Origin: Hyphomicrobiales bacterium
GTDB taxonomy: Bacteria > Pseudomonadota > Alphaproteobacteria > Rhizobiales > Methyloligellaceae
DNA: 64,000 bases
Reading direction: 5' to 3'
NCBI GenBank assembly: GCA_021775595.1
Contig: JAJFHN010000041.1
Coordinates: 1 to 64,000, forward strand
The position numbers and the translations under genes were made by a program. The notes under the pieces are model-generated. The model was not told the DNA's origin and did not search any database. It saw nothing but the letters and a program-made list of their open reading frames with translations. Within the stretch, counting starts at the first letter, position 1; the number at the start of each line of letters is the position of its first letter. Positions 1-64,000 of the stretch are shown one piece after another.

Positions 1-251
1 TGCCCGATATAGAGATGACAAAACCCGCCGATATAGCCCATGCCGTAAAGCTGGCCCGCCTTTTCTTCGAACCGGCGGATCAACAACATCAGGCTATAGG
101 CGTCGCGCTCGGCGTCTGCTTCCAGCTCAGGCACAGCGGCATCGCCCGCAGCGGATAGATCCGCCGCATCAACGTCATCGGAAATTTGTGTAGAGCCGGC
201 GTCGCTGTCGGCAAATTGCAGACGATTGTGGGGATCGTCGGAAACCGTCAT
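1..251 (-). CDS. pdhA: Pyruvate dehydrogenase E1 alpha subunit, N-terminal part (partial)
   Basis: Only the first 83 codons are in the window; the gene runs off the left edge. The ATG is at 249-251. Residues 1-48 are an Asp/Ala/Ser-rich, probably disordered leader. From about residue 49 the family's conserved start follows, with [17 protein letters not shown] and then [10 protein letters not shown], the entry to the thiamine-diphosphate-binding E1 alpha fold. In the complete complex E1 decarboxylates pyruvate and acetylates the lipoyl domain of E2, feeding acetyl-CoA into the citrate cycle. Its place downstream of the FtsB-like gene and enolase on the same strand is the usual alphaproteobacterial arrangement. 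Identification is firm from the conserved block; catalytic residues lie outside the window. Confidence 0.9.
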
Positions 252-395
252 GGGGCCTCGCTAGCGTTTCCTTGGCCTGCACGTTACACGAGTTGTGCCG
301 GTTTTGCCAGCGCGCCGCTATTGCGGTGGATATCATTCAAGATATTGAAATCATTTGTTTATTAACCCGTCGACGTGCGACGGATCGGCCCATGC

Positions 396-716
396 TCAAG
401 GCTTGGGCAGCGCAGCGGTGGACGCCGTATTGCCGTCGAGAATGACGATGTCGTTGGGGTGGGCGAAATTCAAGATCGCGCGCACCTGCTCATCCAGCAT
501 GTCGGGGTCGAGATGGCTGGCTCGCATCAAATCGACGTCGCGCTCAATGCGCGCGCGCACCGCCTTGAGTCCCGCCAATTCGCCCTGCAGCGCCGCAACC
601 CGGTTCTGCAGTTCGGCGCGGGAGCGCATGCCATGATCGCCGGTCAGCAAATGGTAGGTGAAATAGGAAATCAACGCCAAACATGTGAGCGATGTCAGAA
701 TTGGACGCCAACGCAT
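396..716 (-). CDS. FtsB/DivIC-like septum formation initiator protein
   Basis: This 106-residue protein has a short cytoplasmic start (MRWRP), one membrane segment at about residues 6-25, and a charged heptad-like stretch at about 29-65 that should form a coiled coil. A conserved tail with DMLDEQVRAILNFAHPNDIV follows. That architecture is the FtsB/DivIC family, which in other bacteria joins FtsL and FtsQ in the divisome at the inner membrane. An in-frame upstream ATG exists at 755, but starting there would put 13 unrelated residues before the membrane segment, so 716 is preferred. It lies between enolase and pdhA, a position this family holds in many alphaproteobacteria. Family assignment is good; a division role here is inferred. 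Confidence 0.8.
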   Translation of the reverse strand: MRWRPILTSLTCLALISYFTYHLLTGDHGMRSRAELQNRVAALQGELAGLKAVRARIERDVDLMRASHLDPDMLDEQVRAILNFAHPNDIVILDGNTASTAALPKP

Positions 717-804
717 AAGAGCACACCCCATAAATCCAGCCCACTCACCGTGCAAGATGGGCAGATCCCAGGATCAAGATTAGCGCGTTCCCGTTAAGCA
801 GTGG

Positions 805-2974
<2,170 letters not shown>

Positions 2975-2989
2975 GCACCCCAGAGAGCG

Positions 2990-3619
2990 ATGTATTCAGT
3001 CAAAGAAATCTACGCGACATTACAGGGTGAAGGCGCGCAAACCGGCCGTTCGGCCGTATTTTGCCGTTTTGCCGGTTGCAATCTGTGGTCGGGACGCGAA
3101 GCAGATCGCGATAGGGCCGTTTGTAAATTCTGCGACACTGATTTTATCGGCACGGACGGCCCAGGAGGCGGCCAGTTCGCAGACGCCGCGAGCCTGGCAG
3201 AGGCTTGCCGTGCGCTTTGGCCAGGCGGAAGCGCTACGCCATTTGCTGTTTTGACGGGCGGTGAGCCGATGTTGCAAGTCGATCAGCCTCTGCTCGATGC
3301 GCTGCACCACCTGGGCTTTGAGATCGCCATCGAATCCAACGGCACGCTGCCCGTTCCCCGCGCAATCGATTGGATTTGCGTCAGCCCAAAGGCAAATGCC
3401 GAGCTGGTGCAAATCTCCGGAGACGAGCTCAAGCTTGTTTTTCCGCAAGCCGGCGCGACGCCCGATGTGTATCAATCCCTGGATTTTTGTCATTTTTTCC
3501 TTCAGCCAATGGACGGCGATGCCCGCGAAGAAAACACGCGCGCCGCGGTTGACTATTGCGCCCAAAACCCCCGTTGGCGGCTTTCGCTGCAGACCCACAA
3601 GCTCATCGGACTGCGCTAG
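2990..3619 (+). CDS. queE: 7-carboxy-7-deazaguanine synthase QueE (radical SAM)
   Basis: QueE is the radical SAM enzyme that contracts 6-carboxytetrahydropterin to 7-carboxy-7-deazaguanine. The 209-residue protein begins MYSVKEIYATLQGEGAQTGR, the typical QueE entry with substrate-binding residues. The cluster-binding cysteines are C30, C45 and C48, giving CX14CX2C rather than the common CX3CX2C; this insertion is known for a branch of QueE proteins. The SAM-contacting LTGGEP motif follows near residue 86. The gene sits between queC and queD in the same operon, so product and substrate genes are neighbours. Length and motif order are complete, with no sign of truncation. Confidence 0.93.
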   Translation: MYSVKEIYATLQGEGAQTGRSAVFCRFAGCNLWSGREADRDRAVCKFCDTDFIGTDGPGGGQFADAASLAEACRALWPGGSATPFAVLTGGEPMLQVDQPLLDALHHLGFEIAIESNGTLPVPRAIDWICVSPKANAELVQISGDELKLVFPQAGATPDVYQSLDFCHFFLQPMDGDAREENTRAAVDYCAQNPRWRLSLQTHKLIGLR

Positions 3620-3684
3620 AGACCAGCGTAGATATGTCTTTGGCAGCACTGGCATTCCGCCGATAAATCCCCTAAACAGCGCCC

Positions 3685-4065
3685 ATGTTGATCTACAAGG
3701 AATTCGTGTTCGAGGCGGCCCATCTTCTGCCCCAGGCCATTGCCGGCACGGAAAAGAAATATGGCCGGCTGCACGGGCACTCCTACCGGGTGCGGGTGAC
3801 GCTTGAGGGCGAGCCCGATGCGGAAACGGGCCTGGTCGTCCCCTTCGAGATTTTTGAGAAGGCAATCGGCGCGGCGCGGGATCAACTCGATCACAGTTTT
3901 CTCAACGAGGACATTGACGAGCTCGGTCTGCCGACGCTCGAAAACATTGCGCGTTGGCTTTGGCAGAAATTGGCGAATGATCTGGCGGGCTTGACCGAGG
4001 TGACGGTCGCGCGCGACACCTGCCGGGAAGGCTGCATCTATCGGGGTCCCCGAGCGGCCGCCTGA
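3685..4065 (+). CDS. queD: 6-carboxytetrahydropterin synthase QueD-like protein, catalytic Cys replaced
   Basis: This 126-residue protein belongs to the PTPS/QueD family, which turns dihydroneopterin triphosphate into 6-carboxytetrahydropterin. Zinc-ligand histidines are visible at H13 (FEAAH) and at H30 and H32 (LHGH). A later LDHSFLN supplies the Asp-His pair, and [10 protein letters not shown] is the usual end. One residue is unexpected. From memory of the E. coli protein, the nucleophilic Cys sits just before GRLHGH; here that residue is Tyr26 (codon TAT at 3760-3762). The acidic residue before TCxxGC is Asp111, where E. coli, as I recall it, has Glu. The protein may be a lineage variant or may have altered activity. 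Its position between queE and queF supports a role in the same pathway. Confidence 0.85.
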
Positions 4066-4081
4066 GTTTCGAAAGTATTCC

Positions 4082-4543
4082 ATGTCCAAGAATGACGATC
4101 AGCTCTCCAAACTCGGAAAACCGGTTGGCATACCGGCCTCGCCCGAAGCGGCTGAGTTAGAGCGCGCAAAAAATCCCCACCGCGACACCCACTATGTGGC
4201 GCGCTTCACGGCGCCGGAGTTCACTTCGCTGTGCCCAATCACGGGCCAGCCCGATTTTGCGCATTTGGTGATCGATTACGCCCCCGATGCCTGGATCCTC
4301 GAATCCAAGTCCTTCAAGCTCTATCTCTCGTCCTTCCGCAATGAGGGCGCCTTTCACGAGGATTGCACGGTCGCTATTGGTAAGCGCGTCGCGGAGGCCA
4401 TCGAACCGCACTGGCTGCGTATCGGCGGCTATTGGTTTCCGCGTGGCGGCATGCCGATCGACGTGTTTTGGCAGTGGGGAGAGTTGCCGCAAGGCGTTTG
4501 GCTGCCAGATCAGGGCGTTTCGCCCTACCGCGGCCGCGGCTGA
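4082..4543 (+). CDS. queF: NADPH-dependent 7-cyano-7-deazaguanine reductase QueF
   Basis: QueF reduces the nitrile of preQ0 to the amine preQ1, which is then inserted into tRNA. The 153-residue product is the short, single-domain form. The catalytic cysteine is C51 in [11 protein letters not shown], which also carries the conserved Asp58. The diagnostic QueF motif [15 protein letters not shown] spans residues 74-88 and the family's H92-E93 pair follows. It lies 16 bases after queD. Presence of QueF argues that the cluster serves tRNA queuosine rather than 7-deazaguanine in DNA. Its TGA stop overlaps the ATG of the next gene by one base, so translation is likely coupled. Confidence 0.95.
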
Positions 4544-5547
4544 TGCAGTCCGCGCCGCTGATGATCATCACGAACGGCGACGTGGCCGCGGGGCTGTTGC
4601 GTCAAGCCGTGCCTGGCGCCGAGGTGTTGCCGTGGCGGGATGTTTTGGCCGATGGGCCGGTGCCAATGGCGTCCACCATCGCCGAACTCTCCGAAGTTCG
4701 CGCTGATTTTTTAGCGTCCAAGGGCTGGGGAGACGCGCAAGCATTGCGCCAGATATTCGAAGCCCGCAACAGAGGGTTGGAGCAGCATGAGATGTTTGAC
4801 CAGGTCGTGCTCTGGTTCGAACACGATCTCTACGACCAGCTGCAATTGATCCAGATCCTCGATTGGTTCTCTGAGCATGAGCTGGGCGAGCGGCTTGCGC
4901 TGGTGCAAACGCAAGATTTTATCGGGCGGCGCAGCGTTGAGGACATCGCCGAACTTCGTGCGCTGGAGACGCCTGTGAGCGCCGAGCAAATCGAGATTGC
5001 GCGGATTGCCTGGCGGGCGTTCCGCGAGCCCGAGCTCTATGATTGGTCTGCGCTGCGGGACGAGGACATCGAAGCCTTGCCCAATCTCGAAGCCGCCGTT
5101 TTGCGCCAGCTCCAGGAGCTGCCCGGCACCAAGGACGGCCTGTCGCGCACCGAGCGCACCATCCTCGAGGCCGTCCAGTCCGGCGTTCAAAAGCCGGTGG
5201 AGCTGTTTTCAGCGGTGCAAGACAAAGAAGCGGCGCCTTTTATGGGCGATTGGAGTTTTTGGGACCGGCTTGATGGCATCGCCAACGGTCCCGACGCGTT
5301 GATTACGGGCCTCGACGACATGCGGTTTCAGCCCGATTGGCCAGATGAGATTCGCGACGCCTATTTCGAGCGCGAGGTGGCGCTCAGCGATTTCGGCGAA
5401 GAGGTATTGGCGGGCGATGGTGATTTCGCCGAGCGTGGAACAATCGACCGCTGGCTCGGCGGCACGCACGTTACGTCTGAAAACTTATGGCGTTTCGACC
5501 GGGAGACCGCCAGTCTGATCGCGCCCGAAACCGGTCAGGCGTTCTGA
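4543..5547 (+). CDS. DUF1835 domain-containing protein of unknown function
   Basis: This 334-residue protein starts in a TGATG overlap with queF (start 4543; an alternative Met is at 4561). The N-terminal half has the DUF1835 pattern: a beta strand with NGD ([11 protein letters not shown]), then [14 protein letters not shown], and later [19 protein letters not shown]. The second half is rich in acidic and aromatic residues and contains a segment, [16 protein letters not shown], of the kind seen in winged-helix or phage-like helical domains. No signal peptide or membrane segment is apparent. The biochemical function is not known to me. Coupling to queF suggests co-expression with queuosine synthesis, but that is association only. 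Its last 13 bases overlap the convergent kdsA. Confidence 0.75.
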
Positions 5548-6434
5548 GCCGCGATGCGTTTCTTGGCGATCTGATCGATCTCCATCAGTTCCCGCAACAG
5601 GCTCTCGAGCTCATTGAGCGGCACCATGTTCGGGCCATCGGAGGGTGATTTCTCGGGCTCATCATGGGTTTCGATGAAGAGACCGGCGACGCCAACCGCG
5701 ACCGCGGCGCGCGCCAGGACCGGCACGAATTGGCGCTCGCCCCCACTTGTCGCCCCCTGCCCGCCCGGCTGCTGAACCGAGTGGGTGGCGTCGAAGACGA
5801 CGGGTGAGCCGGTCTCGGCCAAAATAGGAAGCGCCCGCATATCAGAAACGAGCGTGTTGTAGCCAAAGCTCGCGCCTCGTTCGGTGATCAACACGTTGGG
5901 ATTCCCCGCGGCTGCAACCTTTTCGACGACGTTTTTCATGTCCCAGGGCGCCAAAAACTGACCCTTCTTGACTTTAATGACGCGTCCGGTCTGAGCCGCG
6001 GCCACGAGCAGGTCGGTCTGGCGGCACAAAAAGGCGGGAATTTGCAAGACATCGACGGCCTCGGCGACGCGCGCGCATTGAGCCGGCTCGTGGACGTCCG
6101 TGACCACCGGCAGTCCGGTGGTTTCGCGAATTTCGGCGAAAATCGGCAAGGCTTCGTCGATACCAATGCCCCTGGCACTCGAAATGCTCGTGCGGTTGGC
6201 CTTGTCGAAGGAGCTCTTATAGATAAGCCCAAGCCCAAGGCGCTCGGATATCTCTTTGAGCGCGGCAGACATTTCAAGCGCATGGGCGCGGCTCTCGAGC
6301 GCGCAAGGACCGGCAAACAGCGCAAACGGCAGTTCGCTCGAGAGCGCGATCTGGCCGATCTGAACGCGGCTGTTGAGGGGGGATTTCTTGCTGCTCATGG
6401 GGGATGACTTGGCAGGCCGGGCCCTATCCGTCAA
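5535..6434 (-). CDS. kdsA: 3-deoxy-8-phosphooctulonate (Kdo-8-P) synthase
   Basis: KdsA condenses phosphoenolpyruvate with arabinose 5-phosphate to give Kdo-8-phosphate for the lipopolysaccharide inner core. The 299-residue protein shows FAGPCALES near residue 40, the substrate block [42 protein letters not shown] and a closing [16 protein letters not shown]. The Cys in GPC, the His in DATH and the later Glu and Asp match the metal-ligand set of metal-dependent Kdo-8-P synthases, so this is probably the metal-dependent class. A second possible start is Met13 at 6398. It follows pyrG by 24 bases on the same strand and its 3' end overlaps the convergent DUF1835 gene. Confidence 0.96.
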
Positions 6435-6458
6435 TCGAAACGGCTTGGTCTGTTCGGA

Positions 6459-8135
<1,677 letters not shown>

Positions 8136-8168
8136 TCAATTTTCCCCGGAAATTTTGTGTACTCGCTC

Positions 8169-8519
8169 CTATTCCGATTGCGGAACCGCCGGACGGGACG
8201 GCAATCCCGGTGTCAGAGCCGGAATATCGGAGCTTTGACCCGCCCCACCCGATTGCGGTTGCGTGCTCTCGAGGATCGAGGTGGGTGCTGCTGATTGGCG
8301 CGCCAGAATGGTCAGCAGGATGCTCGTGCAGAAAAAGGCCGCCGCCAGAACTGCCGTCGCGCGCGTCAGCAGATTGGCCGTGCCGCGCCCGGACATGAAT
8401 CCGCCGCCGCCGCCGCCGCCGCCAATTCCCAACGCACCGCCCTCAGAGCGCTGCAACAGAACCAGAGCCACGAGCGTCGCGGCGATCAAAAGATGAATGA
8501 CAAGAATGACGGTTGTCAT
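8169..8519 (-). CDS. secG: Preprotein translocase subunit SecG
   Basis: SecG is the small accessory subunit of the SecYEG protein-export channel. The 116-residue product starts MTTVILVIHLLIAATLVALV (a Met four codons upstream at 8531 is also in frame). It has two membrane segments at about residues 3-22 and 50-75, separated by LLQRSEGGALG and a run of eight glycines followed by FMSGRGTANLLTRAT, the conserved SecG loop. A Ser/Pro/Gln-rich tail of about 40 residues follows. The glycine run is encoded by a CCG trinucleotide tract on the plus strand. It is upstream of pyrG and downstream of tpiA, the conserved neighbourhood of this gene. Confidence 0.93.
   Translation of the reverse strand: MTTVILVIHLLIAATLVALVLLQRSEGGALGIGGGGGGGGFMSGRGTANLLTRATAVLAAAFFCTSILLTILARQSAAPTSILESTQPQSGGAGQSSDIPALTPGLPSRPAVPQSE
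8401..8423. repeat. CCG trinucleotide tract inside secG
   Basis: Seven uninterrupted CCG units plus two bases form the tract. On the minus strand they encode most of the eight-glycine run in the SecG cytoplasmic loop. Changes in unit number would keep the reading frame, so the tract could vary loop length but not switch the gene off. Confidence 0.85.
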
Positions 8520-8612
8520 GGCGTGTCCCAATTTACTGGTTGCGCGCCGCTTTTACCCAATTGCCGCAGGTTTGGCCAGCACGTACGAAAGCGGTGATCG
8601 CCGCCGCCAATA

Positions 8613-9374
8613 TCAATTGTGCGGGCGATCGATGCCAAACGAGTACCAATCGGATTTTTTCTCTGTCGAAACGCGCCGGCGGAAGCGCGGTTTGAGCTGT
8701 TGGGTCGGTTGCGCATCGGGCGTTACACCGGCGCTGGCGGCCAAATCCTCGCTGGTGAGTTGGCGTATTGAGTAGGTGAGCGGGCGGGTCTGGGACTGTG
8801 TCGCCAACAGCGCCGCGGGCGATGGCGAGTTGGCAGTTGGACCTTGCTTGGGCGCGATGGCGCCGGTCACATCCGCAGGTTTGCTATCACCGCTGCGTTG
8901 TCCTGGCGGCGAGCCGGTGTTCGGGGAGCTGTCGGGCGGATCGCTATCCTGATAGCCGTGCAGCGAATCCCGGATTGCCTCCATATCGAGCTCAACCGGC
9001 TCAATCGGCTTGCGCGGCCGTTCCTTTTTAAGCGGCAGGGGCACCTCTTTGGGTGGCCATTTCTTGGCCGTTTTGGCGACGGCGTCCGGCACGATCTTTT
9101 TCTGGCCCTTGAAACAGCGGAACTTGATGTGATCTTGCAGCATCAAATAGCGTTTGATGCGGCCAAGCTCTTCTTCCGCCAGGTTGGCTTTGGCCCATGT
9201 GGGGCCATTTTTCATGGTGCTTACGACGCCCTGTTTGCGCAGCGCGGCGTGCTCGGTCTTCAGCACCTTGCAGGTCTCGCTGCCAAGCGGTTTGGCCACG
9301 GCTTGGGGTCCAATGCACGCCGTGATCAGCCCGAAAAGCGCCAACCACCGCACAGTCGCACTCTTTGACATCAT
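8613..9374 (-). CDS. Unknown secreted or periplasmic protein
   Basis: I do not recognise this 253-residue protein. It begins MMSKSATVRW followed by a hydrophobic stretch ending near AVAKP, a plausible Sec signal peptide. The mature N-terminal part has two cysteines (SETCKVL and FRCFKG) about 50 residues apart, which could pair in the periplasm, within a basic helical region. The C-terminal half is low-complexity, rich in Pro, Ser, Gln and Thr, and ends in a basic RFRRRVS segment and DWYSFGIDRPHN. The open frame extends nine codons upstream, but the Met-Met pair fits the signal peptide better. It lies between tpiA and secG; no function can be inferred from that. Confidence 0.6.
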   Translation of the reverse strand: MMSKSATVRWLALFGLITACIGPQAVAKPLGSETCKVLKTEHAALRKQGVVSTMKNGPTWAKANLAEEELGRIKRYLMLQDHIKFRCFKGQKKIVPDAVAKTAKKWPPKEVPLPLKKERPRKPIEPVELDMEAIRDSLHGYQDSDPPDSSPNTGSPPGQRSGDSKPADVTGAIAPKQGPTANSPSPAALLATQSQTRPLTYSIRQLTSEDLAASAGVTPDAQPTQQLKPRFRRRVSTEKKSDWYSFGIDRPHN

Positions 9375-9512
9375 CGCAGGCCTACACTGAACTGCTTGCA
9401 CCCAGCGGCACGATCATGGTCTCGGCCGGGCACAGTAAGCAATTGCCGCACATCGGCTCCAACGCTATCGCAATAGTCGCCATTTGCCACTCGCAATTTT
9501 TCCAAATCTTCA

Positions 9513-10274
9513 TCAGCCGTCGACATAAACGGCAAGAATTTCAAAAAAATCTTGCGCCTTCAGGCTCGCGCCGCCGACAAGCGCGCCATTGACGTTTTCA
9601 ATTGCCATCAATTCTGCCGCATTCGCTCCCTTTACCGAGCCGCCGTAAAGAATACGGACACTTGCGCCTTCGCCCTCCCCCAAAATCTGTTCGAGTTCGG
9701 ATCTGATCCCGCCATGGACTTCGGCGATATCGGCGGGTGTTGGCGTTAAGCCCGTTCCGATTGCCCAAACGGGCTCGTATGCGATGATTGTATTGGCGGC
9801 ATTGGCGCCAGCGGGCAGCGAACCCCGCAATTGCCCGGTTACGACCTCGAGCGCGCGGCCCGCGCGGCGCTCATCCTCGGTCTCGCCGATACAGATAATT
9901 GCGACAATGCCCGCACGGTGAACGGCCTGGGCCTTTGCGTTGACGTCGTCATCGCTCTCGCCATGGTCGGCGCGCCGCTCGGAATGCCCCACGATCACGG
10001 CGCTGGCGCCGGCGTCGGCCAGCATTTCAGGCGAGATATCGCCGGTGCGCGCACCGCTCGTTTTGGCGTGGCAATCTTGGGCGCCAACGGCAATCGTCGA
10101 AGAAGTCAATTTGTCCGCCATTGCCGCGATCAGCGTAGCTGGCGGACAGATCATTATGTCGGCGGCAAGAGATTGTGCTCCAGCAACCTGTTTGAGCAAT
10201 TCATCGGCCTCGCCAAGCGATACCCGCAGGCCGTTCATTTTCCAATTCCCCGCAACAATTGGTCTTGGTTTCAC
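9513..10274 (-). CDS. tpiA: Triosephosphate isomerase
   Basis: TpiA interconverts dihydroxyacetone phosphate and glyceraldehyde 3-phosphate. The 253-residue TIM barrel shows the Asn-Lys of GNWKMNG near residue 10, the catalytic His in VIVGHSERR, the catalytic Glu with loop 6 in [11 protein letters not shown], and the phosphate-binding ILYGGSVK near the end. Length is normal. It is transcribed divergently from ppiD over a 283-base gap that must contain both promoters, and it leads the minus-strand run toward the secreted-protein gene, secG, pyrG and kdsA. Confidence 0.98.
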
Positions 10275-10450
10275 TTCTGCCCCCCGTGCGCCCTGTCCGA
10301 ATGAATGTTCGCGATAAAGCAGCCGTTCAAATTGGCCGAACCGCGTCTGTGGCCAGGCGCGGATTTCGAATGCCCGTGTGATTGGGCAATATGATGACCA
10401 TGAATTATACCAAGCGAGCGCCCCTCGATTGGATGGCGCAACACCACCGC

Positions 10451-10479
10451 TTGCCGCCGGTCGAACGGCTCCATATCAT
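10451..10479 (+). promoter_or_regulatory. Putative sigma-70-type promoter for ppiD
   Basis: TTGCCG (10451-10456) and TATCAT (10474-10479) are separated by 17 bases. They match the -35 and -10 consensus at four and five of six positions. The site lies about 80 bases before the ppiD start in the tpiA/ppiD divergent gap. Found by eye only. Confidence 0.35.
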
Positions 10480-10557
10480 GACCATATTGTAAGCGCTTGT
10501 CCCAGGCCGATGGGATAAGATCGCCGAAGCAAATTCCACCAACCGATTGAGCGAGCC

Positions 10558-12447
10558 ATGTTGGAACAACTGCGAAAGGGCGCCGGTACTTGGGTTGCCA
10601 AAATTTTTATTGGACTCTTGGTGATGAGCTTCGCCGTATGGGGCGTTGCTGACATTTTCGGCGGCTATGGCGCCCAATCGCTGGCAAGCGTCGGCGACGA
10701 TGAAATCGAAGTGCAAGATTATCGGTTTGCCATGCAAACCGAAATGCGCCGGATCAGCCAGCAAATGGGCCGGCAAATGACGATGGAAGACGCGAGAAAT
10801 GCCGGGATCGACAGGCAGGTTTTGTTCCGGCTGGTGGGCGATGCCGCGCTGCAATCGCACGGCAAGGATCTTAATCTTGGCGTCAGTGAGCAGTATTTGG
10901 CCAAACGCCTGATGGAGGAGCCCGCCTTCCGCGGCCCCTCGGGCGCGTTTGAAAAGCAATATTTTGCGCAGGTTCTCCAAGCCAACGGCATGACGGAGCA
11001 GAACTACGTGGCTCGCCAACGGCTTGCCAGTATTCGCCGTCAGCTCACCCGTACCATGACGGAATCAGCGGTTGTTCCCGAGACATTATTGGCGGCCGTC
11101 AACTCATTCGAAAATGAAAAGCGCGTCCTTCGCTACATCACACTGCCATCTGCAATGGCGGGTAAGATTGACGCGCCGAGCGAAGACGATCTCAAAAAAT
11201 ATTACGAAACGCGCAAGCAAATTTACCGCGCGGCAGAGGTGCGCAAGCTCGCGCTGCTGGTCCTCGATCCACAGGAAATGGCCAAATCGATCGCGATTGA
11301 GCCGGATGTAATCGAGACGTATTTCGAGGCCAATAAGGACAGCTACCTGAAACCCGAGCGGCGCAAGGTGCAGCAAATCTCATTCAGCGACAAAGCGGCC
11401 GCAACCGCAGCCCACGACAAGCTCAATGGCGGCGCCGAATTTCTCGCTGTCGCGCTGGAGCAAGGTTTGGCGGAACAGGATATCGATCTCGGTCTGGTGG
11501 CAAAAAAAGATTTGGTCGACCCGGCTATCGCCGAGGCGGCATTTGGCCTGAAAAAAGGCGCCTATAGCGCACCGGTCGAGGGCCAATTGACGACGGCCAT
11601 TGTTCGGGTCACCGACATCGAAGTGCCGGTGCAGACGCCTGTGGCACAAGCCAAGGATGAGATAGGCAAGCGTTTGGCGCGCGACCGTGCCGCCAACGAT
11701 GTTCTTGATACCTACGACCGCATCGAAGACGACCGCGCGGGCGGCGGTACGCTTAGCGAGATCGCGAAAAAACTCTCGTTGCAATACACAGAAATCGAAT
11801 CGATCGACGCAAAAGGACTGGAGCCCTCGGGCAAACCAGCCGCTCTGCCTGGAGCAAGCGACAAATTGCTGGAAGCGGCTTTTGAGGGCGACGTCGGCGT
11901 TGAGATGGACCCCATCGAAACCAATACGGAAGGCTATGTGTGGATCGACGTGCTCAAGGTGGTGCCCGAGCGCGTCAAACCATTCGAAGAGGTGCGCGAC
12001 CAAGTCTTGACGGATTGGACCAAACAACAGACGCGCACGCGGTTGGCGGACTTGGGCAAGTCGCTCGTCGAGCGTCTCAAGAATGGTGAGGCACTTTCTG
12101 CTGTGGCCCAAAGCCTCAAACTGAATGTGCAGCAATCGACTCCGGTGAGCCGGCTCAAGCCCAATGTCCAAATCCCGCAAGCGGCGGTTGCCCAAGCATT
12201 TGTGCTGAGCGAAGGTGAAGCGGGTTCGGCTTGGGCGCCGGACGGCAAGGCGCGGTTGGTCTTCGAGGTGGTCAAAGTGGAAGCGCCGGCGCCATTGGCG
12301 AGCGACAGCAAAACGCAAATTTCCAACCGCATGGCCGCGCTGCTTGCAGACGATTATTTTTCACAGTACCTGTCCGGCCTGCGCGACGCATACGGCGTTA
12401 CCATCAACGAAGCCAAGGTCAACGAGATCACCGGACGCGGTCGCTGA
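10558..12447 (+). CDS. ppiD: Peptidyl-prolyl cis-trans isomerase D-like periplasmic folding factor
   Basis: This 629-residue protein is a membrane-anchored chaperone of the SurA/PpiD type that helps newly exported proteins at the Sec exit. It has a short basic start (MLEQLRKGAG), one membrane segment at about residues 15-33 (ends GVADIFGG), and a SurA_N-like helical region to about 230. A parvulin-type domain at about 245-360 follows, then further helical domains to the C-terminus. Active-site conservation in the parvulin part looks weak by eye, so a chaperone role may dominate. It starts a plus-strand run; trpE begins 14 bases after its stop, leaving no room for a trp leader attenuator between them. 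Confidence 0.88.
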   Translation: MLEQLRKGAGTWVAKIFIGLLVMSFAVWGVADIFGGYGAQSLASVGDDEIEVQDYRFAMQTEMRRISQQMGRQMTMEDARNAGIDRQVLFRLVGDAALQSHGKDLNLGVSEQYLAKRLMEEPAFRGPSGAFEKQYFAQVLQANGMTEQNYVARQRLASIRRQLTRTMTESAVVPETLLAAVNSFENEKRVLRYITLPSAMAGKIDAPSEDDLKKYYETRKQIYRAAEVRKLALLVLDPQEMAKSIAIEPDVIETYFEANKDSYLKPERRKVQQISFSDKAAATAAHDKLNGGAEFLAVALEQGLAEQDIDLGLVAKKDLVDPAIAEAAFGLKKGAYSAPVEGQLTTAIVRVTDIEVPVQTPVAQAKDEIGKRLARDRAANDVLDTYDRIEDDRAGGGTLSEIAKKLSLQYTEIESIDAKGLEPSGKPAALPGASDKLLEAAFEGDVGVEMDPIETNTEGYVWIDVLKVVPERVKPFEEVRDQVLTDWTKQQTRTRLADLGKSLVERLKNGEALSAVAQSLKLNVQQSTPVSRLKPNVQIPQAAVAQAFVLSEGEAGSAWAPDGKARLVFEVVKVEAPAPLASDSKTQISNRMAALLADDYFSQYLSGLRDAYGVTINEAKVNEITGRGR

Positions 12448-12461
12448 CGCTCTGCGCGCAT

Positions 12462-14006
12462 ATGTCATTACTCACCGAACAAGCAGAGCGAAGCCTGATG
12501 GAACCGGCCCTCGACACATTCCGGTCCCGCTATGACGCGGGCGATGTCCAAGTGGTGTGGACGCGCACCATCGCCGACCTCGAAACACCCGTGTCGGCGA
12601 TGGTCAAGCTGGCCTCAGGACGCGCCAACAGCTTCCTGTTGGAATCGGTGGAAGGCGGCGCCAATCGCGGCCGATATTCCATCATTGGCTTTGATCCCGA
12701 TGTGATCTGGCGGGCGAGTGGGGAACGGTCCGAGATCAACCGCGGCCCGGCCGAAAGCGACGCCTTCGTGGCCTGCGACGGCACACCGCTTGATGCCCTG
12801 CGCGCCTTGCTCGCCGAATCGCGCATCGACTTGCCCGAATCCCTGCCGCCAATGTCGGCCGGCGTGTTCGGCTATATGGGTTACGACACGATCCGTTTGA
12901 TCGAGCGCTTGCCCGAGCAAAACCCTGACGTGTTGGAGGTCCCCGACAGCATTCTGATCCGGCCAACAATCATGGTGATTTTCGATTCCGTCAAAGACGA
13001 GATCACGCTTGTGACACCGGTGCGCCCTGACAATGCGAAAGATGCCGAAACTGCCTATATCGAGGCGGAAGAACGCCTGCAAACCGTCATTGATGCGCTC
13101 GATGCGCCGTTGCCGCACGACTTCGATGCAGCCAGCGGCCATGTGTCGCCCCCCGAACAAGCCTCCAACACGAGCGCCGACGACTATATGGCCATGGTCG
13201 AGCGTGCGCAGGAGTACATCGCCGCGGGCGATATCTTCCAAGTGGTGTTGAGCCAGCGCTTTTCCGCACCGTTCACGCTCCCTTCGTTTGCGCTCTACCG
13301 CGCGTTGCGGCGGGTCAATCCTTCGCCCTTTCTCTATTTTCTGCAATTCGACGGCTTCTCAATCGTGGGATCGAGCCCGGAAATATTGGTTCGGGTGCGC
13401 GACGGAGATGTCACCATTCGGCCAATTGCCGGAACGCGTCCGCGCGGGGCGAGCCGCGAAGAAGATCGGGCCCTGGCGAAAGAACTATTGGCCGACCAAA
13501 AGGAATGCGCCGAGCATCTGATGCTGCTGGATTTGGGTCGAAATGACATCGGCCGGGTGGCAGAAATCGGCAGCGTGCAGGTCACGGATTCCTTCTTCAT
13601 CGAGTATTACAGCCACGTGATGCATATCGTCTCCAACGTCACCGGGCGGTTGGACCCCAAGCACGACGCCATCGACGCGCTTATGGCTGGATTTCCGGCC
13701 GGAACGCTGTCGGGCGCGCCGAAAGTTCGCGCCATGGAAATCATCGATGAGTTGGAGCATGACAAGCGCGGACCCTATGCGGGATGCGTCGGCTATTTCT
13801 CCGCCAATGGAGATATGGACAGCTGCATCGTGTTGCGCACGTCGTTGATCAAGGACGGCATCATGCATGTACAGGCCGGCGCAGGCATCGTCGCCGATTC
13901 AGTGCCAGCAAGCGAACAAGCCGAGTGCATCAACAAAGCAGCGGCGCTTTTCCGGGCGGCCGATGAAGCGGTGCGTTTTGCCACGCGCACCAAGCGATCG
14001 ACTTAA
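12462..14006 (+). CDS. trpE: Anthranilate synthase component I
   Basis: TrpE converts chorismate and ammonia to anthranilate, the first committed step to tryptophan. The 514-residue protein starts either at 12462 (MSLLTEQAERSLMEP) or at 12498 (MEPALDTF); the longer form is given. The N-terminal domain includes the feedback-site-type segment NSFLLESVEGGANRGRYS, and the chorismate-binding domain from about residue 230 carries GDIFQVVLSQRF, AGTRPRGAS, DLGRNDIGRV and FPAGTLSGAPKVRAMEII. It is not fused to TrpG, unlike the TrpEG fusion of Rhizobium; trpG is a separate gene after the phosphatase gene that follows. Confidence 0.96.
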   Translation: MSLLTEQAERSLMEPALDTFRSRYDAGDVQVVWTRTIADLETPVSAMVKLASGRANSFLLESVEGGANRGRYSIIGFDPDVIWRASGERSEINRGPAESDAFVACDGTPLDALRALLAESRIDLPESLPPMSAGVFGYMGYDTIRLIERLPEQNPDVLEVPDSILIRPTIMVIFDSVKDEITLVTPVRPDNAKDAETAYIEAEERLQTVIDALDAPLPHDFDAASGHVSPPEQASNTSADDYMAMVERAQEYIAAGDIFQVVLSQRFSAPFTLPSFALYRALRRVNPSPFLYFLQFDGFSIVGSSPEILVRVRDGDVTIRPIAGTRPRGASREEDRALAKELLADQKECAEHLMLLDLGRNDIGRVAEIGSVQVTDSFFIEYYSHVMHIVSNVTGRLDPKHDAIDALMAGFPAGTLSGAPKVRAMEIIDELEHDKRGPYAGCVGYFSANGDMDSCIVLRTSLIKDGIMHVQAGAGIVADSVPASEQAECINKAAALFRAADEAVRFATRTKRST

Positions 14007-14032
14007 ACGGTTCCGCAGAGCGACTTGAAGCC

Positions 14033-14575
14033 ATGCCAACGCTTTTGCTCCTGCGACACGCAAAATCAAGTTGGTCCGACGATGGTGCGGGCGATTTTGA
14101 TCGCGTGCTCGCGCCGCGGGGCGAGCGCGCCGCGCCATTAATGGGGGCTTTCTTGGCCCAGCATGAGCTGACACCGGACTTAATATTGTGCTCACCCGCG
14201 GCCCGGGCCCGCGAGACCCTGGATCTCGTCCTTGGCGAATTGGCGACGAACCCAGTTATTCAGTATGCGGACGAACTGTATTTGGCCAGCCCCTCGGAGA
14301 TGATGGCGCTGTTGCGCGACGTGCCCAATACGGCCGAAAATGACGCGCCGGAGCGGGTGATGATGGTCGGTCACAATCCCGGGTTTCAAACGCTTGCCCG
14401 CATGCTCTGCGAGGGCGGCGACGAGGATGGGCTTGTGGCCTTGGCTGGCAAGTTTCCGACCGCGGCGCTTGCGGTGATCGATTTCGATGGCGCCTGGGAG
14501 AAAATCAGAGCCGGCAAGGGACGGTTGCGGCTGTTCGCGACGCCACGCGCGCTAGCCTCCGCGCCCGCCACTTGA
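14033..14575 (+). CDS. SixA-like histidine phosphatase
   Basis: This 180-residue protein belongs to the histidine phosphatase superfamily. The phosphate-accepting motif LLLRHAKSSW is at the N-terminus, an Arg-Glu region ARARETLDLV follows, and the second catalytic His is in MMVGHNPGFQTLA. Size and the RHAKS form resemble SixA, which in E. coli dephosphorylates phosphohistidine domains; the true substrate here is unknown. It lies 26 bases after trpE and 22 before trpG, so it is probably carried on the trp transcript although no tryptophan role is known for the family. A metabolite phosphatase activity is the main alternative. Confidence 0.85.
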   Translation: MPTLLLLRHAKSSWSDDGAGDFDRVLAPRGERAAPLMGAFLAQHELTPDLILCSPAARARETLDLVLGELATNPVIQYADELYLASPSEMMALLRDVPNTAENDAPERVMMVGHNPGFQTLARMLCEGGDEDGLVALAGKFPTAALAVIDFDGAWEKIRAGKGRLRLFATPRALASAPAT

Positions 14576-14597
14576 CGATGGGTTCCCATCGGGGCTT

Positions 14598-15227
14598 ATG
14601 GACCCCATGACACTGACATTGATCGACAATTACGACAGTTTTACCTACAACCTCGTGCACTATCTGGGTGAGCTTGGCGCCACATGCCGCGTCTACCGCA
14701 ATGATCAAGTGAGCGTCGAGGACGTGATGGCGGATGCGCCGGCGGCGCTCGTTATTTCTCCAGGTCCGTGCGACCCCGATCGGGCCGGAATTTGTCTGGA
14801 TTTGATCGCCAAAGCAGGACCTACAGTCCCTATCTTGGGCGTTTGCCTTGGCCATCAAGCCATCGGCCAGGCCTATGGCGGCCGCGTCGTGCGCGCGCCG
14901 GAACTGATGCACGGCAAGCTATCGACCGTGCACCACACAGCTCAAGGCGTTTTTAAGGGCCTGCCAGAGTCATTCGAAGCAACGCGTTATCACTCCCTCA
15001 TCATCGAGCGCGCCAGCCTGCCCGATTGCCTGGAAATCACCGCCGAGACGGGCGATGGCATCATCATGGGGATCCGGCACACCAGCCATCCGGTTCACGG
15101 CGTGCAGTTCCACCCCGAGAGCATCGCGTCGGGACACGGCCACGGCGTATTGGCCAATTTCTTGGATCTTGCCGGTATCGAACACAAGCCGCCAGCCCCG
15201 CTCGACCAAGCCGCGGCCGTGCTCTGA
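14598..15227 (+). CDS. trpG: Anthranilate synthase component II (glutamine amidotransferase)
   Basis: TrpG hydrolyses glutamine and passes ammonia to TrpE. The 209-residue class I amidotransferase has LIDNYDSFTYNLVHYLGELG at its start, the oxyanion segment VISPGPCDPDRAG, the nucleophile in ILGVCLGHQAIGQAYGG, and the His-Glu pair in VQFHPESIASGHG. An internal Met four codons in (14607) could also be used. A related protein, PabA, shares these motifs; the trp neighbours decide in favour of TrpG, though one subunit may serve both pathways if no separate pabA exists. The gap to trpD is 10 bases. Confidence 0.94.
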   Translation: MDPMTLTLIDNYDSFTYNLVHYLGELGATCRVYRNDQVSVEDVMADAPAALVISPGPCDPDRAGICLDLIAKAGPTVPILGVCLGHQAIGQAYGGRVVRAPELMHGKLSTVHHTAQGVFKGLPESFEATRYHSLIIERASLPDCLEITAETGDGIIMGIRHTSHPVHGVQFHPESIASGHGHGVLANFLDLAGIEHKPPAPLDQAAAVL

Positions 15228-15237
15228 GTGTGGCCAA

Positions 15238-16251
15238 ATGAGCAAATTCCATAATTTCGTTGCCAAGGTCGCCGATGGCGAAGCGCTCAGTGAGACGGAG
15301 GCGGCGCAAGCCTTCGACATCATCATGTCTGGAGCGGCCAGCGACACTCAGGTGAGCGCCTTTTTGATGGCGCTTAGAATGCGCGGTGAAACTGTCGACG
15401 AGATCACCGGCGCGGCGCGGACCATGCGGGCCAAGGCAACGCGGATTGATGCGCCTGAGGGGGCAATCGATACGTGTGGCACGGGCGGCGACGCCAAGGG
15501 CACATTCAACATATCCACCTGTGCTGCATTGGTCGCTGCCGGCGCCGGCGCCGTTGTGGCCAAACATGGCAATCGGTCGGTATCTTCGAAATCGGGTTCG
15601 GCGGACGTGCTGAGCGCGCTCGGCGTCAAGCTTGACGTTGCGCCCCATACGGTCGCCACCTGCATTGAGACGGCTGGAATAGGTTTTCTGTTCGCACCCC
15701 TGCACCACGCGGCAATGAAACACGTCGGACCGATCCGCCAGAAGCTGGGATTGCGCACGATTTTCAATCTGCTCGGACCCCTGGCCAACCCCGCCGCCGC
15801 CAAACGTCAGGTGATTGGCGTCTACGACCACAAATGGGTCGCCCCGCTGGCGCACGTGCTGCACAATTTGGGCTCGACGCACGTTTGGGTCGTTCATGGC
15901 ACCGACGGCCTTGATGAACTCACGACGACCGGCGCGAGCCATGTGGCCGAATTGAAAGACGGAGTGGTGCGTGAATTCGACGTCACGCCCGACGACGCCG
16001 GCTTAGCGCGGGCAAATCCAAGTGATCTTTCCGGCGGCGATCCGGAGGCCAACGCGCAGGCCATCCGGGACGTCCTGGCAGGTCAGGCATCGCCGTTCCG
16101 CGACGTCGTTATCCTCAATGCAGCGGCCGCATTGATCGTCGCGGGCAAAGCGCAGACACTAAAGGACGCCGCCCTGCTCGCAGCCGAAGCGATCGACAGC
16201 GGCGCAGCGCAAAAAACGCTCGAAAAGCTGATCAGCGCTTCGAACAGTTGA
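15238..16251 (+). CDS. trpD: Anthranilate phosphoribosyltransferase
   Basis: TrpD transfers phosphoribose from PRPP to anthranilate. The 337-residue protein starts at 15238 ([19 protein letters not shown]); the open frame runs much further upstream over the end of trpG, but that part is not family-like. Conserved blocks are the PRPP-binding [52 protein letters not shown] and [14 protein letters not shown]. Length is normal. It follows trpG by 10 bases and precedes trpC by 22, in the order trpG-trpD-trpC typical of alphaproteobacteria. Confidence 0.97.
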
Positions 16252-16273
16252 AACGCAACCCCCTCGGAACCCA

Positions 16274-17086
16274 ATGTCGCGGATCCTCGATCACATTACC
16301 GACTACAAACGCGAGGAAATCGCCGCTGCGAAAGCCGCTGTTCCGCCTGAGGATATTGCATCGTGCGCGCGCGATGCGACGGCCGTTCGTGATTTTTCTG
16401 GCGCGCTTAAAGCGCAAATCGCCGCTGATGGTGCGGCCCTCATTGCCGAAATCAAGAAGGCTAGCCCTTCTAAGGGCCTGATTCGGGAGGATTTCGAACC
16501 CGCGGCGCTCGCCAAGGCCTATCAGGCGGGTGGTGCTGCGTGCCTTTCAGTGTTGACTGACGGCCCATCGTTTCAGGGCAGCGCGGACAATTTGATCGCC
16601 GCCCGAGGCGCGGTCACGCTGCCCGTCTTGCGGAAGGATTTTATGCTCGAGCCCTATCAGGTCGCCGAAGCCCGCGCGTGGGGCGCCGACTGCATTCTCG
16701 TCATTATGGCGGCGGTCGAAGACGCAGAGGCGGCAGCATTGATGGCGGCAGCCAGCGATTGGGGCATGGATGCGCTGATCGAAGTGCACAACGAGGACGA
16801 ACTCGAACGCGCTCTGGCGCTGGATGCTCAGCTAGTCGGAATCAACAATCGCGACCTCAACACCTTCGAGACGACGCTGGCGACCACCGAGCGATTGGCA
16901 CCGCTTGTGCCAGAAGGTCGATTAACTGTCGGCGAAAGTGGCATTTCCACACCCGGCGACATCGCGCGCCTGCAGGGCGCGCATGTACACGCTTTCCTGG
17001 TGGGCGAAAGCCTTATGCGCCAACCCGATGTGGCGCGGGCGACGCGTGATTTGCTGTCGCGCCAGGTCCAGGAGGCAACGCAATGA
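16274..17086 (+). CDS. trpC: Indole-3-glycerol phosphate synthase
   Basis: TrpC closes the indole ring by decarboxylating cyclisation of carboxyphenylamino-deoxyribulose phosphate. The 270-residue TIM barrel carries the signature [18 protein letters not shown] with the catalytic lysine, the second lysine in [25 protein letters not shown], and the phosphate-binding ESGISTPGD. It is a stand-alone enzyme, not fused to TrpF; trpF, trpB and trpA are not in the window. Its stop overlaps the moaC start by four bases (ATGA), which implies translational coupling into molybdenum-cofactor synthesis, a gene order often seen in alphaproteobacteria. Confidence 0.97.
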
Positions 17087-17574
17087 CCAAGTCCAGCCTT
17101 AGTCACCTCAACGAAAAGGGCGAAGCCCATATGGTCGACGTGTCGGATAAGGGCATCACGACACGTGCGGCCGTGGCGGAAGGCTTTGTTGAGATGTCGG
17201 CCGAGACGCTCAGAATTGCCTTGGACGGCGAAGCAAAAAAAGGCGACGTCCTGGGGACGGCGCGCATTGCCGGCATCATGGCCGCCAAGCGCACGCACGA
17301 ACTCATTCCATTGTGCCACCCGCTGCTGATCAGCCAGGCATCGGTGGACTTTACACCGAGCGAGACCCCCCCTGGCATCCGCGTTGAAGCAACCGTTAAA
17401 GTGACCGGTCAAACGGGCGTTGAAATGGAAGCGTTGACGGCTGTCAGTGTCGCCTGCCTAACGATCTACGACATGCTCAAGGCGGTGGATCGCGCCATGG
17501 CGTTTTCCGGCGTCAGGCTGCTCGAAAAGACCGGTGGGCGATCGGGCACTTACCACGCGCAAGCCAAGGATTGA
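17083..17574 (+). CDS. moaC: Cyclic pyranopterin monophosphate synthase MoaC
   Basis: MoaC converts the MoaA product to cyclic pyranopterin monophosphate, the first stable intermediate of molybdenum cofactor. The 163-residue protein shows [17 protein letters not shown] at the start, [20 protein letters not shown], the signature [33 protein letters not shown] with the conserved acidic and aromatic residues, and a closing KTGGRSGTY. Length is normal. It is coupled to trpC upstream and lies six bases before moeA, so the two cofactor genes are probably co-transcribed. The moaA partner is not in the window. Confidence 0.97.
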
Positions 17575-17580
17575 CGGCCC

Positions 17581-18786
17581 ATGGCCCCGCTCTCTGTCGA
17601 GGATGCGCTTGAACAGGTAACGGCCGGCATCACGCCGCTCGACGCTGAACCGGTGGCAATCGAAGCGGCGCATGGGCGTGTTTTGGCGCAAGATATCAGC
17701 GCGCGCATCACTCATCCGCCGTTCGATTCCTCGTCAATGGATGGATACGCGGTGCTCGCAAGCGACGTCGCAGAACTTCCTCGGAATTTGCGCGTGATTG
17801 GCGAGGCCGGCGCAGGTCACGCCTTTGACGGCGAGGTGAAGGCGGGTCAAGCGTTACGTATCTTCACCGGCGCGCCGCTGCCCAAGGGTGCCGACACGGT
17901 CGTCATCCAAGAAAACACCGATCGCCAGGGTGAGGAAGTCACGGTGCGCGAGTGCGGCGCGCGCGGAGACTTCATTCGCCCCACCGGCATGGACTTCAAG
18001 GAAGGCGACGTTTTGCTGCGCGCCGGCCGGCGGTTGACGGCGCGCGATGTGACGCTCGCCGTCTCGACAAACAACGCCAAAGTCCCGGTGCGGCGACGCC
18101 CCCGGGTTGCAATTCTCTCGACCGGCGATGAGCTCGTGCCACCAGGCGAAACGCCAAGACCCGATCAGATCATCTCCTCGAATGGCTATGGCATAGCCGC
18201 AATCGCCGAGCGCGCAGGCGGTGAAGCGATCCTTTCCGGTATCGCCAAGGACACGCTTGAGAGCCTGGGCGACATGATCGAGAGCACGCGCGAGGCCGAC
18301 ATATTGGTGACCATCGGCGGCGCGTCGGTGGGTGAACACGATCTGGTGCAAAAGGCGCTTGAAGCCCATGGGCTGAGCCTCAATTTCTGGAAAATCGCCA
18401 TGCGGCCGGGCAAACCGCTGATGTTCGGTCAAATGGCGGGGCAACGGGTGCTCGGCGTGCCAGGCAATTCGGTGTCCGCCCTGCTGTGCGCCCGGTTGTT
18501 TCTTGTTCCCATGATTGCCCGTCTGCTCGGCCAAACGGCCGAGGCATCGATGCCGCTGAGCGGTGAATTGGACTGCGACATCGAAGCCAATGGCCCGCGC
18601 CAGCACTATATGCGGGCCACATCGATGCCGCGGCCCGGCTCCCTCCCCCTTGTCGCGCCCGTTAAAGACCAGGACAGCTCACTGCTTGCACTGCTCGCGG
18701 CAGCCGATTGCCTGATCATACGGCCACCCAACGCACCGGCGGCAACAAAGGGCGAACGGGTCACAGTGATGGCGCTCGATTTCTGA
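17581..18786 (+). CDS. moeA: Molybdopterin molybdenumtransferase MoeA
   Basis: MoeA inserts molybdenum into adenylylated molybdopterin. The 401-residue protein begins with the MoeA N-terminal domain (DPPFDSSSMDGYAV-type segment, here HPPFDSSSMDGYAV near residue 45), then FTGAPLPKGADTVV and the MoCF-binding domain with ILSTGDELVPPGE, IGGASVGEHDLV and MRPGKPLMFG, followed by VLGVPGNSVSALLCARLF. A short C-terminal beta domain closes the protein. It is the last gene of the ppiD-trp-moa run; lexA begins 181 bases later with its own promoter and operator. Confidence 0.96.
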   Translation: MAPLSVEDALEQVTAGITPLDAEPVAIEAAHGRVLAQDISARITHPPFDSSSMDGYAVLASDVAELPRNLRVIGEAGAGHAFDGEVKAGQALRIFTGAPLPKGADTVVIQENTDRQGEEVTVRECGARGDFIRPTGMDFKEGDVLLRAGRRLTARDVTLAVSTNNAKVPVRRRPRVAILSTGDELVPPGETPRPDQIISSNGYGIAAIAERAGGEAILSGIAKDTLESLGDMIESTREADILVTIGGASVGEHDLVQKALEAHGLSLNFWKIAMRPGKPLMFGQMAGQRVLGVPGNSVSALLCARLFLVPMIARLLGQTAEASMPLSGELDCDIEANGPRQHYMRATSMPRPGSLPLVAPVKDQDSSLLALLAAADCLIIRPPNAPAATKGERVTVMALDF

Positions 18787-18839
18787 GACAAGGCCCCTGC
18801 AACAGCGAAAGCGACGGCAAAGCGCAATTCGCTTCCCCC

Positions 18840-18884
18840 TTGCGGAACACAACTAGAACATGTATAAATGTTCATGATTTGTCC
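18840..18884 (+). promoter_or_regulatory. lexA promoter with two LexA (SOS) boxes
   Basis: GAAC-N7-GAAC at 18845-18859 is an exact match, on the opposite strand, to the alphaproteobacterial LexA box GTTC-N7-GTTC. A second, imperfect box GTTC-N7-GTCC lies at 18870-18884 in the opposite orientation. A promoter is superimposed: TTGCGG (18840-18845), a 17-base spacer and TATAAA (18863-18868). The first box fills the spacer and the second covers the likely start of transcription, an arrangement suited to autorepression. The boxes are seen directly; the promoter is by-eye. Confidence 0.75.
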
Positions 18885-18967
18885 ATATGTTGTGGTTAAG
18901 TGAGCGTGCATGGGATGGCCATCGATACCGGTGGCGGCCCGATCGAATTAGCAAATTGGGGGCCTCG

Positions 18968-19672
18968 ATGCTGACGCCAAAACAAAAAGAACTGTTGATG
19001 TTCATTCATGAGCGCGTGAAGGAATCTGGCGTGCCGCCGTCCTTCGACGAGATGAAGGAGGCGCTCGATCTCAAATCCAAGTCAGGCATCCACCGATTGA
19101 TCACGGCCCTCGAAGAGCGCGGATTTATCCGTCGGTTGCCCCACCGGGCGCGTGCGCTTGAGATCTTAAAACTCCCCGAATCGGTATCTCCAAGACTTGT
19201 CGGAACGCACGGAAACGGTTTCACGCCAAGCGTGATCGAAGGCACACTTGGCCGCAACCGTGGCGACGATGGCGGTGAAGGCGCGCGGCAGTCAGTTGCC
19301 GTGCCCGTCATGGGCCGGATTGCCGCCGGCGTGCCGATCGAAGCGATTCAAACCCGCAGCCATACGATCGAAGTGCCGCCGGAACTCTTGGCCAAGGGCG
19401 ATCATTTCGCTCTCGAGGTGAAGGGGGATTCGATGATCGAGGCCGGCATATTGGAAGGTGATACCGTAATCATCAAGCGGACCGAGTCGGCTGATAACGG
19501 CGACATTGTCGTAGCGCTGATCGATGATGAGGAAGCGACACTCAAGCGATTTCGCCGGCGTGGCCATTCCATCGCCCTCGAAGCCGCCAATCCAAACTAT
19601 GAAACCCGAATTTTTGGACCCGACAGAGTGCATATTCAGGGTCGTCTGGCTGGCTTGATCAGGCGCTATTAG
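18968..19672 (+). CDS. lexA: LexA SOS repressor
   Basis: LexA represses DNA-damage genes and cleaves itself when RecA filaments form. The 234-residue protein starts at 18968 ([20 protein letters not shown]). A winged helix-turn-helix covers residues 1-65, with [11 protein letters not shown] and [20 protein letters not shown] as the reading part. A longer-than-usual linker (about 70-110) leads to the cleavage site A120-G121 in [11 protein letters not shown]. The catalytic serine is S155 in [10 protein letters not shown] and the lysine is K193 in EATLKRF. The in-frame ATG 81 bases upstream (18887) lies close to the operator and has no family sequence. comEC converges on it. Confidence 0.97.
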
Positions 19673-19676
19673 CGCC
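19662..19676. terminator. Short hairpin at the lexA/comEC convergence
   Basis: GGCGCT, a three-base loop ATT and AGCGCC make a perfect six-base-pair stem spanning the lexA stop codon. It lies 13 bases from the comEC stop on the other strand. There is no long T-run, so terminator strength is doubtful. Confidence 0.3.
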
Positions 19677-19689
19677 GTTGACGGTTGAT

Positions 19690-21885
19690 TTAGCCGCCCC
19701 CACCGCTGTCTACGGCATTTGAGCTCGACGAGCCTCGGGGACGCGATTTTGCGCCCGGCGGCCTGCGGACCCATGGTCGTGATCCGCGCAAACTGGCCGC
19801 TGATACGGCGCTGATCGCCGGACCGTCCACGAAAACGGCGTGTGAACCTCCTGCCCAAAGGTCGCGGCGGTCGATCACCACTTTGGTGCCATCACAAGAA
19901 CCGACGACCGGCACCTGCGAGATCACCACATCGGCGTGAGCGCATTCCTCCATCACTGCCGCTGGGTGGCGCACAAGGGCAACCGTCTTGCCCTTGATCT
20001 CGGCAATGCAAGCAAGCGCATCGCACGCAAAGACGCTTTGGTCGCTCGCCGCAGCGGGCACTGTGTCGTCACCATCGGCCAGAAGCCATCGCTCGAGTGC
20101 AAATGTATCCTTCCTGCCACCCGCAGAAACCTTGAGGCTGCCTGAGGCGTCGCGAATGGCGATCTGGCCACCGCCTCGGCCAATCAGCACGTCGGGCCGC
20201 GTGATGCCGGTGGCGACGATCAGGCCAACCGCCGCGATGGCGATGCCAAGCGACCTGACTGGACCGCGCCACAGACACAGCCAGAGGCCGCCAATGCTGA
20301 GCAGGACAAGCGAGGCGACGGGCATTTGAGCGACATGGGCAACCGCGCCGGGCCAGCTCGATATTTCAGCAGCGATGGCCGTAACGCCATTGAGTCCGTA
20401 GCCCATGAGCGCCAGTGGCCACGCCTCAAGTCCAAATGGCATCGCCAGCAAGCATGCCAGCGCCATTGGCATGACCAACAGCCCGAAAATCGGCATGGCC
20501 AGAAGATTTGCCACCAGACTGAATTGGGCAAGCTTATGAAAATGAAAGGCGGCGAACGGCGCTACGGCGATGCTGGCGATCAACGTGGTGAGCGCTATGG
20601 CGCCGACATAGCGCACCGCTGTTGTTGCGATTCTGGTCCCGAGATTTGATGAACGCACCTTAGGTTTGCGTCTCGACATGGCTTCGTAGACCGCAACGAG
20701 CGCCACAACGGCAGCGAACGACATCTGGAAGCTGACGTCCACGATGCTCTCTGGATACAACAGTAGAATGATGACGGCAGCGATCGCGACGTTTCGCAAA
20801 GTCAGCGCCGCCCGATCAAGCAACACCGCCAGAAACATAATGGTGATCATAATAAATGCGCGCTGGGTGGCGATCGCCGCTCCCGACAACGCCAAATAAA
20901 AGCCCGCGCCGAGAAACGCTAAAGCGGCGGCCCATTTTTTTATTGGATAGCCCAACGCCAAGTGCGGAACGGCCGCCAGCGCTGCCCGCAACAGCCAAAA
21001 CAGCGCGCCCGCCACCATCGCCATGTGCATGCCTGAAATCGCCAACACGTGTGCCAGGCCCGCATGCCTCAACGCATCAATCGTCTTTGGCGGAATAGCG
21101 CCACGATCGCCCGTGATGAGAGCTGTGGCCAAGCCGCCCTGGTCGCCCGGCAGGGCGGCTGTGATACGCTCAGCCGTTAGGCGCCTCAATCTTTCAATGC
21201 GCGCGCCAAACCACAATTTCGCTGGATAAGGCGGCGGATCGGCGAGTGGCTTCGGCGGACCAAGGGCGTAGCCGATGCCGCCTAGGCCGGCAAACCACGC
21301 CTTGCGGGCGAAATCGAACCCGCCCGGCTCAACCGGCTCGGGCAGAGGCGCAAGGCGGGCGCGCAGAACCACGGCCTTGCCAATCTCGGGCGGCGGTTTC
21401 TTGGATGTCACGGTCACGCGCACAAGGCGCGGTGTGGGCGGCGACCTTAGGGGCTCGATGGAGATCACAGCCAGAGTCAGCCGGTATTTCGCGCCCGGCC
21501 GCAATTCCGAACGCTCGACCCAGCCCTTGAGCGTTACGGCGCCTGTCGCGCGCGATAATGCAGGCGTCGCCACATAGGATGTACGCAACTTCGCATCGGC
21601 AAATCCGAGTGCCGTCCAAAATACGGCTGCCGCAAGAGCGCCGGAGGCGAGCGCCTGGCCGCGGAGGAGCATGTAGATGGTTGCAGATACCGCCAATAGG
21701 GCGGCAGCTAGCACTGCGGTCGGTTCGTTCAGAAGAGAAAAATAGAATCCCGCGCCAACGCCGAGGCACACCGGAATCCACAGGAACCAGCGGTCACGCT
21801 CGGCATCGACAAGGAGCTGAAATTGCGCCAACAGGCGCGCCAAGGCGCCCTGCGGTTGGTCCCGTGTATGCTGGGCCGTTGTCAT
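19690..21885 (-). CDS. comEC: ComEC/Rec2-type competence membrane protein
   Basis: ComEC forms the inner-membrane channel for single-stranded DNA uptake in transformable bacteria. The 731-residue protein has N-terminal membrane helices, a DUF4131-like soluble domain (about 100-230), and a long polytopic core starting at GLATALITGDRGAIPPKTID, with the family motif HVLAISGMHMAMVAGALFW. In many ComEC proteins a metallo-beta-lactamase domain with HxHxDH follows. Here the C-terminal segment begins GRGGGQIAIRD and keeps the general outline but has no HxHxDH, so hydrolase activity from that domain is unlikely. It converges with lexA and diverges from gltX. Whether the organism is transformable cannot be told. 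Confidence 0.88.
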   Translation of the reverse strand: MTTAQHTRDQPQGALARLLAQFQLLVDAERDRWFLWIPVCLGVGAGFYFSLLNEPTAVLAAALLAVSATIYMLLRGQALASGALAAAVFWTALGFADAKLRTSYVATPALSRATGAVTLKGWVERSELRPGAKYRLTLAVISIEPLRSPPTPRLVRVTVTSKKPPPEIGKAVVLRARLAPLPEPVEPGGFDFARKAWFAGLGGIGYALGPPKPLADPPPYPAKLWFGARIERLRRLTAERITAALPGDQGGLATALITGDRGAIPPKTIDALRHAGLAHVLAISGMHMAMVAGALFWLLRAALAAVPHLALGYPIKKWAAALAFLGAGFYLALSGAAIATQRAFIMITIMFLAVLLDRAALTLRNVAIAAVIILLLYPESIVDVSFQMSFAAVVALVAVYEAMSRRKPKVRSSNLGTRIATTAVRYVGAIALTTLIASIAVAPFAAFHFHKLAQFSLVANLLAMPIFGLLVMPMALACLLAMPFGLEAWPLALMGYGLNGVTAIAAEISSWPGAVAHVAQMPVASLVLLSIGGLWLCLWRGPVRSLGIAIAAVGLIVATGITRPDVLIGRGGGQIAIRDASGSLKVSAGGRKDTFALERWLLADGDDTVPAAASDQSVFACDALACIAEIKGKTVALVRHPAAVMEECAHADVVISQVPVVGSCDGTKVVIDRRDLWAGGSHAVFVDGPAISAVSAASLRGSRPWVRRPPGAKSRPRGSSSSNAVDSGGGG

Positions 21886-22020
21886 GTTACGCGCGTCGGC
21901 CCGCTAAATCGCTGTCGCATGCCTCCTGCCCCTTAACGCAACCCCGCGCCCATGCTACATGACCGCCCGTCCAAGCATATTTTTTTCCGCACAGCCCAAT
22001 GGCCATAAAGGTCCGAGCCG

Positions 22021-23433
22021 ATGACGAATCCGATCGTGACCCGTTTTGCCCCCTCGCCCACCGGTTTTCTGCATATCGGTGGGGCGCGCACGGCCTTGTT
22101 CAATTGGCTCTATGCCAAAGCAAAGGGCGGGCGCATGCTGCTGCGGATCGAAGACACAGACCGCCGGCGCTCCAGCGAGGAAGCTGTCGAGGCCATTTTG
22201 GCGGGCTTGAAATGGCTTGAGCTTGATTGGGACGGCGAACCGGTGTTTCAGCACGCCCATCAAGCCCGCCACCGCGAGATCGCCGAAGCGCTGCTGGCAG
22301 AAGGCATGGCCTACAAATGCTACTGCTCAAGTGAAGAACTGACTGAAATGCGCGAAAAAGCGCGCGCCGAAGGCCGGCCGCCGGTCTATGACGGGCGTTG
22401 GCGCGACCGCGATCCTGGCGATGCGCCGCCAGACGTCGACCCGGTCATTCGGTTCAAGTCTCCGCGCGAGGGCGAAACAGTCATCGACGATGCGGTGCAA
22501 GGGCCGGTTCGCGTCGCAAACAGTGAACTCGACGACCTGATTTTGCTGCGCAGCGACGGCACGCCGACCTATATGCTCTCGGTGGTGGTCGATGATCACG
22601 ATATGGGGATCACGCACGTCATTCGTGGCGACGATCACCTCACAAACGCGGCGCGCCAGTTGCAATTGTTCGTGGCGCTCGACTGGCAAACGCCGCAATT
22701 TTCCCATGTACCGCTCATTCATGGCAGCGACGGCGCCAAACTTTCCAAGCGTCACGGGGCGCTTGGCGTCGAGGCATACCGCGACATGGGTTACTTGCCG
22801 GCAGCGCTTCGCAACTATTTGGTGCGGCTGGGCTGGAGCCATGGCGACGACGAAATTTTCTCTACCGAAGAGTTGATCAAATGGTTTGATCTCGATGCCA
22901 TCGGGCGCGCACCAGCCCGCTTCGACTTCGCCAAACTCGAAAGTCTCAACAGCCACTATATCAACACGAGTCCCGACGAGACGCTGATTGCTGCCATTCG
23001 AGCGCTGCCCGACCAGCTTCTCAATCAGCACGGCTTGGTCGGCGATACCGAAAATTGGCAGAAACTGACGCGCGCCCTGCCCGTCCTCAAACCGCGCGCC
23101 CGCACGCTGATCGACATCATCGAGGGCGCGCGGTTCTTGTTCGCCACGCGACCCCTAACGATGGACGCTAAGGCCGATAAAATTCTTAGTGATCAATCGG
23201 TTGAGGTGTTGAGAGAGCTCCTGGCGGAGCTCGAGACATCAGCCGCATGGGATGTCCCATCTCTCGAGCGCGATGTGCGAGGGTTCATCGAGGCGAATGA
23301 CATCAAAATGGGTGCCGTCGCCCAACCGCTGCGCGCGGCTCTCACCGGCGGTACGACTTCGCCTGGGATCTTCGACGTGCTCGCGCTTCTGGGACGCGAT
23401 GAGGCGCTCGAGCGTATCCGCGACCGGCTCTGA
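22021..23433 (+). CDS. gltX: Glutamyl-tRNA synthetase
   Basis: This 470-residue class I synthetase charges tRNA-Glu. The N-terminal catalytic domain shows [20 protein letters not shown] with the HIGH-type motif, [10 protein letters not shown], and the second signature as KLSKRHG near residue 242. The anticodon-binding helical domain follows with SLNSHYI and ends normally. Many alphaproteobacteria carry a second, paralogous GltX that can mischarge tRNA-Gln; which of the two this is cannot be settled here. It diverges from comEC and precedes gltA by 179 bases. Confidence 0.97.
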
Positions 23434-23612
23434 AATTAAATTTGTGTGTAACAATTCTGCGCACAAAGCCGTGCCCCGCCCCCCCAATTTTTGGGGCAAA
23501 ACTTGCGACAATCGGCGAAATCGATTACGCAGACGCTATCTTCATTTTAGTAATAAGTTTGACGTCCGGCATCGTGGCAGCGCCATGGGCGATCGAGCGA
23601 AGGAGAGCATGC

Positions 23613-24950
23613 ATGAGCAAGGCGGGTGCCTCAAAAAAAGACACAACAAAAGCCAGTTCGGAGGCTGCCGCGTCTGCTTCTATTTCGGTCGGTGACTTCG
23701 CGGAAGACCTGCCAGTCTATTCGGGCACCATGGGCCCGCAGGTCATCGACGTTTCCAAGCTCTACACCGATACAGACTATTTCACCTACGACCCGGGTTT
23801 TACATCAACCGCCAGTTGCGCCTCCAAGATCACGTTCATTGATGGCGATAAGGGATTGCTGCTCTACCGCGGCTACCCAATCGACCAATTGGCCGAGTTC
23901 GGCAATTACCTTGAGACGTGTCATTTGTTGCTCTATGGCGAGCTGCCCAATGAAGCCGAGAATAAGGATTTCATACAGCGCGTTACGCGCCACACCATGA
24001 TTCACGAGCAGATGAACCGGTTTTTCACCGGTTTTCGCCGTGACGCGCATCCCATGGCGGTGATGGTCGGCAGTGTCGGAGCGCTTTCAGCATTCTATCA
24101 CGACTCGACCGATATCTCCGATCCCGTTCAGCGCGATATCGCAAGCATTCGCATGATTGCAAAAATGCCAACAATGGCGGCGATGGCGTACAAATATTCC
24201 ATCGGCCAGCCCTTCATTTATCCGCGCAACGACCTCGATTACGCCGCCAATTTCCTGAGCATGTGTTTCGCGGTGCCGTGCGAGCCATTTCAGGTCAATC
24301 CCGTGCTGGCGCGGGCAATGGACAGGATCTTCATTCTGCACGCCGATCACGAGCAAAACGCATCGACATCGACCGTGCGCCTTGCCGGTTCATCGGGCGC
24401 CAATCCATTTGCTTGTATTTCCGCCGGCATCGCTTGCCTATGGGGCCCCGCCCATGGCGGGGCGAACGAAGCCGCGCTCGACATGCTCGAACAGATCGGC
24501 ACCATCGATCGAATTCCCGAGTTCATCGCCCGGGCCAAGGACAAGAATGACCCATTCCGCCTGATGGGCTTTGGCCACAGGGTTTATAAGAACTACGACC
24601 CACGCGCCCGGATCATGCAAAAGACCTGTCACGAAGTCCTCAACGAAACCGGATCCGATCACGATCCCACCTTACCGGTGGCGATGGAGCTGGAAAAAAT
24701 TGCGCTTGAAGACGAATACTTCGTCTCCAGGAAGCTTTATCCGAATGTCGATTTCTATTCGGGCATTACGCTGCGCGCGCTCGGATTTCCGCGCACCATG
24801 TTCACCGTGCTGTTTGCTCTCGCCCGCACGGTTGGCTGGATCGCGCAATGGAAAGAGATGATTGAAGACCCGGACCAGCGCATTGGGCGGCCTCGTCAGC
24901 TTTATACGGGCCCGGTGATGCGCAGCTACGCCGAGATCGATCAACGTTGA
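23613..24950 (+). CDS. gltA: Citrate synthase
   Basis: GltA condenses acetyl-CoA and oxaloacetate at the entry to the citrate cycle. The 445-residue protein is the hexameric, type II-like bacterial form. The ATG at 23613 is chosen because AAGGAG lies seven bases before it; the open frame continues 57 codons upstream without family sequence. A Ser/Ala/Lys-rich leader of about 30 residues precedes the core. Active-site segments are [41 protein letters not shown] and [13 protein letters not shown] with the catalytic Asp. It faces lpxB with only 12 bases between the stop codons. Confidence 0.97.
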
Positions 24951-24951
24951 G

Positions 24952-24972
24952 GCGCGGCCGTACTAGCCGCGC
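24952..24972. terminator. GC-rich hairpin between convergent gltA and lpxB
   Basis: GCGCGGC and GCCGCGC form a perfect seven-base-pair stem with a seven-base loop. The stem lies just after the gltA stop and includes the lpxB stop codon in its loop and edge. It could act on both strands. T-runs are short, so the call is tentative. Confidence 0.4.
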
Positions 24973-26141
24973 TTCGCGAACTCTAAAACGATCTCTGCCG
25001 CCTTCTCGCTCGGCGTACCCTGGTCGAGCATCATGCGATCCTTCAATCCGGCAAGCGCCGCCATTTGCCGGTCCCGCTCGCTGCCACCGGTCACGAGCGG
25101 CGCCAACGCATCTGCCAGATGCTCCGCGGTACAGTCTTCTTGAATGAATTCGGGAAATACGTTCTCCTCCAAGATCAAATTGGGAAGGACGATGGACTGC
25201 GCCTTTATCATGCGGCGCAGAAAAATTGCCGACAGCGGTTCGACGCGATAGGCGACAATCATCGGCGTTCCAGCCAACGCCAGTTCAAGGGTGGCTGTTC
25301 CCGATGCCGTAATCGCGGCACGCGCGAGTGAAAACGACTGGTATTTCTCGGTTTCGCCTTGAATATAGGTCGGCTGGATCGGCCAATCGCGGCTGCCTTC
25401 CTCGACCATTGAACGCACCGAATCGACCACTGGAATGATCACTTGCAGCGGTCCGATGCGGTCGATTAGCACCTCTAGCGCGCGGCCGATCGGATCCATA
25501 AGCCGGCCGACCTCGTTTGGACGGCTGCCCGGCAGAACAACGATTACAGGCTCGTCGTCGGCCAGACCAAGACGCTTGGAAAGATCCCTTGGTTTCAATG
25601 ATTTGATCCAATTTGCGCGCTCGATCAACGGATGGCCGACATAGCTGCAAGGCGGTCCTTGCAACCGCTTGTGAGCCGCCGGCTCAAACGGCAGCAAAGC
25701 CAGTACATGGTCGATGTAGGACCGCATCTTCGGCGCCCGGCCCGGTCGCCACGCCCAGACGCTCGGCGACACATAATCGATAATGGGGATATCGGGGCGG
25801 CTGCGCCGAACGCGCTTGGCAATGGGATGGGTGAATTCGGGACTGTCGAGAATCACCAACACATCTGGGTTGGCCTCGATCACCGCCCGCTTGGTTTGAA
25901 AGACGCGCCGTGCAATTTTTGGCAACCGCATCAAAATTGCGAGCGGACCCATAATGGCGACATCCGAGAGCGGGAAGAGCGAATGCATCCCCTGTGCGGC
26001 CATCGCTTCACCGCCAACACCCGAAAATTCAACTTTCTGGCTGGCTTGCTGAGAGATGGCAGCCATCAGCTTTGCACCCAATTGATCGCCAGAGTGCTCA
26101 CCGGCAATCAAAAAAATATGTAAGCCGTCGGTCGTTGTCAT
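24963..26141 (-). CDS. lpxB: Lipid-A-disaccharide synthase
   Basis: LpxB joins UDP-2,3-diacylglucosamine and 2,3-diacylglucosamine 1-phosphate to form the lipid A disaccharide at the inner membrane. The 392-residue GT-B-type protein shows FLIAGEHSGDQLGAKLM at the N-terminus, then FSGVGGEAMAAQGM, VDYVSPSVWAWRPGR-type text (here IDYVSPSVWAWRPGRA), CSYVGHPLIE, VLPGSRPNEVGRL, and the nucleotide-binding ASGTATLELALAGTPMIVAY. Length is normal. It is the last gene of the large minus-strand lipid A run and lies 55 bases after lpxI, the enzyme that makes one of its substrates. Confidence 0.97.
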   Translation of the reverse strand: MTTTDGLHIFLIAGEHSGDQLGAKLMAAISQQASQKVEFSGVGGEAMAAQGMHSLFPLSDVAIMGPLAILMRLPKIARRVFQTKRAVIEANPDVLVILDSPEFTHPIAKRVRRSRPDIPIIDYVSPSVWAWRPGRAPKMRSYIDHVLALLPFEPAAHKRLQGPPCSYVGHPLIERANWIKSLKPRDLSKRLGLADDEPVIVVLPGSRPNEVGRLMDPIGRALEVLIDRIGPLQVIIPVVDSVRSMVEEGSRDWPIQPTYIQGETEKYQSFSLARAAITASGTATLELALAGTPMIVAYRVEPLSAIFLRRMIKAQSIVLPNLILEENVFPEFIQEDCTAEHLADALAPLVTGGSERDRQMAALAGLKDRMMLDQGTPSEKAAEIVLEFAKRG

Positions 26142-26196
26142 CGAGTTCTACGCGCAAGGCGGCCCGCTCTCCCCAAAGTCAGCTTGGTGCGATCGC

Positions 26197-27063
26197 TCAT
26201 TTTTGAGATGTGCCAGCGGCGACGCCGACAACAAACAAGCCCAATTTATCAGCCTCCTCAATCACGCCGGCGCGCTCGGCAATCAGCACATCACCGGCTG
26301 CGATGGCGATGCCGTTCAAGCGGGCCTCGCTTGCACGCCGTACGGTCTCGGGGCCGATCGCAGGCAAATCGACCCGACGCTCTTGGCCCGGCTTAGCGCA
26401 TTTGATGAGCACACCCGATTTCTCCTTGCCCCACTTGGGGCTCCAACGCTTGACGTTGGCACACCGCTCTAGCAGCGCGTCAGTGCCCTCCGCTGCCTCG
26501 ACGGCCAGCACATGGCCGCGCGCCACCACCACCGCCTGGCCGACGTCAAACCGGCCCATGGCGTTGATCAGTTCAATGGCCATGTCGATATCGGTGCTGT
26601 CCTGCTTGCTGGGCCGCTTGCGCCCCATCGGGCCATCCGAAGCCAACAAATCCGGCGCAATATCGTGGGCGCCGACGACGCAAAATCCTTTTTTCTCGAA
26701 AAACTCGACAACGCTGCTCAGAACGGAATTGTCGCCGCCTACAAGTGCGCTCAAAAGCGCCGGTAGGTTGGCGAGCGTGCCCAGATCCATGCGCAGATCG
26801 TCCATTTTCGGGCGTCGAACGCCGCCGATGATCACGAGATCCTCGCACTGTTCTTTTTTGAGCACTTTCAGGATTCGTCCGATTTCCCCGATGTTCACCC
26901 AGGTGTGGGGAAAGGTCTCGACCTCGGCGTCGGCGGCATTCTCAAGGGCAATCAAATGAACCGGACGGCCAGCAGCAGCAGCCGCCGTGGCGACTGATAT
27001 CGGCATCATGCCGCTGCCGGCAATGATACCGATTCGAGCGTTTTTAGCCGTGTCAGCCATCAT
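26197..27063 (-). CDS. lpxI: UDP-2,3-diacylglucosamine diphosphatase LpxI
   Basis: LpxI hydrolyses UDP-2,3-diacylglucosamine to the 1-phosphate. It is the alphaproteobacterial replacement for LpxH and was formerly DUF1009. The 288-residue protein has the N-terminal domain starting IGIIAGSGMMPISVA and continuing with VNIGEIGRILKVLKKE, IIGGVRRPKM. The C-terminal catalytic domain has DTDIDMAIELI-type sequence (here DSTDIDMAIEL), VVVARGHVLAVEAAEGTD, KWGKEKSGVLIKCAKPGQ, RRVDLPAIGPETV and AIAAGDVLIAER. It lies between lpxA and lpxB, which is its standard place. Confidence 0.95.
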   Translation of the reverse strand: MMADTAKNARIGIIAGSGMMPISVATAAAAAGRPVHLIALENAADAEVETFPHTWVNIGEIGRILKVLKKEQCEDLVIIGGVRRPKMDDLRMDLGTLANLPALLSALVGGDNSVLSSVVEFFEKKGFCVVGAHDIAPDLLASDGPMGRKRPSKQDSTDIDMAIELINAMGRFDVGQAVVVARGHVLAVEAAEGTDALLERCANVKRWSPKWGKEKSGVLIKCAKPGQERRVDLPAIGPETVRRASEARLNGIAIAAGDVLIAERAGVIEEADKLGLFVVGVAAGTSQK

Positions 27064-27105
27064 GTTTGTTGATCCGGCGGCGCCGGTGTCGGCATTGATC
27101 GCTTG

Positions 27106-27897
27106 TCAGTTTGACCGCGGCACACAGAGCGATCTGTCCGATGCCACTCTGATGAATTCGATTACGCACGCGACGCCGACATCCTCGCCGAACATTTTTT
27201 CGACATCCTCCAGCCGCTCCATCAGCGTGCCTTCCTCTGAAAACAGCATGCGGTATGCTTTTCGCAGATTGTGGATCTGCTCTCGTTTGATGCCCTGACG
27301 CTTCAAACCAACGATGTTGAGGCCCGAGAGCGTGGCCCGATTTCCAAGCGCCATTCCGAACGGAATTAGATCGTTTTCAACCCCGGACATGCCACCGACA
27401 AAGGCGTGTGCACCCACGCGCACAAACTGATGAACGGCCGATAAGCCGCCCAGAATTGCGTGATCTCCGACGACACAATGGCCTGCCAAGGTCGCGTTGT
27501 TGGCTAGGATCACATGATCGCCGACTTGGCAGTCGTGGGCGACATGGGCGCCAACCATAAAGAAGCCGTGGGAACCGACGCGTGTCTCCAATCCCCCGCC
27601 ATCGGTACCGGGGTTCATGGTGACGTGTTCGCGGATAACTGTGTTCTCTCCGATGGTCAGCTTGCTCTCCTCACCACCATATTTTAGATCCTGAGGAATA
27701 TGACCGATCGAAGCGAATGGAAAAATTTGACAGTTAGCGCCGACGCTCGTGTTGCCCGTTACAACGACATGCGACTTCAATTTGCAACCGTCGCCCAATT
27801 CGACACCCGAACCGATGACCGAATAGGCGCCGATCTCGACTTCCGAACCGAGCTTAGCGCCGGGATCGACCACAGCTGTGGGATGAATGGCTGACAT
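27106..27897 (-). CDS. lpxA: UDP-N-acetylglucosamine acyltransferase LpxA
   Basis: LpxA adds the first hydroxyacyl chain to UDP-GlcNAc. The 263-residue protein is a left-handed beta helix, with hexapeptide repeats from IHPTAVVDPGAKLGSEVEIG through about residue 185. The catalytic histidine is in GAHVAHDCQVGD, and the family's NTVIREHVTMNPGT and GGLSAVHQFVRVG segments are present. The C-terminal helical domain starts near GLKRQGIKREQI. It follows fabZ by 14 bases and precedes lpxI by 42, so acyl-chain supply and use are encoded together. Confidence 0.97.
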   Translation of the reverse strand: MSAIHPTAVVDPGAKLGSEVEIGAYSVIGSGVELGDGCKLKSHVVVTGNTSVGANCQIFPFASIGHIPQDLKYGGEESKLTIGENTVIREHVTMNPGTDGGGLETRVGSHGFFMVGAHVAHDCQVGDHVILANNATLAGHCVVGDHAILGGLSAVHQFVRVGAHAFVGGMSGVENDLIPFGMALGNRATLSGLNIVGLKRQGIKREQIHNLRKAYRMLFSEEGTLMERLEDVEKMFGEDVGVACVIEFIRVASDRSLCVPRSN

Positions 27898-27911
27898 AAA
27901 CGGCGGTGCGA

Positions 27912-28379
27912 CTAGGTTTCGACGATCATTGCGCTGAATTCCGCCTCGGAGACGAGCTCACCATCGACATGGGCCTCGCAACGGAATCGCCATACACGAC
28001 CGCGATGGCGGACTTTCTTTACGTGATACTGGACCGTGTCACCAGGCACGACAGGCCGGCGGAAGCGGGCCCGGTCAATGGCCATGAAATAAACCAGTGA
28101 AGGCTCGTAGTCTTCCTCCATGCTGGCAACACACAATGCGCCTGCCGTCTGAGCCATACCTTCAATCAGCAAGACGCCAGGCATCACCGGTTGATCGGGA
28201 AAATGACCTTGGAAGAACGGCTCGTTTATCGTGACGTTTTTTATACCGATGGCAAACTTATCGCCCTCCATCTCAGTGATCTTATCGACCATGAGAAACG
28301 GATAGCGATGGGGCAAAAGCTTCAGAATGCGGACGATGTCCGCGCTATCAAGCTTCTTGTCGGCCTTGGTGTCGTTCAT
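27912..28379 (-). CDS. fabZ: 3-hydroxyacyl-[acyl-carrier-protein] dehydratase FabZ
   Basis: FabZ dehydrates 3-hydroxyacyl-ACP in fatty acid elongation and competes with LpxA and LpxD for that pool. The 155-residue hot-dog-fold protein has the catalytic His in [11 protein letters not shown] near residue 24, [18 protein letters not shown], and the catalytic Glu in [12 protein letters not shown] conserved end, [14 protein letters not shown], follows. The first 12 residues are charged and non-conserved. It lies between lpxD (42 bases upstream) and lpxA (14 bases downstream), the usual order. Confidence 0.97.
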
Positions 28380-28421
28380 AAGATTTATACAACCTGACTT
28401 GCTCGGCGACCGCGGATGCGA

Positions 28422-29486
28422 TCAATCAGCAGCGTCCTTGGCCTTTCTATCGCCGCCAGACTGCTGGCTAAGCTTCTTCAATATGGTGATCTCGCGAAAC
28501 CATTGCTTAACGGGTTTTGCGGGCGTTCCACCCCACCGAGCTCCCGGCGGCACATCGCTGTTTACATTGCTGGTCGCTGCGATTTGAGCGCCCATTCCTA
28601 TGCGGACATGTCCGACCACGCCGCACTGGCCACCCATGGCAACGAAGTCCTCCAGCACCGTGCTGCCTGAGATGCCCGTTTGGGCCACGATAACGCAGTG
28701 CCGTCCAATCGTGACGTTGTGCCCGATTTGAACGAGATTATCAATTTTTGTCCCTTCACCAATTATGGTGTCGCGGATGGCGCCTCGGTCGACGGTCGTG
28801 TTGGCGCCAATTTCGACGCCATCTTGGATGATTACGCGCCCTATTTGCGGGACTTTTAAATGGCCCTGCGGCCCCATGGCGAAGCCGAATCCGTCCTGTC
28901 CGACACAAACACCAGCGTGCAGGATGACATTATTGCCGATCAGAGCGTGGGTGATACTGGCATTGGGGCCGATGTAACAATTGCGGCCGATATGGACCCG
29001 GTAACCGATCACAGCGCCCGCGGCAATGGTCGTACCGCTGCCAATGCGCGCCTCTCGGCCAATTATCGCACCGGGTTCAACGCGAACATCGTCTTCCAAC
29101 TCAGCGCTCGGATCGATGCCCGGAGCGCCCTCGGTCTGAGAGTTTTCAGCCGCGCGAGTGAGCAATGCGCTTGGATAAAACAGCGTCAGCGCCTGCGCGA
29201 ATGACCGATAGGGCTGGCTGCAAATGAGCAATGCAGTGCGCTCTGGCGCGTGGTCGGCAAAGCGCTTCCCCACCAAACAGGCCGTTGCAGACGTGTCCTT
29301 GAATTGAGACACGTATTTCGGATTATCGAGAAACGATATGTCGCCCACGCCAGCGTCATCCAGCGTCTTAACGTCCCGGATCTCAACAGCCTGATCGACA
29401 TCAGACGCTGGATCCGCGTCGATGTGCTTCAGGATCTCGGTCAGTGAAAAGGGCCCAGCCCGCTCAAAAAAACCAGGATGCTCCAT
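28422..29486 (-). CDS. lpxD: UDP-3-O-acylglucosamine N-acyltransferase LpxD
   Basis: LpxD adds the second hydroxyacyl chain in lipid A synthesis. The 354-residue protein starts at 29486 (MEHPGFFERAGPFSLTEILK); eleven more codons are open upstream but do not match the family. An N-terminal uridine-binding domain contains DISFLDNPKYVSQF. The left-handed beta helix begins near residue 110, and the catalytic His region is within VQIGHNVTIGRHCVIVAQTG. A C-terminal helix ends in a Lys/Asp tail. It follows bamA directly, with no skp/ompH gene between them as there is in E. coli. Confidence 0.97.
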   Translation of the reverse strand: MEHPGFFERAGPFSLTEILKHIDADPASDVDQAVEIRDVKTLDDAGVGDISFLDNPKYVSQFKDTSATACLVGKRFADHAPERTALLICSQPYRSFAQALTLFYPSALLTRAAENSQTEGAPGIDPSAELEDDVRVEPGAIIGREARIGSGTTIAAGAVIGYRVHIGRNCYIGPNASITHALIGNNVILHAGVCVGQDGFGFAMGPQGHLKVPQIGRVIIQDGVEIGANTTVDRGAIRDTIIGEGTKIDNLVQIGHNVTIGRHCVIVAQTGISGSTVLEDFVAMGGQCGVVGHVRIGMGAQIAATSNVNSDVPPGARWGGTPAKPVKQWFREITILKKLSQQSGGDRKAKDAAD

Positions 29487-29558
29487 ACGATTACGCGCGT
29501 GTTGTGGGCATCTTCGCACGGTGCCGTTCAGTCATGGCACCCACGTCTGCCTGCCTCA

Positions 29559-31889
29559 TTAGAATTGTGTGGCGGCACCGAAGCGGAAAAGTTCTTCCTG
29601 GTCAAATGATTCCGACGTTAAGACGTGCGAGATATCGGCGCGGAATGGACCAAGCGGCGATTCCCAAATCAAGCTCATGCCGACGGACGACCTGATGGTC
29701 TTTGAATTTGCAACGAAAAATGTCTGTAGCAGACCAAGATCGCCTGGATTGAACAGCGTGCCGGCATCGGCGAATACCGCACCCTGCATCCCCAAAGCAT
29801 CTGGAACAAGTGGCAAGGGGAAGCGGATTTCGGCCGTCGCTGCGGCAAAGACCTTGCCGCCAAGAGCGTCATCGGTGCCAAGGTCGCGCGGACCAAAGCC
29901 AGCCCGATCGAAGCCGCGCACCGTCTCGCCGCCCTTGAAGAAGACGTCTTGCAGGCGGACATCCTGACCGCCCCAACCCTCGATGTTGCCGGCCTGGGCG
30001 CGTCCAACAAGAAGAATTTTCTTATAAAGCGGATAGTAGCCGCGACCTTCGGCGATCGATCGCAGATACTGCACATCGCCACCCACGCCGGCCAAATCTT
30101 GCGAGAAATTGAAATACAATCCCCGCGTCGGCTTCTTGGGATGATTGCGCGTGTCGTAAAGCAGCGTGTAGCCGACCGAAGAAGTGTTGGTCGCGCCTTC
30201 CGCATTGACAACGGCCAACGAGGCGAACGGCTGAACGTCGTAAATCTCTTCGCGCACAAAATTGTAGCGCGTGACGAATGCCCAATCCTCGTTGAGCGGA
30301 ACACCCATGCGTATGCCGCCGCCGGTGCGGCGCTGGCGGAAGGACGATTCGTCGCGCAGATCGTCCTCGCGATGGAAGACATCGAAGCCTGCGGATATGT
30401 TGCGGCCCAAGAAGCGCGGCTCGGTAAAGCCGAAGTCGATCTGCAAGCGCTCGAGACTGCCCGAGAGACCCAAGCGGACATATTGACCCTTGCCCAGCAG
30501 ATTGCGTTCTGAGAGCGATATGTCGCCGACGACGCCTTCGTTCGTCGAGTAACCTGCGCCGAATGAGAGCTCGCCCGTCGGCTGCTCGACCACGCTGACG
30601 CGAAGAATTATGCGATCGGGCGCCGACCCAGGGAGCGTATCAATCTTAACGCTCTTGAAGAACTGCAGGCCGCGCAAGCGGCGTTTGGCGGCATCGACGA
30701 GGATCCGGTTGTAGGCGTCGCCCTCCGCCAGGCGGAATTCGCGGCGGATCACATTATCCTGGGTTCGCGTATTGCCGACGATTTCGATGCGCTCGATATA
30801 GATGCGCGGACCCTGCTCGATGGTGTAGACGATCGAAATGGTCCGGCCGATCGGATCGCGCTCGATCAGGGGCCTGACGCGCCCGAATGCATAGCCCTGC
30901 TCTGCGACCTCAAGGGTGAGTTTCTCGACGGACTTCTCGATCTTCGACGCGTCGTAGATTTTGCCGGGCTTGGTGCTCACGGTGCGGCGCAATTGCGCCG
31001 GGTCGAGCTCGGCGAGCGATGTTCGAACGTTGATGTCGCCAAAACGGTATTGTTGGCCTTCTTCAATCGTGAACGTGATGAAGAAGCCGCGGCCATCGCG
31101 ATCAAGATCGGCGATGGCCGAAATGATCTGCGCATCGGCATAGCCGTTTTTCAGATAGAACTGGCGCAACAGCTCGCGATCCAACCGCAAGCGATCGGGG
31201 TCGTAAATATTGGTCGGCTTGAGGAAGCTCAGCAATCCCGTCCTAGTGGTCGTGATCACCTCGCGCAGCTGTGAGTCGCTGAAGTCCTGGTTGCCGACGA
31301 AATTGATGCTGCGGACAGTGGTTTCGGGACCCTCTTGGATCTCAAACACCAGGTCGACGCGATTGTGCTCAAGCTTGATGATTTTCGGGTCGACGCGCGC
31401 TGCAAACAGACCTTGGCGGCGATAGAGGTCGAGAATGCGCTGGACGTCGCTTTGCACCTTCGCTCGCGTATAGATCGAACGGGATCTGAGCTGGACTTCG
31501 GCGCCGAGCGTCTTGTCGTCGATTTCGGAGTTGCCCTCGAACGCGACGCGGTTGACGACGGGATTTTCAACGACTGCCACAACGACCGTGCTGCCTTGGC
31601 GGCGAATTTTGACGTCCTGAAACAAGCCGGTCGCGAAGAGTGATTTCAGGGAGCCGTTGACGGCTTCGGGATCGTAAGCGTCGCCGGTGCTAAATTGCAG
31701 ATAGGAACGCACCGTTTCAGGCTCGACGCGGCGGTTGCCCTCGACCCGAATGTTACGGATTGCTCCGCCAGCTTGCGCATGAGCCACATCGCCCATGGGC
31801 CCGCTGGCGACCACTGCCAACAAAGGCGCAGCTGTCACCGCCAGCAGGAGCAAAACAAGCCCTCTAGCTACCACCGTCCTCAGACGCAT
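29559..31889 (-). CDS. bamA: Outer membrane protein assembly factor BamA
   Basis: BamA inserts beta-barrel proteins into the outer membrane. The 776-residue precursor is taken from 31889 (MRLRTVVARGLVLLLLA) because a signal peptide starts there and AGAGGGG lies about ten bases before it; the open frame continues 21 codons upstream from a TTG. The signal peptide ends near AHAQA. POTRA domains cover about residues 45-400 (first: IRNIRVEGNRRVEPETVRSY). The barrel follows, with the conserved loop motif VRGFDRAGFGPRD and a C-terminal Phe (GAATQF), the outer-membrane targeting end. It lies between rseP and lpxD. Confidence 0.96.
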   Translation of the reverse strand: MRLRTVVARGLVLLLLAVTAAPLLAVVASGPMGDVAHAQAGGAIRNIRVEGNRRVEPETVRSYLQFSTGDAYDPEAVNGSLKSLFATGLFQDVKIRRQGSTVVVAVVENPVVNRVAFEGNSEIDDKTLGAEVQLRSRSIYTRAKVQSDVQRILDLYRRQGLFAARVDPKIIKLEHNRVDLVFEIQEGPETTVRSINFVGNQDFSDSQLREVITTTRTGLLSFLKPTNIYDPDRLRLDRELLRQFYLKNGYADAQIISAIADLDRDGRGFFITFTIEEGQQYRFGDINVRTSLAELDPAQLRRTVSTKPGKIYDASKIEKSVEKLTLEVAEQGYAFGRVRPLIERDPIGRTISIVYTIEQGPRIYIERIEIVGNTRTQDNVIRREFRLAEGDAYNRILVDAAKRRLRGLQFFKSVKIDTLPGSAPDRIILRVSVVEQPTGELSFGAGYSTNEGVVGDISLSERNLLGKGQYVRLGLSGSLERLQIDFGFTEPRFLGRNISAGFDVFHREDDLRDESSFRQRRTGGGIRMGVPLNEDWAFVTRYNFVREEIYDVQPFASLAVVNAEGATNTSSVGYTLLYDTRNHPKKPTRGLYFNFSQDLAGVGGDVQYLRSIAEGRGYYPLYKKILLVGRAQAGNIEGWGGQDVRLQDVFFKGGETVRGFDRAGFGPRDLGTDDALGGKVFAAATAEIRFPLPLVPDALGMQGAVFADAGTLFNPGDLGLLQTFFVANSKTIRSSVGMSLIWESPLGPFRADISHVLTSESFDQEELFRFGAATQF

Positions 31890-32074
31890 TCTTGTTGTAG
31901 CCCCTCTAATGCCGGACCCCCGACACACGCATAAACTCTTGTACGGCTTCAAAAAGCCACCGTTTTATGGCCGCATTATGATTAATTGTTGCATGTATAT
32001 CACACCGTTAGACGAATTCCAGCCGCGCGCAGGTGGTTTTTTTTGTTCTCCCCGCATTGACAGTCTGACGGCGT

Positions 32075-33481
32075 CTAAAAACTGTTGTTTATCAAATCGT
32101 TCCTGGTCACGAAGATCATAAGCATAATGATCAGGACCAATCCGATGCGAAAACCAATTTCCTGGGTGCGGGCACTCAAGGGGCGGCCAAGCACCGCCTC
32201 GAAGGCATAGAACAGCAAATGGCCGCCATCGAGAATCGGAATTGGAAACAGGTTCAACAGGCCAATGCTGACCGACAGCAGCGCCGTTAAACCGATCAGA
32301 GCCGCAAATCCCAATTGGGCAACTTGACCAGACACTTGGGCGATCTTTATGGGCCCACCAAGCTGATCGGCTGATTCCTTGCCGCGTATGATTCTGCCCA
32401 GATAAGTCAGCGTATGCGCAGCAATTACATAGGTTTCCTTGGTCCCCATCCACACTGCGGTTAGGGGGTCATAGCGCTCATGGACGCTCTCATCTTTTCG
32501 CTGGACGCCCAACAACCCCAGCGTGACCGTATTGCCCGCAGCATCTTTGGTTTCAGTGGCTTTTGGCGTGGCGGAGCGGGTGACCTCGATTCCATTGCGC
32601 AGCACCGTAATATTGAGCGCCTTACCGGCACTGGTGCTGACTATCTTTTGCATGTCCATAAAGCTGCTGATCGGCTTGCCGTCGATGCGTACAACGAGAT
32701 CGCCAGCCTGAAGGCCGGCTTGGTCGGCGGCGCTGTCTGGCGACACGCGCTCAATCAGGGGGCGATAGACGCGCTCGATCCCCAACACACCCATCTGCGC
32801 GTTTTCGCCCAGGGGGCCGCTCACCATTTTGCGCTCTGGCGTGGCGATCAGCTCGACCCGCTGGCCGTCCCGCAGCACTGTTATATTGAGTTCCTGTTCG
32901 GCGTTGATTGCTTCGAGACGCTTGACCTCGCCGAGGCTCTCGATCGACTCGCCGTCGATATCGACAATCAAGTCGCCAACTTTAAATCCAGCCGCGGCAG
33001 CAGCGCTTCCAGCAATCACCTCGTCGACGCGGGGCTCGAGCACGCGCTGACCGACAATGGAAAACAGCGCGGCGTAAATTACGATGGCCAATAAGAAATT
33101 GGCGATCGGGCCGGCCGCAACGACCGCGGCACGCTGCCAGAGCGGCTTGGTCTGAAAAGCGCCGGCACGCTCTTCTTCGCTCATTTCTTCGAGCGCGTCC
33201 TGGTCTGGAACGCTCGCAGCGTTCACATCATCGAGAAATTTCACATAACCGCCAAGTGGCACCCAAGCGAAGCGCCAACGCGTTCCATGCTTGTCGTTGA
33301 AGCCAAAAATTTCTGGACCAAATCCGATCGAGAATGCGCTAATGGAAACACCGCACCAACGCGCTACGAGAAAATGTCCAAGCTCGTGGAAAAACACGAC
33401 GACGGTCAAAACAAACAAGAATGCCGGAATGTATATGACGCTCTGCCCCAGAACATCCGTTAAATTCTGCAGTATTTCCAT
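32075..33481 (-). CDS. rseP: RseP-type intramembrane zinc metalloprotease
   Basis: RseP is a site-2 protease that cuts anti-sigma factors and signal-peptide remnants in the inner membrane. The 468-residue protein starts at 33481 (MEILQNLTDVLGQ). The zinc motif HELGH is at residues 32-36 in the first membrane segment and the third ligand region is ILDGGHLLFYAFEA near the C-terminus. Two PDZ domains lie between them (about 125-210 and 220-300), each with a GxxxGDLIV/V core: FKVGDLIVDIDG and LQAGDLVVRIDG. Four membrane segments are evident. It sits between dxr and bamA, as in many proteobacteria. Its substrate here is unknown. Confidence 0.95.
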   Translation of the reverse strand: MEILQNLTDVLGQSVIYIPAFLFVLTVVVFFHELGHFLVARWCGVSISAFSIGFGPEIFGFNDKHGTRWRFAWVPLGGYVKFLDDVNAASVPDQDALEEMSEEERAGAFQTKPLWQRAAVVAAGPIANFLLAIVIYAALFSIVGQRVLEPRVDEVIAGSAAAAAGFKVGDLIVDIDGESIESLGEVKRLEAINAEQELNITVLRDGQRVELIATPERKMVSGPLGENAQMGVLGIERVYRPLIERVSPDSAADQAGLQAGDLVVRIDGKPISSFMDMQKIVSTSAGKALNITVLRNGIEVTRSATPKATETKDAAGNTVTLGLLGVQRKDESVHERYDPLTAVWMGTKETYVIAAHTLTYLGRIIRGKESADQLGGPIKIAQVSGQVAQLGFAALIGLTALLSVSIGLLNLFPIPILDGGHLLFYAFEAVLGRPLSARTQEIGFRIGLVLIIMLMIFVTRNDLINNSF

Positions 33482-33532
33482 GAGCTTACTATCTAATCCT
33501 TCGCGTTGAACCAAGCATCGGATGCCACCGCA

Positions 33533-34744
33533 TCAAGCGACAAGCTCCAGCTGGCGAGTAGCCAAAGCGCGAGCTTCTTTGTCAATTTCCAGTACGTCGT
33601 CCAAAGTCACCGCCGCCTGCCCGCCGAATCCGCGCTCAGCCTGTTCCATGGTGGCTTCTACGCAGTCAGAAATCGACAGAAAGCCAATTTCTTCCTTAAG
33701 GAAGGCGGCCACGAAGACCTCATTGGCTGCGTTGAGTACGGTGCTGGCCGACCCGCCCTTGGCGAGCGCCTCACGGGCGATTCTCAAGGCCTTGAATCGT
33801 GTCTCATCTGGTGCCTCGAAAGTCAACTCGCCGAGCTTTGCCAGGTCGAGCCGCTCTGTCGGCGCCCACATACGGCGCGGCCAAGCAAGGCTGTAGGCGA
33901 TGGGAGTTCGCATGTCCGGCGAACTCATCTGCGCCAGGACCGAACCATCGGAATATTCTACCAGACAGTGGATGATCGACTGGGGATGGATCAGCACATC
34001 GAGCTGATCGCGCTCGACCGGAAACAGATGATAGGCCTCGATCAGCTCAAGTCCCTTGTTCATCATCGTCGCCGAATCGATGGTGATTTTTCGACCCATT
34101 GTCCAATTGGGATGCTTGAGGGCATCGGCAAGCGTGGCGCGCTTCAGTTGTTCGTGAGACCAAGTGCGGAAGGGACCGCCCGATGCGGTTAGCACAATAC
34201 GTTCGATGGAATCCGACGGCGAACTGTCGATGGCTTGAAAGGCCGCTGAATGCTCAGAATCGACCGGCAAGAGTGACGTTTGCGCGGCCGCGACTGTTTG
34301 CATGAAAACGTCACCCGCCGAGACAAGGCATTCCTTGTTGGCAAAGGCCAGGTGCGTCCCTTGCCGGGCGGCTTCGAAAGTGGGGCGCAGACCCGCCGCG
34401 CCCGAGATTGCTGCCATGATCCAATCGGCCGGACGACCCGCAGCCTCAATCAGGGCGCCGCTGCCGGCAGCCGCTTCAACACCGCTCCCAGCCAGAGCGT
34501 CCTTAAGATCGGCATAGCAACTCTCATCGGCAACCACCGCCAAGCCAGCGCCATGCTCTATCGCCAGTTTGGCCAAGCCAACAGCGTTGGTATTGGCGGT
34601 CAGCGCGACGACATCGTAGGCCTGCGGGTTGCGGGCGATCAGATCGAGCGTGCTGCCGCCAACCGATCCGGTCGCACCCAGAATTGACACGCGGCGTGGT
34701 GACGCGTGGACATCCAGGTTCGGCATGAGGGCTGCTGAATCCAT
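33533..34744 (-). CDS. dxr: 1-deoxy-D-xylulose 5-phosphate reductoisomerase
   Basis: Dxr makes methylerythritol phosphate, the committed step of the non-mevalonate isoprenoid route that feeds UppS encoded nearby. The 403-residue protein shows the NADPH loop VSILGATGSVGGSTLDLI, LAFANKECLVSAG, the metal ligands in LLPVDSEHSAAFQ and the third acidic ligand in MMNKGLELIEAYHLF. QSIIHCLVEYSDGSVLAQ and a conserved C-terminal helical domain follow. About 17 residues precede the first strand. Length is normal. It lies 74 bases after cdsA and 51 before rseP. Confidence 0.97.
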   Translation of the reverse strand: MDSAALMPNLDVHASPRRVSILGATGSVGGSTLDLIARNPQAYDVVALTANTNAVGLAKLAIEHGAGLAVVADESCYADLKDALAGSGVEAAAGSGALIEAAGRPADWIMAAISGAAGLRPTFEAARQGTHLAFANKECLVSAGDVFMQTVAAAQTSLLPVDSEHSAAFQAIDSSPSDSIERIVLTASGGPFRTWSHEQLKRATLADALKHPNWTMGRKITIDSATMMNKGLELIEAYHLFPVERDQLDVLIHPQSIIHCLVEYSDGSVLAQMSSPDMRTPIAYSLAWPRRMWAPTERLDLAKLGELTFEAPDETRFKALRIAREALAKGGSASTVLNAANEVFVAAFLKEEIGFLSISDCVEATMEQAERGFGGQAAVTLDDVLEIDKEARALATRQLELVA

Positions 34745-34818
34745 ATCTCTCCGAGTCTTAAGCTATTCGGCACCGAAAAGCTTTGCTCATAAGGTGCTGC
34801 CAATGGAAGTAATCCCGA

Positions 34819-35682
34819 TTAGGGCCAGATCAAGAGCGCCTTAGCTGGCTCGCAGGGGCTCCTAACGATGGCGAGCAGCGCTGCAGCCACTGCGGCGAAC
34901 AGCAAGGCGTCTACGCGATCGAGGAGTCCGCCATGACCGGGAATGAGGGTACCGGTGTCCTTCACTTGAAATCGCCGCTTGATCGCCGATTCGGCCAGAT
35001 CGCCGAGCTCCGCCACGATGGCGAGCAGGATCGCGACCAGAACCAGCGCAAGCGGCAACGTGCCGCCCAGCCACAACGCAAAGATACAGGCAATCACGGC
35101 AGAAATTGCGATCCCGCCAACTGCGCCAGACCAGGTCTTATGGGGAGAGATGCGCGGTGCAAGGCGCGGTCCGCCAAAATATCGGCCCGTAATGTAGGCC
35201 CCTGTGTCCGTCGACCAGACGATCAGAAAGACAAACAGCACGGCGAGCCAGCCACTGGCATCACCCATGCGCAACCAAACCAGCGCCGTGGCCGGCAGGC
35301 CGACATAAAGCACGCCTGCGCCGAGCCAGCCGCCACCGGTTCCAAAACCGCCAGTGAGCGCGGTCAAAAGCGCCCCGCCGGCCAAAACAGCCATTCCGTA
35401 TATGCCCTGACCCGCTGCCGTTAGAGCTATGGCGCATATCAGAGAGCCGGTAAAAAGCGCATAGACCGGCTTGGCGATGTGACCGCCCACCAGTCCCGAC
35501 CATTCCCAGGCGACTATGGCGCTGGCCAGCGCGATCAAGCCGATGAACGGCCATGAGCCGATCTTGACGAGCGCCAGCGCCAACACCGCCAGCACCAATC
35601 CCGATGCCAGCCTGAGACCTAGTTCACTGTTGGATTTCGCGCGCGCGCCCTGCCCGCCGGGCGGTGATTTAGGCTGGGTCAC
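34819..35682 (-). CDS. cdsA: Phosphatidate cytidylyltransferase
   Basis: CdsA makes CDP-diacylglycerol from phosphatidate and CTP, the branch point of phospholipid synthesis. The 287-residue polytopic protein has about eight hydrophobic segments and ends with a complete family signature: SAIKRRFQVKDTGTLIPGHG followed by GLLDRVD, with the metal-binding Asp residues. The N-terminal 20 residues are basic and Gly/Pro-rich. Its start overlaps the uppS stop by four bases, so the two are likely translationally coupled. Confidence 0.96.
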   Translation of the reverse strand: MTQPKSPPGGQGARAKSNSELGLRLASGLVLAVLALALVKIGSWPFIGLIALASAIVAWEWSGLVGGHIAKPVYALFTGSLICAIALTAAGQGIYGMAVLAGGALLTALTGGFGTGGGWLGAGVLYVGLPATALVWLRMGDASGWLAVLFVFLIVWSTDTGAYITGRYFGGPRLAPRISPHKTWSGAVGGIAISAVIACIFALWLGGTLPLALVLVAILLAIVAELGDLAESAIKRRFQVKDTGTLIPGHGGLLDRVDALLFAAVAAALLAIVRSPCEPAKALLIWP

Positions 35683-36437
35683 GCGGAGGTCCTTGCCTGC
35701 AGTCCTCCAAACCGGCGTTCACGGTCATGGTATTGCGCGATCGCCGCTTCGAGTGTTTCGCGCGTAAAATCGGGCCAATAGACGTCGAGGAAAACGAGCT
35801 CCGCGTAAGCACATTGCCACAGCAGAAAATTGCTCAATCGCATTTCTCCGCTGGTGCGAATGAGCAGATCGGGATCGGGCAATTCTCCCGTGTCCAAAAA
35901 TGATTTGAAAAGCTCTTCGGTGATGCCCGCAGGATCGAGGAGTCCTTCCTGCGCCTGTCGGGCAATGCGTTGAGATGCCTGCACAATTTCATTTCGAGCG
36001 CCATAGTTGAAGGCAATCGTCAGCTGAAGGCCGGAATTCGAAGACGTCAGGGCGATGGCCTCGTCGATCAAACGGAGAATCTCGGGTTCAACGCCCGTGC
36101 GCGCGCCAATGACGCGAATCTTGACGTCATGCTTGTGCAGGTCGGCCAGGTCGCGGCGAATATAGCGCTTCAACAGACCCATCAAATCGCGGATCTCGGT
36201 CTGGGGTCGCGACCAATTCTCCGAGGAAAAGCTGAACAGTGTCAGGCAGCCGATGTCGAGTTCGATGGCCGCTTGCACGACGTTGCGCACACTTTCAACG
36301 CCGTGACGGTGGCCTTCACTGCGGGGCAGACCGCGTTCGGCCGCCCAGCGGCCATTGCCATCCATGATGATGGCGACATGGCCCAACGCGCCCGATGGGG
36401 TATCGGGCAAAACAGATGTATCGATTTCAGTGCTCAC
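35679..36437 (-). CDS. uppS: Undecaprenyl diphosphate synthase (cis-prenyltransferase)
   Basis: UppS elongates farnesyl diphosphate to the C55 lipid carrier needed for peptidoglycan and O-antigen. The 252-residue protein shows VAIIMDGNGRWAAERGLPRS with the catalytic Asp, GHRHGVESVRNVV, LTLFSFSSENWSRP, and the closing signature LLIRTSGEMRLSNFLLWQ and FLDVYWPDF. The first 17 residues are extra and not conserved. Length is normal. It follows frr by 48 bases and overlaps cdsA by four. Confidence 0.97.
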   Translation of the reverse strand: MSTEIDTSVLPDTPSGALGHVAIIMDGNGRWAAERGLPRSEGHRHGVESVRNVVQAAIELDIGCLTLFSFSSENWSRPQTEIRDLMGLLKRYIRRDLADLHKHDVKIRVIGARTGVEPEILRLIDEAIALTSSNSGLQLTIAFNYGARNEIVQASQRIARQAQEGLLDPAGITEELFKSFLDTGELPDPDLLIRTSGEMRLSNFLLWQCAYAELVFLDVYWPDFTRETLEAAIAQYHDRERRFGGLQARTSA

Positions 36438-36485
36438 AATCGATTGCCCCGTCGGCGGCTGGATAGCTGTTCGGTATAGGCCGAA

Positions 36486-37043
36486 TCAGACCTGCATTAT
36501 CTCTGATTCTTTCGCAGTCAGCGCTTCGTCAATTTCCTTGATGACGCGATCGGTCAGCTCTTGCACCTCTGTTGAATTGGCGTGGTGCTCGTCCTTGCCC
36601 ATATCGCCGTCTTTTTCGTGCCGCTTGAGCTGTTCCATGCCGTCGCGGCGAACATTTCGCACGGCAACGCGCGCTTGTTCGGCATATCTGTGGGCCACTT
36701 TCGCGATTTCTTGGCGCCGCTCCTCATTGAGCTCTGGAATCGGCAAGCGCAACACCTGGCCCTCAGCCTGGGGGTTGAGACCCAATTCGGATTCACGGAT
36801 CGCCTTGTCCACTGCGGCGACCTGGTCCTTGTCCCAAACCTGCACCGAAATCATCCGCGACTCCGGTACCGACACGGTTGCCAATTGATTGAGAGGCATT
36901 TGCGAGCCGTATGCATTGACCATTATGGGATCGAGCAGACTGGCGCTGGCCCGGCCGGTGCGCAAACCGCCGAATTCCCGTTTCAAAACGCTCACCGCGC
37001 CTTCCATACGCCGGTCGAGATCCTTGATATCGAAGTCGGCCAT
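36486..37043 (-). CDS. frr: Ribosome recycling factor
   Basis: Frr splits the post-termination ribosome together with EF-G. The 185-residue protein has the family's two-domain form: a three-helix bundle starting [20 protein letters not shown] and continuing [15 protein letters not shown], with a small beta domain ([20 protein letters not shown]) inserted. The helices resume at [11 protein letters not shown] and close with the helix that carries [15 protein letters not shown]-type sequence. It is complete and ordinary, 88 bases after pyrH in the conserved rpsB-tsf-pyrH-frr block. Confidence 0.98.
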
Positions 37044-37131
37044 TTGTGCCTCCCCTTGAAGCTCCTCGATCGGCTAGGGATCCGCTCGAATTTAATTCGC
37101 GTGTCACCGGTTGGACGGCGCCCGGCAAACC

Positions 37132-37878
37132 TTAGCCTGATCCTTGGTTCTCGATTGTGGTGCAGCGGCCTTCGCCACCCAACACTTTTGCCAAATTTCC
37201 ATCATCCAAGATTGAACAGACAATTATCGGTATATCGTTGTCGCGGGCAAGTGCGATGGCCGCGCCGTCCATCACCTTCAGATTCTTTGCCAGGACATCC
37301 TGGTAGCTCAGGGAATCGAAACGCTTCGCCGACGCGTCTTTTTTGGGATCGGCGCTGTAGACGCCATCGACCTGCGTGCCCTTGACGAGCGCATCGCACT
37401 GCATTTCGGCGGCGCGCAGCGCGGCCGTCGTATCGGTCGTGAAAAACGGATTGCCCGTCCCGGCGGTAAAAATCAACAACCTGCCCTTGTCGAGATGGTG
37501 GCGCGCACGAGCGGCTACGAATGGCTCGCAAACGCTCGGCATCGGAATGGCGGAGAGAACCTGGGCGGTAATGCCTGATTTCTCGAGCGCGTTCTGCAAG
37601 GCCAGGCCGTTCATGACGGTGGCAAGCATTCCCATGTAATCGCCGGTTACGCGATCCATGCCCGCGGCTGCGCCGCTCAAGCCGCGATATATGTTTCCAC
37701 CGCCAACCACCACACACAGCTGTACGCCGAGCGCAACGATTTGCGAGAGCTCCCGCGCTATGCGGTCGACCGTCGTGACATCGATGCCGTAGGCTTGGTC
37801 CCCCATCAAGGCTTCACCGGAAACCTTGATAAGCACCCTGGAATAGCGCGATTGGCGTTTCGGCGCCGCGGCCATCAC
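37132..37878 (-). CDS. pyrH: UMP kinase
   Basis: PyrH phosphorylates UMP to UDP and belongs to the amino-acid-kinase fold. The 248-residue protein begins with about ten basic residues, then [51 protein letters not shown] and the nucleotide-binding [20 protein letters not shown]. The conserved [11 protein letters not shown] follows. Length is at the long end of normal because of the N-terminal extension. Two bases separate it from tsf, so the pair is surely co-transcribed. Confidence 0.97.
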
Positions 37879-37880
37879 GA

Positions 37881-38813
37881 TCAGCTGCTCGAGGCTGCGG
37901 CCGCAACTTCAGCCGCGAAATCCTCTTCCTTCTTGTCGAGACCTTCGCCAAGTGCAAATCGTTCGAACGCCGTCACCTTTATCGGCGCTCCAGCGTCGGC
38001 TTCGGCAGCCTTGACCGCTTTTTCGATCACCGTCTCGCCGTCGATGACAAAGGTCTGCTTCATCAGCACGACCTCTTCATAGTATTTTCGGATGCGGCCC
38101 TCGACCATCTTCTCGATAATTTCTTCGGGCTTGCCGGATTCGCGCGCCTGCTCCATCAAAATGGCGCGCTCGCGCTCGATAACGGCGGGGTCGAGTTCGT
38201 CTTCACTCAGAGCAAGCGGGCCGGTGGCCGCGATATGCATTGCCAACTGCTTGCCAAATGCGGCCAAAGCATCGGCGTTGCCGTCGGATTCCAATGCGAC
38301 CAACACGCCTATCTTGCCGAGACCCGGACCGATCGCGTTGTGCATGTAGCTCGCCACCACGCCTGAGCCCACTTCGATATGCGCGGCGCGGCGCAAGTTC
38401 ATATTCTCGCCGATCGTGCCGACCATCTCGGTGATGTGATCCGACACACTGATCTCACCGCCGGGGTAGACAAGCTTGCCTAGTTTCTCGACATCGCCCG
38501 CGGCCTCATGCGCCAGATTGGCTATATCGCCCACCATGGATTGGAATTGCTCGTTGCGCGCCACGAAATCGGTTTCCGAATTCAGCTCGACCAACGCCGC
38601 TGACTTGCCTTCGCCGGACATGCCGATCAAGCCTTCGGCGGCAATTCGTCCTGCTTTTTTGGCGGCTTTGGATAGACCCTTGGTGCGCAGCCAATCCACG
38701 GCGGCTTCCATGTCGCCGCCTGTTTCATTGAGCGCCGTCTTGCAATCCATCATGCCCGCGCCGGTCTGGTCGCGCAGCTCTTTCACCATCGTCGCTGAAA
38801 TAGTCGACATCAC
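37881..38813 (-). CDS. tsf: Translation elongation factor Ts
   Basis: EF-Ts exchanges GDP for GTP on EF-Tu. The 310-residue protein has the N-terminal UBA-like domain with [19 protein letters not shown] and [20 protein letters not shown], then the core with [18 protein letters not shown], the EF-Tu contact segment including TDF, and two repeated subdomains. The end is Ala/Ser-rich. The initiator may be the first or second Met of the MM pair. It lies 57 bases after rpsB and two bases before pyrH. Confidence 0.97.
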
Positions 38814-38870
38814 GTGCCTCTATTCTGTTTCATTTCGGCCGAGCTGGCTCGGCCAATGTTTAAGCCAGGA

Positions 38871-40022
38871 TCAGCCCTTGGCTTTGGCTAAGGCCTTGCC
38901 TTGCTTGATCCAGTCGTCGCGCTCAATACGGCCCTTGAAGTCGAGTTCTTCATCGACTTTGGCGATGTCGTCCTTTGTCATCACCGCTATCTGCCAGTAG
39001 TGATAAATACCAAAATCGTTGAGTTTTTTCTCCAAAACCGGGCCTACGCCGCCAATCTGCTTGAGATCATCGGGCTCGCCTTCAGCCTTCTTGAGGAGCT
39101 TGAAACTTTCACCCGCTTTGGATTCGGCTTTTTTCGGCGCGGTCTTTTCTGGCTCGGCTTTGTCTGCCTTGGTGTCCTTTGCTTCCGCGGCCTTAGGCTC
39201 TTTTTTGGCATCATTCTTTGTTGGTTTTTCTTCCTTGGGCGCCTTGCTTTCGGCCGGCTCTGCCCCGTTCGTCTTTGCGAGGGACTCCGGCGCCGGCTCA
39301 ACCGCTTCACCCACATCGATGCCCGCCGAGCCCTGAGCGCGCTCGATGCCGTCGATCACGGCTTTGGCCATCAGGTCGCAATAAAGCGTGATCGCCCGGC
39401 CAGCATCGTCGTTACCGGGGATCGGGTGACTCACGTCATCAGGATCGCAATTGGTGTCCACAACGGCAATGACCGGAATGTTGAGCTTGCGCGCCTCGGC
39501 CACCGCGATCGATTCCTTGTTGGTGTCGACCACAAAGATAACGTCAGGGACGCCGCCCATGTCTTTGATTCCGCCGAGTGCGCGTTCCAATTTTTCGCGC
39601 TCGCGGGTGAGCTGCAACAGCTCTTTTTTCGTCAGTCCCTGGGTCTCGCCGGAGAACAACTCTTCCAATTCGCGCAACCGCCGGATCGAATTGGAAATGG
39701 TCTTCCAGTTGGTCAGCGTACCGCCAAGCCAGCGGTGGTTGATATAGTATTGGGCGGAGCGTTTTGCCGCTTCTGCGATCAATTCCGACGCCTGTCTTTT
39801 GGTGCCCACGAACAATACGCGGCCGCCCTTTGCGACGGTTTCGCTGACCGTCACCAACGCCTGATGGAGCATCGGTACGGTTTGGGCAAGATCGATGATG
39901 TGGATGTTGTTGCGCGCGCCGAAGATAAACGGCGCCATCTTGGGATTCCAGCGATGGGTCTGGTGGCCAAAATGAACGCCAGCTTCCAGAAGCTGGCGCA
40001 TATTAAATGCGGGCAGTGCCAT
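38871..40022 (-). CDS. rpsB: 30S ribosomal protein S2 with C-terminal HhH-like extension
   Basis: S2 binds the head/body junction of the small ribosomal subunit. Residues 1 to about 240 are a normal S2 core ([55 protein letters not shown]). The protein then continues to 383 residues, well past the roughly 240-260 usual in bacteria. Residues about 245-317 are a Lys/Glu/Ala-rich linker, and 318-383 form a helix-hairpin-helix-like domain beginning [20 protein letters not shown] and ending KGRIERDDW and a Lys-rich helix. The same domain is at the C-terminus of NuoE in this window. A clear AGGAG lies eight bases before the ATG. Confidence 0.97.
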
Positions 40023-40065
40023 GTCTGTTCTCCTAAAGTCCGGTTATTCCGCCGCGGATAAACCA

Positions 40066-40138
40066 GCGCAAGTCTGTCTTGCGCCACCGGTCGTCCGCAT
40101 CGCCTCCCGTTTAGACGGGCTGGAGTTATTGGCGATGC
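40066..40138 (-). promoter_or_regulatory. Structured rpsB 5' leader (possible S2 autoregulatory RNA)
   Basis: Two hairpins lie between the rpsB promoter and start. The first pairs 40131-40138 (GGCGATGC on plus) with 40097-40104 (GCATCGCC) for eight base pairs and encloses a five-pair stem at 40106-40119. The second is a seven-pair stem, 40066-40072 with 40078-40084. rpsB leaders that bind S2 are known in other bacteria; whether this one matches them is not shown. Confidence 0.45.
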
Positions 40139-40164
40139 ATGCAATCCGCGTGTGAGATGGCCGC

Positions 40165-40193
40165 CTTATAGGCGGGATGCTTGGTCTTGGCAA
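40165..40193 (-). promoter_or_regulatory. Putative rpsB promoter
   Basis: On the minus strand TTGCCA (40188-40193) and TATAAG (40165-40170) are 17 bases apart. Each matches the sigma-70 consensus at five of six positions. Transcription would begin near 40158, giving a leader of about 135 bases. By-eye call in the 197-base dnaE-rpsB gap. Confidence 0.55.
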
Positions 40194-40219
40194 TGGCTGA
40201 AGCGTTGAGTTTTGGGCCG

Positions 40220-43200
40220 CTAGCGAGGCGTAACGGCGGTCACGCCAGCCAGCTGGCGCAGGGCGCCTGCTTCGCCGGGCGAGGTATCGAAGGTACCGGG
40301 AATTTCAAACTCTACATCGCGCTCCATATCGCCCAGCCGCAGCACCAACCAGATATGACCTTGCCCGTCCCGCGACAGCGCGTTTTGCAGCCCATCGAGC
40401 GCGGCCGGATCGTCGAGTATGACCTGCAATCCGTCATGGGTGCGGTTGGCCGCCTCATCCAGCAGTTCGACTGAATGCATCCGCGCCTTGATTGCATCGC
40501 GATCGGGTTCAGCCTCCAAGCGCACTAGGACAGGCGTGCCGACCTCCAAAAGGTCTCGCGACTGGCTCAGTAATTCGGAAAACACGACGATCTCGAATTG
40601 CGCGCTTCGGTCAGAAAGACCGATAAAAGCGAACCTGTTGCCCGAGCGTGCCCGGCGCTCCTGGCGGTAAGTCACCGTGCCGGCCGCGGTGCCGGTCGTT
40701 CGACCTTTTTTCGCTTTGGCCGAGATTTCAGACCAGGTCTCAACACCAAGTTTTTCAAGCACATCGTCGTATTCGTCGAGTGGGTGACCGGAGAGAAAAA
40801 AACCAACTGCATCGAATTCTTTGCCGAGGCGCTCGATTGGCCGCCAAGGTCTGGCCTCCGGAAGCCGCAATTCGGATTGCGTCTTCGCGCCAAAAAGATC
40901 GCTCTGACCTTGTTTGCGATCTTGCGAAAAGCGGTTTGCGGCGGCCAGCACGCGATCGGCGTTTTCCCAGAGGGTCGCGCGCTCGATGCCGAAATCGTCA
41001 AATGCGCCGGCGGCCACCAGGGTTTCGATCGCCCGCTTGTTGATCGCGGTGGAATCAAGCCGCCGGGCAAAATCAGCCAAATCCGAGAACCCTTCGCCGG
41101 ACCGGCGGGTGTCATGAATATGCTCGGCTGCCGCGCGACCCATATTTTTGAGCGCCGCCAGTGAATAACGCACGGTCTTGCCGGCGGGCTTGAAATCGAC
41201 CTCAGATTCATTCAGCGACGGCGGCTCGATGGCGATGCCCATGCGGGTCGCCTCTTGCACGAATTGGCTGAGTTTGTCGGTATTGCCCATGTCCAACGAC
41301 ATGGAGGCTGCCAAAAATTCGACCGGGTGGTTCGCCTTCAGATATGCGGTCTGATAGGCGAGCAAGGCGTATGCGGCGGCGTGGGATTTGTTGAAGCCGT
41401 AGCCCGCGAATTTTGCGACCAGCTCAAAAATCGTCACGGCCTGGCGTTTTTCCACGCCGTTCGCCACCGCGCCATCGACGAAACGCGATTTTTGCTTGTC
41501 CATTTCCGATTTGATCTTCTTGCCCATGGCGCGCCGCAGCAGATCGGCTTCACCGAGCGAAAAGCCCGAAAGCGTCTGGGCGATCTGCATCACCTGTTCC
41601 TGATAGATGATGACGCCGTAAGTCTCTTCGAGAATGGGGCGGATCAGCGGATGCAGATAATCTGGTTTTTCCTTGCCGTGCTTGCGGTTGATGAAGGTTT
41701 CGATGTTGTCCATCGGGCCTGGCCGATAGAGCGCGACCATGGCGATGATGTCTTCGAACCGATCGGGTTTGAGCATGCGCAGGCTCTCGCGCATGCCCGA
41801 TCCCTCCAACTGGAAAACGCCGACGGTCTCAGCCCGCGATAGAAGCGCGTAGGTCTCTTCATCATCGAGCGCCAAAGCGATCGGCTCGACCTTGATGCCG
41901 CTGCGGGCGATGAACTCGACTGCCTTTTCGATGACGGTCAGGGTCTTGAGGCCCAGGAAGTCGAACTTCACGAGACCGGCGGCCTCCGCCCACTTCATGT
42001 TGAATTGTGTTGCGGGCAGCTGCGAGCGCGGATCGCGATAGAGCGGGACGAGTTCGATCAAGGGCCGGTCGCCAATGACAATGCCGGCGGCGTGCGTCGA
42101 GGCGTGCCGGTAGAGACCTTCCAGACGTTGGCCGATATCGAGCAATTGCGCGACAACGGGTTCGCTGTCGCGGGCTTCTTGCAGGCGCGGCTCGCTCTCG
42201 ATGGCTTCGGCCAGCGTGGGGGGATTGGCTGGATTGTGCGGCACCAATTTGCTCAAGCGGTCGACTTGGCCGTATGGCATCTGCAAAACGCGCCCGACGT
42301 CGCGCAAAACTGCGCGGGCTTGCAGCTTTCCAAAGGTGATAATTTGCGCCACCCGATCGGCGCCATAGGTTTCCTGGACGTAGTGGATCACCTCATCGCG
42401 GCGTTCCTGACAGAAGTCGATATCAAAGTCAGGCATCGATATGCGCTCGGGATTCAAAAATCGCTCGAACAACAGGCCAAAGCGCATTGGATCAAGGTCG
42501 GTGATCGTCAGCGCCCAGGCGACGAGAGAACCGGCGCCCGAGCCGCGGCCCGGTCCAACGGCGATGTTTTGGCGCTTGGCCCATTTGATGAAGTCGGCAA
42601 CGATCAGAAAATAGCCCGCATAATTCATATCGATGATGATTTCGAGCTCGTGCTGCAGCCGGCTGGCGTATTCCTGTTCGCCGACGTCATCGGCGAGACC
42701 GTGTTCCTCGAGGCGCGCCCGCAGCCCGGCTTCGGCCTGACGCCGCAGTTCGTCGTCTTCGCTTTCGGCATTCTCGCCGGAAGCGCCGCCCGAATGCGAT
42801 ATCGAATTGGGCAGAATCGGATCCCTGGTTTCTGGGCGGTAAGCGCAGCGCTTGGCTATCTCGACTGTGCGGTCGATGGCATCCGGTAGGTCGGCAAACA
42901 GGCTCGCCATGCTCTGGCGGTCCTTAAAATGATGCTCAGGGCTCAAATGACGCCGATCGTCACTTGATATGTAGCTGCCCTCGGCAATGCATATGAGCGC
43001 ATCATGCGCCTCGAAATCGCTGGCATTGGCGAAAAACGCATCATTTGTGGCAACAACCGGCAGCTCGTGCTTGGCGGCAAGCGCCAGAAGACGCGGCTCG
43101 ACCGACTGTTCTTCGGCCAATCCGTGGCGCTGCAGCTCGACATAGAGCCGATCGCCAAAGACTTCGCCCAGCGCCTGCAGGTGCGCCGTAGCCGCGGCCT

Positions 43201-43708
43201 CATCGCCGTTGGCGAGCGCGCGATCGATCGGGCCTTCCGGTCCGCCCGTGAGCACAATCAAGCCTTCCTGATGCTGGCAAAGGGCCTCAAATGTCACGTG
43301 GGGTTTATCGGCATCGTCGTGCTCGAGATAGGCAATGCTCGAAAGCCGCATGAGATTTGCATAACCCGCCGCGTCCTTGACGAGTAACGCGATCGCCGCT
43401 TGTTCCGCCGGAGCGCGCCCATGGGCGCCGCTCAAGCCACTGGGGCTCGCCTGGTCCTTGTCTTTCGATGCGAATGAAACGACGAGACTGCAGCCAATGA
43501 TGGGCTGAATACCGGCAGCGTGCATACTTTGCGAAAATTCGAGCGCGCCGAACAGATTATTGGTGTCGGTCAACGCCAGGGCCGGCATCCGCTGCTGCGA
43601 GGCGAGCTCGACCAGCTCATCTATGCGGAGCGCACCTTCGAGCAATGAGTAGGCCGAGCGCACGCGCAAATGTACGAATAGCCTGTCCGCCTCGTCTGCG
43701 TGTGTCAC
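40220..43708 (-). CDS. dnaE: DNA polymerase III alpha subunit
   Basis: DnaE is the replicative polymerase subunit. The 1162-residue protein is taken from a GTG at 43708 because AAGGAG lies six bases before it; an ATG 11 codons upstream has no comparable site. Residues 1-280 hold the PHP domain (FVHLRVRSAYSLLEGALRID). The polymerase core contains GPGRGSGAGSLVAWAL, the catalytic Asp pair in MPDFDIDFCQERRDEVI and GFNKSHAAAYALLAYQTAYL. The OB-fold region near residue 1000 (TYRQERRARSGNRFAFIGL) precedes a C-terminal tau-binding part. It is upstream of rpsB and downstream of lolD, as is usual in alphaproteobacteria. Confidence 0.97.
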   Translation of the reverse strand: MTHADEADRLFVHLRVRSAYSLLEGALRIDELVELASQQRMPALALTDTNNLFGALEFSQSMHAAGIQPIIGCSLVVSFASKDKDQASPSGLSGAHGRAPAEQAAIALLVKDAAGYANLMRLSSIAYLEHDDADKPHVTFEALCQHQEGLIVLTGGPEGPIDRALANGDEAAATAHLQALGEVFGDRLYVELQRHGLAEEQSVEPRLLALAAKHELPVVATNDAFFANASDFEAHDALICIAEGSYISSDDRRHLSPEHHFKDRQSMASLFADLPDAIDRTVEIAKRCAYRPETRDPILPNSISHSGGASGENAESEDDELRRQAEAGLRARLEEHGLADDVGEQEYASRLQHELEIIIDMNYAGYFLIVADFIKWAKRQNIAVGPGRGSGAGSLVAWALTITDLDPMRFGLLFERFLNPERISMPDFDIDFCQERRDEVIHYVQETYGADRVAQIITFGKLQARAVLRDVGRVLQMPYGQVDRLSKLVPHNPANPPTLAEAIESEPRLQEARDSEPVVAQLLDIGQRLEGLYRHASTHAAGIVIGDRPLIELVPLYRDPRSQLPATQFNMKWAEAAGLVKFDFLGLKTLTVIEKAVEFIARSGIKVEPIALALDDEETYALLSRAETVGVFQLEGSGMRESLRMLKPDRFEDIIAMVALYRPGPMDNIETFINRKHGKEKPDYLHPLIRPILEETYGVIIYQEQVMQIAQTLSGFSLGEADLLRRAMGKKIKSEMDKQKSRFVDGAVANGVEKRQAVTIFELVAKFAGYGFNKSHAAAYALLAYQTAYLKANHPVEFLAASMSLDMGNTDKLSQFVQEATRMGIAIEPPSLNESEVDFKPAGKTVRYSLAALKNMGRAAAEHIHDTRRSGEGFSDLADFARRLDSTAINKRAIETLVAAGAFDDFGIERATLWENADRVLAAANRFSQDRKQGQSDLFGAKTQSELRLPEARPWRPIERLGKEFDAVGFFLSGHPLDEYDDVLEKLGVETWSEISAKAKKGRTTGTAAGTVTYRQERRARSGNRFAFIGLSDRSAQFEIVVFSELLSQSRDLLEVGTPVLVRLEAEPDRDAIKARMHSVELLDEAANRTHDGLQVILDDPAALDGLQNALSRDGQGHIWLVLRLGDMERDVEFEIPGTFDTSPGEAGALRQLAGVTAVTPR

Positions 43709-43714
43709 CAAGCT

Positions 43715-43720
43715 CTCCTT
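43715..43720 (-). promoter_or_regulatory. Ribosome binding site that sets the dnaE GTG start
   Basis: AAGGAG on the minus strand ends six bases before a GTG (43706-43708). Nothing comparable precedes the in-frame ATG at 43741. Confidence 0.6.
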
Positions 43721-43813
43721 CCCGGCCGAGCATTGGATCATGCCTGGCGCCGGTCATCCCGGATTTGTTGGCTTGCTCGATTCTCGCGCCGGCTGCAATG
43801 CGGCGCGGGCGTT

Positions 43814-44524
43814 TTACACAGAGGCCGGCTTCACTTCGACCAGGAGACCGTCTTCGAGCCGCCAAACGCGGTCCATGCGGCGGGCAACGTCGAGATTGTG
43901 CGTCGCAATGATCGCCGTGAGATTGGTGTCACGCACCAAATCCATCAGATTCTGAAAAACGCGTTCGGCCGTGTGAGGATCGAGATTGCCGGTAGGTTCG
44001 TCGGCCAGCAGCAGTTTCGGCCCGTTGGCGACGGCGCGCGCTATGGCCACGCGCTGCTGCTCGCCGCCAGAGAGCTGCGCTGGTCGGTGCTCGGTGCGCT
44101 CGTTCAGCCCCAGACCGTCAAGCAACGCGCGCGCCCGGCCGTCGGCCTCCTCGCGCGAAACGCCCGATATCATTTGCGGCAGCACGACATTCTCTAACGC
44201 CGAAAACTCGGGCAGCAGATGGTGGAATTGATAGATGAATCCAAGATTGGTCCGGCGCAATCGGGTGCGTTCGGCGTCGGACAGGTGAGCACAGTCCTCG
44301 CCCTCGAACAGAACGGCGCCGCTGTTGGGCTGATCGAGCAATCCGACAATGTGGAGCAGCGACGATTTTCCCGCGCCAGAGGGTCCAAGCAGGCCAATCG
44401 CCTCGCCCGCCATCGCGACCGCCTCAGCCCCATCCAGGACATGGATATCCCGAGGTCCTTGGCTGTAGGTGAGATGCAAATCCCGCAACTGCAGGATGGG
44501 TTTTGCTGCCTTCTTTTTTTTCAC
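43814..44524 (-). CDS. lolD: Lipoprotein-releasing ABC transporter ATPase LolD
   Basis: LolD powers release of outer-membrane lipoproteins from the inner membrane. The 236-residue ATPase is taken from a GTG at 44524, five bases after the lolC stop; the open frame extends 18 codons into lolC. It has the Walker A loop [20 protein letters not shown], the signature [18 protein letters not shown], Walker [13 protein letters not shown] and the switch His in [10 protein letters not shown]. The first residues are a Lys run (VKKKKAAK). Cell-division FtsE and MacB ATPases look similar; adjacency to lolC decides the call. Confidence 0.93.
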
Positions 44525-44529
44525 GTCCG

Positions 44530-45798
44530 CTACTCGTATCTCAACGCCTCGACGGGATCGAGGCGCGAGGCGCGCCAAGACGGATACAGCGTGGCCGCAA
44601 TGGAGAGCGTCAGCGCCATGACCAGCACCGATATGACCTCACCCGCCTCCATCTCGGCCGGCAAGCGCGAGAGGTAATAGAGCTCGGGCGAGAAAAGATC
44701 CGTATCGGTGATGTAAGCGATGGCCTGACGGATGCCTTCGATGTTCGTGCAGACGAGCACGCCCATGATAAAGCCAGCCAGCGAGCCGACGACACCAATG
44801 CTGGCGCCTGTGATGAAAAATACCCGCATGATCGCCCCTCGCGTGGCGCCCATGGTTCGCAAAATCGCGATGTCGGCGCTTTTGTCCTTCACCAGCATGA
44901 TCATGCCGGAAATTATGTTGAGCGCCGCCACCAGCACGATCAGCGTCAATATCAAGAACATGACATTGCGCTCGACCTGCAGCGCATTGAACAGCGAAGC
45001 GTTGCGCTGGCGCCAGTCGGAGACATAAATCGTCGGACCGCCCGCCTTGAGAATGGCAGGCCGCATGGCTCCAACAGTGTCGGGCTCATCTACAACCACC
45101 TCCAGCACCGACACCATGCCGCGGCGATTGAAATATCGCTGCGCCTCGTTCAGAGGCATAAAGACAATGGTGCTGTCGTATTCGGACATGCCCATTTCGA
45201 AAATCGCCGCCACGTCGTAGCGCTTGACCCTCGGCGCGGTGCCAAAGGGCGTCGTGGCGCCACGTGGCGCGACGAGTGAAATTTTATCTCCGACCTTGAC
45301 CCGCAGATCGTTTGCCATGCGCGTGCCGATGGCAACGGACGCTTTGTCGTCGAAGCCATCCAACGTGCCGTGGCGAATGTTGCCGGAAATCGCGCCAAGC
45401 TTCGAAATATCGCCTGCGCGCAGACCTCGCACCAAAGCGCCGTTGGCCAATGCAGGCGTCGAAATCATCGCCTGACCCTCGATCAACGGCAGCACATGTT
45501 TGACGCCATTGATTTTGCGCAAGCGTTCGGCCACCGCGTCGAAGTCGTCGAAACGCCCGGAAATGCTGTGCACCACGATATGGCCGTTCAAGCCTAAGAT
45601 TTTGTCGAACAGCTCCTGGCGAAATCCGTTCATCACAGCAAGCACGATGATCAGCGTCGCCACGCCGAGCATGATTCCGACAAATGAAAAACCGGCGATG
45701 ACGGAGATGAAGCCTTCCTTGCGTCTGGCGCGCAGATAGCGCAGCGCCAGCATCCACTCGAAGGCGGAAAATATGCCCGTGTCCTGTTCAGCAGCCAT
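44530..45798 (-). CDS. lolC: Lipoprotein-releasing ABC transporter permease LolC/LolE
   Basis: This 422-residue membrane subunit takes lipoproteins from the inner membrane and hands them to LolA. It starts at 45798 (MAAEQDTGIFSAFEWMLALR). The family entry ALRYLRARRKEGFISVIAGF precedes the first membrane segment (about 30-50), a large periplasmic domain (about 55-270) follows, and three more membrane segments lie in the FtsX-type C-terminal region with LVKDKSADIAILRTMGATRG. It ends DPVEALRYE. Only one permease gene is present, suggesting a homodimer in place of the LolC-LolE pair. It is 25 bases after proS and 5 before lolD. Confidence 0.94.
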   Translation of the reverse strand: MAAEQDTGIFSAFEWMLALRYLRARRKEGFISVIAGFSFVGIMLGVATLIIVLAVMNGFRQELFDKILGLNGHIVVHSISGRFDDFDAVAERLRKINGVKHVLPLIEGQAMISTPALANGALVRGLRAGDISKLGAISGNIRHGTLDGFDDKASVAIGTRMANDLRVKVGDKISLVAPRGATTPFGTAPRVKRYDVAAIFEMGMSEYDSTIVFMPLNEAQRYFNRRGMVSVLEVVVDEPDTVGAMRPAILKAGGPTIYVSDWRQRNASLFNALQVERNVMFLILTLIVLVAALNIISGMIMLVKDKSADIAILRTMGATRGAIMRVFFITGASIGVVGSLAGFIMGVLVCTNIEGIRQAIAYITDTDLFSPELYYLSRLPAEMEAGEVISVLVMALTLSIAATLYPSWRASRLDPVEALRYE

Positions 45799-45823
45799 GG
45801 CTCTGCGCTGGCGCGCACTCTCC

Positions 45824-47152
45824 CTAGCTTGCGGTCGCCGCGAGGGCATTGACCGCTTCGTCCGGACTCAATGACTGGCGATCGCCGCTCGCCCTGTTCT
45901 TCAACTCGACTTGGCCCTCTTTTAGGCCCTTAGGGCCAACGATCAACTGCCATGGCAAGCCGATCAGGTCCATGCTCTTAAATTTGGCGCCGGCGCGCTC
46001 GTCGGTGTCGTCGTAGAGCACGTCGAGCTTGGCACCAAGACACTTGTTGTACAAATCTTCGCAAGCGCCATCGGTGGACTCGTCACCGGGCTTGAGATTG
46101 ATCAGGCCAAGATCGAACGGCGCCACTTGCGCTGGCCAGACGATGCCCGCCTCATCATGCGAGGCTTCGATGATTGCGCCCACCAAGCGCGATACGCCAA
46201 TTCCATAAGAGCCGCTTTGAACGGTTATCAGTTTGCCGTCGGCTCCTTGGACGTGGCATTTCATCGGCTCGGAATACTTTGTGCCAAAGAAAAAGATGTG
46301 GCCAACTTCGATGCCACGGGCAGAAAGCCGCCTGTTTTCAGGCACCTCCTTCTCAAACCGCGCCGCGTCATGCATATCTTCGGTGGCCGCATATTTGGCC
46401 GTCCATTGCTCGATCACCGGCGTGAGGTCGCCGTCAAAATCGATATCGTCACTTGGTGCATCGAGCGCAACCAGATCAGCATCACAAAATACGGCGCTCT
46501 CGCCGGTATCGGCCAGAATGATGAATTCGTGGCTCAAATCGCCGCCAATGGGGCCGGTCTCGGCGATCATGGGGATGGACTTGAGACCCATACGTTCGAA
46601 GGTTCGCAGATAAGCGACAAACATCTTGTTGTAGGAGCGTTTGGCGTCTTCGACGCTGAGATCGAAGGAATAGGCGTCTTTCATTAGAAATTCGCGGCCC
46701 CGCATCACGCCAAAGCGCGGCCGGATCTCGTCGCGGAATTTCCATTGAATGTGATAGAGATTGCGCGGCAAATCGCGATAGGAGCGCACGGCGTTGCGGA
46801 AAATCTCCGTGATCAGCTCCTCATTGGTAGGGCCATAGAGCATATCGCGGTCATGCCGGTCGCTGATGCGCAGCATTTCCTGGCCATAATCGTCGTAGCG
46901 ACCGCTTTCACGCCATAGATCGGCGGACTGGATGGTCGGCATCAACAATTCGATCGCACCCGCCCGATCCTGCTCTTCACGGACGATCTGCTCAATTTTC
47001 TTCAGAACGCGAAAGCCAAGCGGCAGCCAGGAATAGATTCCGGCGCTCGCCTGGCGCACCAGGCCGGCGCGCAGCATCAAGCGATGGGAGACAATCTCCG
47101 CTTCCTTGGGATCGTCGCGCAGTATCGGCAAAAAAAAGCGGCTGAGGCGCAT
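45824..47152 (-). CDS. proS: Prolyl-tRNA synthetase, short form
   Basis: ProS charges tRNA-Pro. The 442-residue protein starts at 47152 ([20 protein letters not shown]); 31 more codons are open upstream but are not family-like. Class II motifs are visible: [18 protein letters not shown] (motif 1), [20 protein letters not shown] (motif 2), and [16 protein letters not shown] (motif 3). It lacks the roughly 180-residue editing insertion of the E. coli type, which fits the short alphaproteobacterial form. The anticodon domain starts near residue 345. It is followed by lolC and lolD, a conserved trio. Confidence 0.97.
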
Positions 47153-47270
47153 GGCCGGGCAGCTCCGCAGAATGGCGAGCGCTGTTTGGACGACGTCATG
47201 TGCGACAACGCGCACCGCGTCCATCAGCAGCTTGTTGGCGGGCACCGAAGAAACCCTGCGCGCTAATAGC

Positions 47271-47762
47271 TTACTTGGTGGGCGGGAGGCAATCCTTGAC
47301 CAACGGAACGCCGTTTACGTTCAGCTCCCGATTGGCGAGATCGTAATAGATATCGCCGGCGGTCAATTCAGCATGATGGCCGCCGATCCGTTTGTTTCCC
47401 ACGTTGATGTCAATATCCACGGCGGAAGGAGCCCAGCTACTGTATCTGCGGGGCAAATCTGCCGGAATAACCGGATCCCCCCAGGCATCGACGCCCGCTA
47501 CATAATCGGGGCTCATGGCGCAATCGGCTGCGCGGGTGGCCAAAGCTGCTTCGTAATGGTGTTGGTTCGACCAGCGAGGCGCGCGCTGGCGCACGGGTGG
47601 CTGCTTGGAGACATCACGCATGTTGTCATCAAAGCCCGATGCGCCGTTGTAGTCCAAGGCGTCGCTGCGCGCGGTATCGGGCATGCCCATCAGCGTCAGC
47701 GCGATGGCCAGACCAATCAGATAAATCATAATGTATTCAATACGCTGTAGAATCTCATGCAT
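47271..47762 (-). CDS. Unknown exported protein
   Basis: I do not recognise this protein of about 163 residues. Three in-frame Met codons could start it (47780, 47762, 47729); 47762 gives a charged segment MHEILQR before the hydrophobic stretch [15 protein letters not shown], which ends near ARSDA as a possible signal peptide. No start has a good ribosome site. The mature part has two cysteines, one in [11 protein letters not shown] and one in [10 protein letters not shown] near the end, and a central segment [20 protein letters not shown] followed by [17 protein letters not shown]. It is 118 bases upstream of proS. Secretion is inferred; the function is unknown. Confidence 0.55.
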
Positions 47763-47869
47763 AGCGACAAGTGGTAGCACAGTTGCATTAAGAGACGGCT
47801 AATGAGAACGATTTTTCGGCAAGAGCGCTTTGGCAGGCCACCAATCACGCGCTCTGCGACAAATCAGTG

Positions 47870-47898
47870 ATGACACGGCTACGGCCATCGGCTAATAT
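47870..47898 (+). promoter_or_regulatory. Putative promoter of the intergenic RNA
   Basis: ATGACA (47870-47875) and TAATAT (47893-47898) are exactly 17 bases apart, matching the sigma-70 elements at five and four of six positions. It lies on the plus strand, which has no gene here. Transcription would start near 47905. Confidence 0.4.
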
Positions 47899-47904
47899 TT
47901 TTTG

Positions 47905-48146
47905 ATAATCGAAAAAGGCGTCTGGATCGGGAAAATCCCGTGGCATTGCCTTAGAGCAAAGCCGTTGTCCAAGTCCTGGGAGGAAAGACACTCCGGCCAA
48001 GGATCAACTCGATAAAGTTGCAACCGTGGTTCACGTTCAAATGCTTCTCGCCGGTGCCGCGTAATTTGATGGCGAGGTGTTCGCAATTGGACGATCAAGG
48101 AGTTCTTTGACTGGTAAGCAAGGTCCCTCGGACCTTGCTTTTTTTT
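47905..48146 (+). ncRNA. Candidate structured noncoding RNA of unknown class
   Basis: The 409 bases from 47763 to 48171 hold no gene, and on the plus strand they carry a promoter-like site and a strong terminator with about 240 bases between. That stretch can fold: a stem CGGGA/TCCCG at 47928-47940; a stem GGCaTTGC/GCAAaGCC at 47942-47963; a long-range helix GTCCAA (47967-47972) with TTGGAC (48087-48092); and, inside it, CTCGCC (48047-48052) with GGCGAG (48071-48076). No protein frame of note exists; the best is a 13-codon ATG frame from 48069. A GAGGAAAG at 47980 recalls RNase P RNA, but the rest does not. Not tRNA, tmRNA or SRP RNA as far as I can tell; 6S RNA was not excluded by search. 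Confidence 0.5.
48116..48146 (+). terminator. Strong intrinsic terminator
   Basis: An 11-base-pair perfect stem, AAGCAAGGTCC with GGACCTTGCTT, has a three-base loop and is followed by a T-run that reaches eight T including the stem end. It works only for plus-strand transcription, and no plus-strand gene ends here, so it must belong to the intergenic RNA. Confidence 0.9.
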
Positions 48147-48171
48147 GTCCCCGATTCGCCGCCTGCGCGAT

Positions 48172-48456
48172 TTATTGCAGACCGCCTTGCGACTCAAATT
48201 CAGGCAAAAACGGAATTGAGTCGAGCGCCAAGAGTTCATATTCCCACGCGCCATAAAGGGCGGCAAAAATCAGTGCCGACAGAAGCGTTGTGACGGCCAG
48301 CTTGGCGAAAATCCGCGCATTCGCAGGCGCGCTTGCCGTTGTGCCGGGCGCCACGTTGCCTTCCTCTTCTTGGGTTTGCACGCCGACGGGAAGCACGACG
48401 AACAGCACAAGCCACCACAGGATGAAATAGATCGCGACGGCGAGAATGGGCGACAT
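48172..48456 (-). CDS. DUF1467 family small membrane protein
   Basis: This 94-residue protein has two membrane segments, about residues 4-25 (ILAVAIYFILWWLVLFVVLP) and 49-68, joined by a soluble loop with the conserved GVQTQEEEGNVAPGT. The tail is acidic and short. The WWLVLF-to-LPxGVxTQ pattern is typical of DUF1467, a family found mainly in alphaproteobacteria and usually located, as here, between mce and proS. The function is unknown to me. It starts 21 bases after the epimerase gene. Confidence 0.85.
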   Translation of the reverse strand: MSPILAVAIYFILWWLVLFVVLPVGVQTQEEEGNVAPGTTASAPANARIFAKLAVTTLLSALIFAALYGAWEYELLALDSIPFLPEFESQGGLQ

Positions 48457-48477
48457 GAGATGGCCTACTGCGCGGCC

Positions 48478-48882
48478 TCAGCGCTCTTCCAATTCGACGA
48501 GCGTTCCGCAAAAATCCTTGGGGTGGAGAAACAGTATCGGCTTGCCGTGCGCGCCGATTTTGGGCTCGCCATCGCCCAAGACGCGGGCGCCGGCCTGTTT
48601 CAGCTGATCGCGCGCCGCGATGATGTCATCGACTTCATAGCAAATATGATGAATTCCGCCCGCGCCATTGCGCTCCAGAAAACTTGCGATCGGTGAGGCG
48701 TCGCCCAAGGGCTCCAGCAACTCGATCTTGGTGTTGGGAAGCTCGATAAACACCGTGGTGACACCGTGATCGGGCTGGGGAACGGCATCCGAAACCTGGG
48801 CGCCAAGGGCGTTTTTATAAATTTCGACCGCGGCCTTCATGTCGGGAACCGCTATTGCCACATGGTTCAATCGTCCGATCAT
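48478..48882 (-). CDS. mce: Methylmalonyl-CoA epimerase
   Basis: The epimerase interconverts the two methylmalonyl-CoA stereoisomers in propionyl-CoA breakdown. The 134-residue protein is one pair of VOC modules starting at 48882 (MIGRLNHVAIAVPDMKAAVE); 49 upstream codons in the open frame overlap the end of the RNase J gene and are not family-like. Likely metal ligands are the His in LNHVAIAV, the Glu in TKIELLEPLG, the His pair in GGIHHICYEV and the Glu in GTLVELEE. The HPKDFCGTL end is characteristic. The mutase genes are not in the window. Confidence 0.94.
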   Translation of the reverse strand: MIGRLNHVAIAVPDMKAAVEIYKNALGAQVSDAVPQPDHGVTTVFIELPNTKIELLEPLGDASPIASFLERNGAGGIHHICYEVDDIIAARDQLKQAGARVLGDGEPKIGAHGKPILFLHPKDFCGTLVELEER

Positions 48883-49001
48883 CACGCATCCATTGGTTTG
48901 TTTGGCAGGAAAATTCAGCTCTATGTCTCCGCCTTTTATGGCGGAAGCGGTATTGGCGCAACCGCAGCCAGCCGGCGTTGTTCCGGTGGAACGGCTGCCT
49001 G

Positions 49002-50675
49002 CTAAAGTCGCGACACGAGAACGTTGCAAACGGGTTTCTTGCCCCAGCTCGCCCCAAGTTCCCCGCGAACTGCCCGCCGGACCGTCTCGGCCAGCAGGGC
49101 GTCGTCCTTGCGGCGCGGCCGCGGCAAACCATCGAGAGCGCCCATGACCGCTGACATAACCGCGTCATAGAGCGGCAGACCGTTCTCATCGAATTCAGGC
49201 AAGCCGACGAGCGAGGCCTGCGGCTCGGCGATCAAGTTGCCTTTTGCGTCCACCACTATCGATACGCCGACATGGCCCACATAGGAAAGCTTGCGCCGTT
49301 CGCTTACCGAGGGCCCGTCGGCTGGCACAATCAGGCGGCCGTCGCGGTACAGACGGCCCGTTGGCGCCTCGGCAATGATCTCGGCAGGACTTGGAAGCAA
49401 GCGCACCATGTCGCCATTGCGTGGGCTGACGACGGTCTCAACGCCCAAGCGGCGCGCCAATTGCGCGTGTTCGTTCAAGTGCCGGGGCTCGCCATGCATC
49501 GGTATTGCAACGGCCGGACGCACCCAAGAATACATCTCTTCGAGTTCGCCGCGGCGGGGATGGCCGGAGACGTGCACCAGATCGTCGGCATCGGTGATGA
49601 TATCAACTCCCAAATCGGCAAGGTCGTTCTGCACTCTGGCGACGGTTTTTTCGTTGCCGGGTATCGTGCGGGAGGAAAAAATCACCAAATCATCGCGTGC
49701 AAACGATACGTTCGGATGCTCACCGCCCGCAATCCGCGCCAGGGCGCCTCTGGGCTCTCCCTGCGACCCGGTGCACAGCGCCACGACCTTGTCGCGCGGC
49801 AGATGACCGTAATCGTCTTCGCCCAACAACTCCCAATCGGTCGGCAAATAGCCGGTTTCTCGCGCCACCATGATGATCCGCAACATGGCGCGCCCAACCA
49901 CGACCAGGTGGCGCCCAGCAGCTCTGGTCGCCTCCATAACGATATGCAGCCGCTGCACATTCGATGCAAAGGTGGTCACCGCGACACGGTGTTTGGCGTT
50001 GCCGATGATGCGCGTCAGGGTCGCCGTCACGTCGCCTTCTGATGGCGAATAGCCATCACGGGTGGCATTCGTCGAGTCGCAAATCATGGCCGCAACGCCG
50101 TCGTCGCCGATTTCCTTCAAGCGCGCCGCATCCGTCGGCGACCCATGGGGCTGGTTGTCATCGATCTTCCAATCTCCAGTATGAAAGACCGTGCCCGCGT
50201 CCGTGCGGATTACGACGCCGTTTGCCTCGGGAATGGAGTGGGCCATGGTGACCAACTCAATGCCAAAGGGCCCGATCTCGACTTTCGATTTGGGCGCCAG
50301 CTCTTTGATCGGCAGATCATAGGGCAACCCGTTCTCGGCGCTTTTGACGCGCAACATCTGGGCCGCGAACGGGGTTGCATAGATATCGCATCTCAGACGC
50401 GGCCATAGCTCACCGACGGCGCCAAAATGGTCCTCATGGCAATGGGTGAGCAACAGGCCTACAAGATTGGCGCGTTCGCGTTCAAGAAACGACATGTCGG
50501 GCAACACCACATCGATACCGGGCTCGCGTTCACCGGCAAATGTGATGCCAAGGTCGACCAGCAACCATTGGCGCTCATGCGGGCGGCCAAGGCCATAGAG
50601 ATAGGCGTTCATGCCAATCTCACCGATGCCGCCGAGCGGCAGAAAAACGAGTTCGCTCTCCCTGCGGCCTGCCAC
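49002..50675 (-). CDS. rnj: Ribonuclease J
   Basis: RNase J is a metallo-beta-lactamase/beta-CASP nuclease with 5' exonuclease and endonuclease activity, used in rRNA and mRNA processing. The 557-residue protein has FLPLGGIGEIGMNAYLYGLG at the N-terminus, the metal motif LLTHCHEDHFGAVGELW near residue 80, VFHTGDWKIDDNQPHG, CDSTNATRDGYSPSE, VTTFASNVQRLH, and the beta-CASP IPMHGEPRHLNEHAQLARRL block. It ends at the C-terminal domain without extra sequence. It lies 29 bases after birA, a conserved pairing in alphaproteobacteria. Confidence 0.95.
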   Translation of the reverse strand: MAGRRESELVFLPLGGIGEIGMNAYLYGLGRPHERQWLLVDLGITFAGEREPGIDVVLPDMSFLERERANLVGLLLTHCHEDHFGAVGELWPRLRCDIYATPFAAQMLRVKSAENGLPYDLPIKELAPKSKVEIGPFGIELVTMAHSIPEANGVVIRTDAGTVFHTGDWKIDDNQPHGSPTDAARLKEIGDDGVAAMICDSTNATRDGYSPSEGDVTATLTRIIGNAKHRVAVTTFASNVQRLHIVMEATRAAGRHLVVVGRAMLRIIMVARETGYLPTDWELLGEDDYGHLPRDKVVALCTGSQGEPRGALARIAGGEHPNVSFARDDLVIFSSRTIPGNEKTVARVQNDLADLGVDIITDADDLVHVSGHPRRGELEEMYSWVRPAVAIPMHGEPRHLNEHAQLARRLGVETVVSPRNGDMVRLLPSPAEIIAEAPTGRLYRDGRLIVPADGPSVSERRKLSYVGHVGVSIVVDAKGNLIAEPQASLVGLPEFDENGLPLYDAVMSAVMGALDGLPRPRRKDDALLAETVRRAVRGELGASWGKKPVCNVLVSRL

Positions 50676-50704
50676 GTCAGATCTTCCCGTCGATTGTTGT
50701 CAGG

Positions 50705-51475
50705 TTACGACGTGACAAAGACGTCGCCCGCAGAAATTACCCGTTCAGCGCCCGTCTCGTCGTCAAGACGCAGCGCGCCGGTTTCGTCGATGCCGGCATA
50801 GACGCCGATCAACTCTTTGCCGTCAAGGCGGACGCGTAAAGTTTGGCCGAGCGGCAGCGAGCGCTTAAGCCACGCCGCGCGCACCTGGGCAAATCCCTTG
50901 CCCTGATCCCAGCGCATGAGCCAATCGGCGGTTTTGGCTGCGAGAACCGCAAGCCCCTGGCCCGGCGCCGCGCTCACGCCATGGCGGGCCAAATTGCTCG
51001 CCGGATACAGTCCTTGATCTGGGTGAGACGACAGATTGAGGCCTGTTCCCATAACGACCACCAGCCCCTTGCCGCCCGCGTCCTCGAAGCTTTCTAGCAG
51101 GACGCCGGCGATTTTCTCGCCCGAAAGAAGAAGATCATTTGGCCATTTGAGCTCCAACTGATCCGACAGATGCGCTTCGTGGCCGAGATCCGCGACAGCG
51201 TCGTAGATCGCAATGCCGGCAACCAGCGAGAGTTGAAGGGCGGTGGCGACCGGGCAATCGAGGCGCAACAACAAGCTGGTGAACAGATTTCCCTCTAGGG
51301 ATTCCCATTCACGCCCGCTCCGACCCCTTCCCTCATCCTGCTGCAGCGCCCAGACCCACAACTGGCTCTCAGCGCCGCTGCGCGCTTGCCGGGTGGCCTC
51401 GCTCATGGTCGAATCGAGCGTGTTGAACTGCGCCAAGCGGAAGCCCGGCGGCAGCGCTATGTCAGATTTGGACAT
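50705..51475 (-). CDS. birA: Biotin--[acetyl-CoA-carboxylase] ligase
   Basis: BirA activates biotin with ATP and attaches it to the biotin carboxyl carrier protein. The 256-residue protein shows the biotinoyl-AMP loop as DEGRGRSGREWESLEGNLFT, ELKWPNDLLLSGEKIAGVLL, and GTGLNLSSHP, followed by a small C-terminal SH3-like domain (GQTLRVRLDGKELIGVYAGI). It has no N-terminal winged helix, so it is a monofunctional ligase rather than a repressor like E. coli BirA. It lies three bases after nuoN and 29 before the RNase J gene. Confidence 0.95.
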   Translation of the reverse strand: MSKSDIALPPGFRLAQFNTLDSTMSEATRQARSGAESQLWVWALQQDEGRGRSGREWESLEGNLFTSLLLRLDCPVATALQLSLVAGIAIYDAVADLGHEAHLSDQLELKWPNDLLLSGEKIAGVLLESFEDAGGKGLVVVMGTGLNLSSHPDQGLYPASNLARHGVSAAPGQGLAVLAAKTADWLMRWDQGKGFAQVRAAWLKRSLPLGQTLRVRLDGKELIGVYAGIDETGALRLDDETGAERVISAGDVFVTS

Positions 51476-51478
51476 GGA

Positions 51479-52987
51479 TTAGAACAGCGATTTCGCCGCC
51501 ACCTCCGCAGCATCGACCAATGGGGCGGGATAGGCCACGAAGAAAATCACGATGATACCGCTCACCCCAAGGACGCTTTTCAGCGCCATCGGCATGGGAT
51601 CGAACCGCTCGGCGGGCGAGTCGAAATACATGATCTTGATGATGCGCAGATAATAATAGGCTCCCACGACGCTGGCGAGCACACCGATCACGGCCAAGGG
51701 ATAGAGCCCGGCTTGGATCGCGGCCAGGAAGACGTAGAATTTGGCGAAAAAGCCCGCCAGTGGCGGAATGCCGGCCAGCGAAAACATCAGCATTGCCAGC
51801 AAAAATGCCATCAGCGGATTGTTGGACGACAGTCCGGCCAGCTCGTTGATGTCTTCCACCATGCCGTCGCTGCGGCGCATAGCCAAAATGCAGGCAAAAA
51901 CGCCGAGATTCATCACCAGATAGATGGCGAGATAGACGATAACGCCTTGGGCGCCCTCCGCCGTGCCGGCGGCAAGGCCCACGAGCGCGAAGCCCATATG
52001 GCCGATGGAACTGTAGGCCATCAGGCGCTTGATGTTGGTCTGGGCGATGGCGGCAAATGCGCCGAGCAACATGGAGGCGATCGAAATAAAGACAATGATC
52101 TGCTGCCATTCGGCCGTGATGGCCGGAAAGGCCGTCAACATGGCGCGCACGAACATCGCCATGGCAGCGACTTTTGGCGCGGCTGCGAAGAACGCGGTGA
52201 CCGGTGTCGGCGCGCCCTCGTAGACGTCGGGCGTCCACATATGGAAGGGCACGGCGGAGACCTTGAATGCGAGACCGGCGATAAAGAAGACGATGCCGAA
52301 AATCAGGCCGAGATTTGCGCCACCGCTCTCCAGAGCTTGAGCGATGCGGATGAACTCCGTCGAGCCGGTGAAGCCGTAAATCAGCGAGCAACCATAAAGC
52401 AGCATTCCCGACGAGAGCGCACCCAACACGAAATATTTGAGGCCGGCCTCGCTCGAGCGGATCGCGTCGCGGCGAAAGGCGGCGATGACATAGAGGGAGA
52501 GAGACTGCAATTCGAGCCCCAAATAGAGTGCGATGAGGTCGTTCGCCGAGATCATCATCAACATGCCCAGGGTGGCCAGCACAATGAGGATCGGAAGTTC
52601 GAACTTCATGATTCGCGCTTCGCGCAGATAGTCGAACGACATGAAAATGGCGACGGCAGACCCCAAAAGGCTCAACAATTTGAGCAATCTGGCAAAGGGA
52701 TCGACGATGACCGTTCCTTCAAACAGCAGCCGGGTTTCGTTGCCCTGGGCCAATATCAATAGGGCGGCTATCGCGAGCAGCAGGATCGACAGCCACATGA
52801 TGGGCTCGGCCGATCGCTCGCTGCGGAACACACCCAGCATCAACAACGCCATTGCCCCCACCGCCAGCACGATCTCGGGCATGATCGGCGCGTAGGCGAA
52901 AAGCGGCTCCGCAACAGCCTCGACCACCGCTTCGACGGGATCGGCCGCAGCGGAATCTGGCGCTGTTTCGACGACTTCGGGATCCAT
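51479..52987 (-). CDS. nuoN: NADH-quinone oxidoreductase subunit N
   Basis: NuoN is one of the three antiporter-like proton-pumping subunits in the membrane arm of complex I. The 502-residue protein has about 14 membrane segments. Key features are [20 protein letters not shown] with the conserved Glu of helix 5, [20 protein letters not shown] with charged residues near the broken helix, and [16 protein letters not shown]. The N-terminus carries an acidic leader of about 30 residues ([20 protein letters not shown]) before the usual beginning; no alternative Met comes sooner than residue 36. It is the last nuo gene, nine bases after nuoM. Confidence 0.97.
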
Positions 52988-52996
52988 TCCTTACTC

Positions 52997-54514
52997 CTAG
53001 CGGGCGAGCGCGACGCCCGCTTGTTCAGCGGCGGCGAGCGCCGACTGGTAATTCGAAATCAGGGCTTCGACCGACTGCGCCGTCACATCGAGAACGGGCA
53101 TCGGATAAAAGCCAAACAGAATGGTCAAAATAACCAGCGGCGCCATGATCGCGATTTCACGCGGGTTCATGTCAGCGATTGCCTGCAAACTCGGTTTCTC
53201 CAGCTTACCGAAAATCATGCGCCGATAGAGCCAGAGGGCGTAGGCGGCCGACAGAACAACGCCGGTCGTCGCCAGGAACGCCACCCAGGTGTTGACGCGA
53301 AAAGCGCCGACCAGGGTAAGGAATTCGCCGACAAATCCGCTTGTGCCGGGCAATCCCACATTGGCCAGAGTGAAGACCATGAAACAGAAGGCATAGATCG
53401 GCATACGCTCGACCAATCCGCCATAGGCGGCGATCTCGCGGGTATGCATTCGGTCATAGACGACGCCGACGCAGAGAAAGAGCGCGGCCGAGACGATACC
53501 GTGGCTCAGCATCTGGAAGATTCCGCCCTGCACCCCCTGCGCTGTCAGCGTGAACAGCCCCATTGTGACAAAGCCCATATGGGCGACGGAGGAGTAGGCT
53601 ATGAGTTTTTTGACGTCCTCTTGGGCGAGCGCCACCAAGGACGTGTAAATGATCGCGATAACCGACAACGCAAAGATCAATGGCGCGAATTGGTCGGTGG
53701 CCAGCGGAAACATCGGTATTGAAAAGCGCAAGAAGCCATAACCGCCCATTTTGAGCAGAATGCCCGCCAGGATCACCGAGCCGGCGGTCGGCGCTTCAAC
53801 GTGGGCATCGGGCAGCCACGTGTGCACCGGCCACATCGGCATTTTGACCGCAAAGGAGGCCAGAAAAGCAAACCACAGCCAACTCTGCATCGTGGCTGGA
53901 AAGGTGTGGGCCAACAGGGTTGGAATATCGGTTGTGCCCGCGTCCCAATACATTGCCATGATGGCGAGCAGCATCAGCACCGAACCAAGCAGCGTGTAGA
54001 GAAAGAACTTGAAGCTCGCATAGACGCGCCGCGCACCGCCCCAAACGCCGATGATCAGAAACATCGGGATCAGGCCGCCCTCGAAAAACAGATAGAAAAC
54101 AACGAGATCAAGCGCGCAAAAGACGCCGATCATCAGCGTTTCGAGCACCAGGAAGGCGATCATGTATTCCTTGACGCGCTCGGTGATGGCCTCCCAGCTC
54201 GCCAAAATGCAGAGCGGCATCAGGAACGTCGTCAGGATTACGAACAGCATGGAAATACCATCCACGCCAACGTGGTAGCTAATCGTGCCGCTCAGCCAAT
54301 CGTGCTTCTCGACGAATTGGAATTGGGCGGATGAGGCGTCGAATTCAAACCACAGAAAGAGCGACACCAGAAACGTGATGACGGTCGTCCAGAGCGCGAC
54401 ATAGCGCGCATTTCGGACCGCGATTTCGTCATTGCCGCGAATGCCGAAGATGAACAGCGCGCCGAGAAGCGGCAGAAACGTCACCGCCGAGATGATTGGC
54501 CAATCGAGGCTCAT
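52997..54514 (-). CDS. nuoM: NADH-quinone oxidoreductase subunit M
   Basis: NuoM is an antiporter-like subunit of complex I. The 505-residue protein has about 14 membrane segments. It includes [20 protein letters not shown], the conserved Glu in [40 protein letters not shown], and [20 protein letters not shown] with the pumping lysine. Length is normal. The start overlaps the nuoL stop by four bases; nuoN follows nine bases after its own stop. Confidence 0.98.
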
Positions 54515-56448
54515 CTGGCGAGCCCCCCGGCAAACATGAAATAGGTGATGAGCAGCGCCACGCCGATCAGCATGGCGAAGGCATAATGGTAGACGTAGCC
54601 CGTTTGAATGCGGACCACGCGGTTTGTCACATCGATCACGCGGGCGGCGACCCCATCGGGACCGAGCCCGTCAATGACCGTTCCGTCGCCGACCTTCCAA
54701 AGGATGCGCCCAAGCCGCATGGCAGGCTTGACGAACAGAAAATCATAGAGCTCGTCAAAATACCATTTATTCAATAAAAACATATAAATAGGCTCGAATG
54801 TTCGAGCAATAAGCGAAGGCGTCTCGGGCACCGCAATGTAGAAGATCCAAGCGGTCGCAAAGCCCAGAGCCATCATGATGACTGGCGCGGCGGCCACGGC
54901 CCAGGGCACGTGGTGTATCGCCTCAAGCATGTGGTTGTCGGGTCCGGTAAAGAGAGCGGTCCCCCAGAAGGCGTCTGCACCGGCACCGATAAAGAGGTCC
55001 TTGAAGAAATAACCTGCAGCGAGCGATCCAACCGCCAGGACGATCAGCGGAACCAACATGACGGGCGGCGACTCATGCGCGGCGTTCATCGCTTTCTTGC
55101 TGGCGCGCGGTTTTCCGTGGAAAGCCAGGAAAATCAACCGCCATGAGTAAAACGCTGTCATCAGCGCAGCCGAGACGGTCAGAATAAACGCGTAGGTCGC
55201 GACGCCCGTATGGGCGGCGAAGGCGGCTTCGATGATTGCATCTTTTGAGTAGAAGCCGGCCGTGAGCGGGAAACCGGTCAGCGCCAGCGTGCCGATCAGC
55301 ATCAAGATCCAGGTCGTTGGAATGACTTTCCGCAGGCCACCCATCTTGCGCAGGTCTTGCTCGTCATGCAGCGCATGAATGACCGAACCAGAACCAAGGA
55401 ACAGCAGAGCCTTGAAAAAGGCGTGGGTGAAAAGATGAAAAATCCCGATCGAATAGGCGCCAACGCCCATGGCGACGAACATGTAACCAAGCTGCGAACA
55501 GGTGGAATAGGCCACCACGCGCTTGATGTCGTTCTGCACCAAGCCAATCGTTGCGGCAAAGAACGCGGTCGTGGCCCCGACCAGCGTGACGAATGCAAGC
55601 GCAGTGTTTGAGAGTTCAAACAACGGCGAGAGGCGCGCCACCATAAAGACGCCGGCCGTCACCATGGTGGCGGCGTGGATGAGCGCGGAGACCGGTGTCG
55701 GGCCTTCCATGGCATCTGGCAGCCAAGTGTGAAGCAGGAACTGGGCCGATTTGCCCATGGCGCCCATGAAGAGCAGCAGACAGATGACGGTCAGCACGTC
55801 GGCTTCGCTGCCGAGGAACATGAATGTCTTGCCGGCTTGACCTGGCGCGGCGGCGAAAATGGTCTCGAATTGAATGGAGCCAAAAACGAAGAAAATCGCG
55901 AATATGCCAAGCGCAAATCCGAAATCGCCTACCCTGTTGACCAGGAAAGCCTTCATCGCGGCGGCGTTGGCTTCGGGCTTTCGGTACCAGAATCCGATCA
56001 GCAAATAGGAAGCGAGGCCAACGCCCTCCCAACCGAAAAACATCTGCAGCAGGTTGTCGGACGTCACCAACATCAACATGGCGAAGGTGAAAAGCGACAA
56101 ATAAGCGAAAAAGCGCGGCTGGTGAGGATCGTGCTCCATGTAGCCGATGGAATAGATGTGCACCAGGCTCGATACCGTGTTGACGACCACGAGCATGACA
56201 GCGGTTAGCGTGTCGATGCGGAAAGCCCAGGAAACGGCCAATTCGCCGGAGACCAGCCAAGGGGCCACTTCCACCCTGCCCGTTTGGCCGCCTATTCCGA
56301 CTTGATAGAACGCCACCCACGAGAGCAACGCGGCGAGAAGAACGGCGGCGCTCGTTAAAATACCGCTCGCGCGGGCACCCAGCCGACGGCCGAAGAACCC
56401 GGCCGCAAGCGCAGCCAGCAGCGGCAAAAAGACGATCGCGCTGTACAT
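54511..56448 (-). CDS. nuoL: NADH-quinone oxidoreductase subunit L
   Basis: NuoL is the distal antiporter-like subunit of complex I and carries the long lateral helix along the membrane arm. The 645-residue protein shows [20 protein letters not shown] with the conserved Glu, [40 protein letters not shown], and [20 protein letters not shown]. The C-terminal region, after about residue 480, gives the amphipathic lateral helix and a final anchoring segment. Length is normal. It starts seven bases after nuoK and overlaps nuoM by four. Confidence 0.98.
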
Positions 56449-56455
56449 GGTCGCC

Positions 56456-56764
56456 TTAGCCCTTCATCAGATTGATGTCTTCGACCGCAATGGAGCCGCG
56501 GTTGCGGAAATAGACGACGACAATGGCAAGCCCAATTGCCGCCTCGGCGGCAGCGACCGTGAGGATAAAAAGGGCGAAGACCTGTCCGACGAGGTCCCCG
56601 AGGAAGGCTGAAAACGCCACCATATTGATGTTGACCGCCAGCAGCATCAGCTCGATCGACATCAAGATGACGATGACGTTCTTTCGGTTGAGAAAAATAC
56701 CGAAAATCCCGAGCGTAAACAGAATCGCAGCAAGGGTGAGATAGTGCTGTAGTCCGATTGCCAT
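56456..56764 (-). CDS. nuoK: NADH-quinone oxidoreductase subunit K
   Basis: NuoK is a small three-helix membrane subunit of complex I. The 102-residue protein has the conserved buried Glu in the middle helix within [20 protein letters not shown] and the second in [20 protein letters not shown]. Its start matches the family ([20 protein letters not shown]). It lies between nuoJ and nuoL and is of usual length. Confidence 0.97.
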
Positions 56765-56805
56765 GATCCCTCTCGTGAGCCTCCCAGTCCCTCGTCCGTT
56801 CGGCC

Positions 56806-57417
56806 CTAAATACCCTTACCCGATTCGACCTGTTTGATTTCGATCGAGGTCTCCGGGTTGCGCGCCACTTGCTCACCGATGTCCTGACGCTTGACGCCTT
56901 CCTTGTGGCGCAAGGTCAGCACGATCGCGCCAACCATTGCGGTCAGCAAAATCATTCCGGCGGCTTCAAAGAAATAGACGTATTTGGTGTAGAGCACGCG
57001 CCCCAATGCTTCGGTGTTGGTGACGTCGGCGGCTGTGGGCGCCGGTGTTGCCACAACATCAACCACGCCCGGCGCGATCGTCCACGCTCCCAGCACCAGA
57101 ATGAGCTCGATCAGCATGATGATGCCGATCAGTCCGCCAAAGGGCAGATAGCGCAAGAAGCCCGCGCGCAATTCGGCAAAATCGACATCGAGCATCATCA
57201 CCACGAACAGGAAAAGCACGGCGACGGCGCCGACATAGACGACGATCAAGATCATGGCCAAAAATTCAGCACCGAGCAGGACAAACAGGCCGGCCGAATT
57301 CACAAAAGCCAATATCAGGAAGAGCACCGCATGGACCGGGTTCTTCGACGCGATCACCATGAAGGCGGCGGCCACCGTCACGCTCGCAAAGAGATAGAAA
57401 AATGCCGCCGCTACCAT
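56806..57417 (-). CDS. nuoJ: NADH-quinone oxidoreductase subunit J
   Basis: NuoJ is a membrane subunit of complex I with five helices. The 203-residue protein shows [20 protein letters not shown] and the family's conserved helix 3 with [20 protein letters not shown], where a bulge couples quinone reduction to pumping. The last 35 residues are soluble, with [20 protein letters not shown] and a Lys/Glu tail. It is 33 bases after nuoI and 41 before nuoK. Confidence 0.97.
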
Positions 57418-57450
57418 CGTTCTGGCCTTGTCATTCGCCCCACCGCCGCC

Positions 57451-57942
57451 TCACCGATAGTCCGCGTCGGCGGCCATATTTGCCGCGATTTCGCGTTCCC
57501 ATTGGTCGCCGTTGGCGAGCAGACGATCCTTGTCGTAATAGAGTTCTTCGCGTGTTTCTGTGGCGAACTCGAAATTCGGCCCCTCGACGATGGCATCGAC
57601 CGGGCAGGCTTCCTGGCACAGGCCGCAATAGATGCACTTCACCATATCGATGTCGTAACGGGTGGTGCGCCGCGTCCCGTCGTTGCGCCGCGGTCCTGCT
57701 TCAATTGTGATCGCTTGGGCCGGGCAGATCGCCTCGCACAATTTGCAAGCGATGCAGCGCTCCTCGCCATTTGGATAGCGGCGAAGCGCGTGTTCGCCGC
57801 GGAAACGGGGAGACAGCGGCCCCTTTTCGAAGGGATAGTTGAGCGTCGGTTTGGCGCGGAAGAAATACTTCATCGCCAGCCACAGGGCGGAAACGAATTC
57901 AGCCAGCAGGACAGATTTTGCTGCACGGGCGAACTGTATCAT
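57451..57942 (-). CDS. nuoI: NADH-quinone oxidoreductase subunit I
   Basis: NuoI carries two [4Fe-4S] clusters (N6a, N6b) in the hydrophilic arm of complex I. The 163-residue protein starts at 57942 ([16 protein letters not shown]); the 35 codons upstream overlap nuoH and are not family-like. The two ferredoxin motifs are [12 protein letters not shown] and [12 protein letters not shown], spaced as expected, and the family's [17 protein letters not shown] precedes the first. It is 19 bases after nuoH and 33 before nuoJ. Confidence 0.98.
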
Positions 57943-57961
57943 GGCGAACCTCGTCTCCTGC

Positions 57962-58984
57962 TCACGGCGCCAAATCGAATGCGTACAGGACGCTGGCCAC
58001 GGCCACGACCATGAACAGCGATAGGGGAAGAAAGACCTTCCATCCAAGCCGCATCAATTGGTCGTAGCGGTAGCGTGGAACGATCGCCTTGACCATGGCG
58101 AACATGAAAAACAGCAGGAAAACCTTGAGCAAGAACCAGACGATCCCCGGAACCCAATTGAACGGCGCGACATCAACAGGCGGCAGCCAGCCGCCTAGGA
58201 AGAGGATTGTCATCAGCGCGCACATCAAGGTGATGGCGACGTATTCGCCGAGCATGAAGAGCATGTAGGGGGTGGAGGAGTATTCAACCATGAACCCGGC
58301 CACCAATTCAGATTCCGCCTCAGGCAGATCGAATGGCGGACGGTTCGTCTCAGCCAGGGCCGAGATGAAAAAAATCACGAACATTGGGAAGAGCGGCAGC
58401 CAAAACCAGTTGAGCAAGCCCCATTCGCCCTTTTGGGCGAGCACAATGTCCGTCAGGTTGAGCGAACCGACGCAGAGCAAGACCGTGATGATGACGAAAC
58501 CTATCGAAACCTCATAGGAGACCATCTGCGCGGCAGAACGCAGCGCGCCAAGGAAGGGATATTTCGAGTTGGAGGCCCATCCCCCCATGATGACGCCATA
58601 AACCTCCAGCGACGAGATGGCGAACACGTAGAGAATGCCAACATTGAGGTCGGCCACGACCCAGCCGGCATTGACCGGGATAACGGCCCAGGCCGAGAGC
58701 GCCAGGACGGTCGAGACGAGCGGCGCCAGCAGGAAGACGCCCTTATTGGCGCCGGAAGGAATCACAACTTCCTTGAATACGAATTTCAGCATGTCCGCGA
58801 AGGACTGAAGCAGACCCCACGGACCGACCACATTGGGGCCACGGCGAAGCTGGACCGCAGCCCAAATTTTCCGATCCGCATAAAGCAGGTAAGCGACGAT
58901 CAGCAGCAGCGAGACGAGCATAGCCGCGCTTTGGGCAACGATGATTGCGGTCGGCAAACCATATGTGGTCCAGAATTCAACCAT
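57962..58984 (-). CDS. nuoH: NADH-quinone oxidoreductase subunit H
   Basis: NuoH forms the quinone-access chamber at the base of complex I. The 340-residue protein starts at 58984 ([20 protein letters not shown]), overlapping the nuoG stop by eight bases; eleven further codons are open upstream. It has eight membrane segments and the conserved loops [40 protein letters not shown] with the loop contacting the quinone site, and [20 protein letters not shown]. Length is normal. Confidence 0.98.
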
Positions 58985-61079
58985 CGGTCCCTGTCGCCCC
59001 CTCCCCGCCAGCGGCAATCAACGCGCTCATCTCGCCCATGATCGCCGATGCCCGCGCAATCGGATTAGTGAGGTAGAAGTCGCCGAACGCCGATCCAAAG
59101 GGCTCCTTTGCCATCGTCGCTCTTTTCTTGGCCAATGCCGTGAGCGCCGTGCTCGAAGCGGGCTCGATCTCATCGAGCGCTGCGAAATGGGGAACGGCCC
59201 GATACATCGCCGCGCGCAATTGGGCTCGTGTGTCATAGGGCAGCGTTTGGTCCAAAACGTCAGACAGGGCGCGGATGATGGTCCAATCTTCCCGCGCCTC
59301 GCCCGGCGGGAATACGGCACGCGCTGTCATCTGCGGGCGGCCTTCGGTGTTGAGGTAAGTCGCCGATTTCTCGGTGTAGGCGGCGCCTGGAAAAATCACG
59401 TCTGCCAAATGGGCGCCGCGGTCCCCGTGACTGCCCTGATAGATAAAAAACGTGTCATGGCCGCGTTTGAGGTCGAATTCGTCGGCGCCCAACAGATAGA
59501 CGACGTCGAAGCGCCCTTTCTTCACGCCATCCAATATGGCCGCCGCATCCTTGCCCTCGGCAGACGGTACGAAGCCCAAATCAAGCCCGGCCACGCGTCC
59601 AGCGCCTGTGTGCAGCACGTTGAATCCCGACCAATTCTTGGTAACCGCACCGACTTCACCCGCCAATTTGGCCGCCAGCGCCAACACGGCTTTGCCGTCC
59701 GGCCGCGTGACCGCGGTTTCACCGACGATAATCATTGGCCTCTTGGCTGATTTCAGCGCGCGGTAAAATCCGGACTTGTTTTTGACCAGATCAGCCAAGG
59801 TCTGCGGTCCAGCTCCCAGAAATTCATACTCGTATGTCAGGTCCGACCGCTCGCCGATCAAACCGACTTTCAGGCCGCCATCGCGCCAGCGCTGCCGGAT
59901 ACGCGCATTGATGACGGATGCTTCTAGGCGCGGATTGCTTCCGATAAACAATATCGCGTCGCATTGATCGATGCCTGCGATGGTGGTGTTGAAGAGATAA
60001 CTGGCGCGGCCGAGCTTGGGATCAAGGCCGCTTCCAGCCGGCCGGCAATCGATACTCTTAACGCCGAGGCGCTTGCTTAGATCTTTGAGCGCAAAGAGCT
60101 CTTCGGCACCCGTCAGATCGCCGGCGAGAACCGCAACGCGGCTTGGCTTGGCCGCCTTGATGCGCTTGGCGGCAGCGCTCAGGGCTTCGTCCCAACTGGT
60201 TGGCTCCAAGCGACCGCGGCGGCGCACAAACGGTTTGTCCAAGCGCTGTGTGCGGAGCCCGTCCCAAATGAACCGCGTTTTGTCGGAGATCCACTCCTCG
60301 TTGACATCGTCATGATTGCGCGGGAGCACACGGAGCACCTCACGGCCGCGCGAATCGATGCGGATGTTCGATCCAACGGCGTCCATCGCATCGATCGATT
60401 CTGTTTTTCGCAGCTCCCAAGGGCGCGCCGTGAAGGCATAAGGCTTGGAGGTCAGAGCGCCAACGGGACAAAGGTCGATGACATTGCCAGAAAGTTCCGA
60501 TGTCATTCCGCGCTCGAGATATGTCGTTATTTCCATATCCTCGCCGCGCCCAATCGCGCCGAGCTCTTCGACACCGGCGACTTCGGTCATGAACCGCACG
60601 CATCTGGTGCAATGGATGCAGCGGGTCATGATGGTCTTGATCAGCGGGCCGATGTTCTTGTCTTCCACAGCGCGCTTGTTCAGCGCAAACCGGCTGGCAT
60701 CGACGCCATAAGCCATGGCCTGATCCTGCAAATCGCACTCGCCCCCCTGGTCGCAAATCGGACAATCCAGCGGGTGATTGATCAGCAGAAATTCCATCAC
60801 CCCTTCGCGCGCCTTTTTGACGGTCGCCGTCGAGGTCATGATTTGCGGCGGGGAGCCGTCTTGTCCCGGGCGCAGATCGTTGACGCTCATATGGCATGAG
60901 GCGACGGGTTTGGGCATGCCCGCCACCTCGACGAGGCACATTCGGCAGTTTCCGGCAATCGATAGGCGCTCGTGATAGCAAAACCGCGGAATTTCCACGC
61001 CCGCCAGCTCGCATGCCTGGATCAGCGTCAGGCCGTCTTCGACCTCTATTTCTTGTCCGTCGATCACCAGCTTGGGCAT
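58977..61079 (-). CDS. nuoG: NADH-quinone oxidoreductase subunit G
   Basis: NuoG is the large hydrophilic subunit of complex I that carries clusters N1b, N4 and N5. The 700-residue protein has the [2Fe-2S] ferredoxin domain with [20 protein letters not shown] and the His-coordinated cluster near [18 protein letters not shown]. The [4Fe-4S] motif is [17 protein letters not shown] with a distal [13 protein letters not shown] molybdopterin-oxidoreductase-like domain fills the rest and probably no longer binds molybdenum. It lies seven bases after nuoF. The last 40 residues are Ala/Gly-rich. Confidence 0.97.
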
Positions 61080-61086
61080 GGCTCAA

Positions 61087-62390
<1,304 letters not shown>

Positions 62391-62391
<1 letters not shown>

Positions 62392-63284
62392 CAGGACGCA
62401 CCCCCTGCGTTTTTGGCCAAGACCTTGGCTTGAGCAATCCAGCCTTCGCGCTCGATGCGCCCCTTGAAGCGAAGTTGTTCATTGATCCAAGCGACATCGG
62501 CCTTCGTCCAAGCCGCCACTTGGTCGAAGTGAAAAATTCCGAGTTCGTACAGCTGATTTTCTATTTTCGGGCCGATGCCGCTGATTTCGATCAAGCGGTC
62601 GGGCCCTCCTTTGCGCGCCTTACGCAGTGTTTTGATTTTTGCCTTGGCGGGGGCCCGTGTTGGCGTGGATCGGGTTTGACGCTGCGCGCCGCCATTGAGC
62701 AACGTCGTCGGCCCGCCCATCGGACACGCATTGGTGCGCTCGACCTGCGGACCTGTTGCCACTTCGCGGCCTTCAGCCAAATCTTCCAGCAGCGCTTCCA
62801 GGCTTTCGGGCGTCAAATCCTCATAATAATCGGCATTGATCTGGACCATCGGTGCGTTGACGCATGCGCCCAGGCACTCGACTTCGATCCAGGAAAACTG
62901 CCCGTCTTCCCGCACTTGACCTGGTTCGCCGATGACGCGCCGGCACACCTCTTTCAAGTCTTCAGCGCCGCGCAACCAGCAGGGCGTCGTGCCGCAAAGT
63001 TGGACGAAATGACGCCCCACCGGCGAGAGATTGAACATGGTGTAAAACGTCGCGATCTCCAGCACGCGAATTTGCGGCATGGCCAACAGGTCGGCCACGT
63101 ATCGGATGGCCGGCTCGGGCAGCCAACCGTCTGCTTGTTCTTGGGCGCGCCAAAGCAGCGGAATGACGGCAGAGGCCTGCTTGTCCTTTGGGTATTTTTT
63201 GAGCTGATCGGCCGCCCAACGTTCGTTTTCCTTGGAAAAACTGAATTCGTCGGGCTGGTTGATATCGAGGCGGCGCACACTCAT
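62391..63284 (-). CDS. nuoE: NADH-quinone oxidoreductase subunit E with C-terminal HhH-like domain
   Basis: NuoE holds the [2Fe-2S] cluster N1a beside NuoF. Ligands are C97 and C102 ([11 protein letters not shown]) and C137 and C141 ([11 protein letters not shown]). The core ends near residue 195, but the protein continues to 297. The tail has a basic Ala/Thr/Lys linker and then, at residues 229-294, a helix-hairpin-helix-like domain starting [20 protein letters not shown] and closing with [20 protein letters not shown]. About half of its residues match the C-terminal domain of S2 in this window. Bacterial NuoE proteins without the tail are about 160-210 residues. It overlaps nuoD by four bases and nuoF by one. 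Confidence 0.96.
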
Positions 63285-64000
63285 CGGTCGACCTCGCCAA
63301 AGACAATATCGAGTGAGCCCAAGATTGCCGAGACATCTGCCAGCATGTGACCGCGGCAGAGAAAATCCATGGCCTGCAAATGCGCAAAACCCGGCGCGCG
63401 AATCTTACAGCGATAGGGCTTGTTGGTGCCGTCTGAAACCAGAAAGACGCCGAACTCACCCTTGGGCGCCTCGACGGCCGCGTAAACCTCGCCCTCCGGC
63501 ACATGATAGCCCTCGGTATAGAGCTTGAAGTGATGGATCAGCGCTTCCATCGAACGCTTCATTTCCGCCCGTTTGGGCGGCACGATCTTCTGGTTGTCGA
63601 CCGAGATCGGGCCTTGCTCCAGTTTCAATCGCTCACAGCATTGCTTCATCAAGCTGACCGACTGGCGCATCTCCTCCACGCGGATCAAATAGCGGTCGTA
63701 GCTGTCGCCGTTCTTGCCCACCGGGATATCGAATTCGAGTTCCTCATAGCATTCATAGGGCTGGGATTTGCGAAGATCCCAGGCCGCGCCCGATCCCCGC
63801 ACCATGACGCCGGAAAATCCCCAGGCGAACGCGTCGTCGAGGTCGACCACGCCGATATCGACATTGCGCTGTTTGAAAATGCGGTTGTTGGTGAGCAAAC
63901 CCTCGATATCGTCCAAAACACCCAAGAATGGATCGCAGAAGGCGTAAATATCGTCGATCAGCTCCGGCGGGAGATCTTGATGCACGCCACCCGGGCGCAC
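63281..64000 (-). CDS. nuoD: NADH-quinone oxidoreductase subunit D, C-terminal part (partial)
   Basis: The window ends inside this gene; 239 codons of its C-terminal part are seen, and the start lies beyond 64000. The sequence matches the 49-kDa/NuoD family: [60 protein letters not shown], and the quinone-site region ending [20 protein letters not shown] and IVFGEVDR. NuoD lines the quinone pocket of complex I and has lost the hydrogenase nickel site. The stop overlaps nuoE by four bases, continuing the coupled nuo operon. Confidence 0.97.

Follow-up and report, generated by a model that had tools for sequence, protein, structure and literature searches.

An sRNA gene on the plus strand of the window (the 64,000-nucleotide stretch of Hyphomicrobiales DNA analysed here) was, near certainly as judged from its sequence, a divergent orthologue of ar9 (SmrC9) overlooked by Rfam's own model, and the whole of the observations was quite probably explained by a stand-alone ar9 RNA acting as a sponge of the sRNA αR8. 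The layout of the gene, its kinship, its conservation, and its complementarity to αR8 were all established by computation. The ar9 family itself was already known: mapping and blots of SmrC9 date back to 2007 (PMC2780559), and it was pulled down with Hfq in 2010 (PMC2848018). The new point was the pairing mechanism between ar9 and αR8; the literature searched, mainly the main text of freely accessible papers, yielded neither a statement that ar9 pairs with αR8 nor a described ar9 function.

The sRNA gene and its ar9 relatives

The preliminary description had presented an orphan structured sRNA equipped with a promoter and an intrinsic terminator, on a strand with no gene and in the longest gene-free stretch of the window. 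A sequence scan recovered both signals on the plus strand (Table 1), namely ATGACA-17-TAATAT and, some 217 bases past it, an 11-pair stem with a run of eight T, and no plus-strand ORF of at least 60 aa was found in 47781-48171; the stretch was the longest gene-free one provided that a 124-aa TTG-start ORF on the minus strand (47892-48266, overlapping DUF1467) was discounted, and was not so otherwise. The scan was weak by itself because its counts barely exceeded those of shuffles (promoter-like sites: 3 vs 0.7 expected; terminator-like sites: 2 vs 1.3), and the gene was taken as real because of conservation, not because of scan counts: [A/G]TGACA-17-TANNNT upstream of the RNA and a matching terminator were present in all 22 family relatives used for covariance model R1 (see below). 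A chance promoter plus terminator, or a leftover, with no RNA gene at all could draw on this slight excess over shuffles and on the divergence of the window copy to under the Rfam cut-off, but such a reading was very improbable against a core, a covarying helix, a promoter, and a terminator kept in relatives at the same place, and given that 87 of the 249 genomes of the order matched RF02343 (ar9) at E<=0.01 (over the cut-off in 42; strict filters).

Table 1. Coordinates of the predicted sRNA, its elements, and its neighbours in the window
Feature	Position	Strand	Remarks
proS	45824-47149		beyond the 47271-47780 small gene as seen from the sRNA
small gene between sRNA and proS	47271..47780	-	no Pfam family
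promoter	47870..47898	+	-35 ATGACA, 17 bases, -10 TAATAT; layout common to 22/22 family relatives
predicted sRNA, about 242 nt	47905..48146	+	divergent ar9 orthologue; start placed from the promoter, +/- few bases
5' arm UGGAU	47923..47927	+	partner in the minimum-energy fold: GUCCA 47967-47971
possible outer-helix arm CAAAG	47957..47961	+	could pair with CUUUG 48105-48109; proposed by eye
conserved core GTCCAAGTCCTGGGAGGAAA	47967..47986	+	antisense to αR8 core
long-range helix, 5' strand ACTCC	47990..47994	+	predicted from the covarying helix in relatives
GGC hairpin region	47995..48031	+	fold and model; homologous helix in relatives with 88.5% of cells paired
family-variable stem domain	48034..48093	+	holds TTGGAC and CTCGCC/GGCGAG; fold
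long-range helix, 3' strand GGAGT	48099..48103	+	predicted from relatives; absent from the window minimum-energy fold
intrinsic terminator	48116..48146	+	11-pair stem and T-run; kept in relatives
DUF1467 gene, conserved neighbour	48172..48456	-	PF07330, 96 bits; near the RNA in 12/12 matched relatives

When 47850-48160 was compared by BLASTN with 61 genomes, 13 gave a match, the window's own among them, mostly over the terminator alone. The match was flanked by DUF1467 and proS in 12/12 relatives, and the relatives' loci shared the layout promoter, GGTCCAAGTCTTGGGAGGAA, and terminator. Seven of these loci were recognised by RF02343 at E<=1 (47.1, 44.0, 42.7, 33.9, 31.6, 28.2, and 28.0 bits) among the 13 searched, one of them over the Rfam cut-off of 45 bits. 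The window gave no Rfam match at gathering cut-offs, and RF02343 at E<=10 detected ar9 neither in this stretch nor elsewhere in the window's genome; matches at E 1.6 to 9 to rli42, L20 leader, HCV SL8001, and Mn riboswitch were dismissed as noise. By comparison, R1, built from the 22 family relatives with the window excluded, found 47966-48146 with 78.7 bits (E 7.4e-21), the next best places in the genome being this terminator read on its opposite strand (21.1 bits) and then an αR8 antisense region (see below). The window RNA was filed as a divergent orthologue and not as an Rfam-scored member because it fell below 45 bits, though a syntenic relative reached 47.1. The Rfam search that the preliminary description had proposed gave no direct ar9 match for the window copy and did identify seven of the syntenic loci.

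In S. meliloti, the RF02343 ar9 RNA corresponds to SmrC9/sra32/SmelC289, detected by Northern blotting and with mapped ends (PMC2573895, PMC2245857, PMC2780559, PMC7143759). Its gene is flanked by SMc01933 and proS and runs opposite to proS (PMC2573895), its promoter reads gaTGAC-n17-CTA.AT upstream of a transcript with mapped ends (PMC2245857), and its length is 149 nt (PMC2780559). The window RNA likewise lay near proS on the opposite strand, with one small gene in between, and the ar9 core, GUCUUGGGAGGA in relatives, read GUCCUGGGAGGA in the window (11/12 letters). In two order genomes (G196 and G052), AAACAGGCA stood close to the predicted start, resembling the mapped sra32 end. A stand-alone sRNA gene of ar9 kinship was near certain, its transcription in this organism being predicted; the orphan label was wrong because the RNA was a divergent copy of ar9/SmrC9, an sRNA found beside proS in many Rhizobiales.

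6S RNA, which the preliminary description had named as the leading known alternative, or another housekeeping RNA would agree with a stand-alone gene of suitable size, but a 6S RNA of this genome was located on another contig (G000:C73:95662-95822, 67.9 bits), and the window contained no 6S match, no Rfam match at gathering score, and, in keeping with the preliminary description, no tRNA or tmRNA; 6S was rejected, and this reading was extremely improbable.

As for the small neighbouring gene, stretches of its 47271-47780 protein were 28.8% and 27.6% identical to proteins at the same place in two relatives (G001 and G009), and the remaining 10 of the 12 loci compared showed no counterpart.

The core was the most conserved part of the RNA. 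Across the order, its 12 letters were exact in 27/30 loci, and the other three ended in G in place of A, still pairing. A core identity of 36/36 was also counted, biased in that these loci were chosen by core pattern, with G190, G227, and G259 (which had no exact core) excluded and analysed separately. The class-wide search with RF02343 gave 0/289, with nothing at all matched, which does not show absence, and no RF02343 match was obtained in the Caulobacter vibrioides control genome. One locus (L034; G012:C7, about 75351) kept the 5' part, core, and terminator of ar9 and had lost the middle; this minimal ar9 stood alongside a canonical αR8 in a 99% complete genome.

Fold and conserved helices

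The 47905-48147 region folded at -84.8 kcal/mol vs -72.3 (sd 4.6) for shuffles (z -2.72; 1/200 shuffles as good), and fold and conservation together supported a structured small RNA, its transcription being predicted. The two 5' hairpins and the CTCGCC/GGCGAG stem seen earlier were present in the minimum-energy fold. The long-range GTCCAA/TTGGAC helix proposed with them did not hold up: it had no counterpart in the 22 relatives, and the window fold paired both of its arms otherwise, TTGGAC being paired locally (48034-48040 with 48087-48093). TTGGAC occurred downstream of the core in 1/23 sequences, the window alone, and upstream in 16/23; the UGGAU arm of the window probably stands in for this upstream TTGGAC. 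The domain at 48034-48093 resembled genus g2 sequences by eye.

The covariation that the preliminary description had suggested seeking in relatives was found in another helix, (A/G)CTCC with GGAG(T/C), and GTCCAA/TTGGAC was not conserved. The (A/G)CTCC/GGAG(T/C) helix had 95.4% of cells paired, both sides were changed at 2/5 pairs, and its end pair was A-U, G-C, or G-U. In alignment A3, 27 drawn pairs were 92.9% formed; all pairing measures were above all 500 shuffles save further pair types (2/500 as high), and all exceeded slid controls, on which the structure was favoured by being hand-drawn on one of the aligned sequences (L007). One sequence, L028, was misaligned at the A3 long-range helix and was scored there as unpaired, and L034, with its missing middle, was left out of every alignment.

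UCC-UGGGA-GGA at 47974-47984 corresponded to the Rfam core hairpin, in which the window substitution would turn a U-G pair into C-G; this hairpin was invariant in A3 and therefore outside the reach of covariation. Folded alone, the window RNA formed no core hairpin and no long-range helix. GGAG 47979-47982 paired with CTCC 47991-47994 in the minimum-energy fold, and because the lone fold preferred this GGAG/CTCC pairing, the long-range helix of the window was drawn from relatives only. The pair CAAAG/CUUUG might possibly replace CGCG/CGCG of other families.

Complementarity between the ar9 core and αR8

The window's genome encoded αR8 (RF00519 suhB) at G000:C73:42190-42265 (74.7 bits), beside an ORF that is probably the canonical N-formylglutamate amidohydrolase neighbour. 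αR8 was over the Rfam cut-off in 29/30 family genomes, weak in the remaining one, and over it in 30/30 ar9-bearing order genomes. The αR8 core of the window's genome, UUUCCUCCCUAGACUUGGGCC, complemented the ar9 core save for G-U pairs and the centre, and such same-genome complementarity was weak in one genus (g73). In S. meliloti, sm8 is suhB (PMC2573895) and MmgR belongs to the αr8 family (PMC7143759); the equation of MmgR (SmelC689) with sm8 rests on matching coordinates in these two sources.

A 20-base core pattern, GTCCAAGTCTTGGGAGGAAA, was searched with up to 3 mismatches in 30 family genomes, with the reversed pattern as control, and it was found at 64 places vs 2 for the control. Two of these places were in the 2.9-Mb genome of the window, one in this RNA with 1 mismatch and the other antisense to αR8 with 2 mismatches. 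The 64 places comprised (i) 29 ar9 cores, 26 seen in context and three (G003, G015, and G017) judged by sequence only; (ii) 22 places antisense to αR8 copies; (iii) nine that looked like one recurrent stretch, of which one was inspected (L154), read by eye as encoding ribosomal protein S1 and having the same sense as ar9, therefore giving no pairing; and (iv) four scattered places. By sequence, the ar9 core was present in 29/30 family genomes and the αR8 antisense pattern in 20/30, eight genus g2 genomes escaping the αR8 pattern because their αR8 has one extra middle base; six of these eight were folded as pairs, and the αR8 sequence was inspected in the other two. R1 also reached the antisense of αR8: its region at G000:C73:42115-42231 on the minus strand (L077; 20.8 bits, E 0.005) overlapped the αR8 gene, a case in which a covariance model pointed to the proposed partner of an sRNA.

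A canonical αR8 core was absent in two of the 30 family genomes, G023 and G026. G023 (80% complete) had its αR8 core rearranged to GTCTCCCTCAGACTT (G023:C119, L283) and was the sole one of the 30 in which no ar9 core was found; a linked loss in this one genome would be only suggestive, and G026 (81% complete), which had ar9 and no canonical αR8 found, counted against such a pattern. A second αR8-like sRNA was seen in the window's genome (L278; G000:C73:83476-83549, 29.4 bits, below the cut-off) with a changed core, GCCTCCCTG, and its own terminator, and secondary αR8 matches near 30 bits recurred in several relatives.

Full-length duplexes, computed with no account of internal structure, were compared with shuffled partners (2/100 as good for the window; 14 and 20/100 in two relatives), and this RNAduplex measure was too noisy and therefore replaced by a test of the 25-nt ar9 core against same-genome αR8 vs background windows, 300 for each genome and 3000 for the window's. 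The background windows were 80-nt pieces of loci from both strands, pieces matching αR8-core patterns being removed. The test covered 49 of the 52 ar9-bearing genomes; G026 was omitted (no canonical αR8), and G196 and G052 were done separately. The window pair reached -32.3 kcal/mol and beat 3000/3000 background windows by a small margin (best -31.6); its core U to C added a mismatch, leaving a 2x2 loop flanked by two 9-bp arms. Stronger pairing than in all own background windows was found for 42/49 same-genome pairs, and the 7/49 pairs not above all background were all from genus g73 (family f44). Duplexes of about 18-23 bp recurred in most same-genome pairs. The S. meliloti-like pairs of G196 and G052 gave -36.8 and -36.3, and in the three genomes with a core ending in G not A, αR8 had an extra A and the ar9 strand was fully paired inside (-39.6).

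Net of opening costs, 36/42 pairs were below zero (window, -9.4), and the 6/42 above zero were all from g73. The cost of opening the seven-base seed ranged from 0.1 to 2.2 kcal/mol for αR8 and from 1.4 to 6.2 for ar9; the 4.9 of the window ar9 was among the higher of the 42. When partners were exchanged between families, the summed pairing became weaker in only 30/45 family pairs, and partner co-variation was therefore rated mild. Within g73 (L055, L056, L058, L061, L064, L065, L067, and L068), the αR8 core read UUUCCUCCUUAGAC and ar9 pairing was weak, mainly the GUCU and GGGAGGA parts being paired; the partnership may be decaying or replaced there.

GGGAGGA by itself also complements CCUCCUCCC of αr14 (motif: PMC10746234), and mRNA targets, fliM and SMc01800, were earlier predicted through nt 60-95 of sra32 (PMC2245857). 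These two points would suit an sRNA that simply pairs with mRNAs, or a decoy for many anti-Shine-Dalgarno sRNAs in general (AbcR, NfeR1/cuckoo) acting via GGGAGGA alone, with αR8 as one partner among many. Such a role was unlikely, as the complementarity exceeded the anti-Shine-Dalgarno motif and ran into AGACUU and the αR8 terminator foot, and as ar15 and ar14 had no match in the window's genome at E<=0.1, whereas its αR8 was over the cut-off. As main partners, both ar15 and ar14 were rejected: at E<=0.1 they were matched in 4/30 and 13/30 family genomes, respectively, none over the cut-off. Two ar14-like (NfeR1-like) sRNAs were noted in G013:C22 and G009:C112 (L084 and L085; 49.2 and 37.2 bits, cut-off 58.8).

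Proposed sponge role and known systems

In the proposed mechanism, the ar9 gene would yield a terminator-ended sRNA of ~240 nt presenting its core as an antisense of the αR8 core, in relatives on a small hairpin framed by the long-range helix. Pairing, probably on Hfq (an hfq gene was present in the window's genome), would start between GGGAGGA and UCCUCCC, which is exposed in αR8, and the duplex would spread via AGUC/GACU into the αR8 terminator foot; the anti-Shine-Dalgarno motif of αR8 would thus be hidden and its mRNA targets freed. The pairing was computed, whereas the function is inferred, as are transcription here, Hfq binding, the order of pairing, sequestration, and the effect on targets; a sponge role of ar9 on αR8 was probable.

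A sponge of αR8 has been described in Caulobacter: CrfA, the G/A-rich hairpin of which pairs with UUUCCUCCCU of SisA-D and which lowers SisA in a largely Hfq-dependent manner (PMC12559287). Complementarity carries no direction, and overexpression of SisA also lowers CrfA (PMC12559287), so the pairing could be real with the direction reversed, αR8 controlling ar9, or could lead to mutual destruction; this was improbable given that CrfA is the sponge in the published case. The sponge role of ar9 would also agree with the reported physiology. Co-precipitation of SmrC9 with Hfq has been reported, the RNA being probed in log phase, its abundance peak (PMC2848018), and it was undetectable in nodules (PMC2780559). 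MmgR is Hfq-dependent, accumulates in stationary phase, and limits PHB granules, and as of the 2020 review no direct mRNA target had been described for it (PMC7143759). A log-phase sponge for a stationary-phase regulator would be coherent.

If true, the functions of SmrC9 and MmgR would be explained together, and a counter-regulator would be assigned to a regulator of carbon storage in nitrogen-fixing bacteria and their relatives. It was fairly likely that ar9 is a dedicated αR8 sponge throughout Rhizobiales and that αR8 sponging is ancient or repeatedly evolved in Alphaproteobacteria and not a Caulobacter peculiarity.

The comparison was applied to four known systems. 6S RNA (RF00013) is likewise a stand-alone structured RNA, but it was sited elsewhere in the genome. 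αR8/RF00519 suhB (MmgR in S. meliloti and SisA-D in Caulobacter) was the complementary partner of ar9 and not its relative. The window RNA shared with RF02343/SmrC9 the proS neighbour on the opposite strand, the promoter type, the GUCUUGGGAGGA core (11/12), the terminator, and the letters of the long-range helix, while it differed in its length (about 242 nt vs 149), one core substitution, an extra variable stem domain, a sub-cut-off score, and the lack of a visible CGCG outer helix. Like CrfA, compared by its published description, ar9 has a G/A-rich element whose predicted partner is the 10-mer UUUCCUCCCU of αR8; unlike that of CrfA, the predicted pairing of ar9 extended to the αR8 terminator foot.
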